64,000 nt of DNA from Alternaria dauci (lineage: Eukaryota > Ascomycota > Dothideomycetes > Pleosporales > Pleosporaceae), in the NCBI RefSeq assembly GCF_042100115.1, contig NC_091275.1:2604001-2668000 (forward strand), in the 5' to 3' direction. Every line of letters begins with the position of its first letter. The stretch's first letter is position 1. Position numbers and translations under genes: made by a program. The notes under the pieces were generated by a model, which did no database searches, was not told the DNA's origin, and worked only from the letters and a program-made list of their open reading frames with translations. Shown piece after piece: positions 1 to 64,000 of the stretch.

Positions 1-1093
1 GTAAAGAGAATTAGTGATCTTCACGTGAACCTCCACCCAATCTAGCTTGCGAAGCTTAGCAGCTTGTCATGCTCTGACCGCACCACACAACCCCATATCG
101 AACCTCACCCCGACATCGTCATGAAGCATCATTCTTTCCCTCGTCTACCAAAAAAGAACCCCTCGAGCAGAGTGTGTAAAATGCTTTTTACCCTCTAGCC
201 TCGATGCCCATCAGAAGCCGAATGTGGAAAATATCCGTGACGCGCCAAGCTGACCCGAGACCAAACCGACCTGCTACATTTAGCCTCTTAGCTTCGCAAT
301 TAGCTCCACCCACTTGCCCACTAGCTACATCCAAAGCGACGGTTTGGTCTCGGCCAATGCTCGCGCCCACGCCGCAATGTCAAGCTGCGTGTAGCAGGGC
401 AGTTCGGCGCGTGTTCCTCTGGTCTCCTAGCGGAAGAGGTAGGAGGGAGAAGGAGAGGATAGAGGATGCCCTTTCGACTGTGTTGTACTCGATAGTGTCA
501 GGAACAAAGAAGTAAAGCAAGGCCAGGCAAAGGGGAGGAACAATCTCCGGCGTCGCGCATGCCGCAACGAGGTCTGGATCCACCAGTCTGATTGGATGCT
601 GATGTCATATGCGCATGGAGCGTGCACCACTTTCACATGCCAGAGACTGTCAGTAAGTGTCGACACGGACAACGGCCCCACTGTGTGAATGGGCGCAAAT
701 GATGGCGCGCTTCACTTGCCCTCCAGCTTGCGTAACAAAGCTTGGAAACGTGGAAGCCCGCTACAAACCTCACTCACCTGGTCATCCTGAGCCGTCTAGA
801 CTGTCTTTTCCCTTCTTGTATAAGCAGTCGGGAAAATTAACCACACAGATTTGTTGTGGGAATTGGGACGTCGCTTCTTACAGTACTATTGCCGATATCC
901 GCAACACGCATGCAGCTGGATCTGTCCATCACTCATCCAGTCTTACTCCTCATTCTCACCTGACGTCTTCCAACTCCGCTTTTCAACACCACATCCATCC
1001 CACACCACCTGGGCACGCCACTAGCACATCACCACGTCCACTTTTCGATCACACCCGGTAACATCTCAAGTCTTACCCATCGTCTCGGCGTAA
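1..1093. other. 5' intergenic stretch
   Basis: No coding region could be supported here. Short open frames exist, but the longest lacks an ATG and has no recognisable composition. The last 150 bases before the first gene are rich in C, A and T runs, as is common in fungal promoters and 5' leaders. Confidence 0.5.
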
Positions 1094-1697
1094 ATGGATT
1101 GCATCGAGGCCATGGGCGCGCGACGGGCCATGTCGCTCATGTTCACCGTCCCGGAGCGCTTCGAAGGCTTCGCGCACATGGACCAGAAGACCTTCTTCGA
1201 ACTCTCAGACTGGATCCTGGCAAACGTGGCATCGCAAATTACTCCGGACATAAGTGTGGAAGAGTCGCTGTTCGTATTCTTGGACATTGTGGCGCAGGGC
1301 AACAGCTTCAGCACTGTGGCGTACGGATGGGATCATGACTTGGAGCTGACACAAGGGTATGTCGTTGGACAAATGCTGCTTGCGTTGAATTGGACTTAGC
1401 ACTGACTATCGCGTGTGCAGCATATTCCTCAACGTCCTCAACGCCCTCACAATCCTGCGCGAGAGCAGGGAAATCGCCGATACGTGCCCGCCCTTTACAC
1501 AAACCCGTAAGCGATGGGAAGTCGCTCGCAAATGGAACCAGAAACGATCTCGCATGGGCGCCAGTGGTGGTGTTGTCCGCATCGGCTACGACGAAATGTG
1601 CCGAGATGGTCTCGAGGTTGACCAAGAGTGTCTGAAAGAAGCCCTGATGGCCCTGAACAACTTCATCCACGAGAACGCAGACCACGACGAATCGTGA
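1094..1697 (+). CDS. Stand-alone DUF8040-like (Harbinger transposase N-terminal) domain protein
   Basis: Two exons, 1094-1356 and 1421-1697, are joined across a 64-nt intron (GTATGT donor, GCACTGAC branch region, TGCAG acceptor). The join restores the frame at Q-G-I-F-L-N. The roughly 180-residue product has the pattern of the helical domain that precedes the DDE nuclease in fungal Harbinger/PIF transposases: an F-x-H-M-x-x-x-T-F-F-E-L segment, then I-S-V-E-E-S-L-F-V-F-L-D-I and G-N-S, then F-L-N-V-L-N-A-L. No DDE nuclease follows within the next kilobases. It is therefore either a domesticated DNA-binding fragment or a transposon relic that is still open. The C-terminal third (W-E-V-A-R-K-W-N-Q-K-R) is basic. 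The family call rests on pattern recall, not a search. Confidence 0.68.
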
Positions 1698-1961
1698 TTG
1701 CGGGCGCAATTATGTTATTTCCTTTGTTTTCATGCATCTGCTCCGGTGTCGTTTTGGCGTTTAGGTAACGACTTGGGTAACGCATTGCACCGGTTGCGAG
1801 GGTCGAGCTTGGTGTTGACATGATCTTCTCTCGTTCTTGTTTCGTATGTTCACATGTACGCTCTTTTGCAGGTCAAATTGATCTCCGCTGGCCGTTTGAT
1901 GCCGCTGCATTCCCCTTCGTCTGTCTCGTGGATATGTCGTGACGTCTTCGATATCGTCTGC

Positions 1962-2633
1962 TCAAGCCAGGGCTACAGTTTCCACCGTGCCTTTGCCCAG
2001 GACACTCAGCCTGCCCCTCTTGATCCCTAATGCGTCTTCAATCCTCGCATCGGGTTCTCCCTTGGCCCGTCTCATCATTGCCAATGTTATGACACCAGCG
2101 TCCACATACGTTCTCCCCTGGAAACCTCTCCTACCCACGTCTCGCAACTCATCTTCTGCTTGGTCTGCTATCCGTTGTCTTGCTTCTAGTACTCGCAGTA
2201 CAGGGTTGTTGCGCGGGTCTGGGAATGCGGACTGTGGTGGCGATTGCATCATGGTATCCGAGGGCAGGTTGGGCGACGTGTTACGACGAGGATCAAACTG
2301 CGATTGAGAGGAGGGTGAGAAATGGGGGTTCGGCTGAACAGCACCGAGACTGCTCAACCGAGATGCGAAGGCAGGATCGCGCGCATCTTGTAGTACAGCT
2401 GGAGTTGAAGTTAGTACTGTACCCCCAAATCCTCCGGGACTATGATATCACATACCCTCAGTCTTCTCTGATGTAGCCTGCACCTCGGGATGTACAGTCG
2501 GGCCCCTTGTAGGAGACTGAGCAGGTGCGGAGGGCGCGGGAGCTCGTTGTGTGGTACTTGTAGGAGCCCTGGTGGGGTATTGACGTGCGGCGGAGCCAGC
2601 AGCCTTTGCGCCTTTGGAAGCTGAGGAGCCCAT
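1962..2633 (-). CDS. Small conserved fungal protein with N-myristoylation-type start (MGSSASK)
   Basis: Exon 1 runs 2633 to 2456 and exon 2 runs 2398 to 1962, around a 57-nt intron (GTATGT donor, CTCCAG acceptor); the phase matches. The start is the ATG at 2633, chosen because M-G-S-S-A-S-K fits the N-myristoylation consensus (Gly2, Ser at position 6, Lys at 7), which suggests membrane tethering. A Pro/Ser/Thr-rich linker follows, then G-P-T-V-H-P-E-V-Q-A. The C-terminal 80 residues are charged and predicted helical (L-R-V-L-E-A-R-Q-R-I-A-D-Q-A-E-D-E-L, then G-R-T-Y-V-D-A-G-V-I, A-R-I-E-D-A-L-G-I-K), with a helix-turn-helix-like look. The protein has about 204 residues. I recognise the overall architecture as one widespread in filamentous fungi but cannot name a function. 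It lies tail-side of the DAHP synthase on the same strand, 250 bp apart. Confidence 0.75.
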
Positions 2634-2883
2634 GGTCGTTGATGAGGGGTATGCTAAGTGTGGGGTTGTTGCAGAATTGTTGAGATGCGTGGTGATAACG
2701 GGGGAAAGATAGCATGCACGTATGGAACTTTGTAAAGCTCGGGCCAACTCGATGATGTCGTGCACATCTCCCGCGTCATGAAGGCGTTTACTACTTTGGG
2801 CGATGCTTGCGAAGCATTCAACGAATCGTAATTTTATTTTATCAACATCGTCGTATGATGGTCTTAGGCAACAACGCTCTAAC

Positions 2884-4519
2884 TCATTGGAGCTTTTCAT
2901 CCGCACGGTAGTGCCCTGCAACCAAGAAAGCCAACTCTAACGCCTGCTTCTCGTTCAACCTGGGGTCGCAGTATGTTGTGTAGTTCAGACTCAGATCCTC
3001 ATCCACAAGCCCCTCGCTTCCTCCAGTGCACTCTGTGACAGCATCGCCAGTGAGTTCTAGGTGCATGCCGCCAAGGAAGGAGCCGTGTTCCTTGTGGATC
3101 TTGAGTGCTGATGAAAGCTCAGAGAAGATGCTGTTGAAAGAACGGGTCTTGATGCCAGTAGGCGTGCTGCGTGTGTTGCTATCGATAGGTTAGCTAGTGA
3201 AGATTCACACGTCGCAATACGACTTACCCATGCATAGGGTCGCACTGCCACACTACGACGTGTCCGCTGCTCTTGACGGCTTCAATGTGCGCGCCAAGCA
3301 TAGACTCAACCTTGTCCGCACCATAACGTGTGATCAACGTAATCTTGCCAATCTCCTTGTTTGGGTTGACGATGTCGAGTAGCTCCACCAGTTCATCGTT
3401 CTTCATGGAAGGCCCGACCTTGATACCAATGGGGTTCTCAATTCCACGGAAGTACTCAACATGGCCTCCGTCGATCTGGCGAGTTCTGTCTCCGATCCAG
3501 ATGAAATGGGCAGATGTGTTGTACCAGCCCTTGCCATCGTTTGATGGCTGTGAAGGCTTGTAGCCAGCAGGATGCTTGAGCCTCCTTGTTAGACTCTGTT
3601 CGTACTCTAGAACGAGGCCTTCGTGGCTGGTGAAGAGGTCTACTGTTTGCAGCTGACCGGATGTATCCGCACCGATAGTCTTCATGAATCGCAACGAGTC
3701 GGAGATGCTGTTTACAATCTTCGAGTACTTTGACTGCAGCTCTTGGTCCCGAACATGGCCAAGTTCCCAATCCAGAGGGTTATGCAAGTCAGCAATACCA
3801 CTTGCCAGCTGTCCACGAATGTAGTTCAGTGTCGTTGCAGAGTGGAAGTAAGCGCTCACTAGCCTTTCGGGGTCGACTCTTCGGGAATCAGGATCATATC
3901 CGTTTAGGATATCGCCACGGAAGCTGGGAACCTCCTTGCCGTTCAGTATCTCAGTAGGGCTTGATCTGGGCTTGGCGTACTGTCCGGCTATACGACCAAT
4001 ACGAATGACAGGCTTGTTCGAGCCCCAAATCAAAACCAAACTCATCTGCAGCAGAAGCTTGATCTTTGCGTCGATTGGGTTGTCTGCACAGTAAGAGAAC
4101 AACTCAGCGCAGTCACCTCCTTGCAGCAGAAACGACTTTCCAAGTGCAGCATCGTGGAGACTAGCCTTGAGTCTGGTGATTTCTGTTGGAGTGACGATTG
4201 GTGGAAGACTTGATAGCTTGGTCAAGGCAGAAGACACTGCGGCTTGGCCTTCGTAGGTAACGACTTGCTTTATGGGTTTCGACCTCCAAGCTGTACTTTG
4301 TTAGTGCATTGCCCGTGGTATCCATGACGCTTTCTTACAGGCCGGCGACCATCCCTCGGATTCATTGTTCGTCCCAGCTTCTTGCTTTGGCCTTTCAGGC
4401 AGTTGCGTTGGGTTTGCGCTCATCGTGGATTGAGATGGCTGCGACTGTGGTTGGCCGCTGGCTGCTGCCATGAACTGGGAGACGTAGTCGGTCAATTTTG
4501 CGTGTCCTTCGTTGTCCAT
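2884..4519 (-). CDS. Class II 3-deoxy-D-arabino-heptulosonate 7-phosphate (DAHP) synthase
   Basis: This enzyme condenses phosphoenolpyruvate with erythrose 4-phosphate, the first committed step of the shikimate pathway to aromatic amino acids. Three exons (4519-4339, 4290-3228, 3178-2884) with introns of 48 and 49 nt give 512 residues, a normal length for the fungal/plant class II type. Recognisable family blocks are S-W-R-S-K-P-I-K-Q near residue 62, Q-G-G-D-C-A-E near 117, R-I-G-R-I-A-G-Q-Y-A-K-P-R-S, T-S-H-E-G-L-V-L-E-Y-E, H-F-I-W-I-G-D-R-T-R-Q near 320, W-Q-C-D-P-M-H-G-N-T near 410, and G-G-M-H-L-E-L-T-G near the end. The Cys, His, Glu and Asp of these blocks supply metal and substrate ligands in the family. 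The first splice join was chosen because it recreates S-W-R-S-K. An upstream in-frame ATG at 4585 is possible but less likely. Confidence 0.95.
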
Positions 4520-5064
4520 AGTGTGATGCTTTCTCAAGTGATATACAATTGTGGTGACTAGGTCAAGATTGCCTAGGCGGGACACAGTAGACTAGCTTCG
4601 AGCCAGTTGTTAATATGGCAATGCGGCAAGGATCCGCCTGCATAGAGACGTGAATAAAGGGCAGAGGCACATGACTCAAGGGACAAAATCTGCAACGAAA
4701 AGCGGACTGCGCGCGTAATACACGATGACGTAACACAGCCAACTTACCTCGAGTACGCTGATAGACGTGTAGCGACTACACGATCGTTCTTGTGTTGGTT
4801 TTCTTGTGCAAGATTATGTTGTGTGTTCGGAGTGTGCGACCAAAGTGCACGATGCATAAACCAGAAAGAAAAGCCAATAACGGCCGTTCTTTTTTCTAAT
4901 TGGCTACATTTTCATAATCCTAAGCTACCTACCCCACATTCCCGCGCTCTCCAATCCACAGTCGTCATTCCGTCTCTCTCTTCTACCGACTGTTCAGGCT
5001 CTTCACATTACCACCCATTCCTTCCCCTTCTCAACCCCATACCGAATTTCTCCCAAGCACTACA
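4520..5064. promoter_or_regulatory. Divergent promoter region between DAHP synthase and HYPK homologue
   Basis: This 545-bp gap separates two start codons that point away from each other, so it should hold both promoters. Pyrimidine-rich tracts lie just upstream of the plus-strand start (about 4960-5060). I see no further distinctive element. Confidence 0.5.
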
Positions 5065-5509
5065 ATGGCAGAGCCCCAACCCTCCGGTGTTCAGGAAGGC
5101 GCAGCCGACCCTCACGCACCCACCGGTACAGCCGAAGACCGCAAAGCCGCCGCCGCCCTTTCTACCCTCGATGCGCCTCAAGAAGGCGAAAATGGTTCCA
5201 AGAAGGAAATTGACGGAAAGGCACTAGACAAAGCGATGAAAGGGCTAAATGTCAAAGACAAGAAAGAAGGCGAAAAGAAGAATGTCAAGATTGAGGCCGC
5301 CGATGTTACTCTGCTGGTATGTCAGCCTGGTGAAAGCTAGTTGGGGAGAGTGGCGAGCAAGTACCATGGGGCTGCTAGGCATTGGCTGACATTTGCACGA
5401 ATAGGTCAACGAGCTCGAAGTTACAAAGCCAAGGGCGACAGAGCTGTTGCGCGCACACGATGGGAACGCCGTGAAGGCTATGAGTGCCTTTATCATGGCG
5501 GCACCTTGA
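5065..5509 (+). CDS. HYPK-like protein (NAC/UBA-like domain, NatA regulator)
   Basis: Exons 5065-5316 and 5405-5509 are joined at phase 0 across an 88-nt intron (GTATGT donor, ACGAATAG acceptor), giving 118 residues. The N-terminal two thirds are hydrophilic and charged (G-K-A-L-D-K-A-M-K-G-L-N-V-K-D-K-K). The C-terminus is a compact UBA-like three-helix segment: E-A-A-D-V-T-L-L-V-N-E-L-E-V-T-K, then A-T-E-L-L-R-A-H-D-G-N-A-V-K-A-M. This is the hallmark of Huntingtin-interacting protein K and NAC-alpha UBA domains. HYPK proteins bind and tune the ribosome-associated N-terminal acetyltransferase NatA. Full-length NAC-alpha is excluded because the NAC beta-barrel domain is absent. Confidence 0.85.
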
Positions 5510-5866
5510 GCAAGTACACGGGAAACATGACTGCAACTATACCTCAGAAAGCCAGTTACAATCGGAACTTCGCATAAAGAAATATTGGAATAGATCACTG
5601 AGTGTGAGATAAGAGCTGGAGGGGCACACACAATTCGTAGCTACCCTAATCAAGTGGACAATGGGTATTAACTACCAAGACATGGAACGGATCAAACACG
5701 AAGGAATATGACAGGATATTGCTAGGCCAGTGTCTCAGGGCAACATGGTTCTAAAACAAGAATAAACGGGGCATTGTCGGCAGAACGATTGCGAGAATCA
5801 AACAACGCTCACAAGATAACGTAGCATTGGGAAAAAGCAGTTGTTCAACTAAGAATGGGATTACCC
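5510..5866. other. Convergent 3' intergenic region
   Basis: This gap lies between the 3' ends of the HYPK homologue (+) and the BTB protein (-). It is AT-richer than its neighbours and holds an AATAAA on the plus strand near 5761. No gene is supported. Confidence 0.5.
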
Positions 5867-6458
5867 TTACAGACCAAGATTCTCCTTGGCGATCAAACCC
5901 CAAAAGTCAACCACAAATTCTCCACCTTCTTGCAACAGGGGCGCAAAAGCGTTGTGCTTCCCAATAGTCGACACCTCACAAGCTATGTACTCAACCACTA
6001 GCTCTCTGAGATTCTCAATAGTCCCGTCGGGCTTCCTGTCCTCTCCATGGTCGTACGCATATCTAGCCAACTCGATCACATCGCCTACTCGACGTTCGTA
6101 AAGCTTGAATTTGAGAAGCGTTTGATGGAGTTTGTGTAGGGCCAGACGCTTGAGTGGATCGATGAGGCGCATACAGGCAAATGTGTAGAGACGTGCATGC
6201 GCCAGGAAGACAGGCGTGAAATCCTGTTCGGACGTGACGTTCGATGTAGGCATCTGGTCGTTGAGCATTGTTGTTTTGGGCTCGTGTGGTGTGAGATAAT
6301 TACGCTCGTCGAACTTCTTGCGCAAAGCAGGAGTCGCTTGAGCCCTCATTTCTGCGATCCGTAACTTTTTCCTCTGTGCCTTGCTCAGCCCCCAATATGG
6401 ACCCAAGGCGCCCTCAATATGGTATACTGGTTCTGGTTCTGGTTCCGGTTCCGGTTCC

Positions 6459-6493
<35 letters not shown>

Positions 6494-6928
6494 ATCGAGA
6501 GCCTCGAGAGCCGCGACAGCCGCTTGCTCTAGCTCTGTTTCTGTCGGTGACGGTCCGTTTTCGTAACTGTACGCGGTCCCGTTCATATCATCTCTCCTCG
6601 AGATTCTCCTGTCCAGGACCCAAGATGGTGCAGTGTAATCACAACGATACGCATACTCAACGAATCGAGCAAAGTCTTCGGGCTTCATATCAGGATACTC
6701 CACAGACCCCTCTTGCGACTGCGCCATGCCATTGTTCACAAGCGCATGAAAATGCCATGAGGCTGCAGCGATTGCTTTAGAATGAACAATGAAAGCTGTC
6801 TTTTCTTTGCCGATGTAGAATGTGAACAATTTTGATTGGATGAGTCTGCATGTTATTAGTTATATGGATAAGTGGCTAGTGTTACATACGTACTCCTCAA
6901 AGGAACATGTATTTGATGGCTCGCCCAT
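5867..6928 (-). CDS. BTB/POZ domain protein with (Glu-Pro)n tract
   Basis: A small first exon (6928-6894, M-G-E-P-S-N-T-C-S-F-E) joins exon 2 (6845-5867) across a 48-nt intron. Of two overlapping donors, GTACGT is preferred because it keeps phase and yields E-E-L-I-Q-S-K-L-F-T-F-Y-I-G. The roughly 337-residue product opens with a BTB fold pattern (L-F-T-F-Y-I-G-K-E, F-I-V-H-S-K-A-I-A-A-A-S, F-A-R-F-V-E-Y-A-Y-R), common in a large fungal family whose partners are often unknown. Around residues 130-155 an uninterrupted run of about eleven Glu-Pro pairs is encoded by a hexanucleotide repeat. The C-terminal half (L-Y-T-F-A-C-M-R-L-I-D-P-L-K-R-L-A-L-H-K-L) is the helical region typical of these proteins. 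Confidence 0.88.
6429..6493 (+). repeat. Hexanucleotide repeat coding for Glu-Pro pairs
   Basis: About eleven tandem copies of GGTTCT, with some GGTTCC variants, lie inside the BTB gene. On the coding (minus) strand each copy encodes Glu-Pro, so length changes in steps of six keep the frame and would vary the linker between the BTB domain and the C-terminal region. Confidence 0.9.
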
Positions 6929-7699
6929 TCTTGTTACATTTGGTAGACACTGAAGTACTTCTCGAACTTGCCATGATATATGATGATCAAGACCTTAGGC
7001 GCCTGATGCGGGGTCGTACAGCGCATACTCTCATGGGCGATACGCGCCTGGTGTAGTACGAGGCGGTCCTGTTGCCTGTGGCGTCCAAACACGTCTCCTA
7101 TATGTGCAGCTGTCTGCACTGTGCCGCAATCGTCAAGCGGATACTGTCGCAAATAGCAGAAGTCGACAGATATTCGAAGCTTTCAGTCGAATGGCAGATA
7201 GTAGGACAAGTGCACCTGATGATGCTATAATTGAAGGATAACTCTGATCTAGTTTTGTCCTGAAAGGCCTCCCCCTCGTGGAGATTGCAACGTTCGCTCG
7301 GAACGGCATTGCGATAAAGATGCAAGACTGACCGCCGCTGCAGATATCCTAGCAAGCTGCATTGATCTATATGCATGTTGGAAGCATGTGGCGGCAGCGA
7401 CAGTAGTGTGAACATAAACATAGACAATGACCATAGGGAACCATCTGGAGGGTACTGAGATCCACAAGTGTAAGCGAGCAACAGGCTTCTTAGGCAACCG
7501 CAACCGCGTCCCTCTGGCGTTGCTTTTGCCGTCTCAAAACAGGGTTCCATCACGCTGCGTCATCCGCGATCCTAGCAAGATGATCGCGCGGGACGGTGCA
7601 CAAGGATTCCCATGCTCGGTGTCAGCCTTTGCGGCGAATCGCGTCGTGCGATCCGTGATGATATGCACCGCGTACGTCACCGATCCGTGAATATGGTAG
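6929..7699. other. Divergent intergenic region
   Basis: This gap lies between the BTB gene start (-) and the probable start of the DUF1989 gene (+). Open frames on the minus strand (for example 7098-7553) lack a convincing composition and were not accepted. No repeats or RNA genes were seen. Confidence 0.45.
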
Positions 7700-9826
7700 A
7701 TGCTCCATACTTTACTACTCGCCGTTCAAGTCGACATAACGAAGGTCAGATACACTAACGGCCGTTTACCAACTTCCATCTATCCTGTTTCCTTGCTGGC
7801 GCTACTAGCGCATACAAGTCGTCAACACGGCGCCTCAGGTCCCCTCTCGTCGTGCTCTCGCTGGCATTGCACTTATCTCTGTGCTGTCGGCTGTGGAGAA
7901 GCAGCGTAAGAAGAAAGAAAACGGCAAAGAACACCCGTACGATTTCAACGTAACCGAAGATATGTCTGGCGAACTGCAGACTATACCCGCGCGCCATGGC
8001 GTCGCGACATTTGTGCCTCGAGGCAGGACGATCAAGGTCATCAATACGTATGGCAAGCAAGTAGTCAGTATGTGGGCATTTACTCTGGGGCCACCGCCTG
8101 AGGAGGGAGATGTCGATGAGGGCGAAGGAAAGGAACTGGATGACGAGCAAGTTAAGAAAGAGGCAGAGCAAATGAAGAAGGCTGTGGAGGAGGAGGGAGA
8201 AAAAAGTGAAGAGGCGGCCAAAGACAAGGAGGGGGAGTCAAAGGAGCCAGAGGAGCCGAAGAAAGATGAAGAGGACGATTCCGAGGAGCAGAAGAAGAAT
8301 GCAGGCGGCAGTGGTAAGGAAACTCAATCTACCGAAGAGGCGGCCGAGAGCCCAAACGACGAAGCTGCTGAAGACCCGCCCGAACAAGCTCCCGATACAC
8401 CCGAGAACGAAAAGACAACCGAAAGCACAGCTTCATCGTCGAAGCAGCCCAACAAGCGCACTTGGGCGTCATATCTCCCTTCGATCCCATACCGCAGCAA
8501 GGGCGGAGCCAACAAGCAGGAAGCGGAGCAGAAGCCTAGCCCTGAGCAGGAAAAGAAATAGAACGAAGAGAATACCAAGAAGTGGTCATCATACCTGCCG
8601 ACTGGAAAGAGTTTCTCTAGCTACGTGCCGAATGTCGAAGTACCCGATAAAAACTCCGTCGTGAGTGCATTCAAGGCGAGCCATCACCGCGATCCGAACA
8701 AGAGCTACGCAGAACAGCTCTACGACTTTTCAAAGACGCCTGTAGGAGCTGGAACAATTGCTGGTAAGTTGTTGATCAGCCTTGAGACTTGAATCACAGG
8801 AATGAATACTCACACTGCTCAGCTGCGACAGGTTCAGGCTACGCATCCTCAGCCTACGCGGTATACTCTGCATACGCCTCGGCGCACCCCTCCAACTCGT
8901 CACAACCTCCAATGGAGTACCTCTCCCTTCCCCACACGCGCGCTGCCTCGCACAAGCTCGTACCAGAAGTCGACGACGAACTCCTGACCAACCTGCGCAA
9001 CCCAATCGTTACCCTAATCGAAGACACATCGCCCGGCGCACACGATACACTGACGGCGGCATGTGACGCGAACCAATACGCTTCACTAGGCGTTGACAAG
9101 CCGGCAGAACATGGTAGCTGTGCCGAGAACCTCGTCCTCGCGCTGAAGGAGATCAACGAGACGGCAGGGCTCAAGGGCCCGAAAGCAGTCGGCTCAGATA
9201 TCTCAGTCAACATTGCACCCACGCCTCTCCACCTCTTTATGAATGCGCCTCTACAATCTGAGGGTACTGACCAAACCGATGGCGCGGGCACAAAGGGCGT
9301 GACACTCAGAATCGATGAGCCCAAGGGGAAAAAGCGATGCTACGTCCGCTTCCGTGCCGAGCGGGACGTCGTCATTGTATTCAGCGCATGCCCTATGGAT
9401 GTGGGAAAGCAAAATGGCGGTCGATGCATGGCAGCCAACTTCATGGTTGAAGACGTACAAGAAGGCGAGGACCTCGCATCATCCATTGCGTCCAGCAAAG
9501 CGAAGAAAGCACCCAAGAAGTTGAACGACAAGGAAAAGTCGAACAAGACGACGCCAGAACCTAAGAAGGCGGATCAGGAGGACAAGAAAGACGACTCGAC
9601 AGAGAAGAAGGAAGCACCAAAGAAGACAGAGTCGGCGAAACAAACACCTGAGAAAGATGAAGATCCAGCAGACAAGAAACCGGCGTCTAGCCAGCAGGAA
9701 TCATCTGCACAAAAGGAAGAGAAGCCAAGCGGCTCGACGACATCTGAAGAGCCCAAGCCGAAGAAGAAGCCTAAGAAGCTCCAGGTGCGTAGCCAGGGTG
9801 CTCCCACGCCAACACAGTCTTCCTGA
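7700..9826 (+). CDS. DUF1989 (urea carboxylase-associated) family protein, interrupted by an in-frame TAG
   Basis: The core is E-L-Q-T-I-P-A-R-H-G-V-A-T-F-V-P-R-G-R-T-I-K-V-I-N-T-Y-G-K-Q, followed after an insert by N-P-I-V-T-L-I-E-D-T-S-P-G-A-H-D, D-A-N-Q-Y, L-H-L-F-M-N, and finally V-V-I-V-F-S-A-C-P-M-D. These match the DUF1989 domain; fungal members carry a long Lys/Glu-rich insert and a charged C-terminal tail, as here. The frame entered at about 7839 runs to a TAG at 8559-8561. It then continues open in the same frame (K-K-W-S-S-Y-L-P, S-Y-V-P-N-V-E-V-P-D-K-N-S-V-V) to a clean intron at 8764-8822 and on to the stop at 9826. The 5' end is uncertain: the best model starts at 7700 and splices about 7745-7838 with a weak donor (GTCAGA). 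Biochemical role unknown. The gene is either a recent nonsense allele, a sequencing error or a readthrough case. Confidence 0.78.
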
Positions 9827-10191
9827 AGCTAGTTGTAATGTGTGATGTACTGCGATCAGATGAAATGCTTGATATTATAGGATTGGGATATGTATAATAA
9901 TTTTAATAATTTGTGGCTTGATTTTGTATCAGATTAATGGTTATCGTACGTCATGATCTTGCTGTGTGCATATCGACGATGAAACTCCTGGCAGTGACCA
10001 TCTAAGCACCATTGAGCTCATATGAACATGTAGCTCATTACCGGATCATCATACTTTTGTGCTGATAAGCAATAAAATAAATTGAGAGATCTACTTCAGT
10101 TAGAGGAACGAGGGTTTGCTATGTTGGAACTGCATACACTGTCTACCTGCCCGCATACATCATTCCCTTTCTTTCCTGATCTACACTCTCC
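9827..10191. other. Convergent 3' intergenic region
   Basis: This AT-rich gap lies between the DUF1989 gene (+) and the secreted repeat protein (-). It contains several ATAATA and AATAAA-like words (near 9890-9910 and 10070-10080) that could serve as polyadenylation signals for either gene. No coding sequence is supported. Confidence 0.5.
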
Positions 10192-12156
10192 TCAAACACG
10201 AGTGGCCCTAGCCTCCTTCCCTTTCACATAAACCGTCTCCATCCTCTTTTCCGGTACCGCCGTAGGTACCGCACCATCCTCCCTCTTCCCCCACGAGATA
10301 TGCGTTGGCGGCTTCGGCTTCGGCCACGTGATACTCTGCCAAGGGAATTCTAACCCAATACTATTCTGTGGATTCGGCTCTGCTTCTGCGTCTCTCTCAA
10401 TTACTGCAGGGGCAGCAGTGGGTACAGGTGCAGGGTCAGCGATGCGCTTTTCCTTACCCCAGATGACAGTATAGGTAGGGGGGTTGATGCCAACACTGTT
10501 TGGTTGTGTTGGCTGTGACGGGGGAGGGAAGTCATCGTCATCCTCGGGAAGCTCAGGCGACAATGTGGGTACAGCATCATCTTCTTGGCGCTTCTTGCCC
10601 CATATCACAGTTACGGTGGGTGGGTTGAGGCCGATGCTATTTGCTTGCGTTGGCTGGGAGGGAGACGGGAAGTCGTCCTCTGGGTCTTCTGGGAATGGTT
10701 CCTCAGGATAAGGGTCCTCAGGGAAAGGATCCTCGGGGAAAGGGTCTTCTGGGTCGGTGGGATAGGGCTCTTCTCCATCTTCAGGAAACGGTTCTTCGGG
10801 AAGAGGCTCTTCGGGTGAAGAGGTAGGCTCGGGTCCGTCGTAATCCCAGGATACGCTGTAGTTGGGAGGTCCTATGGTAATCTGGGCCGGAGGAGTAGTC
10901 GTAGATGTATCAATAGGAGTAGGAGTCAGGATCGAGGTAGATGAGGATAGAGAAGGACTGGGTGTTGGTATCGGGGTAGGAATGGGTATAAGGGAAGAGG
11001 AAGGCGATAGCGTGGGCGTAGGACTTGGCTTAGGCGTCGTCGTAGCTTTAGAAGAAGACTTGGAGGTTGACCCGGAAGTGGACTTGGAGGTAGACTTGGA
11101 AGTGGACTTGGAAGTGGACTTGGAGGTAGACTTGGATGTTGACTTTGAAGTACTCTTCTTTGTTGTAGTGGTCGTCGTTGTCGTCTTTTTAGCCGAAGTC
11201 GTCTTGGTCTTCTTGGTAGTCGTAGAAGTAGGCTTTGCTTCCCTTCTGTCCAGATCCCAGCTCACGCTAAATTTCGGGGGCGACAGACTGATGACAGCGC
11301 TCTTGGTTGTCGAAGGCACTGGGACTGGAATGGGAATTGGCTTGGCAGTTGATGACGGCTTTAGCGTCGAACTTGGCTTCGCTGTCGATTTTGAAGTAGA
11401 TTTTGAAGTAGTCTTTGTTGGCTTTGGTGGCCATGGGTTCCACGGCGGGTAGGGCTTTTTGGTGGACGATACCTTGCTGGAAGAAGCAGACTTGGTAGAA
11501 GAAGACACGGGAGCCTTGGAACTAGTAGGAGGGGCTGAACCGATAGTGCTTGAGTTGGACCAAATGGGCGGCAATGATGTGATGGTGGGATATTCAGGGG
11601 TCGGTGTTGGTTCTGGTACAGGCTTTGATGAAGCACCTGGGCCATCTCCATCCCAAGTGATACTGTACGACGGCTTACCAATACTAATCTGATCGCTGGG
11701 TTTAGGTGGAGAGTATGTAGGCTCCTCAGGCTCTTCAGGCTCAGGAGTTGGTGCGGGGCCATCGGTCGCCCAGCTTATCCAGAAGGATGGCTTGCCGATG
11801 CTGAACTGATCCGTTGGTTTTGCTGGAGGCGGGTAGTCAGGGTTTTCGGGGGCATCTGTAGGAGCTGGTCCAGTGGTTTCCCAACTGAGCCATCCCGATG
11901 GCGTTCCGAGACTGATCTCATCGGTTGGTATCGAAGGCAAAATGGGCTCCTGTGGCTCTTCGGTAGGCTCCGGATTGCCGGTATCCCAAGAGACACTCTG
12001 CTTGGGTGGTGTAACCCCTATCTGGCGGTTATGTAAACCTGCAGGCGCTGCATGAGCACTGGTAGGAAGTCAGTGGTAGTTTCCTGCTGTGGATGTCATT
12101 ACTAACCCGATAGCAAGGGTAAGGAGCGCAAGTACGCTGTTCCGTGCAAGAGCCAT
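10192..12156 (-). CDS. Secreted repeat protein with Gly/Pro/Trp motifs and Kex2-like dibasic sites
   Basis: Exon 1 (12156-12107) encodes a signal peptide (M-A-L-A-R-N-S-V-L-A-L-L-T-L-A-I-G, cleavage probably after A-H-A). It joins exon 2 (12058-10192) across a 48-nt intron, giving about 638 residues. The mature part holds roughly nine copies of a motif S-[IVL]-G-x-x-P-x-x-x-[IV]-[ST]-W, for example I-S-I-G-K-P-S-Y-S-I-T-W, N-S-I-G-L-N-P-P-T-V-T-V-I-W and N-S-V-G-I-N-P-P-T-Y-T-V-I-W. They are separated by Pro/Glu/Thr/Ser linkers and, in the middle, a Lys/Ser/Thr-rich stretch (12-bp DNA repeat at about 11040-11160) that should be heavily O-mannosylated. In the C-terminal third each Trp motif is followed by dibasic sites (K-K-R-Q, K-E-K-R-I, G-K-R-E, E-K-R-M). 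This layout resembles Kex2-processed repeat proteins, whose products include wall peptides, pheromones and RiPP precursors. No modifying enzyme lies nearby. A cell-wall structural role is the main alternative. Confidence 0.82.
11040..11160 (-). repeat. Tandem 12-bp repeat coding for Ser-Thr/Ser-Lys units
   Basis: Variants of a 12-bp unit (GAC TTG GAA GTG and GAC TTG GAG GTA on the plus strand) encode repeating S-T-S-K units in the secreted repeat protein. It is an in-frame minisatellite and therefore a likely site of length variation between strains. Confidence 0.8.
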
Positions 12157-13140
12157 GTTCCAAGAGCAGCGTCTTACGCAAAACTAGGTTGTAAGATACT
12201 AACAAATTCCAACATTGACGCCTTCACTGCGACTGTGCGACGCAGTTATAGACTTTGCTCGGTTTGTTATTCCGTCGGACTGCACGCATACGCGACGAGT
12301 CTGTGCAAATGAAAGATACGAGCCTAGACAGCATCGCACCGTACGAGACATCGGTTGCACGTGTGCGATACTGTAGATATTGCATTAGCGATGCGTGATA
12401 GTTGTGAATCCGGGCTCTAGGTCGTGCTTTCGATCTCGCAGCGCAATATATTCTGATAGCCGTCGGGTGCGGCTGTGGCATGAACGGGAAAGACCTAAAT
12501 ATAGAGAAACATCGTGCTATACCAAGAGTTGATTTGGCGAAAATGGGGAAATTCGGCATAATTAGAGTGGTGGTCGTTTGGCTATATTGCTGGCTATTTG
12601 ATGTGATCGTGACATGCATGGAGACAGCCGAGAAGTGCAGGGTCGTCCACGCAATGCCCTTGCATGTTGATATGAGCCGGTTCCAGCTCGAAATCCCTCG
12701 AAATCTCGACAACGTTATCTCTGTAGCTCATAGACCCGGTCTGGATGCGGACACGCTTGGCACTTTCCTGGTTCCACGAAACGAGCAAAGCTAGAGTCAC
12801 AATACTCACATATGGAAAAGTGAAGATTGGTAGCGACTTACTTCAGGGCATTTCTGGGTCCAGCTGTGCTCCAGAGGGCCTATCTTTAGACAAGAAGAAA
12901 GAGGCTTGTAATAAATCGCACTGATAACATCCTTGGCATACGGTCCGAGATTATGCGTATAAATCTAGTGAAGCACGCGATACTTTCTGTGCCGGCAGCC
13001 GAGGTAGTTCGAGCTAGCTGATTCCCTGGGTGCTAGAACTGACTTTGAGCAGCCAGATACTAGTGTTCTCGGCCTATACAGAACGCTTCAGGCCCTCGTA
13101 CGATATGCGCTGCATATGCATAGCATGTAGCGCGAGGAAT
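12157..13140. other. Intergenic region
   Basis: This is 984 bp between the secreted repeat protein start (-) and the 3' end of the TsaD-type gene (-). Open frames at 12224-12712 (-) and 12480-12794 (+) overlap each other and lack family signals. Nothing further can be supported. Confidence 0.45.
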
Positions 13141-14781
13141 TCACCCATCTGATGGAGGATCTAGCAGCTTATCCAGCGGCCATTTACGAATCGCCCGTAT
13201 GCTGAGCGGAGCGCAGTGGCCGGCTTCAAACATCTCGAGGCCAGCCCATCCTATCATTGCAGCATTGTCGGTGCAGAACTTGGGTGGTGGAAAATGTAAC
13301 TCAACATCCGGAAATCCGTGAGCACAAAGCGTCTTTGCGAGTCTGGTCACTGTTAGCACGCTTTGTTCCTACTGGTCGACGACGCTGCATGTCTTTGCAC
13401 TTGCGAAGCAACTTACATGTGTCGAAGAAATAAGTTGGCAGCCACACCGCCAGCCATGACAACTGCGGGCACAGCTTCGACGTCCCGTTGAGATTGCAGG
13501 CCTAGAACCACGCGCGAAGCAACGTGTTCAAATGCGGCACGCATGGTCTCACGTGCTAGGTCCATTCGTTCTTCGATGCTGACGTCGGCGGACGCCCGCT
13601 CGGCTTTGTTGAATTTCCTTGCCACTGGATCCATACCAAATCGAACGATGCGCTCAACCATTGTGGTAATGCCGGAAAAGCTCAGCTCAAGACTATTGAT
13701 TTTGACCCCTCCACCTGCCTTGGTCAAAGGTCGGTTGAGAGCCCAGCCCCATTTGGTTGCACTTTTCCGCATGGCGTCTTCATGGTTCGTCGGCAGCTCG
13801 TACCAGCTGTATTGATAGCCAAAGGTTTCCAGATAGGTCTTGGCAGTGTACACAGAGGATTTCGAAACAGCCGGAGACGGGTCGCCAGATGTTGACCGTG
13901 TTTTTGGAGAATGTGGTAGAGCAAACGCTTCTAGGAGCGCTCCGTACATGGTACTCTTGGATGTCTGCAGTATCTCGGCAGGCAGTACGACACGTGCAAT
14001 CTTGTCCAGACACTCCCCAATAGCGATATCATTTGTAGAGCCCAGAACGTGGTGGTCTGTCAGGGACGCTGAGTGTATGAGCAAGGTATGGCCTCCCGAT
14101 GCAAGAACCGACAGGAACGGGAACTTGGGGGTAACTTCGGTCGTTGTCGGATCGTGGAGGACTGTTGCGGCGGACGGGTCTTTCTGTTCGACGTGGGCTT
14201 CGAGGGCGCTGACCATGCGTGGTGTAAGGGCGTGAGCTTGCATGTGATGCACTCCGACGAGAGGTTTCTAGCACATGCATCAGTAGCAGGTTCTTGAATA
14301 GAAGCTAGTGCAGTACCTGCCATGCGACAGCGAGGCCCTTGGCAGTGTCGAGTCCAGTGAAGAGATTGCTGCGCATGCCTGGCCCACGAGTGACGGACAC
14401 AAAGTCGGGCAGCCTCCTCGCCGCAATATCTACTGCGCTCATTTGCGTCTTGTCTGCCTCTGGGGGAAGCTCTCCATTTCGCATGGGAAGAGAGCGAATT
14501 GCTTCAGTCACCAGGATAGCAAGACTCTCCTGGTGAGACAGAAGCGATACCAGTGGATGCACGCCTTGATAGATGGCATTGTCCGATGTCACTTTTTTGT
14601 GGAAATGGAGTTGGGCTGTGGGCCGGCCATTGTGTGTTCCTTTTTCGATGAGGGCTACTGATGTATCATCGCAAGACGTCTCGATGGCAAGCGTCATCAA
14701 GCCGCGTCGAGGCCTGCATTGCGCTAAGTGAAGCGTGCGCGATCGGACGACGACTTGGAGTATGCTGCATCGAGGGCGCAT
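13141..14781 (-). CDS. QRI7: Mitochondrial tRNA N6-adenosine threonylcarbamoyltransferase (Qri7/OSGEPL/TsaD family)
   Basis: Three exons (14781-14317, 14267-13417, 13342-13141) with introns of 49 and 74 nt give about 505 residues. The enzyme transfers the threonylcarbamoyl group to A37 of ANN-decoding tRNAs. Visible family marks are M-T-L-A-I-E-T-S-C-D-D-T-S at the ATP-binding N-terminus, T-R-G-P-G-M-R-S-N-L, the metal-binding H-H-M-Q-A-H motif, A-S-G-G-H-T, L-G-S-T-N-D-I-A-I-G-E-C-L-D-K, G-G-V-A-A-N, and C-T-D-N-A-A-M-I-G-W-A-G near the end. The start at 14781 gives a leader rich in Arg and without acidic residues (M-R-P-R-C-S-I-L-Q-V-V-V-R-S-R-T), so I favour the mitochondrial Qri7 type over cytosolic Kae1. 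Insertions around residues 300-340 lengthen it relative to bacterial TsaD. Confidence 0.93.
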
Positions 14782-15008
14782 GCCTCGCAGGTAGGCGGAT
14801 GTGTTCGGTATGGGTGGATTGTGGTGTCGGGGGCCAGACGCGTTGGCGGTGCACGTACAATCCTGCAGGAACGACGGAAGGGTCCCGAGTGACGTACGTC
14901 CGAAGCTTCGAGCCTCCCTCACATGCTAACACGCCCACTTGACATCACCTGAACCCTCCCCCTTAACCGTCCTGACGATGCCATCAGCAAGCCACAATTC
15001 TCTACCTC
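14782..15008. promoter_or_regulatory. Short divergent promoter between QRI7-like gene and patatin lipase
   Basis: Only 227 bp separate two diverging start codons, so both promoters must overlap or abut. No specific element could be assigned. Confidence 0.5.
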
Positions 15009-17641
15009 ATGGCTGATGTAGACAAAAAGACGGACGGCCCCGAGCCATATTCCGCAGAGGGCTTCGACTTCACCCTGCTACCAGACTACGACAACGACTT
15101 TGTTGAAGAAGAGCACTTCATCGAATTCGAAAAGGCCTTGGCAGCGCCCGAAAACTCGCCCTCGACCGAAGACCTCACAGCGCCCCCGCCTGAACGAACA
15201 TTCATCTCCGCCCTCAACGACTGGCGCCCCATCCACCAGCGCGTCAAGCGGCGCAAGAAGAGCAAGGCGCCCCCGCGGCGCGGCAAGGACGAGACGCGCG
15301 AGGGCTTCGTCTATGTACTGCTAAAGTGGCCGCTGCTGCTCGTGGTGTTGGGGTGGCTGCTCTTCCTGAGCATCGCCTACGTCTTCACCCGCCTGTACAT
15401 CTACCTGTACGAACACTGGATAACATGGCGAGGCACGCGCCAGAGACTAAGACAGCGGCTCAACGACGCACGATCATATGAGGAGTGGATAAAGGCGGCA
15501 AAGGAGCTAGACGCGTACCTGGGCAACGAATCGTGGAAGGAGAAGGCTGACTACGCATACTATGACAGCAAGACCATCGCAAGAGTACACCAGCAGATGG
15601 TCAAACTGCGCGAGAAAGCCGAAGTAGAGGAAAAGGGAGGCTCAGGGTCAAACGCCTCCAAAGGCCAACACACGGCTGTTGAGGATCTCCGCGCGCTCCT
15701 AGAAGGTAGGGTCCTTTGTCACTTCGCCACAGATTACTTCTAACGCCGCATTTAGCCTCGATGAAGAACAACTTCGTCGGATTCGAGAACCCGCGATTGT
15801 ACAGTGAAACGTACTACGGAACCAAAGACCTCGTCCAGAAATTCGTCGACGAAGCCGAGACGTCGCTCGCTTTCCTCTTGCGAACCACCCAGCTCGATGC
15901 AGAGAACAAGCGCGCCCTGTTCAAACACCTCGGCAGCAACTTCGGTCGCACCGCACTATGTCTCTCTGGAGGAGCGACCTTTGCATACTACCACTTCGGT
16001 GTGGCCAAGGCTCTAATGGATGCCGAACTGCTGCCAGAGGTCATCACGGGTACATCTGGAGGGGCGCTCGTGGCTGCACTACTATGCACAAGGACCGACG
16101 ACGAGCTAAAGAAGCTGCTTGTGCCAGCGCTTGCTCATCGTATTACCGCATGTCACGAAGGCATCCTTACATGGTCAAAGAGATGGTACAAGACTGGAGC
16201 GAGATTCGACAGCGTCGATTGGGCAAAGAGATGTGCTTGGATGACCCGTGGTAGTTTGACGTTCAAGGAGGCATACCAACGGACCGGGCGCATACTAAAC
16301 GTCTCATGCGTGCCCTCGGACCCCCATTCGCCAACCATCCTAGCCAACTACATCACAGCCCCGGACTGCGTCATCTGGTCAGCAGTCCTGGCATCTGCTG
16401 CTGTTCCGGGCATACTCAACCCAGTCGTATTGATGAAGAAGAACAAAGACGGTAGTCTTTCGCCTTTCTCCTTTGGTCACAAATGGAAAGACGGCAGTTT
16501 GCGAACGGACATTCCACTAAAGGCACTGAATCTCCACTTCAACGTTCGATTCTCGATCGTGAGCCAAGTTAACCCCCACATTAACATCTTCTTCTTCTCA
16601 TCTCGCGGATCCGTCGGCCGACCTGTCACTCATCGACGAGGACGCGGCTGGAGAGGTGGCTTCTTAGGCTCGGCCACTGAGCAATACCTCAAACTCGACC
16701 TCAACAAGTGGCTCAAGGTGCTTCGGCATCTTGAACTGTTGCCGCGCCCACTCGGACAAGACTGGAGTGAGCTCTGGCTGCAGCGTTTCAGCGGCACTAT
16801 AACCATCTGGCCCAAATCCATACCTTCAGACTTTATTTATATACTTACAGACCCCACACCGCAACGACTAGCACGCATGATACACGTTGGCCAACAATCT
16901 GCTTTCCCCAAACTGAAGTTTATTGCGAACCGCGCGAAACTAGAGTACGCCATCCAAGAAGGGAGGCGGAAGTTCAGACCTCGTGGTGTACGCGATGATG
17001 ATATAGTCAACGCTCTGAGCGAGGAAGATCTTCGCAGCTTGCTAAAGCGCACAAGAAGCGGTGACCCGGAGGGTGGTGCTCTGTACCCAGCATCGGGATC
17101 GGAGTCTTCGTCAACAGCAGAACCTTCGCGACCTGGTTCGCCCGTGAATCTTCCTCTCGGCTTCACGTTCGCTCGCAAGAAGAAGAATGCGCCAGCTGAA
17201 CTAGCAGTCACAGACGAGAAACTAGACGTTCCTGACAGTCCGTCGCTGGGAAAACGATTAAGCGGGTGGTGGTCTGCCATGTCACCCCAAGCCACAACGC
17301 ACTCGACGGAGCTCAAGTCTCGCCCACGCGACCCGCGATATGCCCACGATCGTCCAAATTCCATGTTCGAATTTAGGCCATCCGGTGATCTGATAGACGT
17401 TCCCAGAGGGAGAATGCAGAGCGAGGTTTTCGCCGACTCGGATGACTCGGACGCCGACGAAACCCAAGACACCTCCAGGCGCAGACAACAGCACAAAGGG
17501 GGTGCATTTGGTGACACCGATGCTGGCATGGAAGATGTCGATGATCATGGCGAGGCAGGAGACTTCGGCGATGATGAAGGTGATCGAGATGAAGTGCAGA
17601 ATGTTGGAGTGTGTCTTGGTCTTGAGGGACAAGCTTTGTAG
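15009..17641 (+). CDS. Patatin-like triacylglycerol lipase/lysophospholipid acyltransferase (DUF3336, Tgl3/4/5 type)
   Basis: Exons 15009-15705 and 15756-17641 (50-nt intron, GTAGGG donor) give 860 residues. A hydrophobic hairpin at about residues 100-135 (L-L-K-W-P-L-L-L-V-V-L-G-W-L-L-F-L) probably anchors the protein on the ER or lipid droplets. The DUF3336 region follows (R-S-Y-E-E-W-I-K-A-A-K-E-L-D). The patatin domain then shows the oxyanion loop S-G-G-A-T-F, the nucleophile elbow G-T-S-G-G near residue 330 and the catalytic D-G near 478 (W-K-D-G-S-L). The C-terminal 250 residues are low-complexity and acidic, without obvious domains. Yeast relatives hydrolyse stored triacylglycerol at lipid droplets and some also acylate lysophospholipids. 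Confidence 0.93.
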
Positions 17642-17983
17642 TATTTTCATTTCCTTATATGTATGTAGAGTAGACTGTAAACAATATTAATGTGAAACCG
17701 ACCAACAAGTCAATTTCGGACTTCAGATTTACAAAAGCATTCTCAACTATGGGATCACTCATATTGTACCAAGCGTGTAATTTCCTAAGCAGAAGAGTGC
17801 CAGGTCTTGCGCACGTGACAGTCGCGTCCACGGCTAGACCCGGCGGCTTGGCATGTCGTCATCGAGGACACGCTCTCAACGCGCTATCACACGGTTGCCT
17901 GTGCCAGGCGGAATTTACTTGAACACGAACGGCCACAACTCTCAGCTCTCGAAACCGATGGACTGCGTCCTTGGGATTGCGAC
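17642..17983. other. Intergenic region between patatin lipase and XPG
   Basis: This 342-bp gap lies between tandem plus-strand genes. Its first part (17640-17710) is AT-rich and should contain the lipase 3' end; the last part should hold the XPG promoter. No other feature was seen. Confidence 0.5.
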
Positions 17984-20900
17984 ATGGGTGTCACCGGCCT
18001 CTGGACTGTTTTGCAGCCCTGCGCGCGGCCGATCAAGATCGAAACGCTGAACAAGAAGCGGCTCGCCGTGGATGCCTCCATTTGGATCTACCAATTCCTC
18101 AAAGCAGTGCGAGACAAGGAAGGAAACGCGCTGCGGAACAGCCATATTGTCGGTTTCTTCCGCCGAGTATGCAAGCTTCTCTTCATCGGCATCAAGCCAG
18201 TTTTCGTCTTCGACGGTGGCGCACCGGCGCTCAAGCGACAAACGATCCGCAACCGCAAGTCGCGCCGCGAGGGCAGACGCGAAGATGCAGTCAAGACAGC
18301 GGGAAAGCTGTTGGCTATACAAATGCAGAGGGCTGCCGAGGAGGAAGATAGGAAGCGGAAGGAGGCTGCAAAGCACCCCAGAGAAGAGCCGCAGCAGCGG
18401 GAGGAGGAAATACCCGACAACTTGGTGTATGCGGAGGAGCTCTTGCAAAACGAGCAGGAGCGTGCGCAGAACCGCACTTTCAGGAAGAAGGATCAGTATC
18501 ATCTCCCAGATCTCGGCAAGTCCATGTCTGAAATGGGCGCTGCGAACGATCCCAGGGTCATGTCCCTTGAAGAGCTAGAGGAATACGCACGCCAATTCGA
18601 CATGGGCGAGGATATCAATGTCTACGACTTCTCCAAGATTGACTTTGACGGTCACTTCTTCCAAAGCTTGCCTCCAGCTGATCGATACAACATCTTGAAT
18701 GCAGCCAGGTTGCGAAGCCGACTCAGGATGGGACACTCAAAGGAACAGCTCGACGCCATGTTTCCCGACCGGATGGCATTTTCCAAATTCCAGATCGATC
18801 GTGTACGCGAACGCAACGAACTTACGCAACGGCTGATGAATCTCAACGGTATGAATGACGATACTTTTGGAGCAGGCGGATTCAATCGTGTCGCAGGCGA
18901 AAGGGACAGGGAATACGTGCTTGTCAAAAACGATGGAGTAGAAGGCGGTTGGGCGCTTGGAGTTGTGTTGAACAAAGAAGAGGGCAAGGCACACAAACCA
19001 ATCAATGTGGATCTACCAGAGCGTCCTGCTGAAGAGGACCAAGAATGGGAGGATGACGAAGACTTCGAGGACGTTCCGATCGAAGGCCTCAACCGATTGC
19101 CCAAACCCAAGGGAGGCCTGAGTGCTCAAGAAAAGGAGGGTCGCGAGTTCATTGCTAATGAGCTGGCGACGCGACGTAGGAAATTCTACAAGTCAAGGAA
19201 AGACGGGCCAGTGCAGTCTAAGCCGCAGAGGGCCGCTCCGGTCAACCAGGACCCTGACTCACTATTTCTTGCTGACGATAACGAGGAAGAAGAAGATTGG
19301 GAGAACGTGCCCATGGATGGAGTGAATGACATGAACGAGGCGGGGGACGACATTGAGAATGAACAATTACAACAAGCCATTGCGTTGTCAATGCAGCCAG
19401 AGAAGCAAGACGTTGCCGACGATTCAGAAGACGACCCAGTGCGTGAAGTCTTCGAACAGAGGCGTGCCGCTGAGGCCAATCCCTTTGCTGGGACAAAGGG
19501 TTCTGGAATGGCCATCGCAAGGCTTGCGAATCAACGTAGCAACAAGCTTGCGCAGAAAGGTCCTTTTGAAGGGAGTGATAGCGAAGACGACATGGACCTC
19601 CTAGCTGCATTGGCGGAATCTAGAAAGTCGAAGCGGCCTGTCAAGCCCCGACAACCGTCACCCAAGCAACAAGACCCAACCCCAGCGCCAGCTGTGAAAC
19701 CTGCGACCAAGCCGAAGAATGCCGCAGGATTTGACGGACCGTTGCCTTTTGAGAGGCTTAACTTGGGAAACTCCCTTTTGGGCAAGAAGAAGATGGACAA
19801 GCTTGAAGCAGACAACGCAGGAGGCTTTGAGAAGGACTACGGGCAAGAAAAGAAGACTGCCGCGCCACTTCCTCCATGGTTCAGTGGCCAACGAGATATC
19901 GCAAAAGAAGTGAATGCTCAGCGGGAAGAAGAAAAGCAGCAGTGGGAAGAGGCGCGCCAAGAAGAAAAGTCTAGGTTTCAGTTTCAGCAGCTTCCCAGTC
20001 TCCGAAGGCCAGAAACCAAGGAAATTATCGACCTGGATGCGCCCGCTCATCAGAGCCAGAAGCAAGTAGTTGCAATCGACTCGGATGAAGAGGCTGATGC
20101 GCAGATGGAAGATGTTCCGATTGAGGACTCTGAGTTAAAGATGGGCGATCTCGCCGACAAAGTCAAAGCAGAGCCTCCTAAACCGCTCTCTCCGCAGCAG
20201 AAGTCGCCTCCTCACCAAGATCCCGCCTTGATAAAGAAAACACCATTTGCAGACGATTCCGAGGATGAGCCAGTGGATTGGTCTGAGAGTGAACCCGAGG
20301 ACGAGAAACGTGCACAGCAGAAAGCGACTAATGGCGAAAGCTCAGAATCACTTGCGAAGCAATCTTCAAGGTCCCCATCCCAAGAATCCGAGGAGTTTGA
20401 GGATGTACCGATGCAGACAGAGACAAACGCTTTGCCAGGGCCTGCAAAGTCGCCGTCGCCAGAGGTCCAGGATGTGCCTATGCAAAACGAATCTGTTGCA
20501 GAAGCTGTACCACCAAAGTCCCCATCTCCAGTATTTGAAGATGTTCCGATCCGTCAGCAACAACCACGTCGACTTCAGAGGGAATACTCTCCCTTGGAAG
20601 GCCCAAACGATTTGACAAAGCCTATTGTACCTCACAGTGGCGTAGCGGACGATAATGCGCATCTTGGAGTACTGGAAGGCAACGAGTCAGATCAGTACTC
20701 TGACCCCGAAGACGAAGAGCTCTTTGCGTCCCTTGCAAAAGAGGCAGAAGAGCACGCACGCTTCGCTCAAGAAGTGAGCAACAACACTGCCGCTCGTGTA
20801 AACTTTGACGATGAGCTCAAACAGCTCCGCGCACAGCAGAAGAAGGACCGTCGAGATGCCGACGAAGTTACTCAAACGATGATTGCAGAGTGTCAGCAGT

Positions 20901-21952
20901 TACTGACCCTGTTCGGACTACCATACATCACAGCTCCCATGGAAGCAGAAGCTCAATGTGCCGAACTCGTGAATCTCGGTCTTGTTGACGGCATCGTAAC
21001 CGACGACTCCGATACCTTTCTCTTCGGCGGTACCCGTGTCTACAAGAACATGTTCAACGCGGCAAAATTTGTCGAATGCTACCTAGCCCAAGACCTGGCG
21101 AATGAATTCAGCCTCACACGCGAGAAAATGATCGCCATTGCGCAATTGCTCGGTAGTGATTACACCACAGGTATACCTGGCATCGGGCCCGTCACGGCAC
21201 TAGAGATCCTTTCTGAATTCCAAGACCTGGAATCATTCAGAACGTGGTGGGATGGCGTTCAAAACGGAACTATTAAGAAAGAAGACGATGCTAAGAAACC
21301 GTTTCGGAAAAGGTTCCGCAAGAACCAGGCTACGAAGCTCTTCTTGCCAACGGGCTTTCCTGATCCTCGTGTTGCTGAGGCCTATCTCCATCCTGAGGTT
21401 GACAGCGATCCTGAGCCGTTCCAGTGGGGTGTGCCTGATCTGGCTGCTTTGCGCTCATTCTTGAGTTCGCAGATCGGGTGGAGTTCTGAGAGGACGGATG
21501 AGGTGCTTGTTCCTGTCATTAGGGATATGAATCGGAGGGAGAAGGAAGGCACGCAGGCAAATATCACAAGGTTCTTTGAAGGCAGTGTTGGGGCGGGGGC
21601 TTTTGCGCCGAGAGTAAGAAACGCGGAGGGTGGACCGAGTGGGAAGAAGAAGGGCATGTCGGCTGCGGGAAAGAGAATGGAGGCAGCGTTGACTCGATTG
21701 GCGGGGAGGGGTGATGAGGCCGATGGTGCCACAGCAACTGGGAATGGAGAGACTGGAGGGGCGGATGCGACAACTAGTGGAGCGATGGGGAGGAAGAAGA
21801 GAAAGGCTGCGAGTAAGCCCATGTCCTTGGCTGAACAGGAAGATGGAGATGCGGCCGAGGACGCCGAGGAAGAGGAAGAGGCAGACGAGCTGTACAAGGA
21901 ACCTACAAAGAAAAAGGCCAAGAAGGCGCGGAAAGGGAAGACAGCAAAGTAA
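17984..21952 (+). CDS. RAD2: DNA repair endonuclease Rad2/XPG (ERCC5 homologue)
   Basis: This intronless 1322-residue gene encodes the 3' incision nuclease of nucleotide excision repair. The XPG-N domain fills residues 1 to about 100 (M-G-V-T-G-L-W, A-V-D-A-S-I-W-I-Y, F-V-F-D-G-G-A-P). A long acidic spacer, typical of this family, runs to about 950. The XPG-I domain has the catalytic acidic motifs A-P-M-E-A-E-A-Q-C-A near 985 and T-D-D-S-D near 1007, and the H2TH region G-S-D-Y-T-T-G-I-P-G-I-G-P near 1057. A PCNA-binding PIP box (Q-A-N-I-T-R-F-F) sits near 1192 and basic nuclear localisation signals end the protein. The spacer carries six E-D-V-P-like motifs (see findings), which may be TFIIH contact points. 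Confidence 0.97.
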   Translation: MGVTGLWTVLQPCARPIKIETLNKKRLAVDASIWIYQFLKAVRDKEGNALRNSHIVGFFRRVCKLLFIGIKPVFVFDGGAPALKRQTIRNRKSRREGRREDAVKTAGKLLAIQMQRAAEEEDRKRKEAAKHPREEPQQREEEIPDNLVYAEELLQNEQERAQNRTFRKKDQYHLPDLGKSMSEMGAANDPRVMSLEELEEYARQFDMGEDINVYDFSKIDFDGHFFQSLPPADRYNILNAARLRSRLRMGHSKEQLDAMFPDRMAFSKFQIDRVRERNELTQRLMNLNGMNDDTFGAGGFNRVAGERDREYVLVKNDGVEGGWALGVVLNKEEGKAHKPINVDLPERPAEEDQEWEDDEDFEDVPIEGLNRLPKPKGGLSAQEKEGREFIANELATRRRKFYKSRKDGPVQSKPQRAAPVNQDPDSLFLADDNEEEEDWENVPMDGVNDMNEAGDDIENEQLQQAIALSMQPEKQDVADDSEDDPVREVFEQRRAAEANPFAGTKGSGMAIARLANQRSNKLAQKGPFEGSDSEDDMDLLAALAESRKSKRPVKPRQPSPKQQDPTPAPAVKPATKPKNAAGFDGPLPFERLNLGNSLLGKKKMDKLEADNAGGFEKDYGQEKKTAAPLPPWFSGQRDIAKEVNAQREEEKQQWEEARQEEKSRFQFQQLPSLRRPETKEIIDLDAPAHQSQKQVVAIDSDEEADAQMEDVPIEDSELKMGDLADKVKAEPPKPLSPQQKSPPHQDPALIKKTPFADDSEDEPVDWSESEPEDEKRAQQKATNGESSESLAKQSSRSPSQESEEFEDVPMQTETNALPGPAKSPSPEVQDVPMQNESVAEAVPPKSPSPVFEDVPIRQQQPRRLQREYSPLEGPNDLTKPIVPHSGVADDNAHLGVLEGNESDQYSDPEDEELFASLAKEAEEHARFAQEVSNNTAARVNFDDELKQLRAQQKKDRRDADEVTQTMIAECQQLLTLFGLPYITAPMEAEAQCAELVNLGLVDGIVTDDSDTFLFGGTRVYKNMFNAAKFVECYLAQDLANEFSLTREKMIAIAQLLGSDYTTGIPGIGPVTALEILSEFQDLESFRTWWDGVQNGTIKKEDDAKKPFRKRFRKNQATKLFLPTGFPDPRVAEAYLHPEVDSDPEPFQWGVPDLAALRSFLSSQIGWSSERTDEVLVPVIRDMNRREKEGTQANITRFFEGSVGAGAFAPRVRNAEGGPSGKKKGMSAAGKRMEAALTRLAGRGDEADGATATGNGETGGADATTSGAMGRKKRKAASKPMSLAEQEDGDAAEDAEEEEEADELYKEPTKKKAKKARKGKTAK

Positions 21953-22035
21953 TTTGTGGTAGATGCAAAATCATCTGGTATCATCTATGCCTACTCTATC
22001 TTATCTTAGACCAACCACGTCCCCTTCTAGTATCC

Positions 22036-24124
22036 TCAAAGTTTGACATCACCCCCCTCGATGCTCTTCAAATCTTGCAGGGTAAACCTCTTGTAAGTCC
22101 CATCCCTTAACCAATACAGCACATCCCCCTTCTCTTCCACGACCCGCGGGTCAATTCCCTCCCTCTGCAACTCAACCTTTTGTTGTTTGTTCGTCCCCGT
22201 CAACTGCATCTCCTTGGTTACTCTGATCCAGACCGGTACAGCAAACGCCGGCAACTCCTTCTTGACATGCTGTGCCAGTTCCTGCAGTAGCTTGTCATCA
22301 ACCTCGCCAACGCCTTGTTCAAAAACAATGGTTGCACACCCCGCCCGCCCATCATGGGCAGGAACACTGACGCCGTAGACGTTTGCCTCGGAGACAGCTG
22401 GGTGTTTGCCCACGGCCTCTGAAACCTCAGCCGTGGACACATTTTCCGCTTTCCAACGAAACGTATCGCCCAGGCGATCGACGAACCAGAACCGTCCCTC
22501 GTCGTCCCAGCGCATCAGGTCGCCAGAACGGAAATACGCATCCCCTTTCTTCTTGACGTTTCTGATGATTTTCGAGTTTGTAGCCTTCTCGTTGCCGTAG
22601 TAGCCCTGGAAATCCTCTTTGATATTCGCTGCATCGAGTTTACCCAGGAGTTCGCCGTTTTCGTTGTAATCGCAGATTTCGCACAGGCCGGTGACGGGGT
22701 CGCGAAGAGGTTCTGGGGGATCGGAATTGGGATCCATGCGTACGAGGGTCAGTCTGTACGACATGAGGAGGTTCCCCAGCGACCCGTTTCGGGCTATTGC
22801 GCCGCTGGAAAAGGAGTTTGTGGAGCGGTTGAAGAGAGCACCGGGTGCTTCTGTTGCAGCGTAGAACTCGTAGATTGTTTCTATGCCGAAGCGCTGCTTG
22901 AAGGGTTCCCAGACATCTGGGCGTAGGCCGTTGCCAAAGGCGGCCCGGATCTTGTGTTGTTTGTCTAGTGGAGAGGGCGGTGCGGAGAGCAGGTAGCGAC
23001 ATGTTTCGCCAACGTACTGCAGGATTGTAGCGTTTGAGGAGCGGATTTCAGGCCAGAATGTCTTGTGCGAGAACTTCTTGGATAATGCGATTGTGCCGCC
23101 GGCGCGCAGGACGGCGCATGCACCGAGGACGGAGGCCGAACTGTGGTATAGCGGCATGGATATGTAGAAGATGTCGTTCTTGAGGGACATCCAGTTTGCG
23201 GCGAATTTGGCGCCACCGCCGCATTTACCCCAAGACATTACGGCGGGTTTGGGAAGGCCTGTTGTGCCGGATGTGTAGATGAGCATGGCCATGCTGCTGC
23301 GTTTCTGGTCGGAGCGAGAGGAGTCTGGGAGGCGCGTGGGTGGATGCGTGAGGATGGTCGATGTTAGGGCGTCGTCGAAGAAGACGATTTCGAGGTTTCG
23401 TTGCACGGTCAAGGGCTCGGAGACGGCGCCTGCTTCAACGACAGCCTGGGGGGTTTGGGTCTGGTTCTTGACCGACTGTGGAATGTCCGCCTGCTCTTGT
23501 TCGAAAGTGTATTTGACCTTGTCTGCGTGATGCACGCGGACGAGGCCATGCTCCTCGAGTGCATCTTGGCTGAACTTGTCCTTGCTCTCCTGGTCCACCA
23601 GCACCAACCGCGCCGTACTCGTCTTGACCGTATGCACCAGCGGCTTGCCCGACAGGTTGTAGTTGATGAAAGCCGGCTTCGCGCCGATGCTCCAGAGGCC
23701 GAACCAGACCCATATAAAGACGTCCGAGTTCACAAAGTCCATTGCGACAATCTCATCCTTGTCAACGCCCTTGGTCTTGAGCCAGTTGCCATATCGGAGC
23801 ACGACATTGTAAGCTTGCGCATACGTCCATGTCTTTCCCTGGAATATGATCCAAGTGTGGTTTGCGCGCGACGAGGATTTGGCATGCGCCTCGAGTTCGT
23901 AGAAGAGGTTCAGCGTGTCGCGTCGTTCCTCCAGCGCGCCGGTGACGACGCTGCCAACGAAAGAAGAAAGCAGCGGCCAGTCATATGTGAAGCCATGGCG
24001 ACCGTTGAGATATGCAAGTCCGGCTGCTGCTGCAGGCAGGGCCAGAGGGAGAACTGGTAGTAAGAGACGTTAGCGAGCTGCGGCATGCGGCGCCGTCCAT
24101 GGCTGACGCGAGATTACCTGACAT
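22036..24124 (-). CDS. Fat1-like very long-chain acyl-CoA synthetase/fatty acid transporter
   Basis: A seven-base first exon (24124-24118, ATG TCA G) joins exon 2 (24053-22036) across a 64-nt intron; the split Val codon restores the frame M-S-V-L-P-L-A-L-P. The protein has 674 residues. The AMP-binding signature Y-T-S-G-T-T-G-L-P-K near residue 260 and the downstream F-R-S-G-D-L-M-R, F-V-D-R-L-G-D-T-F-R-W-K-A-E-N-V-S block are the ATP/AMP and VLACS motifs of the FATP/Fat1 group. The hydrophobic N-terminus fits membrane association. The C-terminus D-V-K-L is not a canonical peroxisomal signal. It activates fatty acids to CoA esters, coupled to uptake or to very long-chain metabolism. Confidence 0.93.
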
Positions 24125-24934
24125 GGTCGGCGGCCAATAGATTTGGAACAACAGTGAGGCAAGTAAGAAATGCTACGACGCCACGATATGTAGTACCTGG
24201 AGAATTAGAAGGAGAAGACACACCCTCTTCCTATTAACTGATAAAATGGCCGCGTCGCTCCCTGACCGCAGCTAGTGACGTTTGACTTCACAGGCTAGTG
24301 GCACCATGGAAGCTACGGAGCCGAGGCATGTTAGGACACCCCAGTACTTCCTCGACTAAGCCTTCGACCTTCTCCCTCCTCCGCGCGTCATGGCTGCTTT
24401 CCCCTCATCGCCTAGAGATGGCCCGCCTCTCGTGCTGCCGACAGCAAGCCGCGCCCCGCGCTTGCTCCCCTTGCGAGCAGCAGGAAAAGCATGGCCTTGA
24501 TCGACCGCAGTATACTACCATCCCCACGCAGCAGCTGAACAACAATGGCCATCTGCAATTCAACGACTGAGCCATCGAAGCCGGGAGCCCTTGATCGCAC
24601 AAAGAAGACAAGACGTGGTATCAACGATCATGTAGTCTCGAGATGGACGGCCGTTTGCGGACAGCACGACAACTATTTGCTACAGGTAGCCTTTGTCCAC
24701 GACCTATGTACCGTGACAAAGACGTATTCTCGTTGCATCGCATTCAAATGCCCTTCGCTCTCGTAACAAGATAGTCTGCCCATTTCTCTCTCGAACAGAA
24801 TCCAAAGCCTTCTGAGGAACAGACGTCTGGGTTTGTTTGCTACACATGCATGCGTGAGGTGTCGTCTCTAACGTGCCCAAACAAACAGTGAGCAGCCGTT
24901 TTCTCGACTCAGCATCTTCACTCCCAATCGCATC
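24125..24934. other. Divergent intergenic region
   Basis: This is 810 bp between the Fat1-like start (-) and the hypothetical gene start (+). It presumably contains both promoters. Short open frames on both strands (24298-24620) mirror each other and were not accepted. Confidence 0.45.
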
Positions 24935-26891
24935 ATGACATTTGAGAACCAAGGCCGCGGTGCCGCCGACTCTCCGGAACTCACCGATTCCGCAGGGTTG
25001 GAAGAGATGACCGCAACCAACGACGAGGAGCAGATACAGCGAGAAGCCAACGATCACCGACTGGCTCAGGCGATCAACTATCTTGCTCAAGAAGGAGGTA
25101 GCGATTCTCCTGCTACATTCATGGACCGCGTTGATCGCATCGATAACTCTCTGCTCCTGCCACTGACCCAACAAGGGCGCAATTTCGACGTCAAACTATT
25201 CAATCGCGTACTTGATATGGTCAGTCAGGCCCAGCTTGATTTCGATAAAGCTGCACAAGGAGATTCGTCAGAAGAAGATTCTTCATCAATATCAGACGGA
25301 GAATTCTCTATGCCTGAGGGTGTACAGGGACCACCAAAGTACCACACGCCGTCTGCACCAGAAGCTCTCTACCGGAAAAGTGAGAGTTTGGACGGGCCTC
25401 ACTCAAGGCCTCACAGACCAGTGCGCGCAGCAGAGAAACCTGTAGCAAAGAGAAGAGAACGCGTGCCTAACGAGCACATGTACAAATATGGCGGACCTGA
25501 GAACGAAGTCGAAACCTGGTACAAGAACTACCCAGCCTCGTTACCGTTTCCCGAAACTTTCCAACTGGCAGATTGGGAGAGTATAAAGATGGACTACGAT
25601 CTTTCAGAATCCGTCAAACACATGAAAGCAAAAGGCAAGATTGTCGAGACCCATGTACCTTTCGATCATCCTGCTCTTCAGCGTTACAAGACTCTCCCAT
25701 CATATGAGTCTGGATCGCACTTCAAGCTTCCAAAACCTAGTGCAATCGTGGATAAGGAGGTCAACCGGCTAGGGACACCAGAGAGTCTTGCAAAGGTCGT
25801 GCAAAAACTCAACCAAAACAATGATGAAGTGAACGCAGAGGGTCAATATCGATATGCCCCCCGAATCTTTTTGGAGAAATTTACAGTGGGCACTCAAGGT
25901 AAGGAATGACATCCTTCTCGGTACATGTAAACTAACAGGGACTCAGTAGATCCGACAACAATCCGCCATGCTGTTAACACAACACCTACCAAGCTTCGCA
26001 CTAGTACCATAGGTAGCAATTCTCAGCGTGATCCGGCAAACACTACCCGTAAAGGACCTGCATCTAGGACACCAAGGCAGCCAATTTTAAAGCCCTCGAC
26101 TACAGCTATATCGCAAGCTTGTGAGGGCGACATCTCTCGGAGCTCGACAAAGCACACAGATCTGGCACCGCCGACATCTAGAGTTCGAGCCATATCGCCC
26201 GTAGTAAGGAAGATTGAACGAGAGCGCGCAACATCGCTTGAGCGTAGCCCCAGACGCAAGAGCGGTGTCAGTACCGCGCCTCCAAGTCCTGACTCGCCAA
26301 CTAAGAAGGCTGCTGTTCATAAACAACCAGTTACTGAAAAGCGACCAGGTCATCGCGCGGTGGAGCCTACTGCTTCTGTGCCTTCCAAGTTGCAGTCGGT
26401 TCCGGAGTCGATCAACGTCGCCACCCCAAAGAATACTACGAAGACACCTATCAAGCGCAAACGTAGTGTTAGCGAACAGGACTACGTCGATGATAACAAG
26501 CGCCCAAAGTCCAACAAATCCTCTGTACCGAAGAGTTCTGTCAAAACTAGAGCGCAAGGTACTCCAAATAAACCCATCCCCTCCGTGCCTGAGGAGACGG
26601 ATGAAGACCATGTCACAGAAGCTTTCTGAGCACTACTCGCTACTTTGCCTGCCGCAGCTGCTTTTCTGATCATTTTCTTAGTCGCTCTTGTAGTTTTGGT
26701 AACTTTTGATGTTTTGACGGGCTTGACTTTAACACTGATGACAGCAGCGGGGGTCTGATCAGAAAAAGGTAGTGGTAGAGGAAGTTATCGATGAAGAACA
26801 ATATACGCTCCAGACCGCCAAGAAGCAGAGGGCAAAGCCTAAGGCGAAGTCTGGAAATACTAGAAGTGGGTTGAAGTATCTTGGGGAGTAA
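24935..26891 (+). CDS. Hypothetical protein, probably with C-terminal membrane anchor; in-frame TGA
   Basis: Exon 1 is 24935-25898 and exon 2 starts at 25947 (48-nt intron, phase matched at V-D-P-T-T). I do not recognise the family. The N-terminal half is acidic to mixed (L-F-N-R-V-L-D-M-V-S-Q-A-Q-L-D-F-D; P-E-T-F-Q-L-A-D-W-E-S-I-K-M-D-Y-D-L). The C-terminal half is basic and Ser/Pro-rich with nuclear-type clusters (P-I-K-R-K-R-S-V-S). The simplest stop is TGA at 26627-26629, giving 548 residues. However, the frame continues after it with exactly 23 hydrophobic residues (A-L-L-A-T-L-P-A-A-A-A-F-L-I-I-F-L-V-A-L-V-V-L). A 46-nt intron with a GTAACT donor follows (26699-26744), and a phase-0 exon ends at 26891 (Q-R-G-S-D-Q-K-K, then A-K-K-Q-R-A-K-P-K-A-K). 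That pattern suggests a single-pass, perhaps nuclear-envelope, protein broken by one nonsense codon. Confidence 0.65.
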
Positions 26892-27194
26892 GTCACATGA
26901 ATGTCAAGCACAATACATGCCGGGTATAGAGTGAGCTCATCCCATCTTAGCTAGCTCGGTAGACTTGTATACACATCCATCTACAACCTGTCAAAGCAAC
27001 GATGCATTCAAAGGAGCGTGTATCTGCGGTAATCAAATTGTGAGAAAAGTGTATGTAGTCTGCGAAACATCCAAAATATATTATGACTCTAAGGAAACAA
27101 TCCTCCAATGTAGCAGCAAATTACAAGGGTATCATCGAAAACCACAAAACTATCACAAACGCGATGAACATCAACGCCACTTAACGAGCATCCC
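26892..27194. other. Convergent 3' intergenic region
   Basis: This AT-rich gap of about 300 bp lies between two convergent genes. The open frame at 26965 (+) is low in coding character. Nothing else was seen. Confidence 0.45.
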
Positions 27195-28499
27195 TCAAAC
27201 CTCCACGATATCCACATCCCTCTCCAACTCCTCACTCGTATGCTCCCTCCAGAGATGATCCATCAACGACCCGATCCCTTTACAAACCGTATCCGCTTCC
27301 TTGAACCTCGCACAAAGCACACACGCAAAACCCCCACTATCCCTATGACATTTCACAATAAACCGGTTCCTGATGCGAAATGTTCGAGACGCAATCTTAC
27401 CAAAGTCGTACCCTACTTTGCGACTATAGCCATCGACAACGATTTCCCAGGCTTTGCCGGGTTGGATGGTGATGTGTGTGCGGCAAAATGGACATTTACC
27501 GTTTCCGCCGGGCTTGTAGGCGTTGGCGAGGTGGAGCTGTGGACTCTGTTGGAGGTCTTTTGCGTAGATGCAGAATAGCCTGGTGCTGTACCGTGAAGAT
27601 GGGGGTGGATATTGAGGCGGGGGTGGAGGCGGAGGCATGGGCTTTGGTTTAGGCTCTGGAACTGGTAGTATCTTGACGACTTTCTCCTCTGACTCGTTGG
27701 AGGAGCTGGAGCTGCTGCTCATGCGTTTCTTGTGCCGGAGAGGAGGCCTTGGAGTGGGTCGTGATTGATCGGGTAGCGGAAATGCGCCGGGAACCTTCAA
27801 CGGCGGATCGGGTCCTCGCGGGGGTAGTGGTGATGGAAGTGGCGGCAGCATGCGCTGGTACTGCATGTTCAGTGAGGCGATGGAGGCCGTACGCGCTGTC
27901 CGAGTTGCCTGGATCAGACGCACGAGGTGCGAATGCGACGAGGATGGTGCGAGGTATGTACTCAACAGTAGGTCTTGTTGAATGTCGACGACCGTCTGCT
28001 GTAGCTTGATGATCTGAGACTGAAGCTGGGTATGCGCTGTGACTGTTTTGCTGTCAATACCCGAGTGCTTGATCTTGGACGTGGACGTACCATCACCACG
28101 CGCAAAAGGCTCTCCTAACTTCCGATATCCGCGTTCGTATTCGGCTCGGACCTGAGAAGAGGAGGTAAAAATGAGCTCCTCTTCGCTGTCACTGAAGTCT
28201 CCTTTGCTCTTTTCCGACTCAAACAGAGAGTCTCGGCGACGCCTTCGCAAAGGGTTCCGGAAGTGAACTTTGTCGTCTTCATCGTCGCTGTCGTTTGCAC
28301 CGGCTTTGCGCTTGAGTTTACGATAGAGGTCCCTTGCAGACCCGAAAGAATCTGTCAAGGTCCGCACAAGAGACACGACGACTACAAGGTCCTGGAGTAG
28401 CCCTTTGGCCTAAGCAAGTCTGATCAGCACATGGCCTGTATCTGTGAGAAGCGCTTCAACGCATACTGCCTCTATTGTTTTCTCCGTTTCTTCTCTCAT
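27195..28499 (-). CDS. Fungal protein with C-terminal Cys/His zinc-binding-like domain
   Basis: Exon 1 (28499-28467, M-R-E-E-T-E-K-T-I-E-A) joins exon 2 (28409-27195) across a 57-nt intron at phase 0, giving 415 residues. The N-terminal part contains basic and acidic nuclear-type segments (R-R-R-R-R-D-S; S-D-S-E-E-E-L-I). A helical Gln-rich stretch (Q-S-Q-I-I-K-L-Q-Q-T-V-V-D-I-Q-Q-D-L) and a long Pro/Lys-rich linker follow. The last 110 residues hold the potential metal ligands C-P-F-C, then F-I-V-K-C-H-R, F-A-C-V-L-C, D-T-V-C and H-L-W-R-E-H. This spacing fits a pair of zinc sites and suggests nucleic-acid or protein binding. No precise family name is offered. Confidence 0.8.
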
Positions 28500-29135
28500 G
28501 ATGACGATATGAACGACATGCAGTGTATGTTGAGTATGGGATGAGGAAGAAAGCTAACAGTGAAAGCGCGCACCTAAACCTCTCGCCGCAAGAGCTTACA
28601 GCCAAACAGTCATTCCTATTTTGAGACACACGGTTACTTTTTGCTCAGCTGGAAAGTTTGTGTTCGCATTTGATGCATCATGAGTACTTTCTGGATTCCG
28701 TGCTGAGTGGTCGCATGACTTTGCCTTTGCACGTGGTGTCTAGCACTCAACGACTTACCCAAGCTTCTTCAGAACACAACCCTATACTATCAGGACAACT
28801 CATAGCATAGCAAATGTTGAGTATTTTGCATAGAATATGCATCGCGAGCAAGGCCGCGAGCAGTTTTGGTAATTCTGCAAGGTCAAGCTTTCTTAGATGA
28901 TCGTCTTCGGCATTATCTTCGGGGGGGTCAGAGCATGCGCCACACTCTTTGTCGCGTGCGCGTCACGTCGTAAGACATCCGCATCTCATATGGTGGCCAT
29001 GGTATCACTTGTCGATCAAGGGGCCTATGTGTGGTATTTATGGTGTAGTTGTCTAGGGAGACATGAGAATCCGCTAGCAACCACACTCTGGAAGATTGGC
29101 TAGTCACCAGTCATGTGGTTTTGCACGACGTCTGA
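28500..29135. other. Intergenic region
   Basis: This is the promoter side of the zinc-binding-like gene and the 3' side of Ap4A phosphorylase. No gene, RNA or repeat could be supported. Confidence 0.45.
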
Positions 29136-30318
29136 TCAGATGTTCGGTGCGCCCACTCTCGACGGGGAGGCTTTCGGAATGCCAATCCCAGAGAGAATGT
29201 GATCCAGCAGTCCTGGCTTTTGGCGCAACATGTCCCATTCGTCTTGATGCTTGACCATCATCGTACCTCCCAACGTCGTACCGTTGAGAGCTGCGAAGCC
29301 AACCTCACTACCGTCATCACGGCGCAGCATGGTGCCTTCGGCACGTCTCGGCAAGATGACCATGCCCGAGGTAGTCATAGCAAGGTTGTAGCTGATGGGT
29401 AGGTCCCCGTCTTCGGTAGGATGTAGAGCAAAGTCGTTCGGATTCGAGGAGATGAATGCGTCGACTGCCGCTTTCGCCGCATCGTACAGACGGTTGTAGA
29501 TGTCGAATAACTGGGCGCTGGATGGCTCCGAGTCGAAAGGATAGGCAAAGTGCGTGAACGGCAAGGACGGATGTTGTAGGAATTCGGGATGACCTTCTAG
29601 AACAAACATCAGTCGCTGCATAGTGTGCATCTGACAGAGACGCCTACCGGCCGCCTTGGCTGCTGGGCTTGACAGGATCAAGTCGATGAGCAGACGCCAA
29701 TCACTGGCTTGATCGCCATCGCGCATTCCCTCGACTGGCAAGAACTGCAGGTGCCTGTGGGGTTGAGATGCGCCGCTGTGATCCCCAGAGTTGAAGAAGG
29801 CGAGGAGACGCTTCTCGGGGTCGCCCGAGTCTGCCTGCCAGGCCTTCAGCACAGCGTAGGTTGCCTCTAAATCGTCTGGTTCGAGCACGTGTGTTTGTTG
29901 CTTGTTCGGTTTTGTAGCAAGGATAAAGTGCTCCGGGATTATGGGGAACTTGTTCAGGACAAGGAAGTGGGTCGGGTTGGCGGCGGGGATGTCAGCCAGA
30001 TGCAAGGCTGGTGGGGGATTCGCGAACGGGTCGATCTTCTGTTTCGGCGTCGCATGCTCGAGCTTGGGCAAGGGTTTCTTCGCCAGCGATGGGCAGTAGC
30101 GCAATTGGAACTGGTCGTGGATACTGTAAGTCTGGTGTTGGTCGCATGGCCGGCACACGTACGGGAATGCCTGCGGATGTGCGGATGATTGCTAGCTCCG
30201 TCGGAGAGAACAAGAGATCCGACGATGCTTTCGCAGCTTCAAACTTGCGCTTCGTAATTGTGGAAAGGGCTTCAGATAGTCCTAGCAGCATCTTCATTAA
30301 TGTTGGAGTATCAGTCAT
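29136..30318 (-). CDS. Ap4A phosphorylase / ATP adenylyltransferase (Apa1/Apa2 family)
   Basis: Exons 30318-30163 and 30110-29136 are joined by a 52-nt intron with a GTACGT donor. An alternative upstream AG was rejected because only the ACCAG acceptor keeps the phase and yields S-A-G-I-P-F-Q-L-R-Y-C-P-S-L-A. The protein has 376 residues. It cleaves diadenosine tetraphosphate phosphorolytically to ATP and ADP. The HIT-superfamily active-site block G-A-S-Q-P-H-R-H-L-Q-F contains the catalytic His pair and Gln. Family blocks such as F-L-V-L-N-K-F-P-I-I-P-E-H, F-N-S-G-D-H-S-G-A-S and S-Y-N-L-A-M-T-T-S-G-M are all present. Confidence 0.94.
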
Positions 30319-30918
30319 GGGCGGGGTGGATGGTTGGAGCTTCCAGCTTCGAGCTCGGAGTTAGCGCCAAAGTCTAAAACCGATGTCACACCTCATGATA
30401 TCAACACTCGTTTACCACTCTCACAACATTCGCCGATCAATATGCGGGGGCTATCATCCGTGCTTTCTTGTACCGTATTTCATACAGGAGATGTTGTATC
30501 CTAAAGCACCATACTCAAAGACCTCCAGAGCGACGACATATGACCGCCTTGCTTTGCAGCTTCCTAATCTATGCCATGCTGGCTTCTTACGCCGACCAGA
30601 GAGAACCAAGAAATCATCCCGAAAAACATTACCATCAACATAATAATAGTACAAGGTAATACAAGGGGAAAACAAAACTTCGGAAACAGCAAAATCGAAG
30701 ATACCGCCCTACGGTAATCTTCGGCGCAAATGCTGAAGACGAGTGCCATGTGTTACCGTCCTTGACGGCCAAACAGTAGCAACAGGGTCTTGCAGCCTTG
30801 AGGGGCTCCTGTACTCATACCTCGAACCCTCAATGTCAACGGTACTCAACACCGATGGAGTACATTAGCCGAGGAAGGTGTGTAAAAGGCGCCACTTGTG
30901 ACCTACATCTTTTGTCCA
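30319..30918. other. Intergenic region
   Basis: This is 600 bp between the Ap4A phosphorylase start and the 3' end of the Myb-like gene, both on the minus strand. It is AT-rich near 30640-30700. No feature could be supported. Confidence 0.45.
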
Positions 30919-32503
30919 TCACTTCTGGTTAGGGTGGCGCTCCATCCACTTCCTCTTGCAAGTCGCGTTGCCGAAATGATATGACCCACCGTTGTCGACG
31001 ATGAACTCTGCGACCCTCTTCCAGGCGACTTTCAGGATCTTTTGGTCGAAGCTTAACGAGTACGGATTTTGTAGGTTGCTCTCGATCCTATCAAACTCTT
31101 GCTGAACAATCTCATCCAGAAGCTCCACCTAGCGGTGCGTTAGTATGCTACATATCAAGTAGAGTCTACACAGTGAAACTTACATCAATTTTAGTCCAGA
31201 CGGGCTTCCGGACGCGATCCTTCCTCGCCTTTGTCAAGGACCGGTAGCGTCCTCTTAGAGTCGACTCTGCGGGCTTTTCGCCCACCATCTTGAGTTTGAT
31301 CTCCTTGTACGTTTCTCCTCTCCTTTTGCCCTCAATGAGCACTTGGTCATTGTGCTCTCTCTGAGCTTGCGCAGAAGCACTGCGTGGCACCTGAAACTTG
31401 TCCTGTATACCATTCTGAGTATGGGCGCTCGGGCGCGAGCTGTTCCAAAGCGCCGAACGTCCTCCGGATGTCGCTGGTAGGCTCGTATCGCTACTGGGGT
31501 TGCTGTAAGTCGCAACGTTGCGGGACGTGTAGGATACGTTCGAAGTGCCATACGAGCAGTTTGCGTGGTACCAGGGAGAGTGCCCAGCGCTGTTGTTCTG
31601 GGACTGAGAATACTCAGATCCAGTCTGTTGGTCGTCGTCGAGCGGAGCGATCAGTGCGAGGTCCTGCCTGCTAGAGCCGGTAGCCCGTACGGTAGTCATA
31701 CCCATGCCTGCGCTCGTCCTTGGGAGTCCTGAAAGCCCAGCACTACTATCGATCTTTTGCGTAAGCAACGGCCTGCACGGTGTCAAAAGAGCGGCGTTGT
31801 TGGCGGTCATTGAATATCCGTTCCAGTTTTCGGTTGGTGAGGATTGGTCTAACATAGAACCTGGACTGTATGTGTTCCCAAATTCATCGCTAACGTAACT
31901 CTTCGGTGACGGCGACATGCTCGCGCCTAGGACAGACCTGTCGGCAAGCCCACGAGGCAACCCACTCAGTTCGGCAGACGCCCAAGCCCTTCGCTCATTG
32001 CCGTAGCCCTTGTCAACCGTACTCGGTGTAGCGAATGCTGTGTTGTACACCAGAGCATGGTTTTGATGGAATTGCGATTCCGAGCTCGGTATGATGAAGG
32101 TTGCTGCCTGTTGAAGAGCGTGGGGCCAATCGAATGGAGTATCATAGCTTCCACTCCAATTCTGGCCAGATGGGTATGTGTGGATGTTTGAACTTGGCGT
32201 GGTTGGCGCTGCAGTTGTCGGCTTCGCGTCTTCCTGCTCGACCTGCTGCAACTCCCATGGCTGGGTCTGTATGTAAGCGCTCTCCTTTGCGGCTGTCAGT
32301 TCAGGTACGTCTTCAGCAAGGGCTTCACTTACGGCCATTGACTGCATCATTATTCCAGCGCGGTTATGGAGGTCGACGGTGTGGTTTGTTGGAGAAGCTT
32401 CTGGAGCGTAAGGTAGACAGAGCTGGGTCGGTGCCAGAGATTGGCGATAAATATATTGTTCGTCAAACTTGCAATCCTGGTGGACTTGATGAGCGAGAGA
32501 CAT
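30919..32503 (-). CDS. Putative transcriptional regulator with Myb/SANT-like region
   Basis: Exons 32503-31184 and 31128-30919 are joined at phase 0 by a 55-nt intron (GTAAGT donor, CGCTAG acceptor), giving 509 residues. The first 360 residues are low-complexity and rich in Ser, Pro, Gln, Asn and Tyr, as in activation regions. The conserved part is C-terminal: E-H-N-D-Q-V-L-I-E-G-K-R-R-G-E-T-Y-K-E-I, then K-P-A-E-S-T-L-R-G-R-Y-R-S-L-T-K, W-T-K-I-D-V-E-L-L-D-E-I-V, and V-A-W-K-R-V-A-E-F-I-V-D-N-G-G. These read as two Myb-like helical units with the expected Trp positions. Many copies of this architecture occur in Pleosporales. Targets are unknown. Confidence 0.8.
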
Positions 32504-34686
32504 GAGTCCACACGCGGTATGTGCCTCTTAAAGAGGTCACAATGGCCGCTGATCTTACAATATCCTTCTAGTTGACGTGAATGTGCAATTACGCGAGGTT
32601 GAAATGGGCGAGATACCGTAGCGGTGAAGTGGGCGTGACTGGTGATTGCGGGGTGTTGTGGAGATGTCGAGGTCCACGGGTACGTTGAGCATTCACGAGC
32701 ACGGCGCTCTGTCATTCGCCTGAAGCAGTTGACCGCTTCACTGAATCAAGCGGTGGGAGGACGGAAATTGAGCCAGTACGGGCTCTGCCAAGACTGGTCG
32801 ACGACAGCACCAATGTTGTAATCTCCAGACTTGACGATGTGAATGGCCGGATCCAAGAAGGGAACCTTGAGGCAAGACTATCCCAGCTATCTATACAACG
32901 AAACGGTAAGACGACGCAAGGCACCTAATCGATACGCACTGTTAGTACGCTAGTCGAAACTAATACGTGAAGTGACTGCGGCCTTACCAGAAAATGCCAC
33001 GAGATCTTGGAGAAACTAGTAGCAGCCCAAAGATGGGGGTGATGATCGCATGGACAGGTACAAACACACTAGAGTATCTATCGGCGTACTCTGACTTGCG
33101 GAACGAGTATCTTGGGTAGCAGGCAAAGAAAACGCACAGGATGAACTGTCGACTTGAATCGTGCACTAACAAGACAAAGAGCAAGGATGAAGCCGAAGCC
33201 AATTGACAGTATAGCTCCAATCACATCTGCTTTGATATAGAGAGTTGAGGGACGGCCCTGTCTGTTTATAAACTAAAACAGCCCCAGCTCCCTTGACTGA
33301 GCGATGAGACTCGCGTTTGAAGTATCGCACTACCCATGTCTTGCTATACAATGGTACGCGGGAAGGAAGGGCCTGAGCTTTCGGATAGACCCACTGTCTT
33401 TTGCACGCTGTGGAGGCTCCTGGTACCTAGCCACGCGGGAAGATGGCTGGCTACCCGTATAGGCTAGGCCACTAGTCAGCTGTACAAATCTGCCCGGCGT
33501 GCAAAGGTACTGCTGATAGCAAGCACATCTTCTATCAAGCAACAGCACTGCCCATTCCGACACCGTGAGATGTTCAACGTGGCTAGCTCAAAGAAGGCAA
33601 ATAGCAACTGCCGCACGGCAGTATAGGCCTATGCTCCACTCACGTCGCGGTTGGTAGATCTGTAATGGCGACTTGTCAGCCGTCGAGCCGAGCAAGATTG
33701 CTTGTTCAGTGCTAGCTGAGCTGGCGAGAAATGCCCTACGTCGTCTTGTTTGGCTGGCATACCTAGGGAAGCGAACGGTTATCTGCATGACATAGCTTGG
33801 CAACAAGCCGTCGTGTCTAAATCACAGGTATGCGACCAGCTAAGATGTCACGGTGTGCAGAGATGCAGGTACGTGTGCAATCTGATGCGATAGTGGCCGT
33901 TGGGTTGGCAGGAGCCTCTGGGGTACTGCAGATGCTGTCGGTGATGACGCTCGCGTTACACAAAAAGCCCCCAATCAGCACTATGGCCATTAAATCTTCA
34001 CGGCCCCAGAAATCTTCATCCTCATCCGAACCGAGGTCTTATCGCTGGTGGACGCGGGAAGGCTTGGAAGTGAGTTGATTAAAACTGTCTCAACATCGGC
34101 TACATGCTTTACAGACTCCAATATACCCACGCACGTGGGGGGTAATAACTGACAAATGTACTCCCAATATCCCCAGTTCCCTCGATGCCGTCGGGAGGTC
34201 GCAGTCGAGCGACCTCTGTAAGAACGTGGAACGGGTGAGACATGTGAGACATGCGCAGCTCTGCCCTGTGAATTTATCGGATGACGCATGGTATCGCCCT
34301 GACAGGTCGCGTAGACTTTATCGTGCATACTCTTGCACAAGTCTGGGGAAGCGTGTACCCGTCTCCGGTGGCTACACTACCATGCTTCGTCGTGGGTGGT
34401 ACAGAAACGGCAACCGTGCAGCATGCATACCGTGTGTGAGGAAAATGTGGCCGGGAATACGAGTCCTCAGGCTCGTGCAAGGCGAGTCAGATGTTTGAGC
34501 AGGGAGAGACGTCAGTGAAAAAAACGAGAAAGAGGTAAGAAGACTTGAGAACACAAAAACATGTGCACAAGAGTCGCAGACTTGTCTTGATGCATGTTTA
34601 CCACGAACCACTGCGCAGCTTTGCGCCCTGCCCTCACCATCCCTACGTGCCGACATTCCTGCAAGCCTCCCGATAATGCCTGTCCA
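32504..34686. other. Long intergenic region with fragments of coding-like sequence
   Basis: No intact gene was found in these 2.2 kb, but two patches look coding. On the plus strand about 32711-32891 is open, rich in charged residues (R-L-D-D-V-N-G-R-I-Q-E-G-N-L-E-A-R-L-S-Q-L) and ends at a GTAAGA donor-like site. On the minus strand 33817-33990 encodes a 57-residue ORF with a hydrophobic N-terminus, and hydrophobic frames recur down to about 33000. These may be remains of one decayed membrane-protein gene. The rest shows nothing. Confidence 0.4.
33817..33990 (-). CDS. Small ORF, hydrophobic N-terminus, four cysteines (hypothetical)
   Basis: This is a 57-residue frame from ATG at 33990 to TAG at 33817. 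It begins M-A-I-V-L-I-G-G-F-L-C-N-A-S-V and continues with three further Cys (S-I-C-S-T-P, S-D-C-T-R-T-C-I-S). It could be a small secreted peptide, the first exon of a multi-exon membrane protein (a GTGATT donor-like site lies just before the stop), or a relic. No family was recognised. Confidence 0.3.
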   Translation of the reverse strand: MAIVLIGGFLCNASVITDSICSTPEAPANPTATIASDCTRTCISAHRDILAGRIPVI

Positions 34687-35848
34687 TTAGATCTTAGCCT
34701 TCACGTCACCCGGTGGCAACAGCTCAACGTCCTTCCATGGCAGCCCCAAGTATTCCCACATGTAATGGAATCTGTATAGTAGATCTGTCAGCAGGCCCCA
34801 CAGTTCTCGACCATTCGTTGGTAGTGTTTCAATAGTTTGCATCACATCCCCCATGTACAGCCGTACCCCCGTTCCCGTGGTGGGCGCCCTGACCAACTGG
34901 ACGTGCATAGAGGCCCAGCCCTCTCTATCCGTAGCCGGACATACGAGGATGCCGGTCAAGGGACGGATAGACAGGTTCTAGTGGAGAAGACACGTACCTG
35001 TCACTGCCAAAAAACGGCTCTTCCTCGCCCTTCAAGTTGCGTACGGAGAACCATGGGCAGCCAAAAGCACCATGTCCGAGCGCTTGCTTCGTATTGTCGT
35101 TCAGCTTCTGCTTGTACGGCGGGCTGGATGCTTTGGCCATGATATCCTTGACCTCGTCTGCCGTGAGACGTAGCCCTAGTACCTCTTCAAGGAGCTCTGG
35201 TTTACTGACATCTTTGCCATTCTGCCACATGGCATGGAAGATGTCACGGAAAATGTTGACAAATTTGTCCGGATGCGTGTCCTTCACGGCACATAGCGTC
35301 CGCTGTGGTAGCAGTGAGACGATAGGGAAGAAGTCCGGCGACTTCAGATCAAGAAGGTTGAAGTATTTCTTCGCTCGTGCGCTGTCGTACACGCTGTATT
35401 TCGCTTTTGCGTCGAGGCTCCACGGGGGCTTGTTTCCTGCATTGCGGTGTCAGGATTCCTTTGGTGCAGCTCGTACCGAACTCTTGTGTGGACTGCGTGG
35501 GAGGGGGGGCACGGGGATACGTACCGCTGCCGACGTTGATGCCGCCTAGGAAAACGGGCACTATACTGTATCAAGTCAGTGGGCATGCTTGCTTTTGATG
35601 AAAGCGTAGGGTGGTTGGTAGGGTTTCAGGTCATGGCATTGGCCTTGGGATTCGGCGTGGCAGTGGGTACGCACTCGATCTCTACATTATGCGCTTCAAG
35701 GATCGGTCTCTTTTTCTCGATGTGCTCAAAAGCATAGTATGAGTATGGCGACACTAGTCCGTAATTAGCATGTGATATTCAGATGAGGAGAACGATAGGA
35801 CCTCGGGAGCGTACCGCAGTCGAAATAGCACGTAATTCTTCTTGACAT
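34687..35848 (-). CDS. Glutathione S-transferase kappa-like protein (DsbA-fold)
   Basis: Five exons (35848-35815, 35753-35675, 35565-35525, 35436-34998, 34771-34687) are linked by introns of 61, 109, 88 and 226 nt. Every join keeps phase and the result is 225 residues, exactly the usual length for GST kappa/2-hydroxychromene-2-carboxylate isomerase relatives. Visible marks are I-T-C-Y-F-D-C-V-S-P-Y-S-Y with the family catalytic Ser, V-F-L-G-G-I-N-V-G-S-G-N-K-P-P-W, F-R-D-I-F-H-A-M-W, G-H-G-A-F-G-C-P-W-F and F-F-G-S-D-R-F-H-Y-M-W-E-Y-L-G. It should conjugate or isomerise substrates using glutathione, in mitochondria or peroxisomes in better-studied relatives. The third exon is only 41 nt. The gene diverges from a short-chain dehydrogenase across a MITE-bearing gap. 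Confidence 0.92.
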
Positions 35849-35980
35849 ATTCGCAATCCTTGGATCCGCAGCATGGGAAGTCACGTTAGACCTACCGTAG
35901 CAATCGAAGACGTCGGTCGCGTCTTATTATGCGCGTCGTTGTCGGGGCTGCTCAAGGTCTTGGCTGCCGAGGTCTGTTTA

Positions 35981-36192
35981 TAGTGCCTGTGCGCGTGACG
36001 AGCTAGTTCGCGTAACAAGCCACTTTTTACATATAAATCTCTAATATTAAAGTAAGTATAACTTCTCTAATATAGAGCTTATATTTCTCTATAACTTTAG
36101 TATTAGAAGTTTTTTAAAATACTAAGTATTAGAGATTTATATGTAAAAAGTAGCTTGTTACGCAAACTAGCTCGTCACGCGCACAGGCACTA
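35981..36192. mobile_element. 212-bp MITE with about 70-bp terminal inverted repeats and TA target duplication
   Basis: The left end (TAGTGCCTGTGCGCGTGACG at 35981) and the right end are near-perfect inverted copies for about 70 bases, with only a few mismatches, enclosing a short AT-rich centre. The dinucleotide TA flanks both ends (35979-35980 and 36193-36194), as expected for a Tc1/mariner-type insertion. There is no coding capacity, so it is non-autonomous. It lies 133 bp upstream of the GST kappa start and about 260 bp upstream of the dehydrogenase start. Confidence 0.9.
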
Positions 36193-36450
36193 TAGCGTAG
36201 CTATGGGAGCTTTATCACTAATCAGCACCGCGTATTCACCTCTTGAGTCGGAATGATATAGTTATCCCAAATCCATGGAACTCGTACGCGCGTAATCGCA
36301 GCATAACGCGCACCCTACCGAGGCACCGAGGATGAGAACTGACTACAATGACATTTCTCATTAGGCTTTACAGTCGCCTGTACTGCCAGCCGCAAGCTAC
36401 GGCGCCATCTACGCGACGAAACATTTACGAATAACGTGTCTGTCTCCATC

Positions 36451-37445
36451 ATGTCCAAGTCAAACAAACAAGTCGCGCTCGTCGTCGGCGCGTCGCGGGG
36501 TATCGGTCGGCAAATCGCCATCGACCTCGCAAAAGATGGCTACGCAGGTACGCATCACGACAGCCCCAACCTCAAAAGAGGTAGGGCACTAACAACCAGA
36601 CAGTCGTCGTAGCAGGAAAATCCACTTCCGATGCGTCCAAGTGCTCTCCCTTCCCACCCGACCCAAACTCGACCGAGTCCACCATCTCTACCGTCTGCCG
36701 CGAGATCCACGAGTTGGGCGGCGAAGCCACAGCCATCACCGTTGACACGCGAGACTTTGCGAGCATCGAACGTATGGCGGCCGAGACGATAAAGAAATAC
36801 GGCCGTCTTGATGTACTGGTATATAACAGCGGCGCAATATGGTGGTCAAGCGTGGCCAACACGCCCATGAAGCGTTTCCAGCTCATGCAGCGCGTCAACG
36901 TAGAGGGTCTGTACGGCGTGATACAAGCCTGTCTTCCCCACTTTGAACAAAGTGATGGAAAATGGAAGGGCCGTATCATCATCGTCAGTCCACCGATATA
37001 CTCGCGCTTCTTCCGCGGAAAGACGGCGTACGCAATAGGCAAGGTAGGCATGTCTGTCCTTACCAAGGGCCTAGCAATGGATTTCCAGAGAGAGGGCAAG
37101 AGTGAGATGGCCGTCACGAGCATTTGGCCTGCAGTGAGTATCCAGAGCGGTGCAACACGGAATATTCGAGGCGAAGATCTCAAGGACCTCAGGACAGCGC
37201 ATATCTTTTCGGATGCAGTGTTACAGATGATCAAGGCGCCCGTGGAAGAGGTCAACGGCGAGTTGCTGCTTGATGAGGACTTCTTGAGGACAAAGGGTGT
37301 TAGTGATTTTGACAAGTATAGTTTGATGGAGGGGAGCAAACCAAGGAGAATTATGCCGGCCGAGTTTCCGAATTTGCGGGTCAAGGAGCACGATGATGAG
37401 GGCAGAAGGGTTGATAGTACGAAGCTCAGAGCCTCAAAACTGTAG
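36451..37445 (+). CDS. Short-chain dehydrogenase (HSDL2-like) with peroxisomal SKL signal
   Basis: Exons 36451-36547 and 36604-37445 (56-nt intron, GTACGC donor) give 312 residues. The Rossmann motif G-A-S-R-G-I-G-R is at residues 13-20, the structural Y-N-S-G-A-I (equivalent to N-N-A-G) follows, and the catalytic S-P-P and Y-A-I-G-K (Y-x-x-x-K) are present. It reduces or oxidises a hydroxyl or keto group with NAD(P). The overall sequence resembles hydroxysteroid dehydrogenase-like protein 2. The last three residues are S-K-L, a canonical PTS1 signal, so the enzyme should act in peroxisomes, plausibly on fatty acyl substrates. The HSDL2 sterol-carrier domain is missing. Confidence 0.92.
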
Positions 37446-37512
37446 GCATGCTAGATACAGAAAACCTATACGCTTACGCAGTATGGCCAGCTGGCGACAA
37501 GTACGTGCCAAC

Positions 37513-39201
37513 TTAGCTGCGTCTCAACCACCACTGCAGTTGCCGCTCGATCCCCCTTAGAGCCTTCTCGGCATCAGAGTTAGATTGATTTGCATCAGAT
37601 ACTCCTCCTGCGTGTCCAACATCGTATCCCCTGGACCATCCAGCAGCATCGCCGAGTCGCTTTCCCTCGGCCAGACCTGCATCATGACCTTCGCTATAAC
37701 CTTCCTGATAAGTCTCGTCATATCTGACCTCACCACCGCATCGCTGTCCTTTTGCCAATCCTTCGTTGCAGCCTTTTGCGTAGCCTTTCGCGTAGCCTTT
37801 CGCGTAGCCTTTCTGGTGACCTTGCGAATGCCCAGCGTAACGACCTTTTTCATAACCTGTCGTGTGAATATCGTCGCACTTCTTGTTTGCACCATCTTCA
37901 TAACCCGCCTCATAACCTGCGTCATAACCCTCCTCGCGGGACTCACGCTTTGCTTCAATAAGTCTGAGCTGATGTTCCTGTCGGGCGTCCATCATCCCCA
38001 TGCTATAGGCGCGTCCGTCTTCTTCTGATTTTCCCTGAGCTTAGCCCTCTTTGTAACCCTGACGCTGACCTTCCAGCTTGCCTTCAGCCTTTATGCGCGC
38101 AACATTTTCAACCTCACGAGCTTCAAAGTCTTGCTTCAATAGCGTCCAGTTGCTGTGCTTCGCTTCGGCTAGCATGTCGGGCTTGATCTGTTCGATCTTT
38201 TCTTGAAGGAACACTTCCATGATAGCTCTCATCTCTGTTGCAGTCAGTTCTTTGCCCTGCTTGAGCCGCCACTCTTGTTTCTCGGCGAGGAAATGTTCTT
38301 TTTCATCATTCAGTACTGCTTGCTCCTGCTGCCTCTGGATAAGAAGAGCAGCAGCTTGCGCCTCTTGTTCTCGCACCACCGCGCTCTGCTCAGCGAACTC
38401 GCGATCGTTCTCGTCTCTCTTGTTGTTAGTCTCCTGGATGAGATCCGTGAGTTTATTGATAGGCTGACAATACTGCTGCTCCCATTTGTCGAACGCCGAT
38501 TGTGGCGTATTCTTGCGCGCTGTCAAGTTTTGTCTACCACGTTCAGCTTTGTCGATCTTGTCTGCCACGTCTGTGACTGCATCGCAAAGGTCTTTGTATG
38601 TCTTTGACTTTTCCTACATGCGTGCTAGTCTCGCTACAGACGCTTTGAAATCTTCTTTTCGCTTCTTCAAATAAGCAATCCTCACCTCAACTTCCCTCCT
38701 CTTTATGCTTATGTTCTGTCTGACATCCGCAACCTTCTCATCGACCATGGCGTTTACTTTCTCTTCGAACTCTTTGCGTACTGCACTCAACTGATCAGCG
38801 GCTTTATTACGATCTACCACTCGCGCCATCTCGGTGTTCACTAGTATCCTCTCCTGATCCTTCATATGCTTTTCGAGATATTCCATGTAGTCATGGCACC
38901 GCTCGATCTCTCGGTGGAGACTTGCATTAGGCACTTTTTGGAATATCGGTCGGACAGGTCGAGACGGTCGATCGGCCAGAATGTTTCGAGTTCCGGTCTT
39001 CGTAGATATAACTTTGCCATCTAGATTGGGTCAGATGACGGGGATTGCATGAAGGCAGTCGGATATTGTCTCACCTTGCTTGATAGTGACCCATTGGCCA
39101 CCACTGTTGCCTCCAGTGATGCCAGTGGTAGTAGCTGCAGAGATAGCATGCGCCTGGGAGCTAGTGCCGCCTGTACTGTCGAGTGTGGTGAGTCCAGACA
39201 T
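37513..39201 (-). pseudogene. Coiled-coil protein with deca-GX3 (Yae1-like) repeats, two in-frame stops
   Basis: Exon 1 (39201-39075) joins exon 2 from 39020 across a 54-nt intron (GTGAGA donor). The single long frame to 37513 would encode about 545 residues but is broken by TAG at 38614-38616 and TAA at 38041-38043. Coding character is unchanged on both sides of each stop: A-R-M-stop-E-K-S-K-T-Y-K-D-L, and Y-K-E-G-stop-A-Q-G-K-S-E-E-D-G-R-A. The middle is strongly coiled-coil. The end carries repeating G-Y-x-x-G units (Y-E-A-G-Y-E-D-G, K-G-Y-A-K-G-Y-A-K-G), the pattern of Yae1/Lto1-type deca-GX3 proteins. Both stops could arise from Gln codons by one C-to-T change. It looks like a recently broken gene; readthrough or sequence error are the alternatives. 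Confidence 0.75.
37771..37813 (-). repeat. 12-bp tandem repeat coding for Gly-Tyr-Ala-Lys
   Basis: Three to four nearly perfect copies of a 12-bp unit (GCCTTTCGCGTA on the plus strand) encode the G-Y-A-K repeats of the deca-GX3 region. The near identity at DNA level implies recent slippage. Confidence 0.85.
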
Positions 39202-40110
39202 TGTATCTCACTCGCATTTACGCATCCAGCTTCAGGTAAGAGAAAGAAAGTAAGTAAATGAAGATCCTGAATCTTGAGTCAAGCAAGGCGTTATGGCACC
39301 CTTGGAGCCAGAGGCCTCAAATCGGGTAAGAGGAAGGTGAAGCAAGATCCGGAGCGCGTGAAGGTGAGATCTAGTGATGTAGTAGAAGAGGAAGGAACGA
39401 TGCTTGGCGCGCAAACGTGCTAAACAAGAAGGCCACGCAAGCTGATGTTGATCGGGAAACATCCCCAAGACTGCGATATTTTCAGCCGTATGCAGCTAAT
39501 TGTGGAATGATGGCGAGTTACCACTTCCCAATCTTCACATGTTCTGGTGTGCACGCGACAGACACAGTAAGTGGTCTTGAGTCCACGGGATTTCTACCAG
39601 AGTAGAAGAGGCAGCACAACGACAGACACGAAAACAGGCAAGAGAAGAAGACATCGGAACGACGAAGTGAATAGTCATGCATTAGGCCCATCCATCTCTC
39701 CTGTTCGTTCAATCCATTAAACCCCCAACCCCGATAATTACTCCTTCATGATCTGTGGAGATTGCATACCTTGCCACCCAAGCACTCCGTCCACCAAACC
39801 ATTCATATGCCAATGCCCAGTAAACACCATGCTTGCTTTAAGAGAAACAATGAATAGCAAAAAAAGTGACGGGTTCTACTAGTACATGGGAGCGTATGTA
39901 GATGCAAGAATCAGCCATAGAGGGCTGGAGACGCTCAATTACAGAGATCTTGTAGAAGGGTATAAACGCAGTAACATGTATGCCAAAACGATATATGCAT
40001 ATGCAAAACTCAAGACGATGTGATTACAATCTGCGAGACAGGAAATCATTGGTATGTGCGGCTTGTGGAGGTCTCGTGATGACGATCAAGAGGGAGCTTG
40101 GAGTCTCCAT
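39202..40110. other. Intergenic region
   Basis: This is 909 bp between the promoter side of the broken coiled-coil gene and the 3' end of the next minus-strand gene. Apart from AT-rich stretches near 39830-40030, nothing was seen. Confidence 0.45.
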
Positions 40111-42534
40111 CTAATACAGGCGTCCTCGGCTGGCCTGGCTTGCTCTGCTGGGCGACGTCCGGCTCCTCTCATCTTCCTCGGGCACGTCGCTCAATCTAGT
40201 AGGATGGTGATGTCTCATGCCTACCCACTCGTCGCCGTAGCCATCGCCGCTATAGTCAGGTCGACCACCGGGGGGAGGGTGGCCCTGTTGAGAAGATGCC
40301 GTGCCTGAACTGGTTGCATAACCGCCCTGGGCGGTGGCTGTTGTGCCATAGTGCTGGAGATGCTCAAGTTCACGTCGGCGTGCGTCCTCTACGTCATATT
40401 CGTCCGATACTGGAGACTGGAGAGATCGGAACGGGATACGGCGCCCTGAATCATCGCGTATAAAGTTACCTCTCTCATCCAGGGCGTACTCGATGTCGCC
40501 TTCTGACTCTGCCTGAGACGTAACGTATGACTGCTCGTCATCCGGAAGACCGGATTCAGACTCCTGATGTAGATAGGAGGCAGGTTGTTGATAAAAGGCC
40601 TCTGGCTGTGACATGGCCGGCTGTGTAGATCCCTGCTGGGCTTGAGATGTATAGTATGGATATTGTAGGGGAGCAGGAGCTAGCGATTCGTCCGCAACTG
40701 AAGAGCCAGCAGGCCGAGATGATGCGGTTGATGCTGCGCCTGAAGGGACGTAGGTTCCTTGAGCTACATGTGCAGGCGCCTCAGGCTCTCGGCGTCCATG
40801 GCGGGCACTTTCAGTAAAGGGATCGGTGTCGGTCGGTGATTGGCCTTCCTCGTACGAGTAATGTTGTTCGATGCCCTCGCCACTGCTCTGTGCGCCAGCA
40901 TAAGTATCATCTCCATGTGCCCTGCCTTGACGTCCCATGTTCTGCGCCATCGGAACCACCTGCACTCCGCCAACCAATGTAGGTTGGCCTTCCCTTAACG
41001 AGAACGTGCGATCACGCTCTTCCTGTTCTCGTCTTCCAAGCTCTTCCCATGCTCGGCGTGCTTCTTCTTTCGAGATCTGTAGCTCACGCTTCATCTCAGA
41101 CACTGCTCGTTCGGCATTCTTCTTCTCGGTAGCCATGCGCTCCATATTTGCTTCAGCCTCGAGGCGAAGCTCGCGCTCCGAGTTGATTTGGTCAGTCAGT
41201 TGCGCTTCGCGCTCTTGAGCTCTCTCTTGGTCCTGGCGATGTTCGTAGAACCATCTCTGGAACTTGCGTTCGGACGACGCGCGCAGGCGTTGAAGTTCGA
41301 CAACAGCATGGAAGAGGTTGGCGCCAGCCGCCGACAGATCAGTGATTTGCCGGGACATTTGCTGTGCCAGTGGCTCTCTGCGAACTTCATCGGTGTTTTG
41401 CTCAAGTCGTCGTATCCAGTAAGACGTGAGACCCTCCCAATGTGAAGACAGAGTTTCCCAGCGCTCAAACGCATGTGGGAAGTTGGATGTTGTTGACTCG
41501 CGAGCTTGTCCAGTGGACGAACCCGGCGGAGGCGGCGGGCGTGGTGCAGCAGCTGAAGGGCCTGCTTGTGTAGAAGCTGTGGCGCCGGAGGGTCGCCGGG
41601 CGTGGCCTGAGCCAGCTGGTCTTCTGCTTTGTTCGGCTGTCGTTGGCAGACCTAGATTGGCCTGAGTGGGCCGAGACGGTTGTTGTTGTGTTTGTGAAGC
41701 TGCTCGAGGTCTTGACTGTGATGCGCCTGTTGTGGTCTCTTGTGCTTCGTTCATGGTGTTTTGTGATGGGATTGGTCTCTCTGGTTGACGCGGCACTCCG
41801 CCCGACGAGGTCGGGTATTGTACGTATTGGTCACCAGATCTGAGAGGAGCTGACTGGGGCTGCCTCTGGGTCCCAGGCTCAGTTGTTGGTGCTCCAGCTA
41901 CACCAGAAACAGCTTGAGCTCTTCTTTCTGCGCTGGCTCGCCTGCGTTCCTCCTCGGCGGCCTTTCTTTGTTCCTCCACTTCAGCCCGTTGTCGTCTAGC
42001 ATTCATGATCTGCGTTGGCGTACGTATGTTGGACCGATCGACAGGCACGGGACCGCCAGTTGTACGGGCCCCGCCATTGGCAGCGCGGCCACTTGTCAGA
42101 TCGGACATGGAGGCGTTCTCTTCGACCAGATCCGGGGTGAACGGATGTGGAATTCGGAGCCCCTCTTCGAGCACGAAGCGTATTGCCGAGGCAGTACGTC
42201 GGCTGATGCGAAGAGCGGGATGAGGCTCAGCGTAGGGGGTTGAGCGAGGGCGAGGAGTCTCAAAGCGAACGCGCTGTTGTTGGCTCGGATCGACTGATCT
42301 GGCGCGTTCGAAGTTGGGCGTGCGGCGAAGGCTGTTGGCGACGCTGCCCGTCGAACTTGATGCTCTCGAGCGGTTGTGCTGCGTGCGGTAGAAGGCGTCG
42401 GCTTGCTCCTGGCGTAGCTGGAGTGAGGTTCGATACTCGAACAGTGGCGCTGGGCCGTCGCGGTCGTGGTCTCGTGAAGATGTGTGCTGGAAGGGTAATA
42501 TATTTGCGAGCTCCGACGGATCGCTGGACGACAC
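40111..42534 (-). CDS. Large hypothetical coiled-coil protein (5' end incomplete in the model)
   Basis: One long exon codes for about 807 residues. The N-terminal half is disordered (Ser, Arg, Gln, Pro). A conserved-looking block F-E-R-W-E-T-L-S-S-H-W-E-G-L-T-S-Y-W-I-R-R-L follows, then a coiled coil of about 130 residues (R-E-A-Q-L-T-D-Q-I-N-S-E-R-E-L-R-L-E-A), then a second disordered tail. The frame at 42534 opens with GTG rather than ATG and sits directly after a CACAG acceptor-like site. The exon therefore probably begins with TG, and an upstream exon ending in A would complete a split ATG; that exon was not located. No named family was recognised. Confidence 0.75.
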   Translation of the reverse strand: MSSSDPSELANILPFQHTSSRDHDRDGPAPLFEYRTSLQLRQEQADAFYRTQHNRSRASSSTGSVANSLRRTPNFERARSVDPSQQQRVRFETPRPRSTPYAEPHPALRISRRTASAIRFVLEEGLRIPHPFTPDLVEENASMSDLTSGRAANGGARTTGGPVPVDRSNIRTPTQIMNARRQRAEVEEQRKAAEEERRRASAERRAQAVSGVAGAPTTEPGTQRQPQSAPLRSGDQYVQYPTSSGGVPRQPERPIPSQNTMNEAQETTTGASQSRPRAASQTQQQPSRPTQANLGLPTTAEQSRRPAGSGHARRPSGATASTQAGPSAAAPRPPPPPGSSTGQARESTTSNFPHAFERWETLSSHWEGLTSYWIRRLEQNTDEVRREPLAQQMSRQITDLSAAGANLFHAVVELQRLRASSERKFQRWFYEHRQDQERAQEREAQLTDQINSERELRLEAEANMERMATEKKNAERAVSEMKRELQISKEEARRAWEELGRREQEERDRTFSLREGQPTLVGGVQVVPMAQNMGRQGRAHGDDTYAGAQSSGEGIEQHYSYEEGQSPTDTDPFTESARHGRREPEAPAHVAQGTYVPSGAASTASSRPAGSSVADESLAPAPLQYPYYTSQAQQGSTQPAMSQPEAFYQQPASYLHQESESGLPDDEQSYVTSQAESEGDIEYALDERGNFIRDDSGRRIPFRSLQSPVSDEYDVEDARRRELEHLQHYGTTATAQGGYATSSGTASSQQGHPPPGGRPDYSGDGYGDEWVGMRHHHPTRLSDVPEEDERSRTSPSRASQASRGRLY

Positions 42535-44237
42535 TGTGAGTCGAGGGAATGTTACGCAGGCTCAATTGCCCCTTGCGCCGTCGAGGGCACCCGACCGGGT
42601 TGGAGGGAATACCCAGCGGCTGATTCTCTTGGAGTGGGCTAAGCAGCGCGCGACGGCGTGCTTATGTTGGAATGCACGAAAGCTGGCTGGTGAGTATAAT
42701 GTCAGATACAGAGACTGCGGGAGGGCTAGCAGAGGAGCCATTGCTGCGGTGCGCCCTAGCAGGTCCACGCGTGAGGCAGGGTGGTTGGGAGGAGGTGAAG
42801 GGCTGGGAGGTGGCTGGGAGGCTTCGTGAAATCGACTTACACCTCTCACCGACACTCGCAGAGAACAGCCAATGTGCGTGTCTGGATGCGCGATGTGCGA
42901 GCAGCTATGCGCTGTGCTGCTGTCGTGGTGCTGGCCTCAAGTTCTGCTGTCCAGGCCGGAGCAGACGTCACTGGACGGAAAGCTGTCCCTCAGCCCCAGC
43001 GCTCGGAAGCGCGGCGCCTGCTGCAACGCGCGGGCGGGAAGTAAAGAGTGACTGGAGAGACGATGGGTATCGTGCAAATATGCATTGAAGTCGCGCGGCC
43101 GAGCAATCGCGGACCTGTGGTAGCGCTCTTGGGGGCGCGAGCGGACGTTCACCCGGAAAGCAAATACGACAAACGCTGATATTTGCTGATGTGGAGTCGC
43201 ACTGACCGACGTGCAGCGAGATGCATGCAAGCGACTGGTATGAGGCCGGGATAGCAGACGCAGAGGGAGAGTTGGTGACGGCTACGATCGATTGCCAGCG
43301 TGCCAGCTCATCGTGCTTGTTCTGCTAACCTGGCATGGGGGCCAAGGTACAGCGCGAACCGGAAAGCGGAAAGCCCGTCGCCGTCATGACCGGCCGAACG
43401 AAGCAAGGCAGCAGAAGCCAGCAGTTCAGGACGCTTTCTCAGGAGGACTTGGAGTCGGAGATTCATCTGGCACACGGCCTCACTCGCTGCTCGTGGTCGC
43501 GGTTACCTCATCGCACCTGCCCCCCTCCGAGATGCGCCTGCCAATCAGCGGGCCATGATGCGCCTTTGTGAAGAAGGAGCGGCCCGCTGGAGGCGGGCCA
43601 ATACGTCACAGCATTTGGCTACATGTCTCGTGTCCCTTCAACCCAACGACGACCAGCTGTGTCAATTATATCAAAGACCTGTGCCGCAGCGACTCTCGTC
43701 TCATCACGGTAGAGGCCCTCGTTGTCGTGCACTGCCAACATAGAGGGCGTATGGCCTTTACCCCTGCAGCCTGCATACATGGCATGCAACTCCCAGCCTC
43801 GCCTATGCGCAAGACCCACGATCCTGCAGCAACGCACCAACAAGGAAACATGCTGCAGACGCAACGCCCGCTAGGCCCGCTGACGAGTTGTCATCGTCAG
43901 ACGTCCCTCGAGTCTGTCACTTTTTAAACACAAACACATGGCGCACACCGCCTCACAACACGAATCGCAAGCACATCGGACCATGGCGGCAACGCGAACT
44001 CTACTGCAAAGACGCTGAAATGTCAGCAACGAACAAGTAGCACCGATAATACAACATGGATATGGAATGTGTTTATTCGTGTCGATCCTAGGAAAGGGCC
44101 AGACTCTCGAGTGAGACCTAGCTACAAGGGTATTCCTGAAAGCTCTTTTTCAAAGCCTCCAAGCGCCAAAACCTCCCGCGCTGTGGTATAGTAGTTTGTC
44201 GTCTCTCAGTCAACCGCCATGTGCCATCCGTCCGTTC
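42535..44237. other. GC-rich intergenic region
   Basis: These 1.7 kb include the unidentified 5' exon and promoter of the coiled-coil gene (probably 42536-42860, GC-rich). Beyond that, several open frames of about 80-130 codons exist on both strands but overlap and lack family signals. No RNA or mobile element was seen. Confidence 0.4.
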
Positions 44238-44921
44238 CTATGAAGCCGAAGTAAGGGTCTTTGGACGGGACTTGATTGATGCTGCCAGCAGTCCCTTCCA
44301 TATCTCCTCACTCCCTGTGACCAGCCCCGTAATAAGAACAGTGTCAAAAGCAAACAAGACGCTGAGAAAGACCGGACCAATTTCAGGAAGCGGCACCGGA
44401 ATGGGCACCGGAATGAGCACCAGAACCAGACAACCAATCCCAGGATCGCCTTATCTTGTGCTTGAAGCTGTTTTCGGCGGCTGACGTGGAATCGTCTGTG
44501 ACTTCATCGTCATCCAAGAGGCTGACCTTGTCGTAACTGCTATTGCTGGAGACTGCAGTAGTCGCGCTGGCGACAGATATCAGACTCTCGCCAATCGGAG
44601 AGGTATCGACCGCATCAGGCATCGCAGGCATCTCAGGGGAGCTTCGAGCGGTCGAGGGGACTACAGGCGTTGTGATGCTGGAGCCGCGGGTCGATACATT
44701 TGACGCCATACTCAACGAGGTTTTACCAACAGTTGCGGGAATGGACAGCGGATGGGCTGGAAAATAGCCATCATCATTGATGGTACCATCCAAGGCCTCG
44801 CCGAGATCCTTCATATGGAGGGACTCCTTGGTCAGTGGCACTGGGGAGCATATTGAGGAATATTCTTCAACTGGCGTCGAGAGACCTGTCGCTTGAGAAA
44901 CGACATCGCCTTGGTGGTTTC

Positions 44922-44986
44922 CTACAGTGTAGTGTACGAAGGTTAGTGTTTGTCTCTAGTGCGGTTCGTACAGAGACATCACTAAC
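44922..44986 (-). repeat. Introner-like intron D (65 nt)
   Basis: GTTAGT donor and TGTAG acceptor. In the first 40 bases it matches intron B (55736-55800) at 27 positions, including the central GAGACA block. Confidence 0.75.
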
Positions 44987-45079
44987 GCTGGTCACCACGG
45001 TCGTCAAAAACTCCCGTCCAATTAGGCCATTGGATCAAGCAATGAGATGTCGCGTTGTTGACTATCATGCCCCATCTAT

Positions 45080-45143
45080 CTATATTTTGGTCAGTGAAGT
45101 CGATACGTGTCTCATATGCAGATCGTATAGGGACATTGCTTAC
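45080..45143 (-). repeat. Introner-like intron A (64 nt)
   Basis: GTAAGC donor and ATATAG acceptor. Its first 48 bases match intron B of the unrelated lyase gene at 40 positions without gaps. Confidence 0.85.
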
Positions 45144-46419
45144 TGTGAGGAGTACGAGGAGTCTTCGGAGCGCGCAGGCCGCTATCGATGCAGTTCTTGC
45201 CGCAAGTCAAAAGCGCGATACGGGACAGCTCATGCTCAAAGGGTAGGTAATCGACAACGAATCCGTCAAGCTTGAGGCACCTTATTAAACGAGTCAGTCT
45301 CTGCAATGTAGGAAGAAGCTTTCTTCTCAGGAATTGAACACGAGGATGTTCTGTCTTTAGGCTTCAGTCCTTACGACAAAATACCCAGCGATCACCTTTG
45401 AAGTTCTTGTTGTGTTGCAGCTCATAGGGAATGAGCTTTTGGTATGGCTCATGTCTTCCCATCTCTAGGAGATTCACACGTACCATAGCGAGAGCGGCTT
45501 AGCCTCCTCCAAACCTGCGGCGATACGTGCTTTACGCATGCTGAAGTCATCGAGATACTCTCCGGTGCCGAAGAAATGATGTAAGATTCCTTTTCCGTCG
45601 ACGCCCCTGGAAAGTATTAGTAACAGTGGCTCTGTGTTGAACACTGGTTGGGTTCCTGCTCGTAGTAACTCACTTGTACTCCTTTTCTTTGGAATCCGCC
45701 TTTGGAACAGTCAAGCCACGAACGTCCTCAGCTTTGTGCCAGTGGTTTTGACGCACAATTGGGGGCGCTGCCATGCTAAGGTCCAGGACGCGCATGCCGA
45801 TTTCGGACGTGTTGCGAAAGACAGTTTCCCAATACACTGACTGAAGAGAGTCGTGCATACCGAACAGTCGAAGCTCCTTAAGCTTCGTCTGCTGAACAAG
45901 GGGCCTCATCTCTGCTGGTGTAATGTATGACCTATACTCCTTTGTACCATCTTGCTCGAGGCGAACGGGCTGACCGAGGTCGAGAGTAAGCTTCGTGAGC
46001 GACGTGGACAGCTTCTCCCATATGACAGCCATGAACGGCAAACCGGAGATCCAACTAGAAATCATTAACCAACAAGCGGGCGCAGCGAGAAGATGTACAC
46101 ACGTCAATTCTGTGAGCGCAGGCATATGCTCGACGAGCATCGCGATTCGATCGCACGCATTGGGCCACTCTTGTTCGCCCTTCTTCGGTACCGTTGGCTT
46201 CCACTCGCCGACAACGTAAAGCTTGGTCACCGGAGCAAGACGGTCGTAGACATCGATGAGGTAATTGTCGACTTGCTCGACAACGTGCTCAAGCGAAGAG
46301 ACTACATCGCCGTTCTTGTCGCGACCGACGTCGAGTACGAAGCAGTCGGCCTTGTCGCGGTCAGCAGTAAGCGCCTTCTCGAGGATATAGGAACCCAGAT
46401 TGTCCTTGAGTTCTGCCAT

Positions 46420-49400
46420 TGTTCGTGAAGATCAGTTGTGGGGTTGATCAGTTGGCTGGTTGATTGGTTGCAGTGGTCGGTGATAGCGGTTCGGAAATAG
46501 GTGAGTCGAGGATTTTAATACGAGCGGTCTCAAGGTTGTTGCAATTCAGACTGGGGTGGGTACGGAACTGGATTCGGTGCAGCAATGAGGGGTCTGGTAA
46601 GACTGTTTGCTATGGGAAGGCGCTCACGGTGAAATTGCGACGCAAACAATGACGTGAACTCATATCAGGCTGTTTGAAGAACGCACAATAGTCGCCGCAT
46701 GGCTGTAGCATTTCACTACCTTAGGGTGAAATTGAAAATGCCGGTCGTTTGATTGGCTATATAGCGAAAGTGTGTAAGCATGGAAGGTGCACGCCGGAAA
46801 GGTAGGAAGTTGCGGTACATGCCCAATTGCGCTTTCTGATTCAGAGTAGAGCAGACAGTCAGGAGCAACTATTCGTGTGCGCAAGTGGATCACTGCATGA
46901 CATGATCACATCGAGAGACGAGCAGCTCGGGAATCGCATACCAGAATACCGCATGGGGCTTAATGCCGAGTCGTCTCAGACTTGTGAGTAACTCAAAACT
47001 CAAATTAGTGTACAGCTCCAAGAGAATACAGTCAATGCGTCTATGCCAATGGCCCGGGGCTGAAAGCAAGATTTCCTCTCACAATGTACCTCGTCCTAGT
47101 CAGTAACTCTTATATTACCCGCACCTGATGAACGTTCGACAACTGTGTATGCGTATGAATTATCTCTAAAGCTGTCTGCATATTCTCTGAGCCTTGAATT
47201 GGGAGTTTCACACTCTCACACTTCTCTCAAATTGAATGACCAACGCACTGCTGTCTTCGGGTTCTTAATGTCGTACGGACTTAAGCATGACCGTCGCTAA
47301 TGGATTGTTGCCAACGCATGTAGTTAAATCAGTGAAGCTAACATGATATATTCGACGGCTGAAACTGTCCAGTAAGAAGTTCTTCCATTGCCAAGGTCGT
47401 CAAAGCCGTGACAGTGCGCTTTGTTATTCCTCTCTTCTTGGTGGGTAAAACGCTGTAGGTGTAGGCAAGCAACTAGAGTGTCTCATGAGACAAGGGAAGA
47501 TGATAGCACGTGTTTCGCCACTAACACGATCGTATGAAGCTAACGACCAGGAGTCCACATCGGTGTTTACCATATCGGAATACTTTAACAAAAGACGCGC
47601 CGTTGGCTCAACGAAAGATTTGCTTTCCAATAAGAACTCCCAGATGATGTCGGGAAGTGTACCCGAATCCAGAATCTCGATACGAAATCTAAATTACTTT
47701 TCGCTGTTATAAATGGAGGTATGGAACCAGGGCTCAAGTCGGCGTCTTGCATTGCTTTTTAGCTCGATCCATGAGTGACATGGCGGCTTCCAGGGACTGA
47801 TAAGCCACTTGTCATGCCTGGCCCGTCTGCTTAGTCTGTAGTCTTGGTATACCCACGCGGTGCGGGTACACTTCGGGCCGGTTCCGATGCTCCTTGTACA
47901 CGGCGAGAGCAACGTAACCGACGGAACGGTTCACCCGAAGACGGCAGTTGCCTTCGCGTAGATGTGAAAGCTCATACCGGTTTCTGTTTTGATACCTAGG
48001 CGATGCAAGTCGGCGATTGGGTTGCCTCCCAGTACCGCGGTCGTCCCGAGATGTCGTGTCGATTGCGTTGCTTATACGTTTCCAAATACGGGTAGGTCCG
48101 ATTCGTGAAGGTTTATCTAGGTCTAGTTTCATGGGTGGCGCATTCCGCATTCGTGAAAATACGGTCTACAAGAAATCTAGGCATAATAGGTATACTCCAG
48201 AGCTTGATGGGAGTCGGGTGGATCGGGTAGACCGCACTTTCGGCTCCGGATTTACAATCGCGATTGGAGTGGGCCAGCAATCGGATACTGGAACCAACGA
48301 AGATTGGATCTGTAGACTGTAGAATGGGGAAGCTGGTCCGGCACAAAAGTCGGTGTCGAAGAGTCTGAGCTAGGAATCGGTAGTGCGTTCTGTATCCTGT
48401 AAGCCACTGCCCATAGCGAGCAAAAGAAATTATATGAACCAGACCCTTCACCGCATAACGGCAAACTACTCCTCGGAGGTTTTGGCCTGGAATCTGGTTT
48501 TAATTTGACCGTTCTTGATGCCCAATATCAGCCACAAAAGGCCAAATGAGGCGCTCGCTACCCCACAGTATCCCAAAGACACTTGACGCTACGACTGTGG
48601 AGGAATGTCGATCTAAATTAACGCGCTTCGCATCGTACCGTTTGATGAGACTGAACTAGTACGGTACAATGGCACTTTTTCGGAACGTGGCAATGCCATG
48701 CGCCTGGGATCCAAATCTCATGGACTTTTCCGTTGCCTGTCGCGTGGTGACGAATCTTGCCAACTTGCTAACACTTGCACACGATGGTGTTCTACACGAT
48801 GTAGATTTTAATGGTCTCGATTGGCCGTTAGGTTGCTAGGTTGTGACGGCACCCTGCAAGATGGACAAGATTTGTTGTTGTTACATGTGGTCAGTATCCA
48901 TGAAGAATTTGAGATTGACAATTTTCCATGCCCAAACTTGGTCTGGATTACCCATGCGTCCGAGGAAGTGAGTGCAATGTCGCTATCCTAGATCTCTAAG
49001 TCGCTGGACAGAGACCCGAGTTAAAAGCAAAGTGTTGCAAAATGCAGTCATCCACCGGCATGAATCGTTACGAAATCCGAATCGTATTCGTCGTACGTTG
49101 CCCCGTTTGGATCAGGCGGTCATTGATGACCAAATAGGAACAAAAACATGAAACCCTAACGATATAAGAAGGAATTATTGCTCGGGGCAGACTGCTGAGA
49201 GGAGTAAATGTATGTGGACGATGGTGGTGTGTCTTCGCGCCTCATGACGTAAATGCGCTTCGCTGGCAGAGTCACGAGCCATTTCGACAATTATGCATCC
49301 TTGAACTTGTATGGTAGATTTCATTCGCCTCGAAAGTGCTTGAAACTGTCCGCGGAGCGACCTGGATTGAGGGCTGCAGTTGCTGCAAGAGCAAGGAACA

Positions 49401-50558
49401 TGCTTGCAGATCTAGGGCTGCTGCATGGCGGAGGGGAGCAAGTCTGACATGTGGGATCTAGCAGGATGAGATCGGAAACACCCCACGCTAACTAATCTAC
49501 GGCTAAGCGCCTACCACCTAGAGTACGACCGAACTCCTGACTGCCTCACGAAGGATGCGACACATCATGACACTTTCAAATATCGACTGCGCCGTCGGCG
49601 GGATCGCCCCGCTACCGGAGAGACGGACAGGGGATGACATAACTTCCGGTTGTGCATTCACAGACTGTGGTGATGATTCCTCCAAGGCCTGTAACTTTAT
49701 GCGCCTTTCACCGGTAAGCAACAGTCGTGCAACAAATCCTTCTTCCTATATGTGTAAAATTTGCGCCTTGAAAAGCTTCGACGGCAGGGTTATTGCGTTG
49801 GATGACGAAGTTGTCGCGCTCGAGACCACGGTGCTGAACTAATCTTGGTTCTGGATGGATCATCCAATCTCCGCACCTAAAATTGGTCTTTGTTTGAAGC
49901 AGCCTTGATGCATCCATCGCCCCATGCCGAGGAGGGTCGCGAAATTGTTGGAGTAGCTGTTGGGTATGACAATGGTAACTGAGAGGAGACGTAGCAGTAG
50001 CTGGGTGTGGAAGTCCATCGTGTCTGGGCAGAAAATTGCACACGAATGCTTATAATCTTATCAGGTAAACTATATATGAAAGAACGCTCGTAATGCAGAT
50101 AAGAAAATGATATAAGTCTAGGCTAGCTAGTAGGATGCTATTTTTGATACGTTTGCTGCTACAGGAGGTGCGTGGGTTGCATTTTCAATACAGTGAGTGA
50201 CAACAGAAGTTGTTGTGGTTGCTATTGCGGCGCTCGTCGCGCAGTCTAGATCATGTTTTTGCGTGGCTAAGCGCCTGGGCGTCCGTTATCTTTGATTGGC
50301 GACTTGGTGCGGGTTGTAGTACTGATATTCCGTGGGAAATAATATACACGCGGGCTAGGGATGCGTTGCGACGGAGCTGTGGCCGTGGTATCTTCGGGTG
50401 CCGCCGGTGTTACGTAGATGTTATTGAAAATCGAAATCGCAATGCGAATTGGTTTGCATGGCGCCGGATGAGGGTCGATACTGTGGGACGAAGGTCTCGA
50501 GCGTGTTCGCTAGGGGTGAAGATAAGATGGAATGTGCCAACCCAAAATCTTCCGTCAT
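46420..50558. other. Gene-poor stretch
   Basis: No intact gene could be supported in these 4.1 kb. Coding-like fragments occur on the minus strand at about 47700-48450 (for example L-R-V-N-R-S-V-G-Y-V-A-L-A-V-Y-K-E-H, then after a TGA V-A-Y-Q-S-L-E-A-A-M-S-L-M-D-R-A). Another is at 49850-50018 (-), a 51-codon frame with a hydrophobic start. They may be decayed genes. The rest appears non-coding. Confidence 0.4.
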
Positions 50559-51103
50559 TCAAACACTGCGAGACGAACGGTTGTCCTTTATGCCGACATT
50601 CATCTTACAGTCTTCGTCGTCGTCCGAGTCAAGCATGTGGTCACCAGGAAAGCGTCTTAATCCACTCTCCAGCATCCGGAAAGTCTCTGAGTAGGCCTTC
50701 GAGGGAACGGCGTCCGGAGGAATGATGAGTGAAGCGACATCCATCTTGATCGATCTGGGATAGGGGAGATCATTTGGATCTCTAATGAACCAACTGGGGT
50801 CCTGCGTAGCATCGACCTTTCTTGTATGATGCGAGTTTAGGTCTGAAAATCTCTCATCCAGAATCTTGCGTAGCACGCGCTCAACTTGCTCATCTGTGGG
50901 GCCCTGTATGGCCTGTCTCTGTTCCAGTAGAAGGATGCGTTCGTGCAGTTTCCGAAAGCACAGTTCTGTTCTGCGCATGAACTCATGGCTATAGAGATAA
51001 GCATGATTGAATTACCACAATGAACGAATTGCTGTGCTTACTACCATGCTGCAATCTGATCGAAAGATTGATTGATCTTCTGCACCTGGAACGTAAACGA
51101 CAT
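50559..51103 (-). CDS. Small hypothetical protein, helical N-terminus and acidic C-terminus
   Basis: Exon 1 (51103-51042, M-S-F-T-F-Q-V-Q-K-I-N-Q-S-F-D-Q) joins exon 2 (50988-50559) across a 53-nt intron. The GTAAGC donor is preferred because it gives A-A-W-Y-H-E-F-M-R-R. The 163-residue product starts with a long amphipathic helix (R-K-L-H-E-R-I-L-L-L-E-Q-R-Q-A-I). Next come T-D-E-Q-V-E-R-V-L-R-K-I-L-D-E-R-F and a Pro-containing middle, and it ends near an acidic run D-S-D-D-D-E-D. It is the only convincing gene in the 46.4-54.8 kb stretch. No family was recognised. Confidence 0.68.
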
Positions 51104-54100
51104 GTTTGAGCCGTAGAAGAGACGTCAAGTAATGAGTGACTGGAGTTATGGGGGGTGGGAAACGCCTTGAGAGGTTCCGCCAGCTGAGTGTAAGTACTTG
51201 AGAGTGAAGAGCTACGTATGGGCAAAGACAAAGATGGGGTGGGGTGGGGTGTAGGAAGGGAGAACCGGCAACGCTGATATACGTGTATGATCCTTAAAGG
51301 TGTGAATCCCGGAGAGGCGTTTCAAGCGGCACCAACAAGCCCGACTTCTGATATGCAGTTAGGTGGGTAGCGCGGCAGGGCCCTCGGATGGCGCGAGACT
51401 TTAATGGGCCGTCTGGCCAGTGGGGATTGCAAGGTAGATATCCAATCAAAGCCACGCAAGTATGCAACCCTCTCAAGTCTCCCGAATTGGGTGTATCTGG
51501 CTATACGTGTCAGCTCAAGCAAGGCATCATTCGGAAAAGGGAACGGCGGAACATACCGCTGAATAGAGCTTATTGAGTGGTAAGTGCGAAGACAGGCAAC
51601 GCAAGATGTAGGAACTGATCTTTCCCTTCCAAGGTTTCCACCGGATGCAATTGCGTAAGTCTCAGGGATGCAGGGGCATATGCAACGACACCGCCCCCAT
51701 CGATATGATCGACAATGCTAGCGACAAAGGTGCATACATGTCGATGTCGAGTGGCTTACCTGTCTGTGCGTGCAGGGTACCCAGATACTGTTGCCAACCC
51801 GTTTGAGCACAGCTCGTGGTCGTCTCACCGCGGAACAAGAAACAGCACGCGGGGACGGGTTCCTGTCCCAGCGGCGGTGCGTGCCGTGCATGCCATCAGG
51901 TCAATCCGGTTATTGCCGTACCTCTATGCCAAGGCTCTCGCATGTGGTTGCCTTGTACATGGCTTTTGCATCCCTCTGTTTAGTCTTCGCTAGTATTTTT
52001 TTTTATAGAGCTGGAAATGAAGAGAATTCGTCGCTGGTCGAGGTGCGTGACCTGATGATGTCTCTATTCGTCGTTGGTCTTGGGACGCTCGCAAATTGCG
52101 CGTCAGGTTCGTGATTACGGCGCCAGTCTCAAAGTAGTTACAAGGGGTTCTTAGCAGCGGATCCCGGGAACGACTTTCAACTCCTTAACCATCCTCTTCA
52201 TCGGTGAACAAATCCGCAAGCGAAGCAACCAGACACATCAATTGTCCCGACAAACACCAGTTCCCCCTAGTATGTTGCCAGTCTCTAGCTTGGGAAGCTC
52301 ATAGTTAGTTACGATCAGGTTTTTCTCCAGCCGTGTGCCACTTGGACTGTCCGGGGTCAGTGCGTCGCGTCTTGTCCACACCAAACAATCGCCGATCCTC
52401 CTCGCGGTTTTCCTGCGCTTGACTCCGTTCTGTCGTCTTTTGAATGCCTAGAGCCGAATCCTGCTGTGGCTCAGCAATAAAACTTGATTTGCTAAATCAC
52501 TGATAAGACTCCTTCACACGAATTGCATTCACTAAGTCTACAAACGCGATGCCAGTATACTGACCTTTGATGAGGAAGAAATACATGATTCACCCCACAT
52601 AACTACCGTGGTAATGTTTGGATGCAGACGGTATATTATTCCCGTTATCGGAGATTGCGCCTAGGCTGCTCAGCCAGCGATGTAATGATCCGAGGCATTG
52701 ACCTATACGCTCTCTGATTCGCCTTGGAATTCACGATGATCAAGCTTTGGGACACTTAACAATCGGCGATCGGTATGGTATCCTATTGGATGAACGCCAG
52801 CATACATTCCATGATTGATATACAACACAGTCGTGCTACCGGGGATACAAGGTACACACATGGCATAGCTTACTGACAGCTGGTATTATTGGAAAGTATG
52901 CCGCACAGATTGCAACCGGCATAAATGCGCGCTAAAGCCTGCTTCATCGGTGAGCCACGGATCACGCGTCAATTGCTGAGGCGTCACCCGATACTCTAGT
53001 ATCGATCAACTAGACTTTTCATGTATTTCATTCCAGAAGCATCGAGTACCTACCCCGCAATCTCCAGGCGCTCATCGATAGAGACCGCAGATCCAGCTAG
53101 TTGAATTGTTGACGGACATGTCCAATTCATAGGTCTTAGCCACCTCCACATTATTTGAGCTTTCGTTCGTTGGTTTCAGATCAGATTTTCGACCATCCAA
53201 ATGCGTATCTGCATATGCAAGGGTCTCTACTTGATAGAGAGCGGTAAGGCTGATAGCCCTTGAGTATCAGCGGACCACATGGCGCCATTGCCGAGCTGAT
53301 ACGTCGGAAGATTTTTCAATTAAACAGGGCAAGTACAAGCATTCTAGCCCTGCGTGTCCAGCTACTTGACTTCGGTAGTTGGATTACATCCCAGTCTGCG
53401 AATCCTGTCACTTATATTGGGCTAATGCAGCGTCCCGGGCACTCTGCCTGCAGTAGACTGCACTGGGCTCTGGTATAGCACCCGATTCCGGTAGGGAGTA
53501 CTCAACTTTGCTGTGGTTTCGCATTCTGGGTCACAATTTCAGGTAAGAATAAGAGTATGTATACTTAAATCGCAAAAGAAGATTCGAGCTAAGAAGGCCT
53601 GGATTTAGTGATGGTATTGGACATTACTTAAATATTCTGTTCTGAAATCGGTCGCCTATCGATTCAGACCACCTGCATGCCTCGCCAATTCTGGAAAAGA
53701 TCATCACATCGTCGATGACTTATGGTCGTTCCACATGAAGGCTAGTTGCCTCCCTTCGCTAAAGACCGTGACATGACTCTTCTGGCACGTCTTCTGATAG
53801 AACATGTGCATGCGCGAGAGAGTCGTTCTATCTATCAATCCTGCAAAGTTCTAAGTAGGCAAACAGATATTAGTCCTCGATCCGAGCTTCCTACCTTAGA
53901 TAGGATCGCATATCCGGGTTCATCCTCGCTTGGAATTTCGCGAGGTCCATACAAATGGCCATGCCGCACCAAGAACCGGATCGCTTGACGCACGAAGTAA
54001 GCGCTGGGACGCCGCGGCAATCCCGCGGCGCTTTCAAACCACTCCTACCTGTTTCTTTGTCCATGCTCTCGCGATGGAAGGATCCGATACCACTACCGGT

Positions 54101-54836
54101 GCTAAATTTATGCTGTCGATGGCATCTCCGTACGAGCTTGACATTGCCGATTCACAGGTCCAGCACCTTAAGCGGAGGCAGATATAGCGATTCCACAATG
54201 TCTTCACTCGGAGAATACTGTCCTTACGGTGAACCCCTAGAGACTCAGCGCTCCTCGATCTCTGTGTTAGTCTGACCACTGACTCGCAGGTATCTATGTT
54301 TAGCATGTCGGACGTATACCTGCCCTTTTAAGACTCCGAATTGCCGAATATAGATGTCATGTCCATATAAGAGAAAAAGACATACGATTGTAAACTTGTA
54401 CGACCATCGGTGGAGCTAACGGAATCATCATTCCTTCCACGATAACGAATAGCTTCTGGTTTGGCAAACACAATTGCCACGGCGATCAGCGCTGTCGTGA
54501 AAAATAGTGTTCAATGCAAACTGCATTGCACGCTGAACCTGTATGGATGTCTCGGTATTCTAAGTTGACCTTTGGCGACGACGACCAATTCCACGCGGGA
54601 ATCATCGTAGGTCCTGGTAAGAATCTCAACCGACGGAGAACGAAGAGCTAACCGAGGCATGAGAAGATGAACGTACAACATCTGCGAAGATATGTTCATA
54701 AACTATGAATGGAATAATGAGTATCAACAAGAAGAAAGACTCGGTGCTACATCTGCATAAAAGAGTCAATGTCATACGCCCTGTGGATTCTATACCTATA
54801 TTTGGGTATAGTACCGGGCTGTATACGTTCAGACAT
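51104..54836. other. Gene-poor stretch
   Basis: No supported gene in 3.7 kb. A plus-strand frame at 51770-52114 ends with two hydrophobic segments (V-A-L-Y-M-A-F-A-S-L-C-L-V-F-A-S-I-F-F and M-M-S-L-F-V-V-G-L-G-T-L) that could be a relic of a membrane protein. Minus-strand frames at 53835-54020 and 54034-54306 are short and unsupported. The rest shows nothing. Confidence 0.4.
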
Positions 54837-56674
54837 CTACCTGAACAACTCTATCGCATCCAAAATCACATTTGGAGCTAGAAAGCCATCACCGGTGCTT
54901 CCACTCGTGCAGCTGATCGTAATGGTGTTACTTCCGCTAACCAACGTGCCAGCTGGTATGTCATAGTCGTAGACCTCGCCGAACCCCCGATACGCGCCTC
55001 GAGTCAAGCCACGCGAATCGATCTTTGTCGGCGCAGCAGGTGTGGCGGGACTGAAGCTGTTGACTACAACCGAGGGACGGCAACCAGCGAAGGAGAGTGT
55101 GGTGCCGACGCGGAGTGTCGCTGCGGCAGTAGAGGTGCCCGAGAACTTGATGGTAAGAGGATTGTTGTCTTTGACAATGGCCATGGGGACGCTGTCAAGG
55201 GTGCTGGAGCCAACTGTATATGTCAGTGGACCCCAGGATGCCATGCGTGAGTCTGTGGGATGCATTCGCAATTGCTTGTCTGCGTTCCGGAAGCCCTTAG
55301 GCTGGCCATCCCACTCGCCGATGCGCCAGACTGAAGTCTTAGTTTCGGCATCTGCGGCGATGTTCGCAGTGGTGGTCTTGCCAGCTGAGACTGTCACACT
55401 GGCGGCTTTGACCTTGAACTCCCCTTGGTAGAGGACTTGTGTGTAGGTTCCCGGCTTCATTGCTGGCGATGTGAATTTTCCGCTGCTGTCGGCGTACGCC
55501 CAGTACTGGGCTGCATCGTTGTACCAGTGCAACACTCGTTGGAAACTGGAGCCAACACCTGTTGCCGTCCCAGATACCGTACCCCTAGCAGATGGAGCAA
55601 CGTAGCCGGTTACACTGAGGTCCTTGAAAAAGGTAGTGTCCATACTGGAGCCGCCTTGGGATACACCAGAGCGAGAGAATGCTAGGGCATATGGCCCATG
55701 TAGACCCTGACGGAACTTTTCCGTTTGAACGTGGCCTAAGAAGTACGTTTACGAAGTCAGTGCGTGTCTCACATACAGTTTGTATAGGGACATTCCTTAC
55801 CACTGTTCATATAGAAGGTCAATGAAGTGTAGTCCCCTGAGATATGAGTGTACGAGGTCAGTATATGTCTCATATTCAGTCCGTACAGAAAATTCTCCTA
55901 CCTCCATTGTTGGTGTTAATGTCGCGATAGAAAGGACCACCCGAGGAGCCCTCATAAGAGTAGGAGTTCATAAGGAAGCAGGCATGAACTGCGTCGGTAC
56001 CATCACGATAGACGCAATGCTAAATCGCGTTAGTAGAGAAATTCAAGGTGATGGAGAACTGTAGAGGATCTTACGGTAGTGTCGTCGATGAAACGCTCAC
56101 TTGAATAAAATTTACTCCGCGTCTGTCCATCGACTACGAAAACATCTGACCCTTCGACTGTCGATGTTGACCCAACGGTCGTTGATACGACGCCAAAAGG
56201 ATACTCGAGTGGTAGAGCGCTACTTTTCAGACGAGCGATGAAGCGTAGTTCACCAATGTCGGGCTCGGCAGTCGTATACGTCGCCATGTATATCGTCGCT
56301 TCGCCAGACTTGGCAACAAGGTAATGCGTCAAGGTACTAGTCGTACAAGTAACCTTGACATATTGGCCTGTTAGATTCTATCAGTCAATTATCTTGATGC
56401 ACAGGAGACACAACTCACTGCTGATCGTCTCGTACTTGACAGTTGCAGTGCCCAGCCCAGAGGAGATGTGCGATCCCTTCTCAGGCGACTGCAACTCTTC
56501 TCCCCTGTACTTAATCGAAGTGATATCACAACTCTTCGCGTTGACGGTAAAGATGAGGGGATTAGTCGCGCCAGCATCAACCACGATGTCGTCGCCAGTT
56601 TGTGTGACACCAAAAGCCGCAAGGGCCGAGGGAGAGAGCGTGGCCGCGGCAAGCAGCGCGCTCTTGAACAACAT
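54837..56674 (-). CDS. Rhamnogalacturonan lyase, polysaccharide lyase family 4
   Basis: Five exons (56674-56419, 56367-56075, 56019-55902, 55836-55801, 55735-54837) keep phase across introns of 51, 55, 65 and 65 nt and give 533 residues. A signal peptide ([19 protein letters not shown]) directs secretion. Family blocks run from [16 protein letters not shown] and T-L-T-H-Y-L-V-A-K to [10 protein letters not shown]. They continue with [34 protein letters not shown] and [18 protein letters not shown]. The enzyme cuts rhamnogalacturonan I in pectin by beta-elimination. The C-terminal domain is a carbohydrate-binding-like beta sandwich. The two 65-nt introns flanking the 36-nt exon 4 are introner-like. 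Confidence 0.95.
55736..55800 (-). repeat. Introner-like intron B (65 nt)
   Basis: GTAAGG donor and CTTAG acceptor. It shares 40 of the first 48 bases with intron A in the LRR-like gene and 43 of 65 with intron C, without gaps. Confidence 0.85.
55837..55901 (-). repeat. Introner-like intron C (65 nt)
   Basis: GTAGGA donor and CTCAG acceptor. It has the same length as intron B and matches it at 43 of 65 ungapped positions. It shares TCGTACACT with intron D. Confidence 0.8.
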
Positions 56675-57507
56675 GGCAAGAGACGGAGGTTTCGAAACGA
56701 TTGATCAACAGAATGGCCAAAGAAAACTCAAGGAATAACACAGGTTTGAGGAAGGAAGGATAGTTCTGTACCCCTACCTATATGCTCACCTCTCAAACCA
56801 ACAACAAGGAGTTGTTGTTACAGTGTGCAATACCAGTCGGTTCTAAATGCTCCGAAATGCTCATCGTGACCACCCTAGTCCGTTCACTAGCCAGAAGAAT
56901 CTCACACCTCTTACCCATGATACGCCATTTTACGGTCTTTTGACACCATAATCCACCGCGCTACGAGGCCGGAAGGACGGGAGGTATACCAAGCAGAGGT
57001 AGTGGTTCGTGTTAGGTACGTACACCTCGGTATGAGACTGCTTCAATTCCCGGATCGACACTATTGAGTGATGGTGTTGGCCTAGGGCTGAGATTGTTGT
57101 GAGGGGTGAATGGTTCCGAAGTCCGGGGTACATGCACAATTAGTGGCGGAACATCTTGGCCTGTAAAATAAGCACTATGGAACAACTTGGCTGGGCTGCA
57201 TGGGGTAACGCCGTTGCCGACATGGTAAAAAACTCCGGAATACCGGTCGCAACCAGCGAATGACGGTTTCATGTAGAGACGGGAGATTAATGGAATGAGA
57301 AGACGGCGCCGTCGTGAGTTGTATGCGAGGTGGAAGTGCGCTACGGCTCTACTGGATAATAAGGTTTAGAATGACGCCGGGAACTCGCGATAGATTGGTT
57401 ACTTCGTGAACGGGAATAAAACTATTACGAAGGTATTTTGGAAAGAGTGAAGAGAACGGACGTTACCAGAAATGACCGTAGCGACAGTGGTGATGCCACC
57501 TTGTCGC
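56675..57507. other. Intergenic region (promoter side of the PL4 lyase)
   Basis: This is 833 bp between the lyase start and the 3' end of the class II aldolase gene, both minus strand. No gene, RNA or repeat was supported. Confidence 0.45.
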
Positions 57508-58529
57508 TCAATCATCGCCACCTGGGCAGTCGTTCTTGTACAGCGGATTGACCTCCACCTCTCGGCACCAAAGCGCCCACGGCCTCGTCAGTGTGCCTGA
57601 AATCGACTCCCAGGCATCATGGCATTCACTGTCGCTCAGGTATTTCAAATTACCGCCCTCAACCTTGGCGTGCCCTGACTTGATCTTTCCACCGGCTTGT
57701 ACATCTATCTTGCCTTCAAGCGCGTAGCCGGTGTGGGCGTTTAATATCGTCATAGCCGTGGTTTGCGCCTTGGCGGCCTCCTTTGTGTATATGGCTTGGT
57801 AGACGGCTTCCTCGATGCCGTGCGCGACGGTCGTAAAGCCATGGCCTTGGAGCAGGACAACCGCATGGTCAGGTTCCATCTTGGGCTCTGCAGACGAGCC
57901 ACCGAGCTGCGTTGGCAGAGCGGAGCGTACTTTTGAATATATAAAACCGGTCGAAGTCGCGGGTTTAAAGGCGGCGGCGAGGGACGAACCGAGCGTACTG
58001 TCGCGGACGAGGAGATCGTGCTTGGAGCCTGACGGGTAGTGGCCTGAGGCATCCCAGACTGGCACGTTGGTACCTAGAGGGAATGCATCAGCGCAGGACA
58101 AGATATTGTGGGTTCGGGAAAGTTACCCAAGAAGCCAGCCATGTGTATCGTGTTCTTCAGTGGCACGCCGCTGACACAATACGGCAGAACGTCGGCAGCA
58201 TGGCTATGCACTACACTGTTGATCGCCGGAAATCTCTTGTATATCTCACTATGGATGTGTCTCTCGAGATAGCCAGGTTTTGCATCCTTCTCCACCGCTT
58301 CGGCGCCGTCAACCTTGTATTCGACCAGATCGTCCTGCGAGCTGACGAGTGCCGGCGGCATGTTGCAAGGCATCCAGAAGGTCGCAGGATTATCCGGCGA
58401 CCGCACCGAGATGTGGCCATAGGCATCGAGGACGCCTTTCTCGCAGAGGATGTGGCAGGCGGTAACGAGGCCCTTGAAGAGGTCTTCAAGGCCTACCTTT
58501 TCGCGCTTGGGAAAGTAGCCGGCAGACAT
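57508..58529 (-). CDS. Class II aldolase/adducin domain protein
   Basis: Exons 58529-58127 and 58073-57508 (53-nt intron, GTAACT donor) give 322 residues. The start M-S-A-G-Y-F-P-K-R was chosen because the frame upstream has no family character. Zinc-binding histidines typical of the family are seen in V-V-H-S-H-A-A-D-V-L-P-Y and in L-L-Q-G-H-G-F-T-T-V-A-H-G-I. The substrate loop G-H-I-S-V-R-S-P-D-N-P precedes them. Family members catalyse retro-aldol cleavage or related reactions on phosphorylated or free sugars and sugar acids. The substrate here is unknown. A role in pectin sugar use alongside the neighbouring lyase is speculative. Confidence 0.9.
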
Positions 58530-59257
58530 ATTCTCGATATGCAGATTGTGTTTGCGACACCATTGCGTGCGGTATGTGCAAGTTGTGTAGGCGATTCTGT
58601 TCTTGCCTTGCGCACTCGATGACGTATGTGGGCAGTGGGCGGGGGCGGGGGAATGGCTGGTGGCTGGTGGCTGCGCAGCTTCTGGCCAGCAGCCTCCAAG
58701 CATCTTCAACCACACTAACCTGTCGACGAACCCATATCCACCTATTCTGAGTATACCATTTGCCTCGATGCACCAACACTAGAGAAGAGTTTGGGTTAAT
58801 TCGTCACTTCAGGGGTCATAGAGAATACTATCATACATTCCTTGTGGGCATGTTCGTCCAATCAGCCATTACCGTCGCCACCCACCATTCCCTTCATCCC
58901 TTGTATGCTCGTTATCCATGTCTGTGTATGTGATATGCGCAACGCCGTGTTTCACCACAGGCGCGCAGAAAGCTCAATGGGCTGGGTGTACCCGTCCAAT
59001 GCCTGATTAGCCGCTTACCCCCTCATGTGTCTGTATTGGACATTGCTGCCAATACCGAACTATGGCAGAGTTCCCTAGCCGCATCCTACGGGTCCCCTGG
59101 GTATCCGTACTTCGATGCCTGTCACGGCTGGCGAAGTATCCCAACCAGATGTCCTCTTTTGTGGATGACTCCCATAGCATGCATCATCGTCACATCTTCC
59201 CATGGCCTGTCTTGAACGCGGCTACTCTCTGTTGTGCGAATCGTCTTCTTCCCCCCA
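58530..59257. other. Intergenic region
   Basis: This is 728 bp between the aldolase start and the 3' end of the next minus-strand gene. Nothing was seen beyond GC-rich promoter-like sequence next to the aldolase start (58620-58700). Confidence 0.45.
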
Positions 59258-59812
59258 TCAGCCCATCTGTATGTCGCCGTCTTGCTCGCCCATAGCATCC
59301 ACGAGATCGCTCTCGCCACTCTCGCCACTTGTCTCTTCGCTGTCGCTGTCTTCGTCCACAATCTTGCCTTCGACCTCGCACTTTCTCGCGTAACAACATC
59401 CATTCGTCTCTTCTTTGCCGCCGACGCCAATCCCAGTGTACAGGCCCTGTTTCACCTCCTCGATAATCTTGTCAATGTCAACCGTGCAGTCGCCATCGTT
59501 CTCGTATATGATCTTCTTGGCTCGGGTATTGGCTGCTGCCTTTGTGGAATGTGCGGAAGTGATGTGCGTGGTGCCAATGTTGTTTTGAAAGCTCGCGGCG
59601 GTCGGATAGCAGGTATCGGTCACGATGTATATTATGTACGGACCCGAGTTCGCAGTGTTTACGACAGTGGCGATGGGCGGATTGGGCTGTTCAATGCTTT
59701 GCTGAATGTAATCGCCGTCGTGAACGTTGTCGTTATCGTAGGAGCGCTGAGTGGGTGTTGGCCCATCTTTGCTGCCCATGAACTGGTGGGCGTTTTGAGA
59801 GTCAGACGCCAT
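59258..59812 (-). CDS. Small acidic hypothetical protein
   Basis: A single-exon frame of 184 residues from ATG at 59812 (M-A-S-D-S-Q-N-A-H-Q-F-M). The middle has G-P-Y-I-I-Y-I-V-T-D-T-C-Y-P and K-A-A-A-N-T-R-A-K-K-I-I-Y-E-N-D-G-D-C. A mixed helix V-D-I-D-K-I-I-E-E-V-K-Q-G follows, and the end is strongly acidic (V-D-E-D-S-D-S-E-E). Composition favours this strand over a longer overlapping plus-strand frame (59234-60070), which has the Ser/Val/Leu bias of a shadow. No family was recognised. Confidence 0.6.
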   Translation of the reverse strand: MASDSQNAHQFMGSKDGPTPTQRSYDNDNVHDGDYIQQSIEQPNPPIATVVNTANSGPYIIYIVTDTCYPTAASFQNNIGTTHITSAHSTKAAANTRAKKIIYENDGDCTVDIDKIIEEVKQGLYTGIGVGGKEETNGCCYARKCEVEGKIVDEDSDSEETSGESGESDLVDAMGEQDGDIQMG

Positions 59813-61480
59813 TGCAGGCGACAGGCTCTTTTCCAATGGTACAACCAACAAAGAGTAACGACAACCGCGGCAAGATGTAACAACGTAACAATAGGGCTAA
59901 TATCGCGAAAAACAAAACAAAAAAGAAGGAGAGAAGGAGAGAGACGCGATGTCTCCCCCCAAAGATATGCAATGCCACTGCGCTGTTCAAACGCAGCCCG
60001 AAAAAAATATCGACGAAAATCTACGATGTTGCAAGCATGGGAATCTGGCGCGCGAAGAGGTGAATTCTAGAAAAGCCGATGCGCGGCTAGACCGCATTGC
60101 TAATTTATAATGCTCACAGTGCGACGAGCGGCTGTGGGCGTGTGCCAATACTTGGTCCGCGGAGGACAGCAATGCAAAACCAAGGCATCTTTTTTAGCCT
60201 CATCGTAGGTGGCGAGCATTCCCACAAAGGGCACATGAAGCTCGCGACACTTCCTCTGCATTTGCCACCCAGGGCAAGCAGCGACGACACCAGGGATGTT
60301 ACGCGTAACGCAAACTAGGTCTGCGCCACAACTTGCTGCCCAAAACAACCTTGGAATGCTTCGGGAAATTTCGTTTTTCCTTGTCAAGGTCATGCGTCGG
60401 AAAATATAAGTCGATGGGCTGTTGATCTTGCAACAAATGGGGGTTTGGTCGCTGGGGTCAGGCGGAGACCACCCAGGGATAAATCTCAAGAGTTTGAAGC
60501 AATTTCTGCCCGAGCTGCTGCGTGACCTGTGCCCGACTTCGCCGCCGCCGCCGGATACGATGGGGTGAGGTCTCACGTTACTATGAGTCCCTATCATGGT
60601 CCGAAACGAAAAAGAAGAAGCTCCTGGCATGTGCAAGTGGTACATAGAAGCGATCGGCTACCGCTTAGATCTAGAGCGTCTCCAGTCGCGACCCTGGCCC
60701 TGGCCGCAAACGCGTTCTAGACATTGTGGATCTGGCTGTCCCTGAGATCAGGTAATGTGGCTCAAGCTTCCGATGACGAATGACATATCTTGGAAAGGCG
60801 TTTAGTGTCCCTAAGGATTGGAAGCAGAGTTCGGGATCAAGTGCTAGTTCGTAGGGTTGTCCAAGCATACCCGATCCCTGCGTCGTGCACCGCGACATCC
60901 GATCCGCGGGAGAGCTGGTCAGCGGTCCATCCGGATGATCGGGTGAGAAGACTGGGCCTGAGGCTGAAAGCTCTCAAAACTGGGACCACAAGGCTTAGTC
61001 TGCAACTTACTCCCACTACCGGTAGCTTACCATGTCTCCGCTGCTGACCGGCAGATGTTGCTGCAAAGTGGCAGCATTCCGCAAGACCCGGCTGGCCAAC
61101 ACGGCAAGTCACATTTTCACAACCACATCGACCTTTGAGGCCTTGCTCGACCTCATCCTGGTCATCAGCCCACACTGACGTGATTGTACTAACGTGACCC
61201 TATGTACTAACCTCCATAGCAAACTAAGAACGTCTGGGACAAAGTCAAGATGCAGAAGAGATGCATGTAAGACGGCAGGTCAGATTTTCGCAAATCACAT
61301 TATATGTAGTCATACAGGATCCAAGACAGATGCAGCCCACACTCCATCTGTCGTCATGTCTGTTTGCCATGTCAGACCTAGCGCCACCAGCTCCGTACGC
61401 TGCTAAGTATATCCGTCCCTATCATACAAAAGAGAGAAAGGAGACCATGGTAATGCCATGGGAAGAAAGAAAGGATGAGT
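59813..61480. other. Intergenic region
   Basis: A minus-strand frame at 60100-60645 (181 codons, ATG start) exists but has no recognisable domain, and its codon use is unremarkable, so it is not called. The rest of the 1.7 kb shows no gene, RNA or repeat. Confidence 0.4.
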
Positions 61481-64000
61481 TTACTCTTCCTTTTGCGTCG
61501 CTGATTGCGCCTCACTGGCTGGCTGAGCCTCCTCCTGATGCTGCTCGACGCTCTTCTCCTTCTGCTGGTCTTCGGCGACCTCGACAGTTGGTGGGACCTC
61601 GCTGGCTTCAGGAGCGTTGGCTTGTTCCTGAGTCTCGGGGTTGCGGCCTTCAGCGTCAGGGTGGGGAGGTGCAACGCCATTCTCCTCGGCATCGCCATGT
61701 GACTCCACCAGGCCCTCATAAATCTCGTGGCCTTCACCATCGATGATACGGGTCCGAGTCTCGTAGCGCGTCTTGAAGCTGACCTTGCCGGCAAGTGCCG
61801 ACACCTCAGCATCGTCGAGGATACGGCCGTTCTCGTCGCGGTACTCAATACGCTCTTCTTTGGATACAACCGGTAGGTCTTTGGGAGGCTCCTGAGGTGG
61901 CTGGGAAACTACTGCTTGTTCAGACACCACGTTCTCCTGCTTCGGCTCCTTTGCTTCCTGGATTGGCTGCTGGTTTAGCTGTTCCTTGGGTTGCTCTTGC
62001 TTAACCTGGGGAACGACCTCCGGTGCGGCTGGGGCCGGAGGCGCGGGGGGTGCTGAAGAAGGTACAGCAATAGATGCTACCGGCTCAGAGTGCATGGTGT
62101 TGTATGCTTCGTACTGGAATCGGTTAGTAGGTGCGGGTCGTCCACAACGTAAAGAGTACTTACAGAAGTGAGGAAGTTGTTGCAGTCCCAGTCCCAGGAG
62201 TCGAAGAGCTTGACACTGTTGCAAGCATCCTTGGTCCATGCGTTGCCGTATGCCAGTGGCGAATACACCGTGAAGACCGTGATAGCGATAGCCAGGAAAC
62301 CAACAGCTGCTGCTTGACCGATAGCAGGGTACTGCCTTAGGCCGAAGACACTGAAGCGGTAGCTCACAAAGTCGAAGATCTGGCAAAGAGCGAGGATGGC
62401 AAAGTACAGGGCGGGCAAGTAGTGGTGCAGGAACAGCTGACGCGCCATCAGGTAGAATGGGAAGTAATGGAAAGCCCATCCGAGAATGCTCATGCCAACC
62501 TCGTAGTCGAAACGCTTGAAGGTGACGTTGCTGTAGTCGCGGTAGCCGCGCTGCCAGCGGAGGATTGCGATACCCTTGATAACGATGTAGAGAGCAATGA
62601 GCGCGCTGGAGCTCCACCAGATCACTGGGTTGCCCAAAAGATAGATTTGACGGTTGTGCTTGCCCCAGAAGTTGATACCGCGGCGCAGAATTGGCCAAGA
62701 TGGAGGACGGGAATCCCAGGCATGAGATTCAGTGAGGCCAGCGTTGGTCTTCCACATGACTTTCTGCAGCTCCCAGAACTTGCCAAAGAATCCGGGGTTA
62801 CGGTAGTTGACCTTCTCGACCTCACCATCAACCATCAACGGGTGGACGTTGCCCTCGATATACCAGATGCTGTTGGGCAAGGTACCTTGCTTAGCGCAGG
62901 TAACTTCTTGTTGCTCAAAGCCCCAGTCGGGAAGCTTGACTTTGTGCGAGAACAGCGCGCAGCCAGTCATGACGTGAATAAGCCTAAACTTGGTCTGAAT
63001 AGTTCGGACGCGCTTCTTAGCCACTGCTCCATCAGACTTGCTCTTAACAATCTCAATACGGAAGAGGTCGTTTGCATCGCCCTCGAAACCTTCATAGCCG
63101 TACGCAGAAACTTCGTTCTGCCAGTCAGCCTCGGTAACAGGTGGGCGGACATCGTGGGAGTGAAGGCGGCGGTCAGTAGTGATATGGTAGAGACGGACGA
63201 CACCACCATCCTCAATGTAAGTTGGGCCGATGTTGTCCCATGCCTTTGGGCTTGTAAGGTTTGGTCCAGTGTAGTCCTCAGGCATAATGGGAAGAGTCTG
63301 GTTCTCCATGATCCAAATGTTGTTCTCGTCCTTGTGGGGGTAGAGGGTGATTTGTTGCTGCTTGCTGCCGGTCGGGTACATGTGGCTGTGTGAATGAAGG
63401 TATCCGCCCTGAGTGTTCCAGTGGCGCAGAGAGACACGACTTCCATAGGCAACGTCAGCAGGGACAGCTTGCATGCCCTTGGAGTTCAATGTCGCTTGGA
63501 ATTCGGACGACATGAAGCCGTCGCCTTCGCCAGGGTTGACCAAGCAGATGAAATGGATTCCGAACATGGCCATGTAGAACGAGACGGGGATGACAATCAA
63601 GCAGAACACGCGGGCGAAGAAATGCTTGAACCACAATCGTGGTGTGACGTTCTTGGTGTCCCCAAGAAGGACCCAGAGTTGCACAAGCGTCAAGCTGCCA
63701 ACCCAGGCAATAGTAAACAGGCCAACCCACTTGACACTGACTGTCGCGCCGAGTCCGATACCGGTAGAGACCAACCAGAACCACCAGGATGGCTGGAAGG
63801 CCTTTGCGGGTCCTTGTTCGTGCTGATTCATGAAGCTTGTCCAGGCGAGTGCGGTAAAGGCTGTGAAGATGACGAGCGGCGAGTCGAGGAGGATAAGGCG
63901 GGACTGGGTCACAAGCGCGTTGTCTGGCTATGGTCAGTATATTAGGCAATACACTAGGGGGATATGACCTACCAAAGATGACGAGGCCAGCACCAAGGGC
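61481..64000 (-). CDS. Dolichyl-phosphate-mannose--protein O-mannosyltransferase, Pmt1-like (3' part)
   Basis: The gene runs off the window end. Exons >64000-63973, 63923-62164 and 62113-61481 are joined by introns of 49 and 50 nt. The enzyme transfers mannose from dolichyl phosphate to Ser/Thr of secretory proteins in the ER. Visible are the catalytic-domain region D-N-A-L-V-T-Q-S-R-L-I-L-L-D-S-P, several transmembrane helices and a lumenal MIR region (L-H-S-H-S-H-M-Y-P-T-G-S-K-Q-Q-Q-I-T). C-terminal helices end at F-D-S-W-D-W-D-C-N-N-F. A long Pro/Glu/Gln-rich cytosolic tail contains R-I-E-Y-R-D-E-N-G and V-S-F-K-T-R-Y-E-T-R-T-R, typical of the fungal Pmt1 (PmtB) group. The 5' catalytic start is outside the window. 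Confidence 0.94.

Follow-up and report, generated by a model that had tools for sequence, protein, structure and literature searches.

Four short introns in two genes of the carrot pathogen Alternaria dauci very probably belong to a single family of introner-like elements, i.e., complete spliceosomal introns which have copied themselves in sense orientation into the coding exons of unrelated genes. We draw this conclusion from the further copies present throughout the genome, from their GT-AG borders, from the sense reading frames of their hosts and from the read-through of the insertion positions in relatives. A preliminary description of the window (the 64-kb stretch of DNA analyzed here) had already proposed introner-like elements, and this interpretation is supported by the copies found elsewhere and by the open reading frames (ORFs) of relatives without the introns.

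Four homologous introns in the window

All four introns lie on the minus strand. Copies A (45080..45143, 64 nt) and B (44922..44986, 65 nt) interrupt the gene ACET3X_005435, with copy B 93 nt downstream of copy A; copies D (55837..55901, 65 nt) and C (55736..55800, 65 nt), both in phase 1, interrupt ACET3X_005437. The coordinates, strand and lengths (64, 65, 65, and 65 nt) initially given for them were correct, and every one of the four begins with GT and ends with AG. An HMM trained on 31 copies from elsewhere in the genome and on none of the window sequences recovered just these four introns from the 64 kb, with E-values of 5.4e-10 (A), 4.7e-9 (B), 4.9e-17 (C), and 3.3e-13 (D); the next match had an E-value of 0.26. 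A sequence-only model built with the four window introns included agreed with this result. The claimed homology is therefore real. The identities first quoted for it were too high: ungapped counting gives 30/48 instead of 40/48 for A and B, 39/65 instead of 43/65 for C and B, and 26/40 instead of 27/40 for D and B.

The host of A and B (44383..46419, minus strand) is a conserved uncharacterized gene of 529 amino acids from ATG to stop. It contains three further introns on the same strand (46055-46102, 45607-45673, and 45281-45483; the third was located through homology with P0241), and its 529 codons are open once all five introns are removed. With A retained the frame stops at 329 codons and with B retained at 351. 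The 93-nt exon between the two copies (44987..45079) encodes protein that matches relatives, the Alternaria arborescens protein P0242 aligns with the spliced protein across both junctions, and the alignment with P0243 also crosses the junction of B. Relatives of this gene are present in other Alternaria and in Pleosporales; a Pfam scan of a fragment of the gene matched no family. Since the frame is open when spliced and matching relatives exist, P0242 even across the junctions, the initial view that the gene is damaged is not borne out. The intron at 45281-45483 is, with 203 nt, long for this gene, whose other introns have 48-67 nt. P0241 and the relatives show one intron there, and the relatives' ORFs contain no extra residues at this site. 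This intron might hold remnants of older insertions.

Copies C and D reside in a gene model for a PL4 rhamnogalacturonate lyase (54837..56674, minus strand; 533 amino acids from ATG to stop) which has two further introns at 56368-56418 and 56020-56074. The 533 residues are obtained when C and D are removed, whereas the protein is shortened to 230 residues when D is kept and to 244 when C is kept. Between D and C lies a micro-exon of 36 nt, or 12 codons (55801..55836), which is missing from the public gene model. Its residues are contained in P0002 from Alternaria tenuissima, and PDB entry 1nkg aligns with residues 20-533 of the lyase through the micro-exon (E 7.9e-207). Automatic annotation goes wrong at introns of this kind, as both host genes of the window are mis-spliced at them in the public gene models: in the A. 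dauci model P0001 of the lyase the sequence GRRIFC, read from the start of intron D, replaces 13 residues, and in P0241, the model of the A/B host, the residues RIDFTDQNID derive from the end of intron A and the next exon bases.

A family of copied introns in the A. dauci genome

The whole genome (34.9 Mb in 10 contigs, 64 kb of which are the window) was searched in several ways. BLASTN with one copy as query yielded 31 places including the query itself and copy C of the window. A 26-base pattern with up to three mismatches matched at 101 places and the reversed pattern at none; for a 28-base pattern taken from the intron's other half we obtained 41 places versus 0 for the reversed control, and for a looser 23-base family pattern 345 matches versus 6. 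Further copies, as anticipated in the preliminary description, are thus present genome-wide. Merging the BLASTN places, the 26-base matches (100 of the 101 places), the 28-base matches, one extra place and copy B of the window gave 122 distinct places, and all 10 contigs are represented among them. The family has no fewer than a few hundred copied introns in this genome. Since the 23-base pattern misses some of the HMM-found copies (it recognizes 51 of the 55 central ones and 13 of the 20 neighboring ones), we estimate a true number of possibly about 500.

For the anatomy of the copies we used 56 distinct loci (of 95) of 3 kb each, in which the HMM found 78 copies at E-values up to 1e-4. GT-AG borders were assigned to 75 of the 78 by a rule which looks for GT and AG close to the expected ends; this figure is therefore partly built in. 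Of the three copies left by the rule the central one, at locus L032, was bordered by eye, and two opposite-strand copies are without borders. In the BLAST-found copies, with borders picked by eye, GT and AG stand at the family ends in 31 of 31 cases. The copies are mostly 61-65 nt long with length peaks at 61 and 64-65 nt, and they fall into two main types, one of about 65 nt (GTAAGAAATGTCC...) and one of 61 nt (GTAAGTGTCC...), besides a third, smaller type with a GCAG end. Upstream of the 3′ end there is a CTGAC box, which we take to be the branch site.

The similarity spans the whole intron up to both splice sites and no further; within six exon positions on each side of the 75 bordered copies no base exceeds 49%. 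The median identity within the three types is 0.67, 0.72, and 0.75. Near-identical and hence recently moved copies were not found among the 75 copies compared, the closest of the 2775 pairs having an identity of 0.90. Near-identical copies are not required of introner-like elements, because families of Dothistroma septosporum are described likewise in the passages of PMC4457414 on this species.

Host genes and orientation

When the ORFs over the spliced junction were determined, the sense frame was longer than the antisense frame for 70 of the 75 copies (median 984 vs. 258 nt), and retention of the intron shifted or stopped the chosen frame for 74 of them. Judged by the longest spliced frame, 36 copies are in phase 1, 20 in phase 2, and 19 in phase 0. 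The hosts are unrelated to each other. Seven of ten host fragments matched Pfam families, each a different set (carbon–nitrogen hydrolase, GH35 beta-galactosidase, AA9, sugar transporter, histidine kinase, glutamine synthetase, and GH2), and three were without a match.

Two loci deserve a closer description. At L062 four bordered copies and a fifth weak match (E 0.0016) are found between positions 1126 and 1827 in one gene; its ORF matches a carbon–nitrogen hydrolase domain, and the gene is presumably a glutamine-dependent NAD synthetase. Locus L026 contains a complete M28-type peptidase gene, and the sole two introns in its model are family copies, at amino acids 122 and 347. The spliced gene encodes 484 amino acids; if the first intron is kept the protein ends after 122 residues, and if the second alone is kept, after 347.

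The insertion sites in relatives

The relatives appear to lack introns A–D, as their apparently unspliced ORFs read through all four positions. With the two sites of the peptidase there are six positions in three genes at which such ORFs are without an intron, the data being ORF calls on contigs from metagenomes or read archives, and some of these contigs are possibly transcripts. According to the preliminary description, the same introns at the same positions in distant homologues would speak for old inheritance; this was not found in the apparently unspliced ORFs of the relatives.

Several entries carry traces of unspliced sequence. P0061 (lgn), a relative of the lyase, has 16 extra residues near amino acids 181-183, an intron position in A. 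dauci, and reads through the positions of C and D. For the A/B host, P0250 and P0259 (jgi) as well as P0268 (lgn) start with unrelated residues immediately upstream of the first junction in this gene, and their ORFs run through the positions of A and B. For the peptidase, P0143 (lgn), P0145 (lgn and ena), and P0155 (lgn) start with unrelated residues just before amino acid 183 and run through the second site at amino acid 347. On account of these extra or unrelated residues we regard such entries as unspliced ORFs. P0106 (ena, 95% identical) starts at amino acid 200 of the lyase and continues across the positions of C and D as far as its end; it is likely an unspliced call. The first peptidase site at amino acid 122 depends on four entries which we assume to be unspliced, namely P0121 (jgi, 95% identical, contig 6009), P0124 (jgi, 12,996), P0125 (mgnify and ena, 16,203), and P0129 (jgi, 65,221); all four have a full-length peptidase ORF with no extra residues at both sites. 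The contig of P0126 is, with 1515 bases, too short for the peptidase ORF and two introns, though it is possibly a transcript. A search for paralogues of the lyase, for a comparison of presence and absence within the genome, revealed just distant ones (41% identity and below).

Relation to known copied introns

Copied introns are a known route of intron gain in fungi. A family 1 introner of Alternaria alternata, with a 64-base interval, is shown as an example without known transposition features by Gozashti et al. (2022, PMC9860276), and the ascomycete introner families are described in the respective passages as having neither TIRs nor TSDs. As far as the A. alternata introners are described there, the A. 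dauci family resembles them in the genus, the length of intron A, the similarity over the whole intron, the location in unrelated genes, and the lack of a TSD. The consensus of the A. dauci family is self-complementary near its ends, whereas the ascomycete families are called TIR-free in these passages. Given the A. alternata introner, the A. dauci family is therefore either a new member of this group or, on a comparison by description, the A. alternata family in another species. Among the matches listed for literature on the A. dauci genome and its introns, no title reports an introner.

Introner-like elements of other Dothideomycetes are known from Fulvia fulva, D. septosporum, and Zymoseptoria tritici (Collemare et al. 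2015, PMC4457414). In the parts of that study on these elements they share with the A. dauci family the many similar introns in unrelated genes, the occurrence of two in one gene, the insertion where others lack introns, and the decay towards ordinary introns. The elements of F. fulva and Z. tritici are reported there to reach 99% and 98% identity, whereas our best pair has 90%; the A. dauci family is nearer to that of D. septosporum, in which the elements are said to be less similar to one another.

A third comparison concerns the symmetrical sister (stw)introns of Hypoxylaceae and Xylariaceae, which, according to the sections of PMC8469720 and PMC12403724 that describe them, also carry terminal or near-terminal inverted repeats, are without a target-site duplication and are functional on the coding strand only. 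These introns are described mostly as nested [D1,2] stwintrons (one of 207 nt) or cropped ones (one of 93 nt), whereas the A. dauci introns are single and mostly 61-65 nt long. An intron of this length appears too short to accommodate the internal donor-splitting intron of a [D1,2] stwintron. Our findings place a large burst of intron gain in a genus of crop pathogens for which strains and RNA data should be readily obtainable, exemplified by a peptidase gene which is apparently intron-free at two sites in relatives and whose only introns are family copies.

Structure of the copies and mechanism of copying

When compared with its own reverse complement, the consensus of the 65-nt type outscored all of 2000 dinucleotide shuffles and that of the 61-nt type all but one of 2000, and the consensus of both main types contains a perfect inverted repeat of 8 nt near the termini. 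The GCAG-ended type showed no self-complementarity (453 of 2000 shuffles reached the score of its consensus). Folding of the consensus sequences gave z-scores of only -1.5 for the 65-nt, -2.2 for the 61-nt, and -0.2 for the third type. RNAalifold detected no consensus structure in 35 aligned copies, and single copies folded no better than shuffled sequences (mean z 0.15, 0.28, -0.36, and -0.03 in four groups). The fraction of consensus pairs kept in the copies was 0.810 versus 0.814 after shuffling for the 61-nt type and 0.804 versus 0.796 for the 65-nt type; for the outer stem of the 65-nt type it was 0.769 versus 0.752, a value reached by 9 of 500 shuffles. Closeness to the consensus was not linked to folding in the 65-nt type (rho 0.17, p 0.32) and was weakly linked, in the expected direction, in the 61-nt type (rho -0.42, p 0.045). 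A hairpin, a feature to look for according to the preliminary description, is predicted for the family consensus, but the individual copies have no excess structure.

The insertion in sense and the lack of a target-site duplication favor a route via RNA. RNA-mediated copying appears to be the likeliest mechanism, on tests that do not separate it from direct insertion of DNA, and an RNA route has been proposed by others in their discussion of fungal introners (PMC9860276; PMC8469720). The spliced intron RNA would reverse-splice into a transcript or into transcribed DNA and would then be reverse transcribed, and a self-complementary ancestral sequence could help copying. After insertion the copies would decay like ordinary introns, and the hairpin may be a property of the copying ancestor which is lost by this decay. 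More tentatively, and with considerable doubt, we suggest that the active ancestor was a nearly self-complementary intron RNA and that its near-terminal repeat was needed for copying and not for splicing, so that it decays after insertion. If this is true, the similar design reported for the distant Xylariales would point to a single RNA-based copying route across Pezizomycotina, aimed at particular genes.

The self-complementary consensus and the perfect near-terminal repeat of two of the three types would also suit a MITE-like introner, that is a non-autonomous DNA transposon with inverted-repeat ends which is moved by a transposase and whose duplicated fixed target (GT or GTA) supplies a splice site. 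In the same direction points the base 3′ of the intron, as compared between groups formed after seeing the data: G stands there in 26 of 36 copies of the 65-nt type and in 5 of 23 of the 61-nt type (p = 0.0002), and GT in 13 of 36 and 1 of 23, respectively. However, the bases at the 5′ and 3′ borders of the 75 copies match no more than expected from permutation, and no target-site duplication was found with this test, which a never-varying target would escape. One of 24 positions, deep in the intron, had a p of 0.006 in all 75 copies, and we take this as chance. The strand bias also argues against a transposon, as 20 of 22 neighboring copies have the same orientation as the first copy and 70 of 75 are in sense to their hosts. 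We therefore consider a DNA transposon unlikely.

Crowding of copies

Among the 122 places there are 9 neighboring pairs within 1.5 kb, all on the same strand, and two of them are the window's own pairs. The 100 listed places of the 26-base pattern include 6 pairs closer than 2 kb, one of them from the window and again all on the same strand, versus about 0.6 expected for a uniform genome. In the 56 loci of 3 kb there are 22 extra copies, one being copy D of the window, and 20 of the 22 run in the same direction as the first copy. Limitation of insertion to genes would account for part of the crowding. The close same-strand pairs and the extra copies could also result from local tandem duplication or gene conversion instead of separate insertions. 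Yet the copies of one locus are no more alike than others, their median identity being 0.646 (26 pairs) versus 0.703 for 2900 other pairs, a value biased downward as the extra copies are weaker matches. Independent insertion into attractive genes therefore seems the likelier origin, and we judge local duplication to be improbable. Genes in which copies crowd could be used to study directly which properties turn a gene into a target.

That the introns are old and inherited, and alike merely through splice signals or gene duplication, is hardly credible: the copies are diverged (at best 0.90 identity) and a CTGAC branch site and GT/AG ends are common to ordinary fungal introns, but the similarity extends over the entire intron in unrelated hosts, the reversed patterns gave 0, 0, and 6 matches versus 101, 41, and 345, and the relatives' ORFs contradict this origin at six positions, as far as the ORF calls show.

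A last observation concerns the distribution of the copies along the genome. Contig C1, which makes up 20% of the genome, carries 36 of the 100 listed copies (p = 0.0002), and at about 2.15-2.54 Mb of this contig 12 copies lie within 0.39 Mb.
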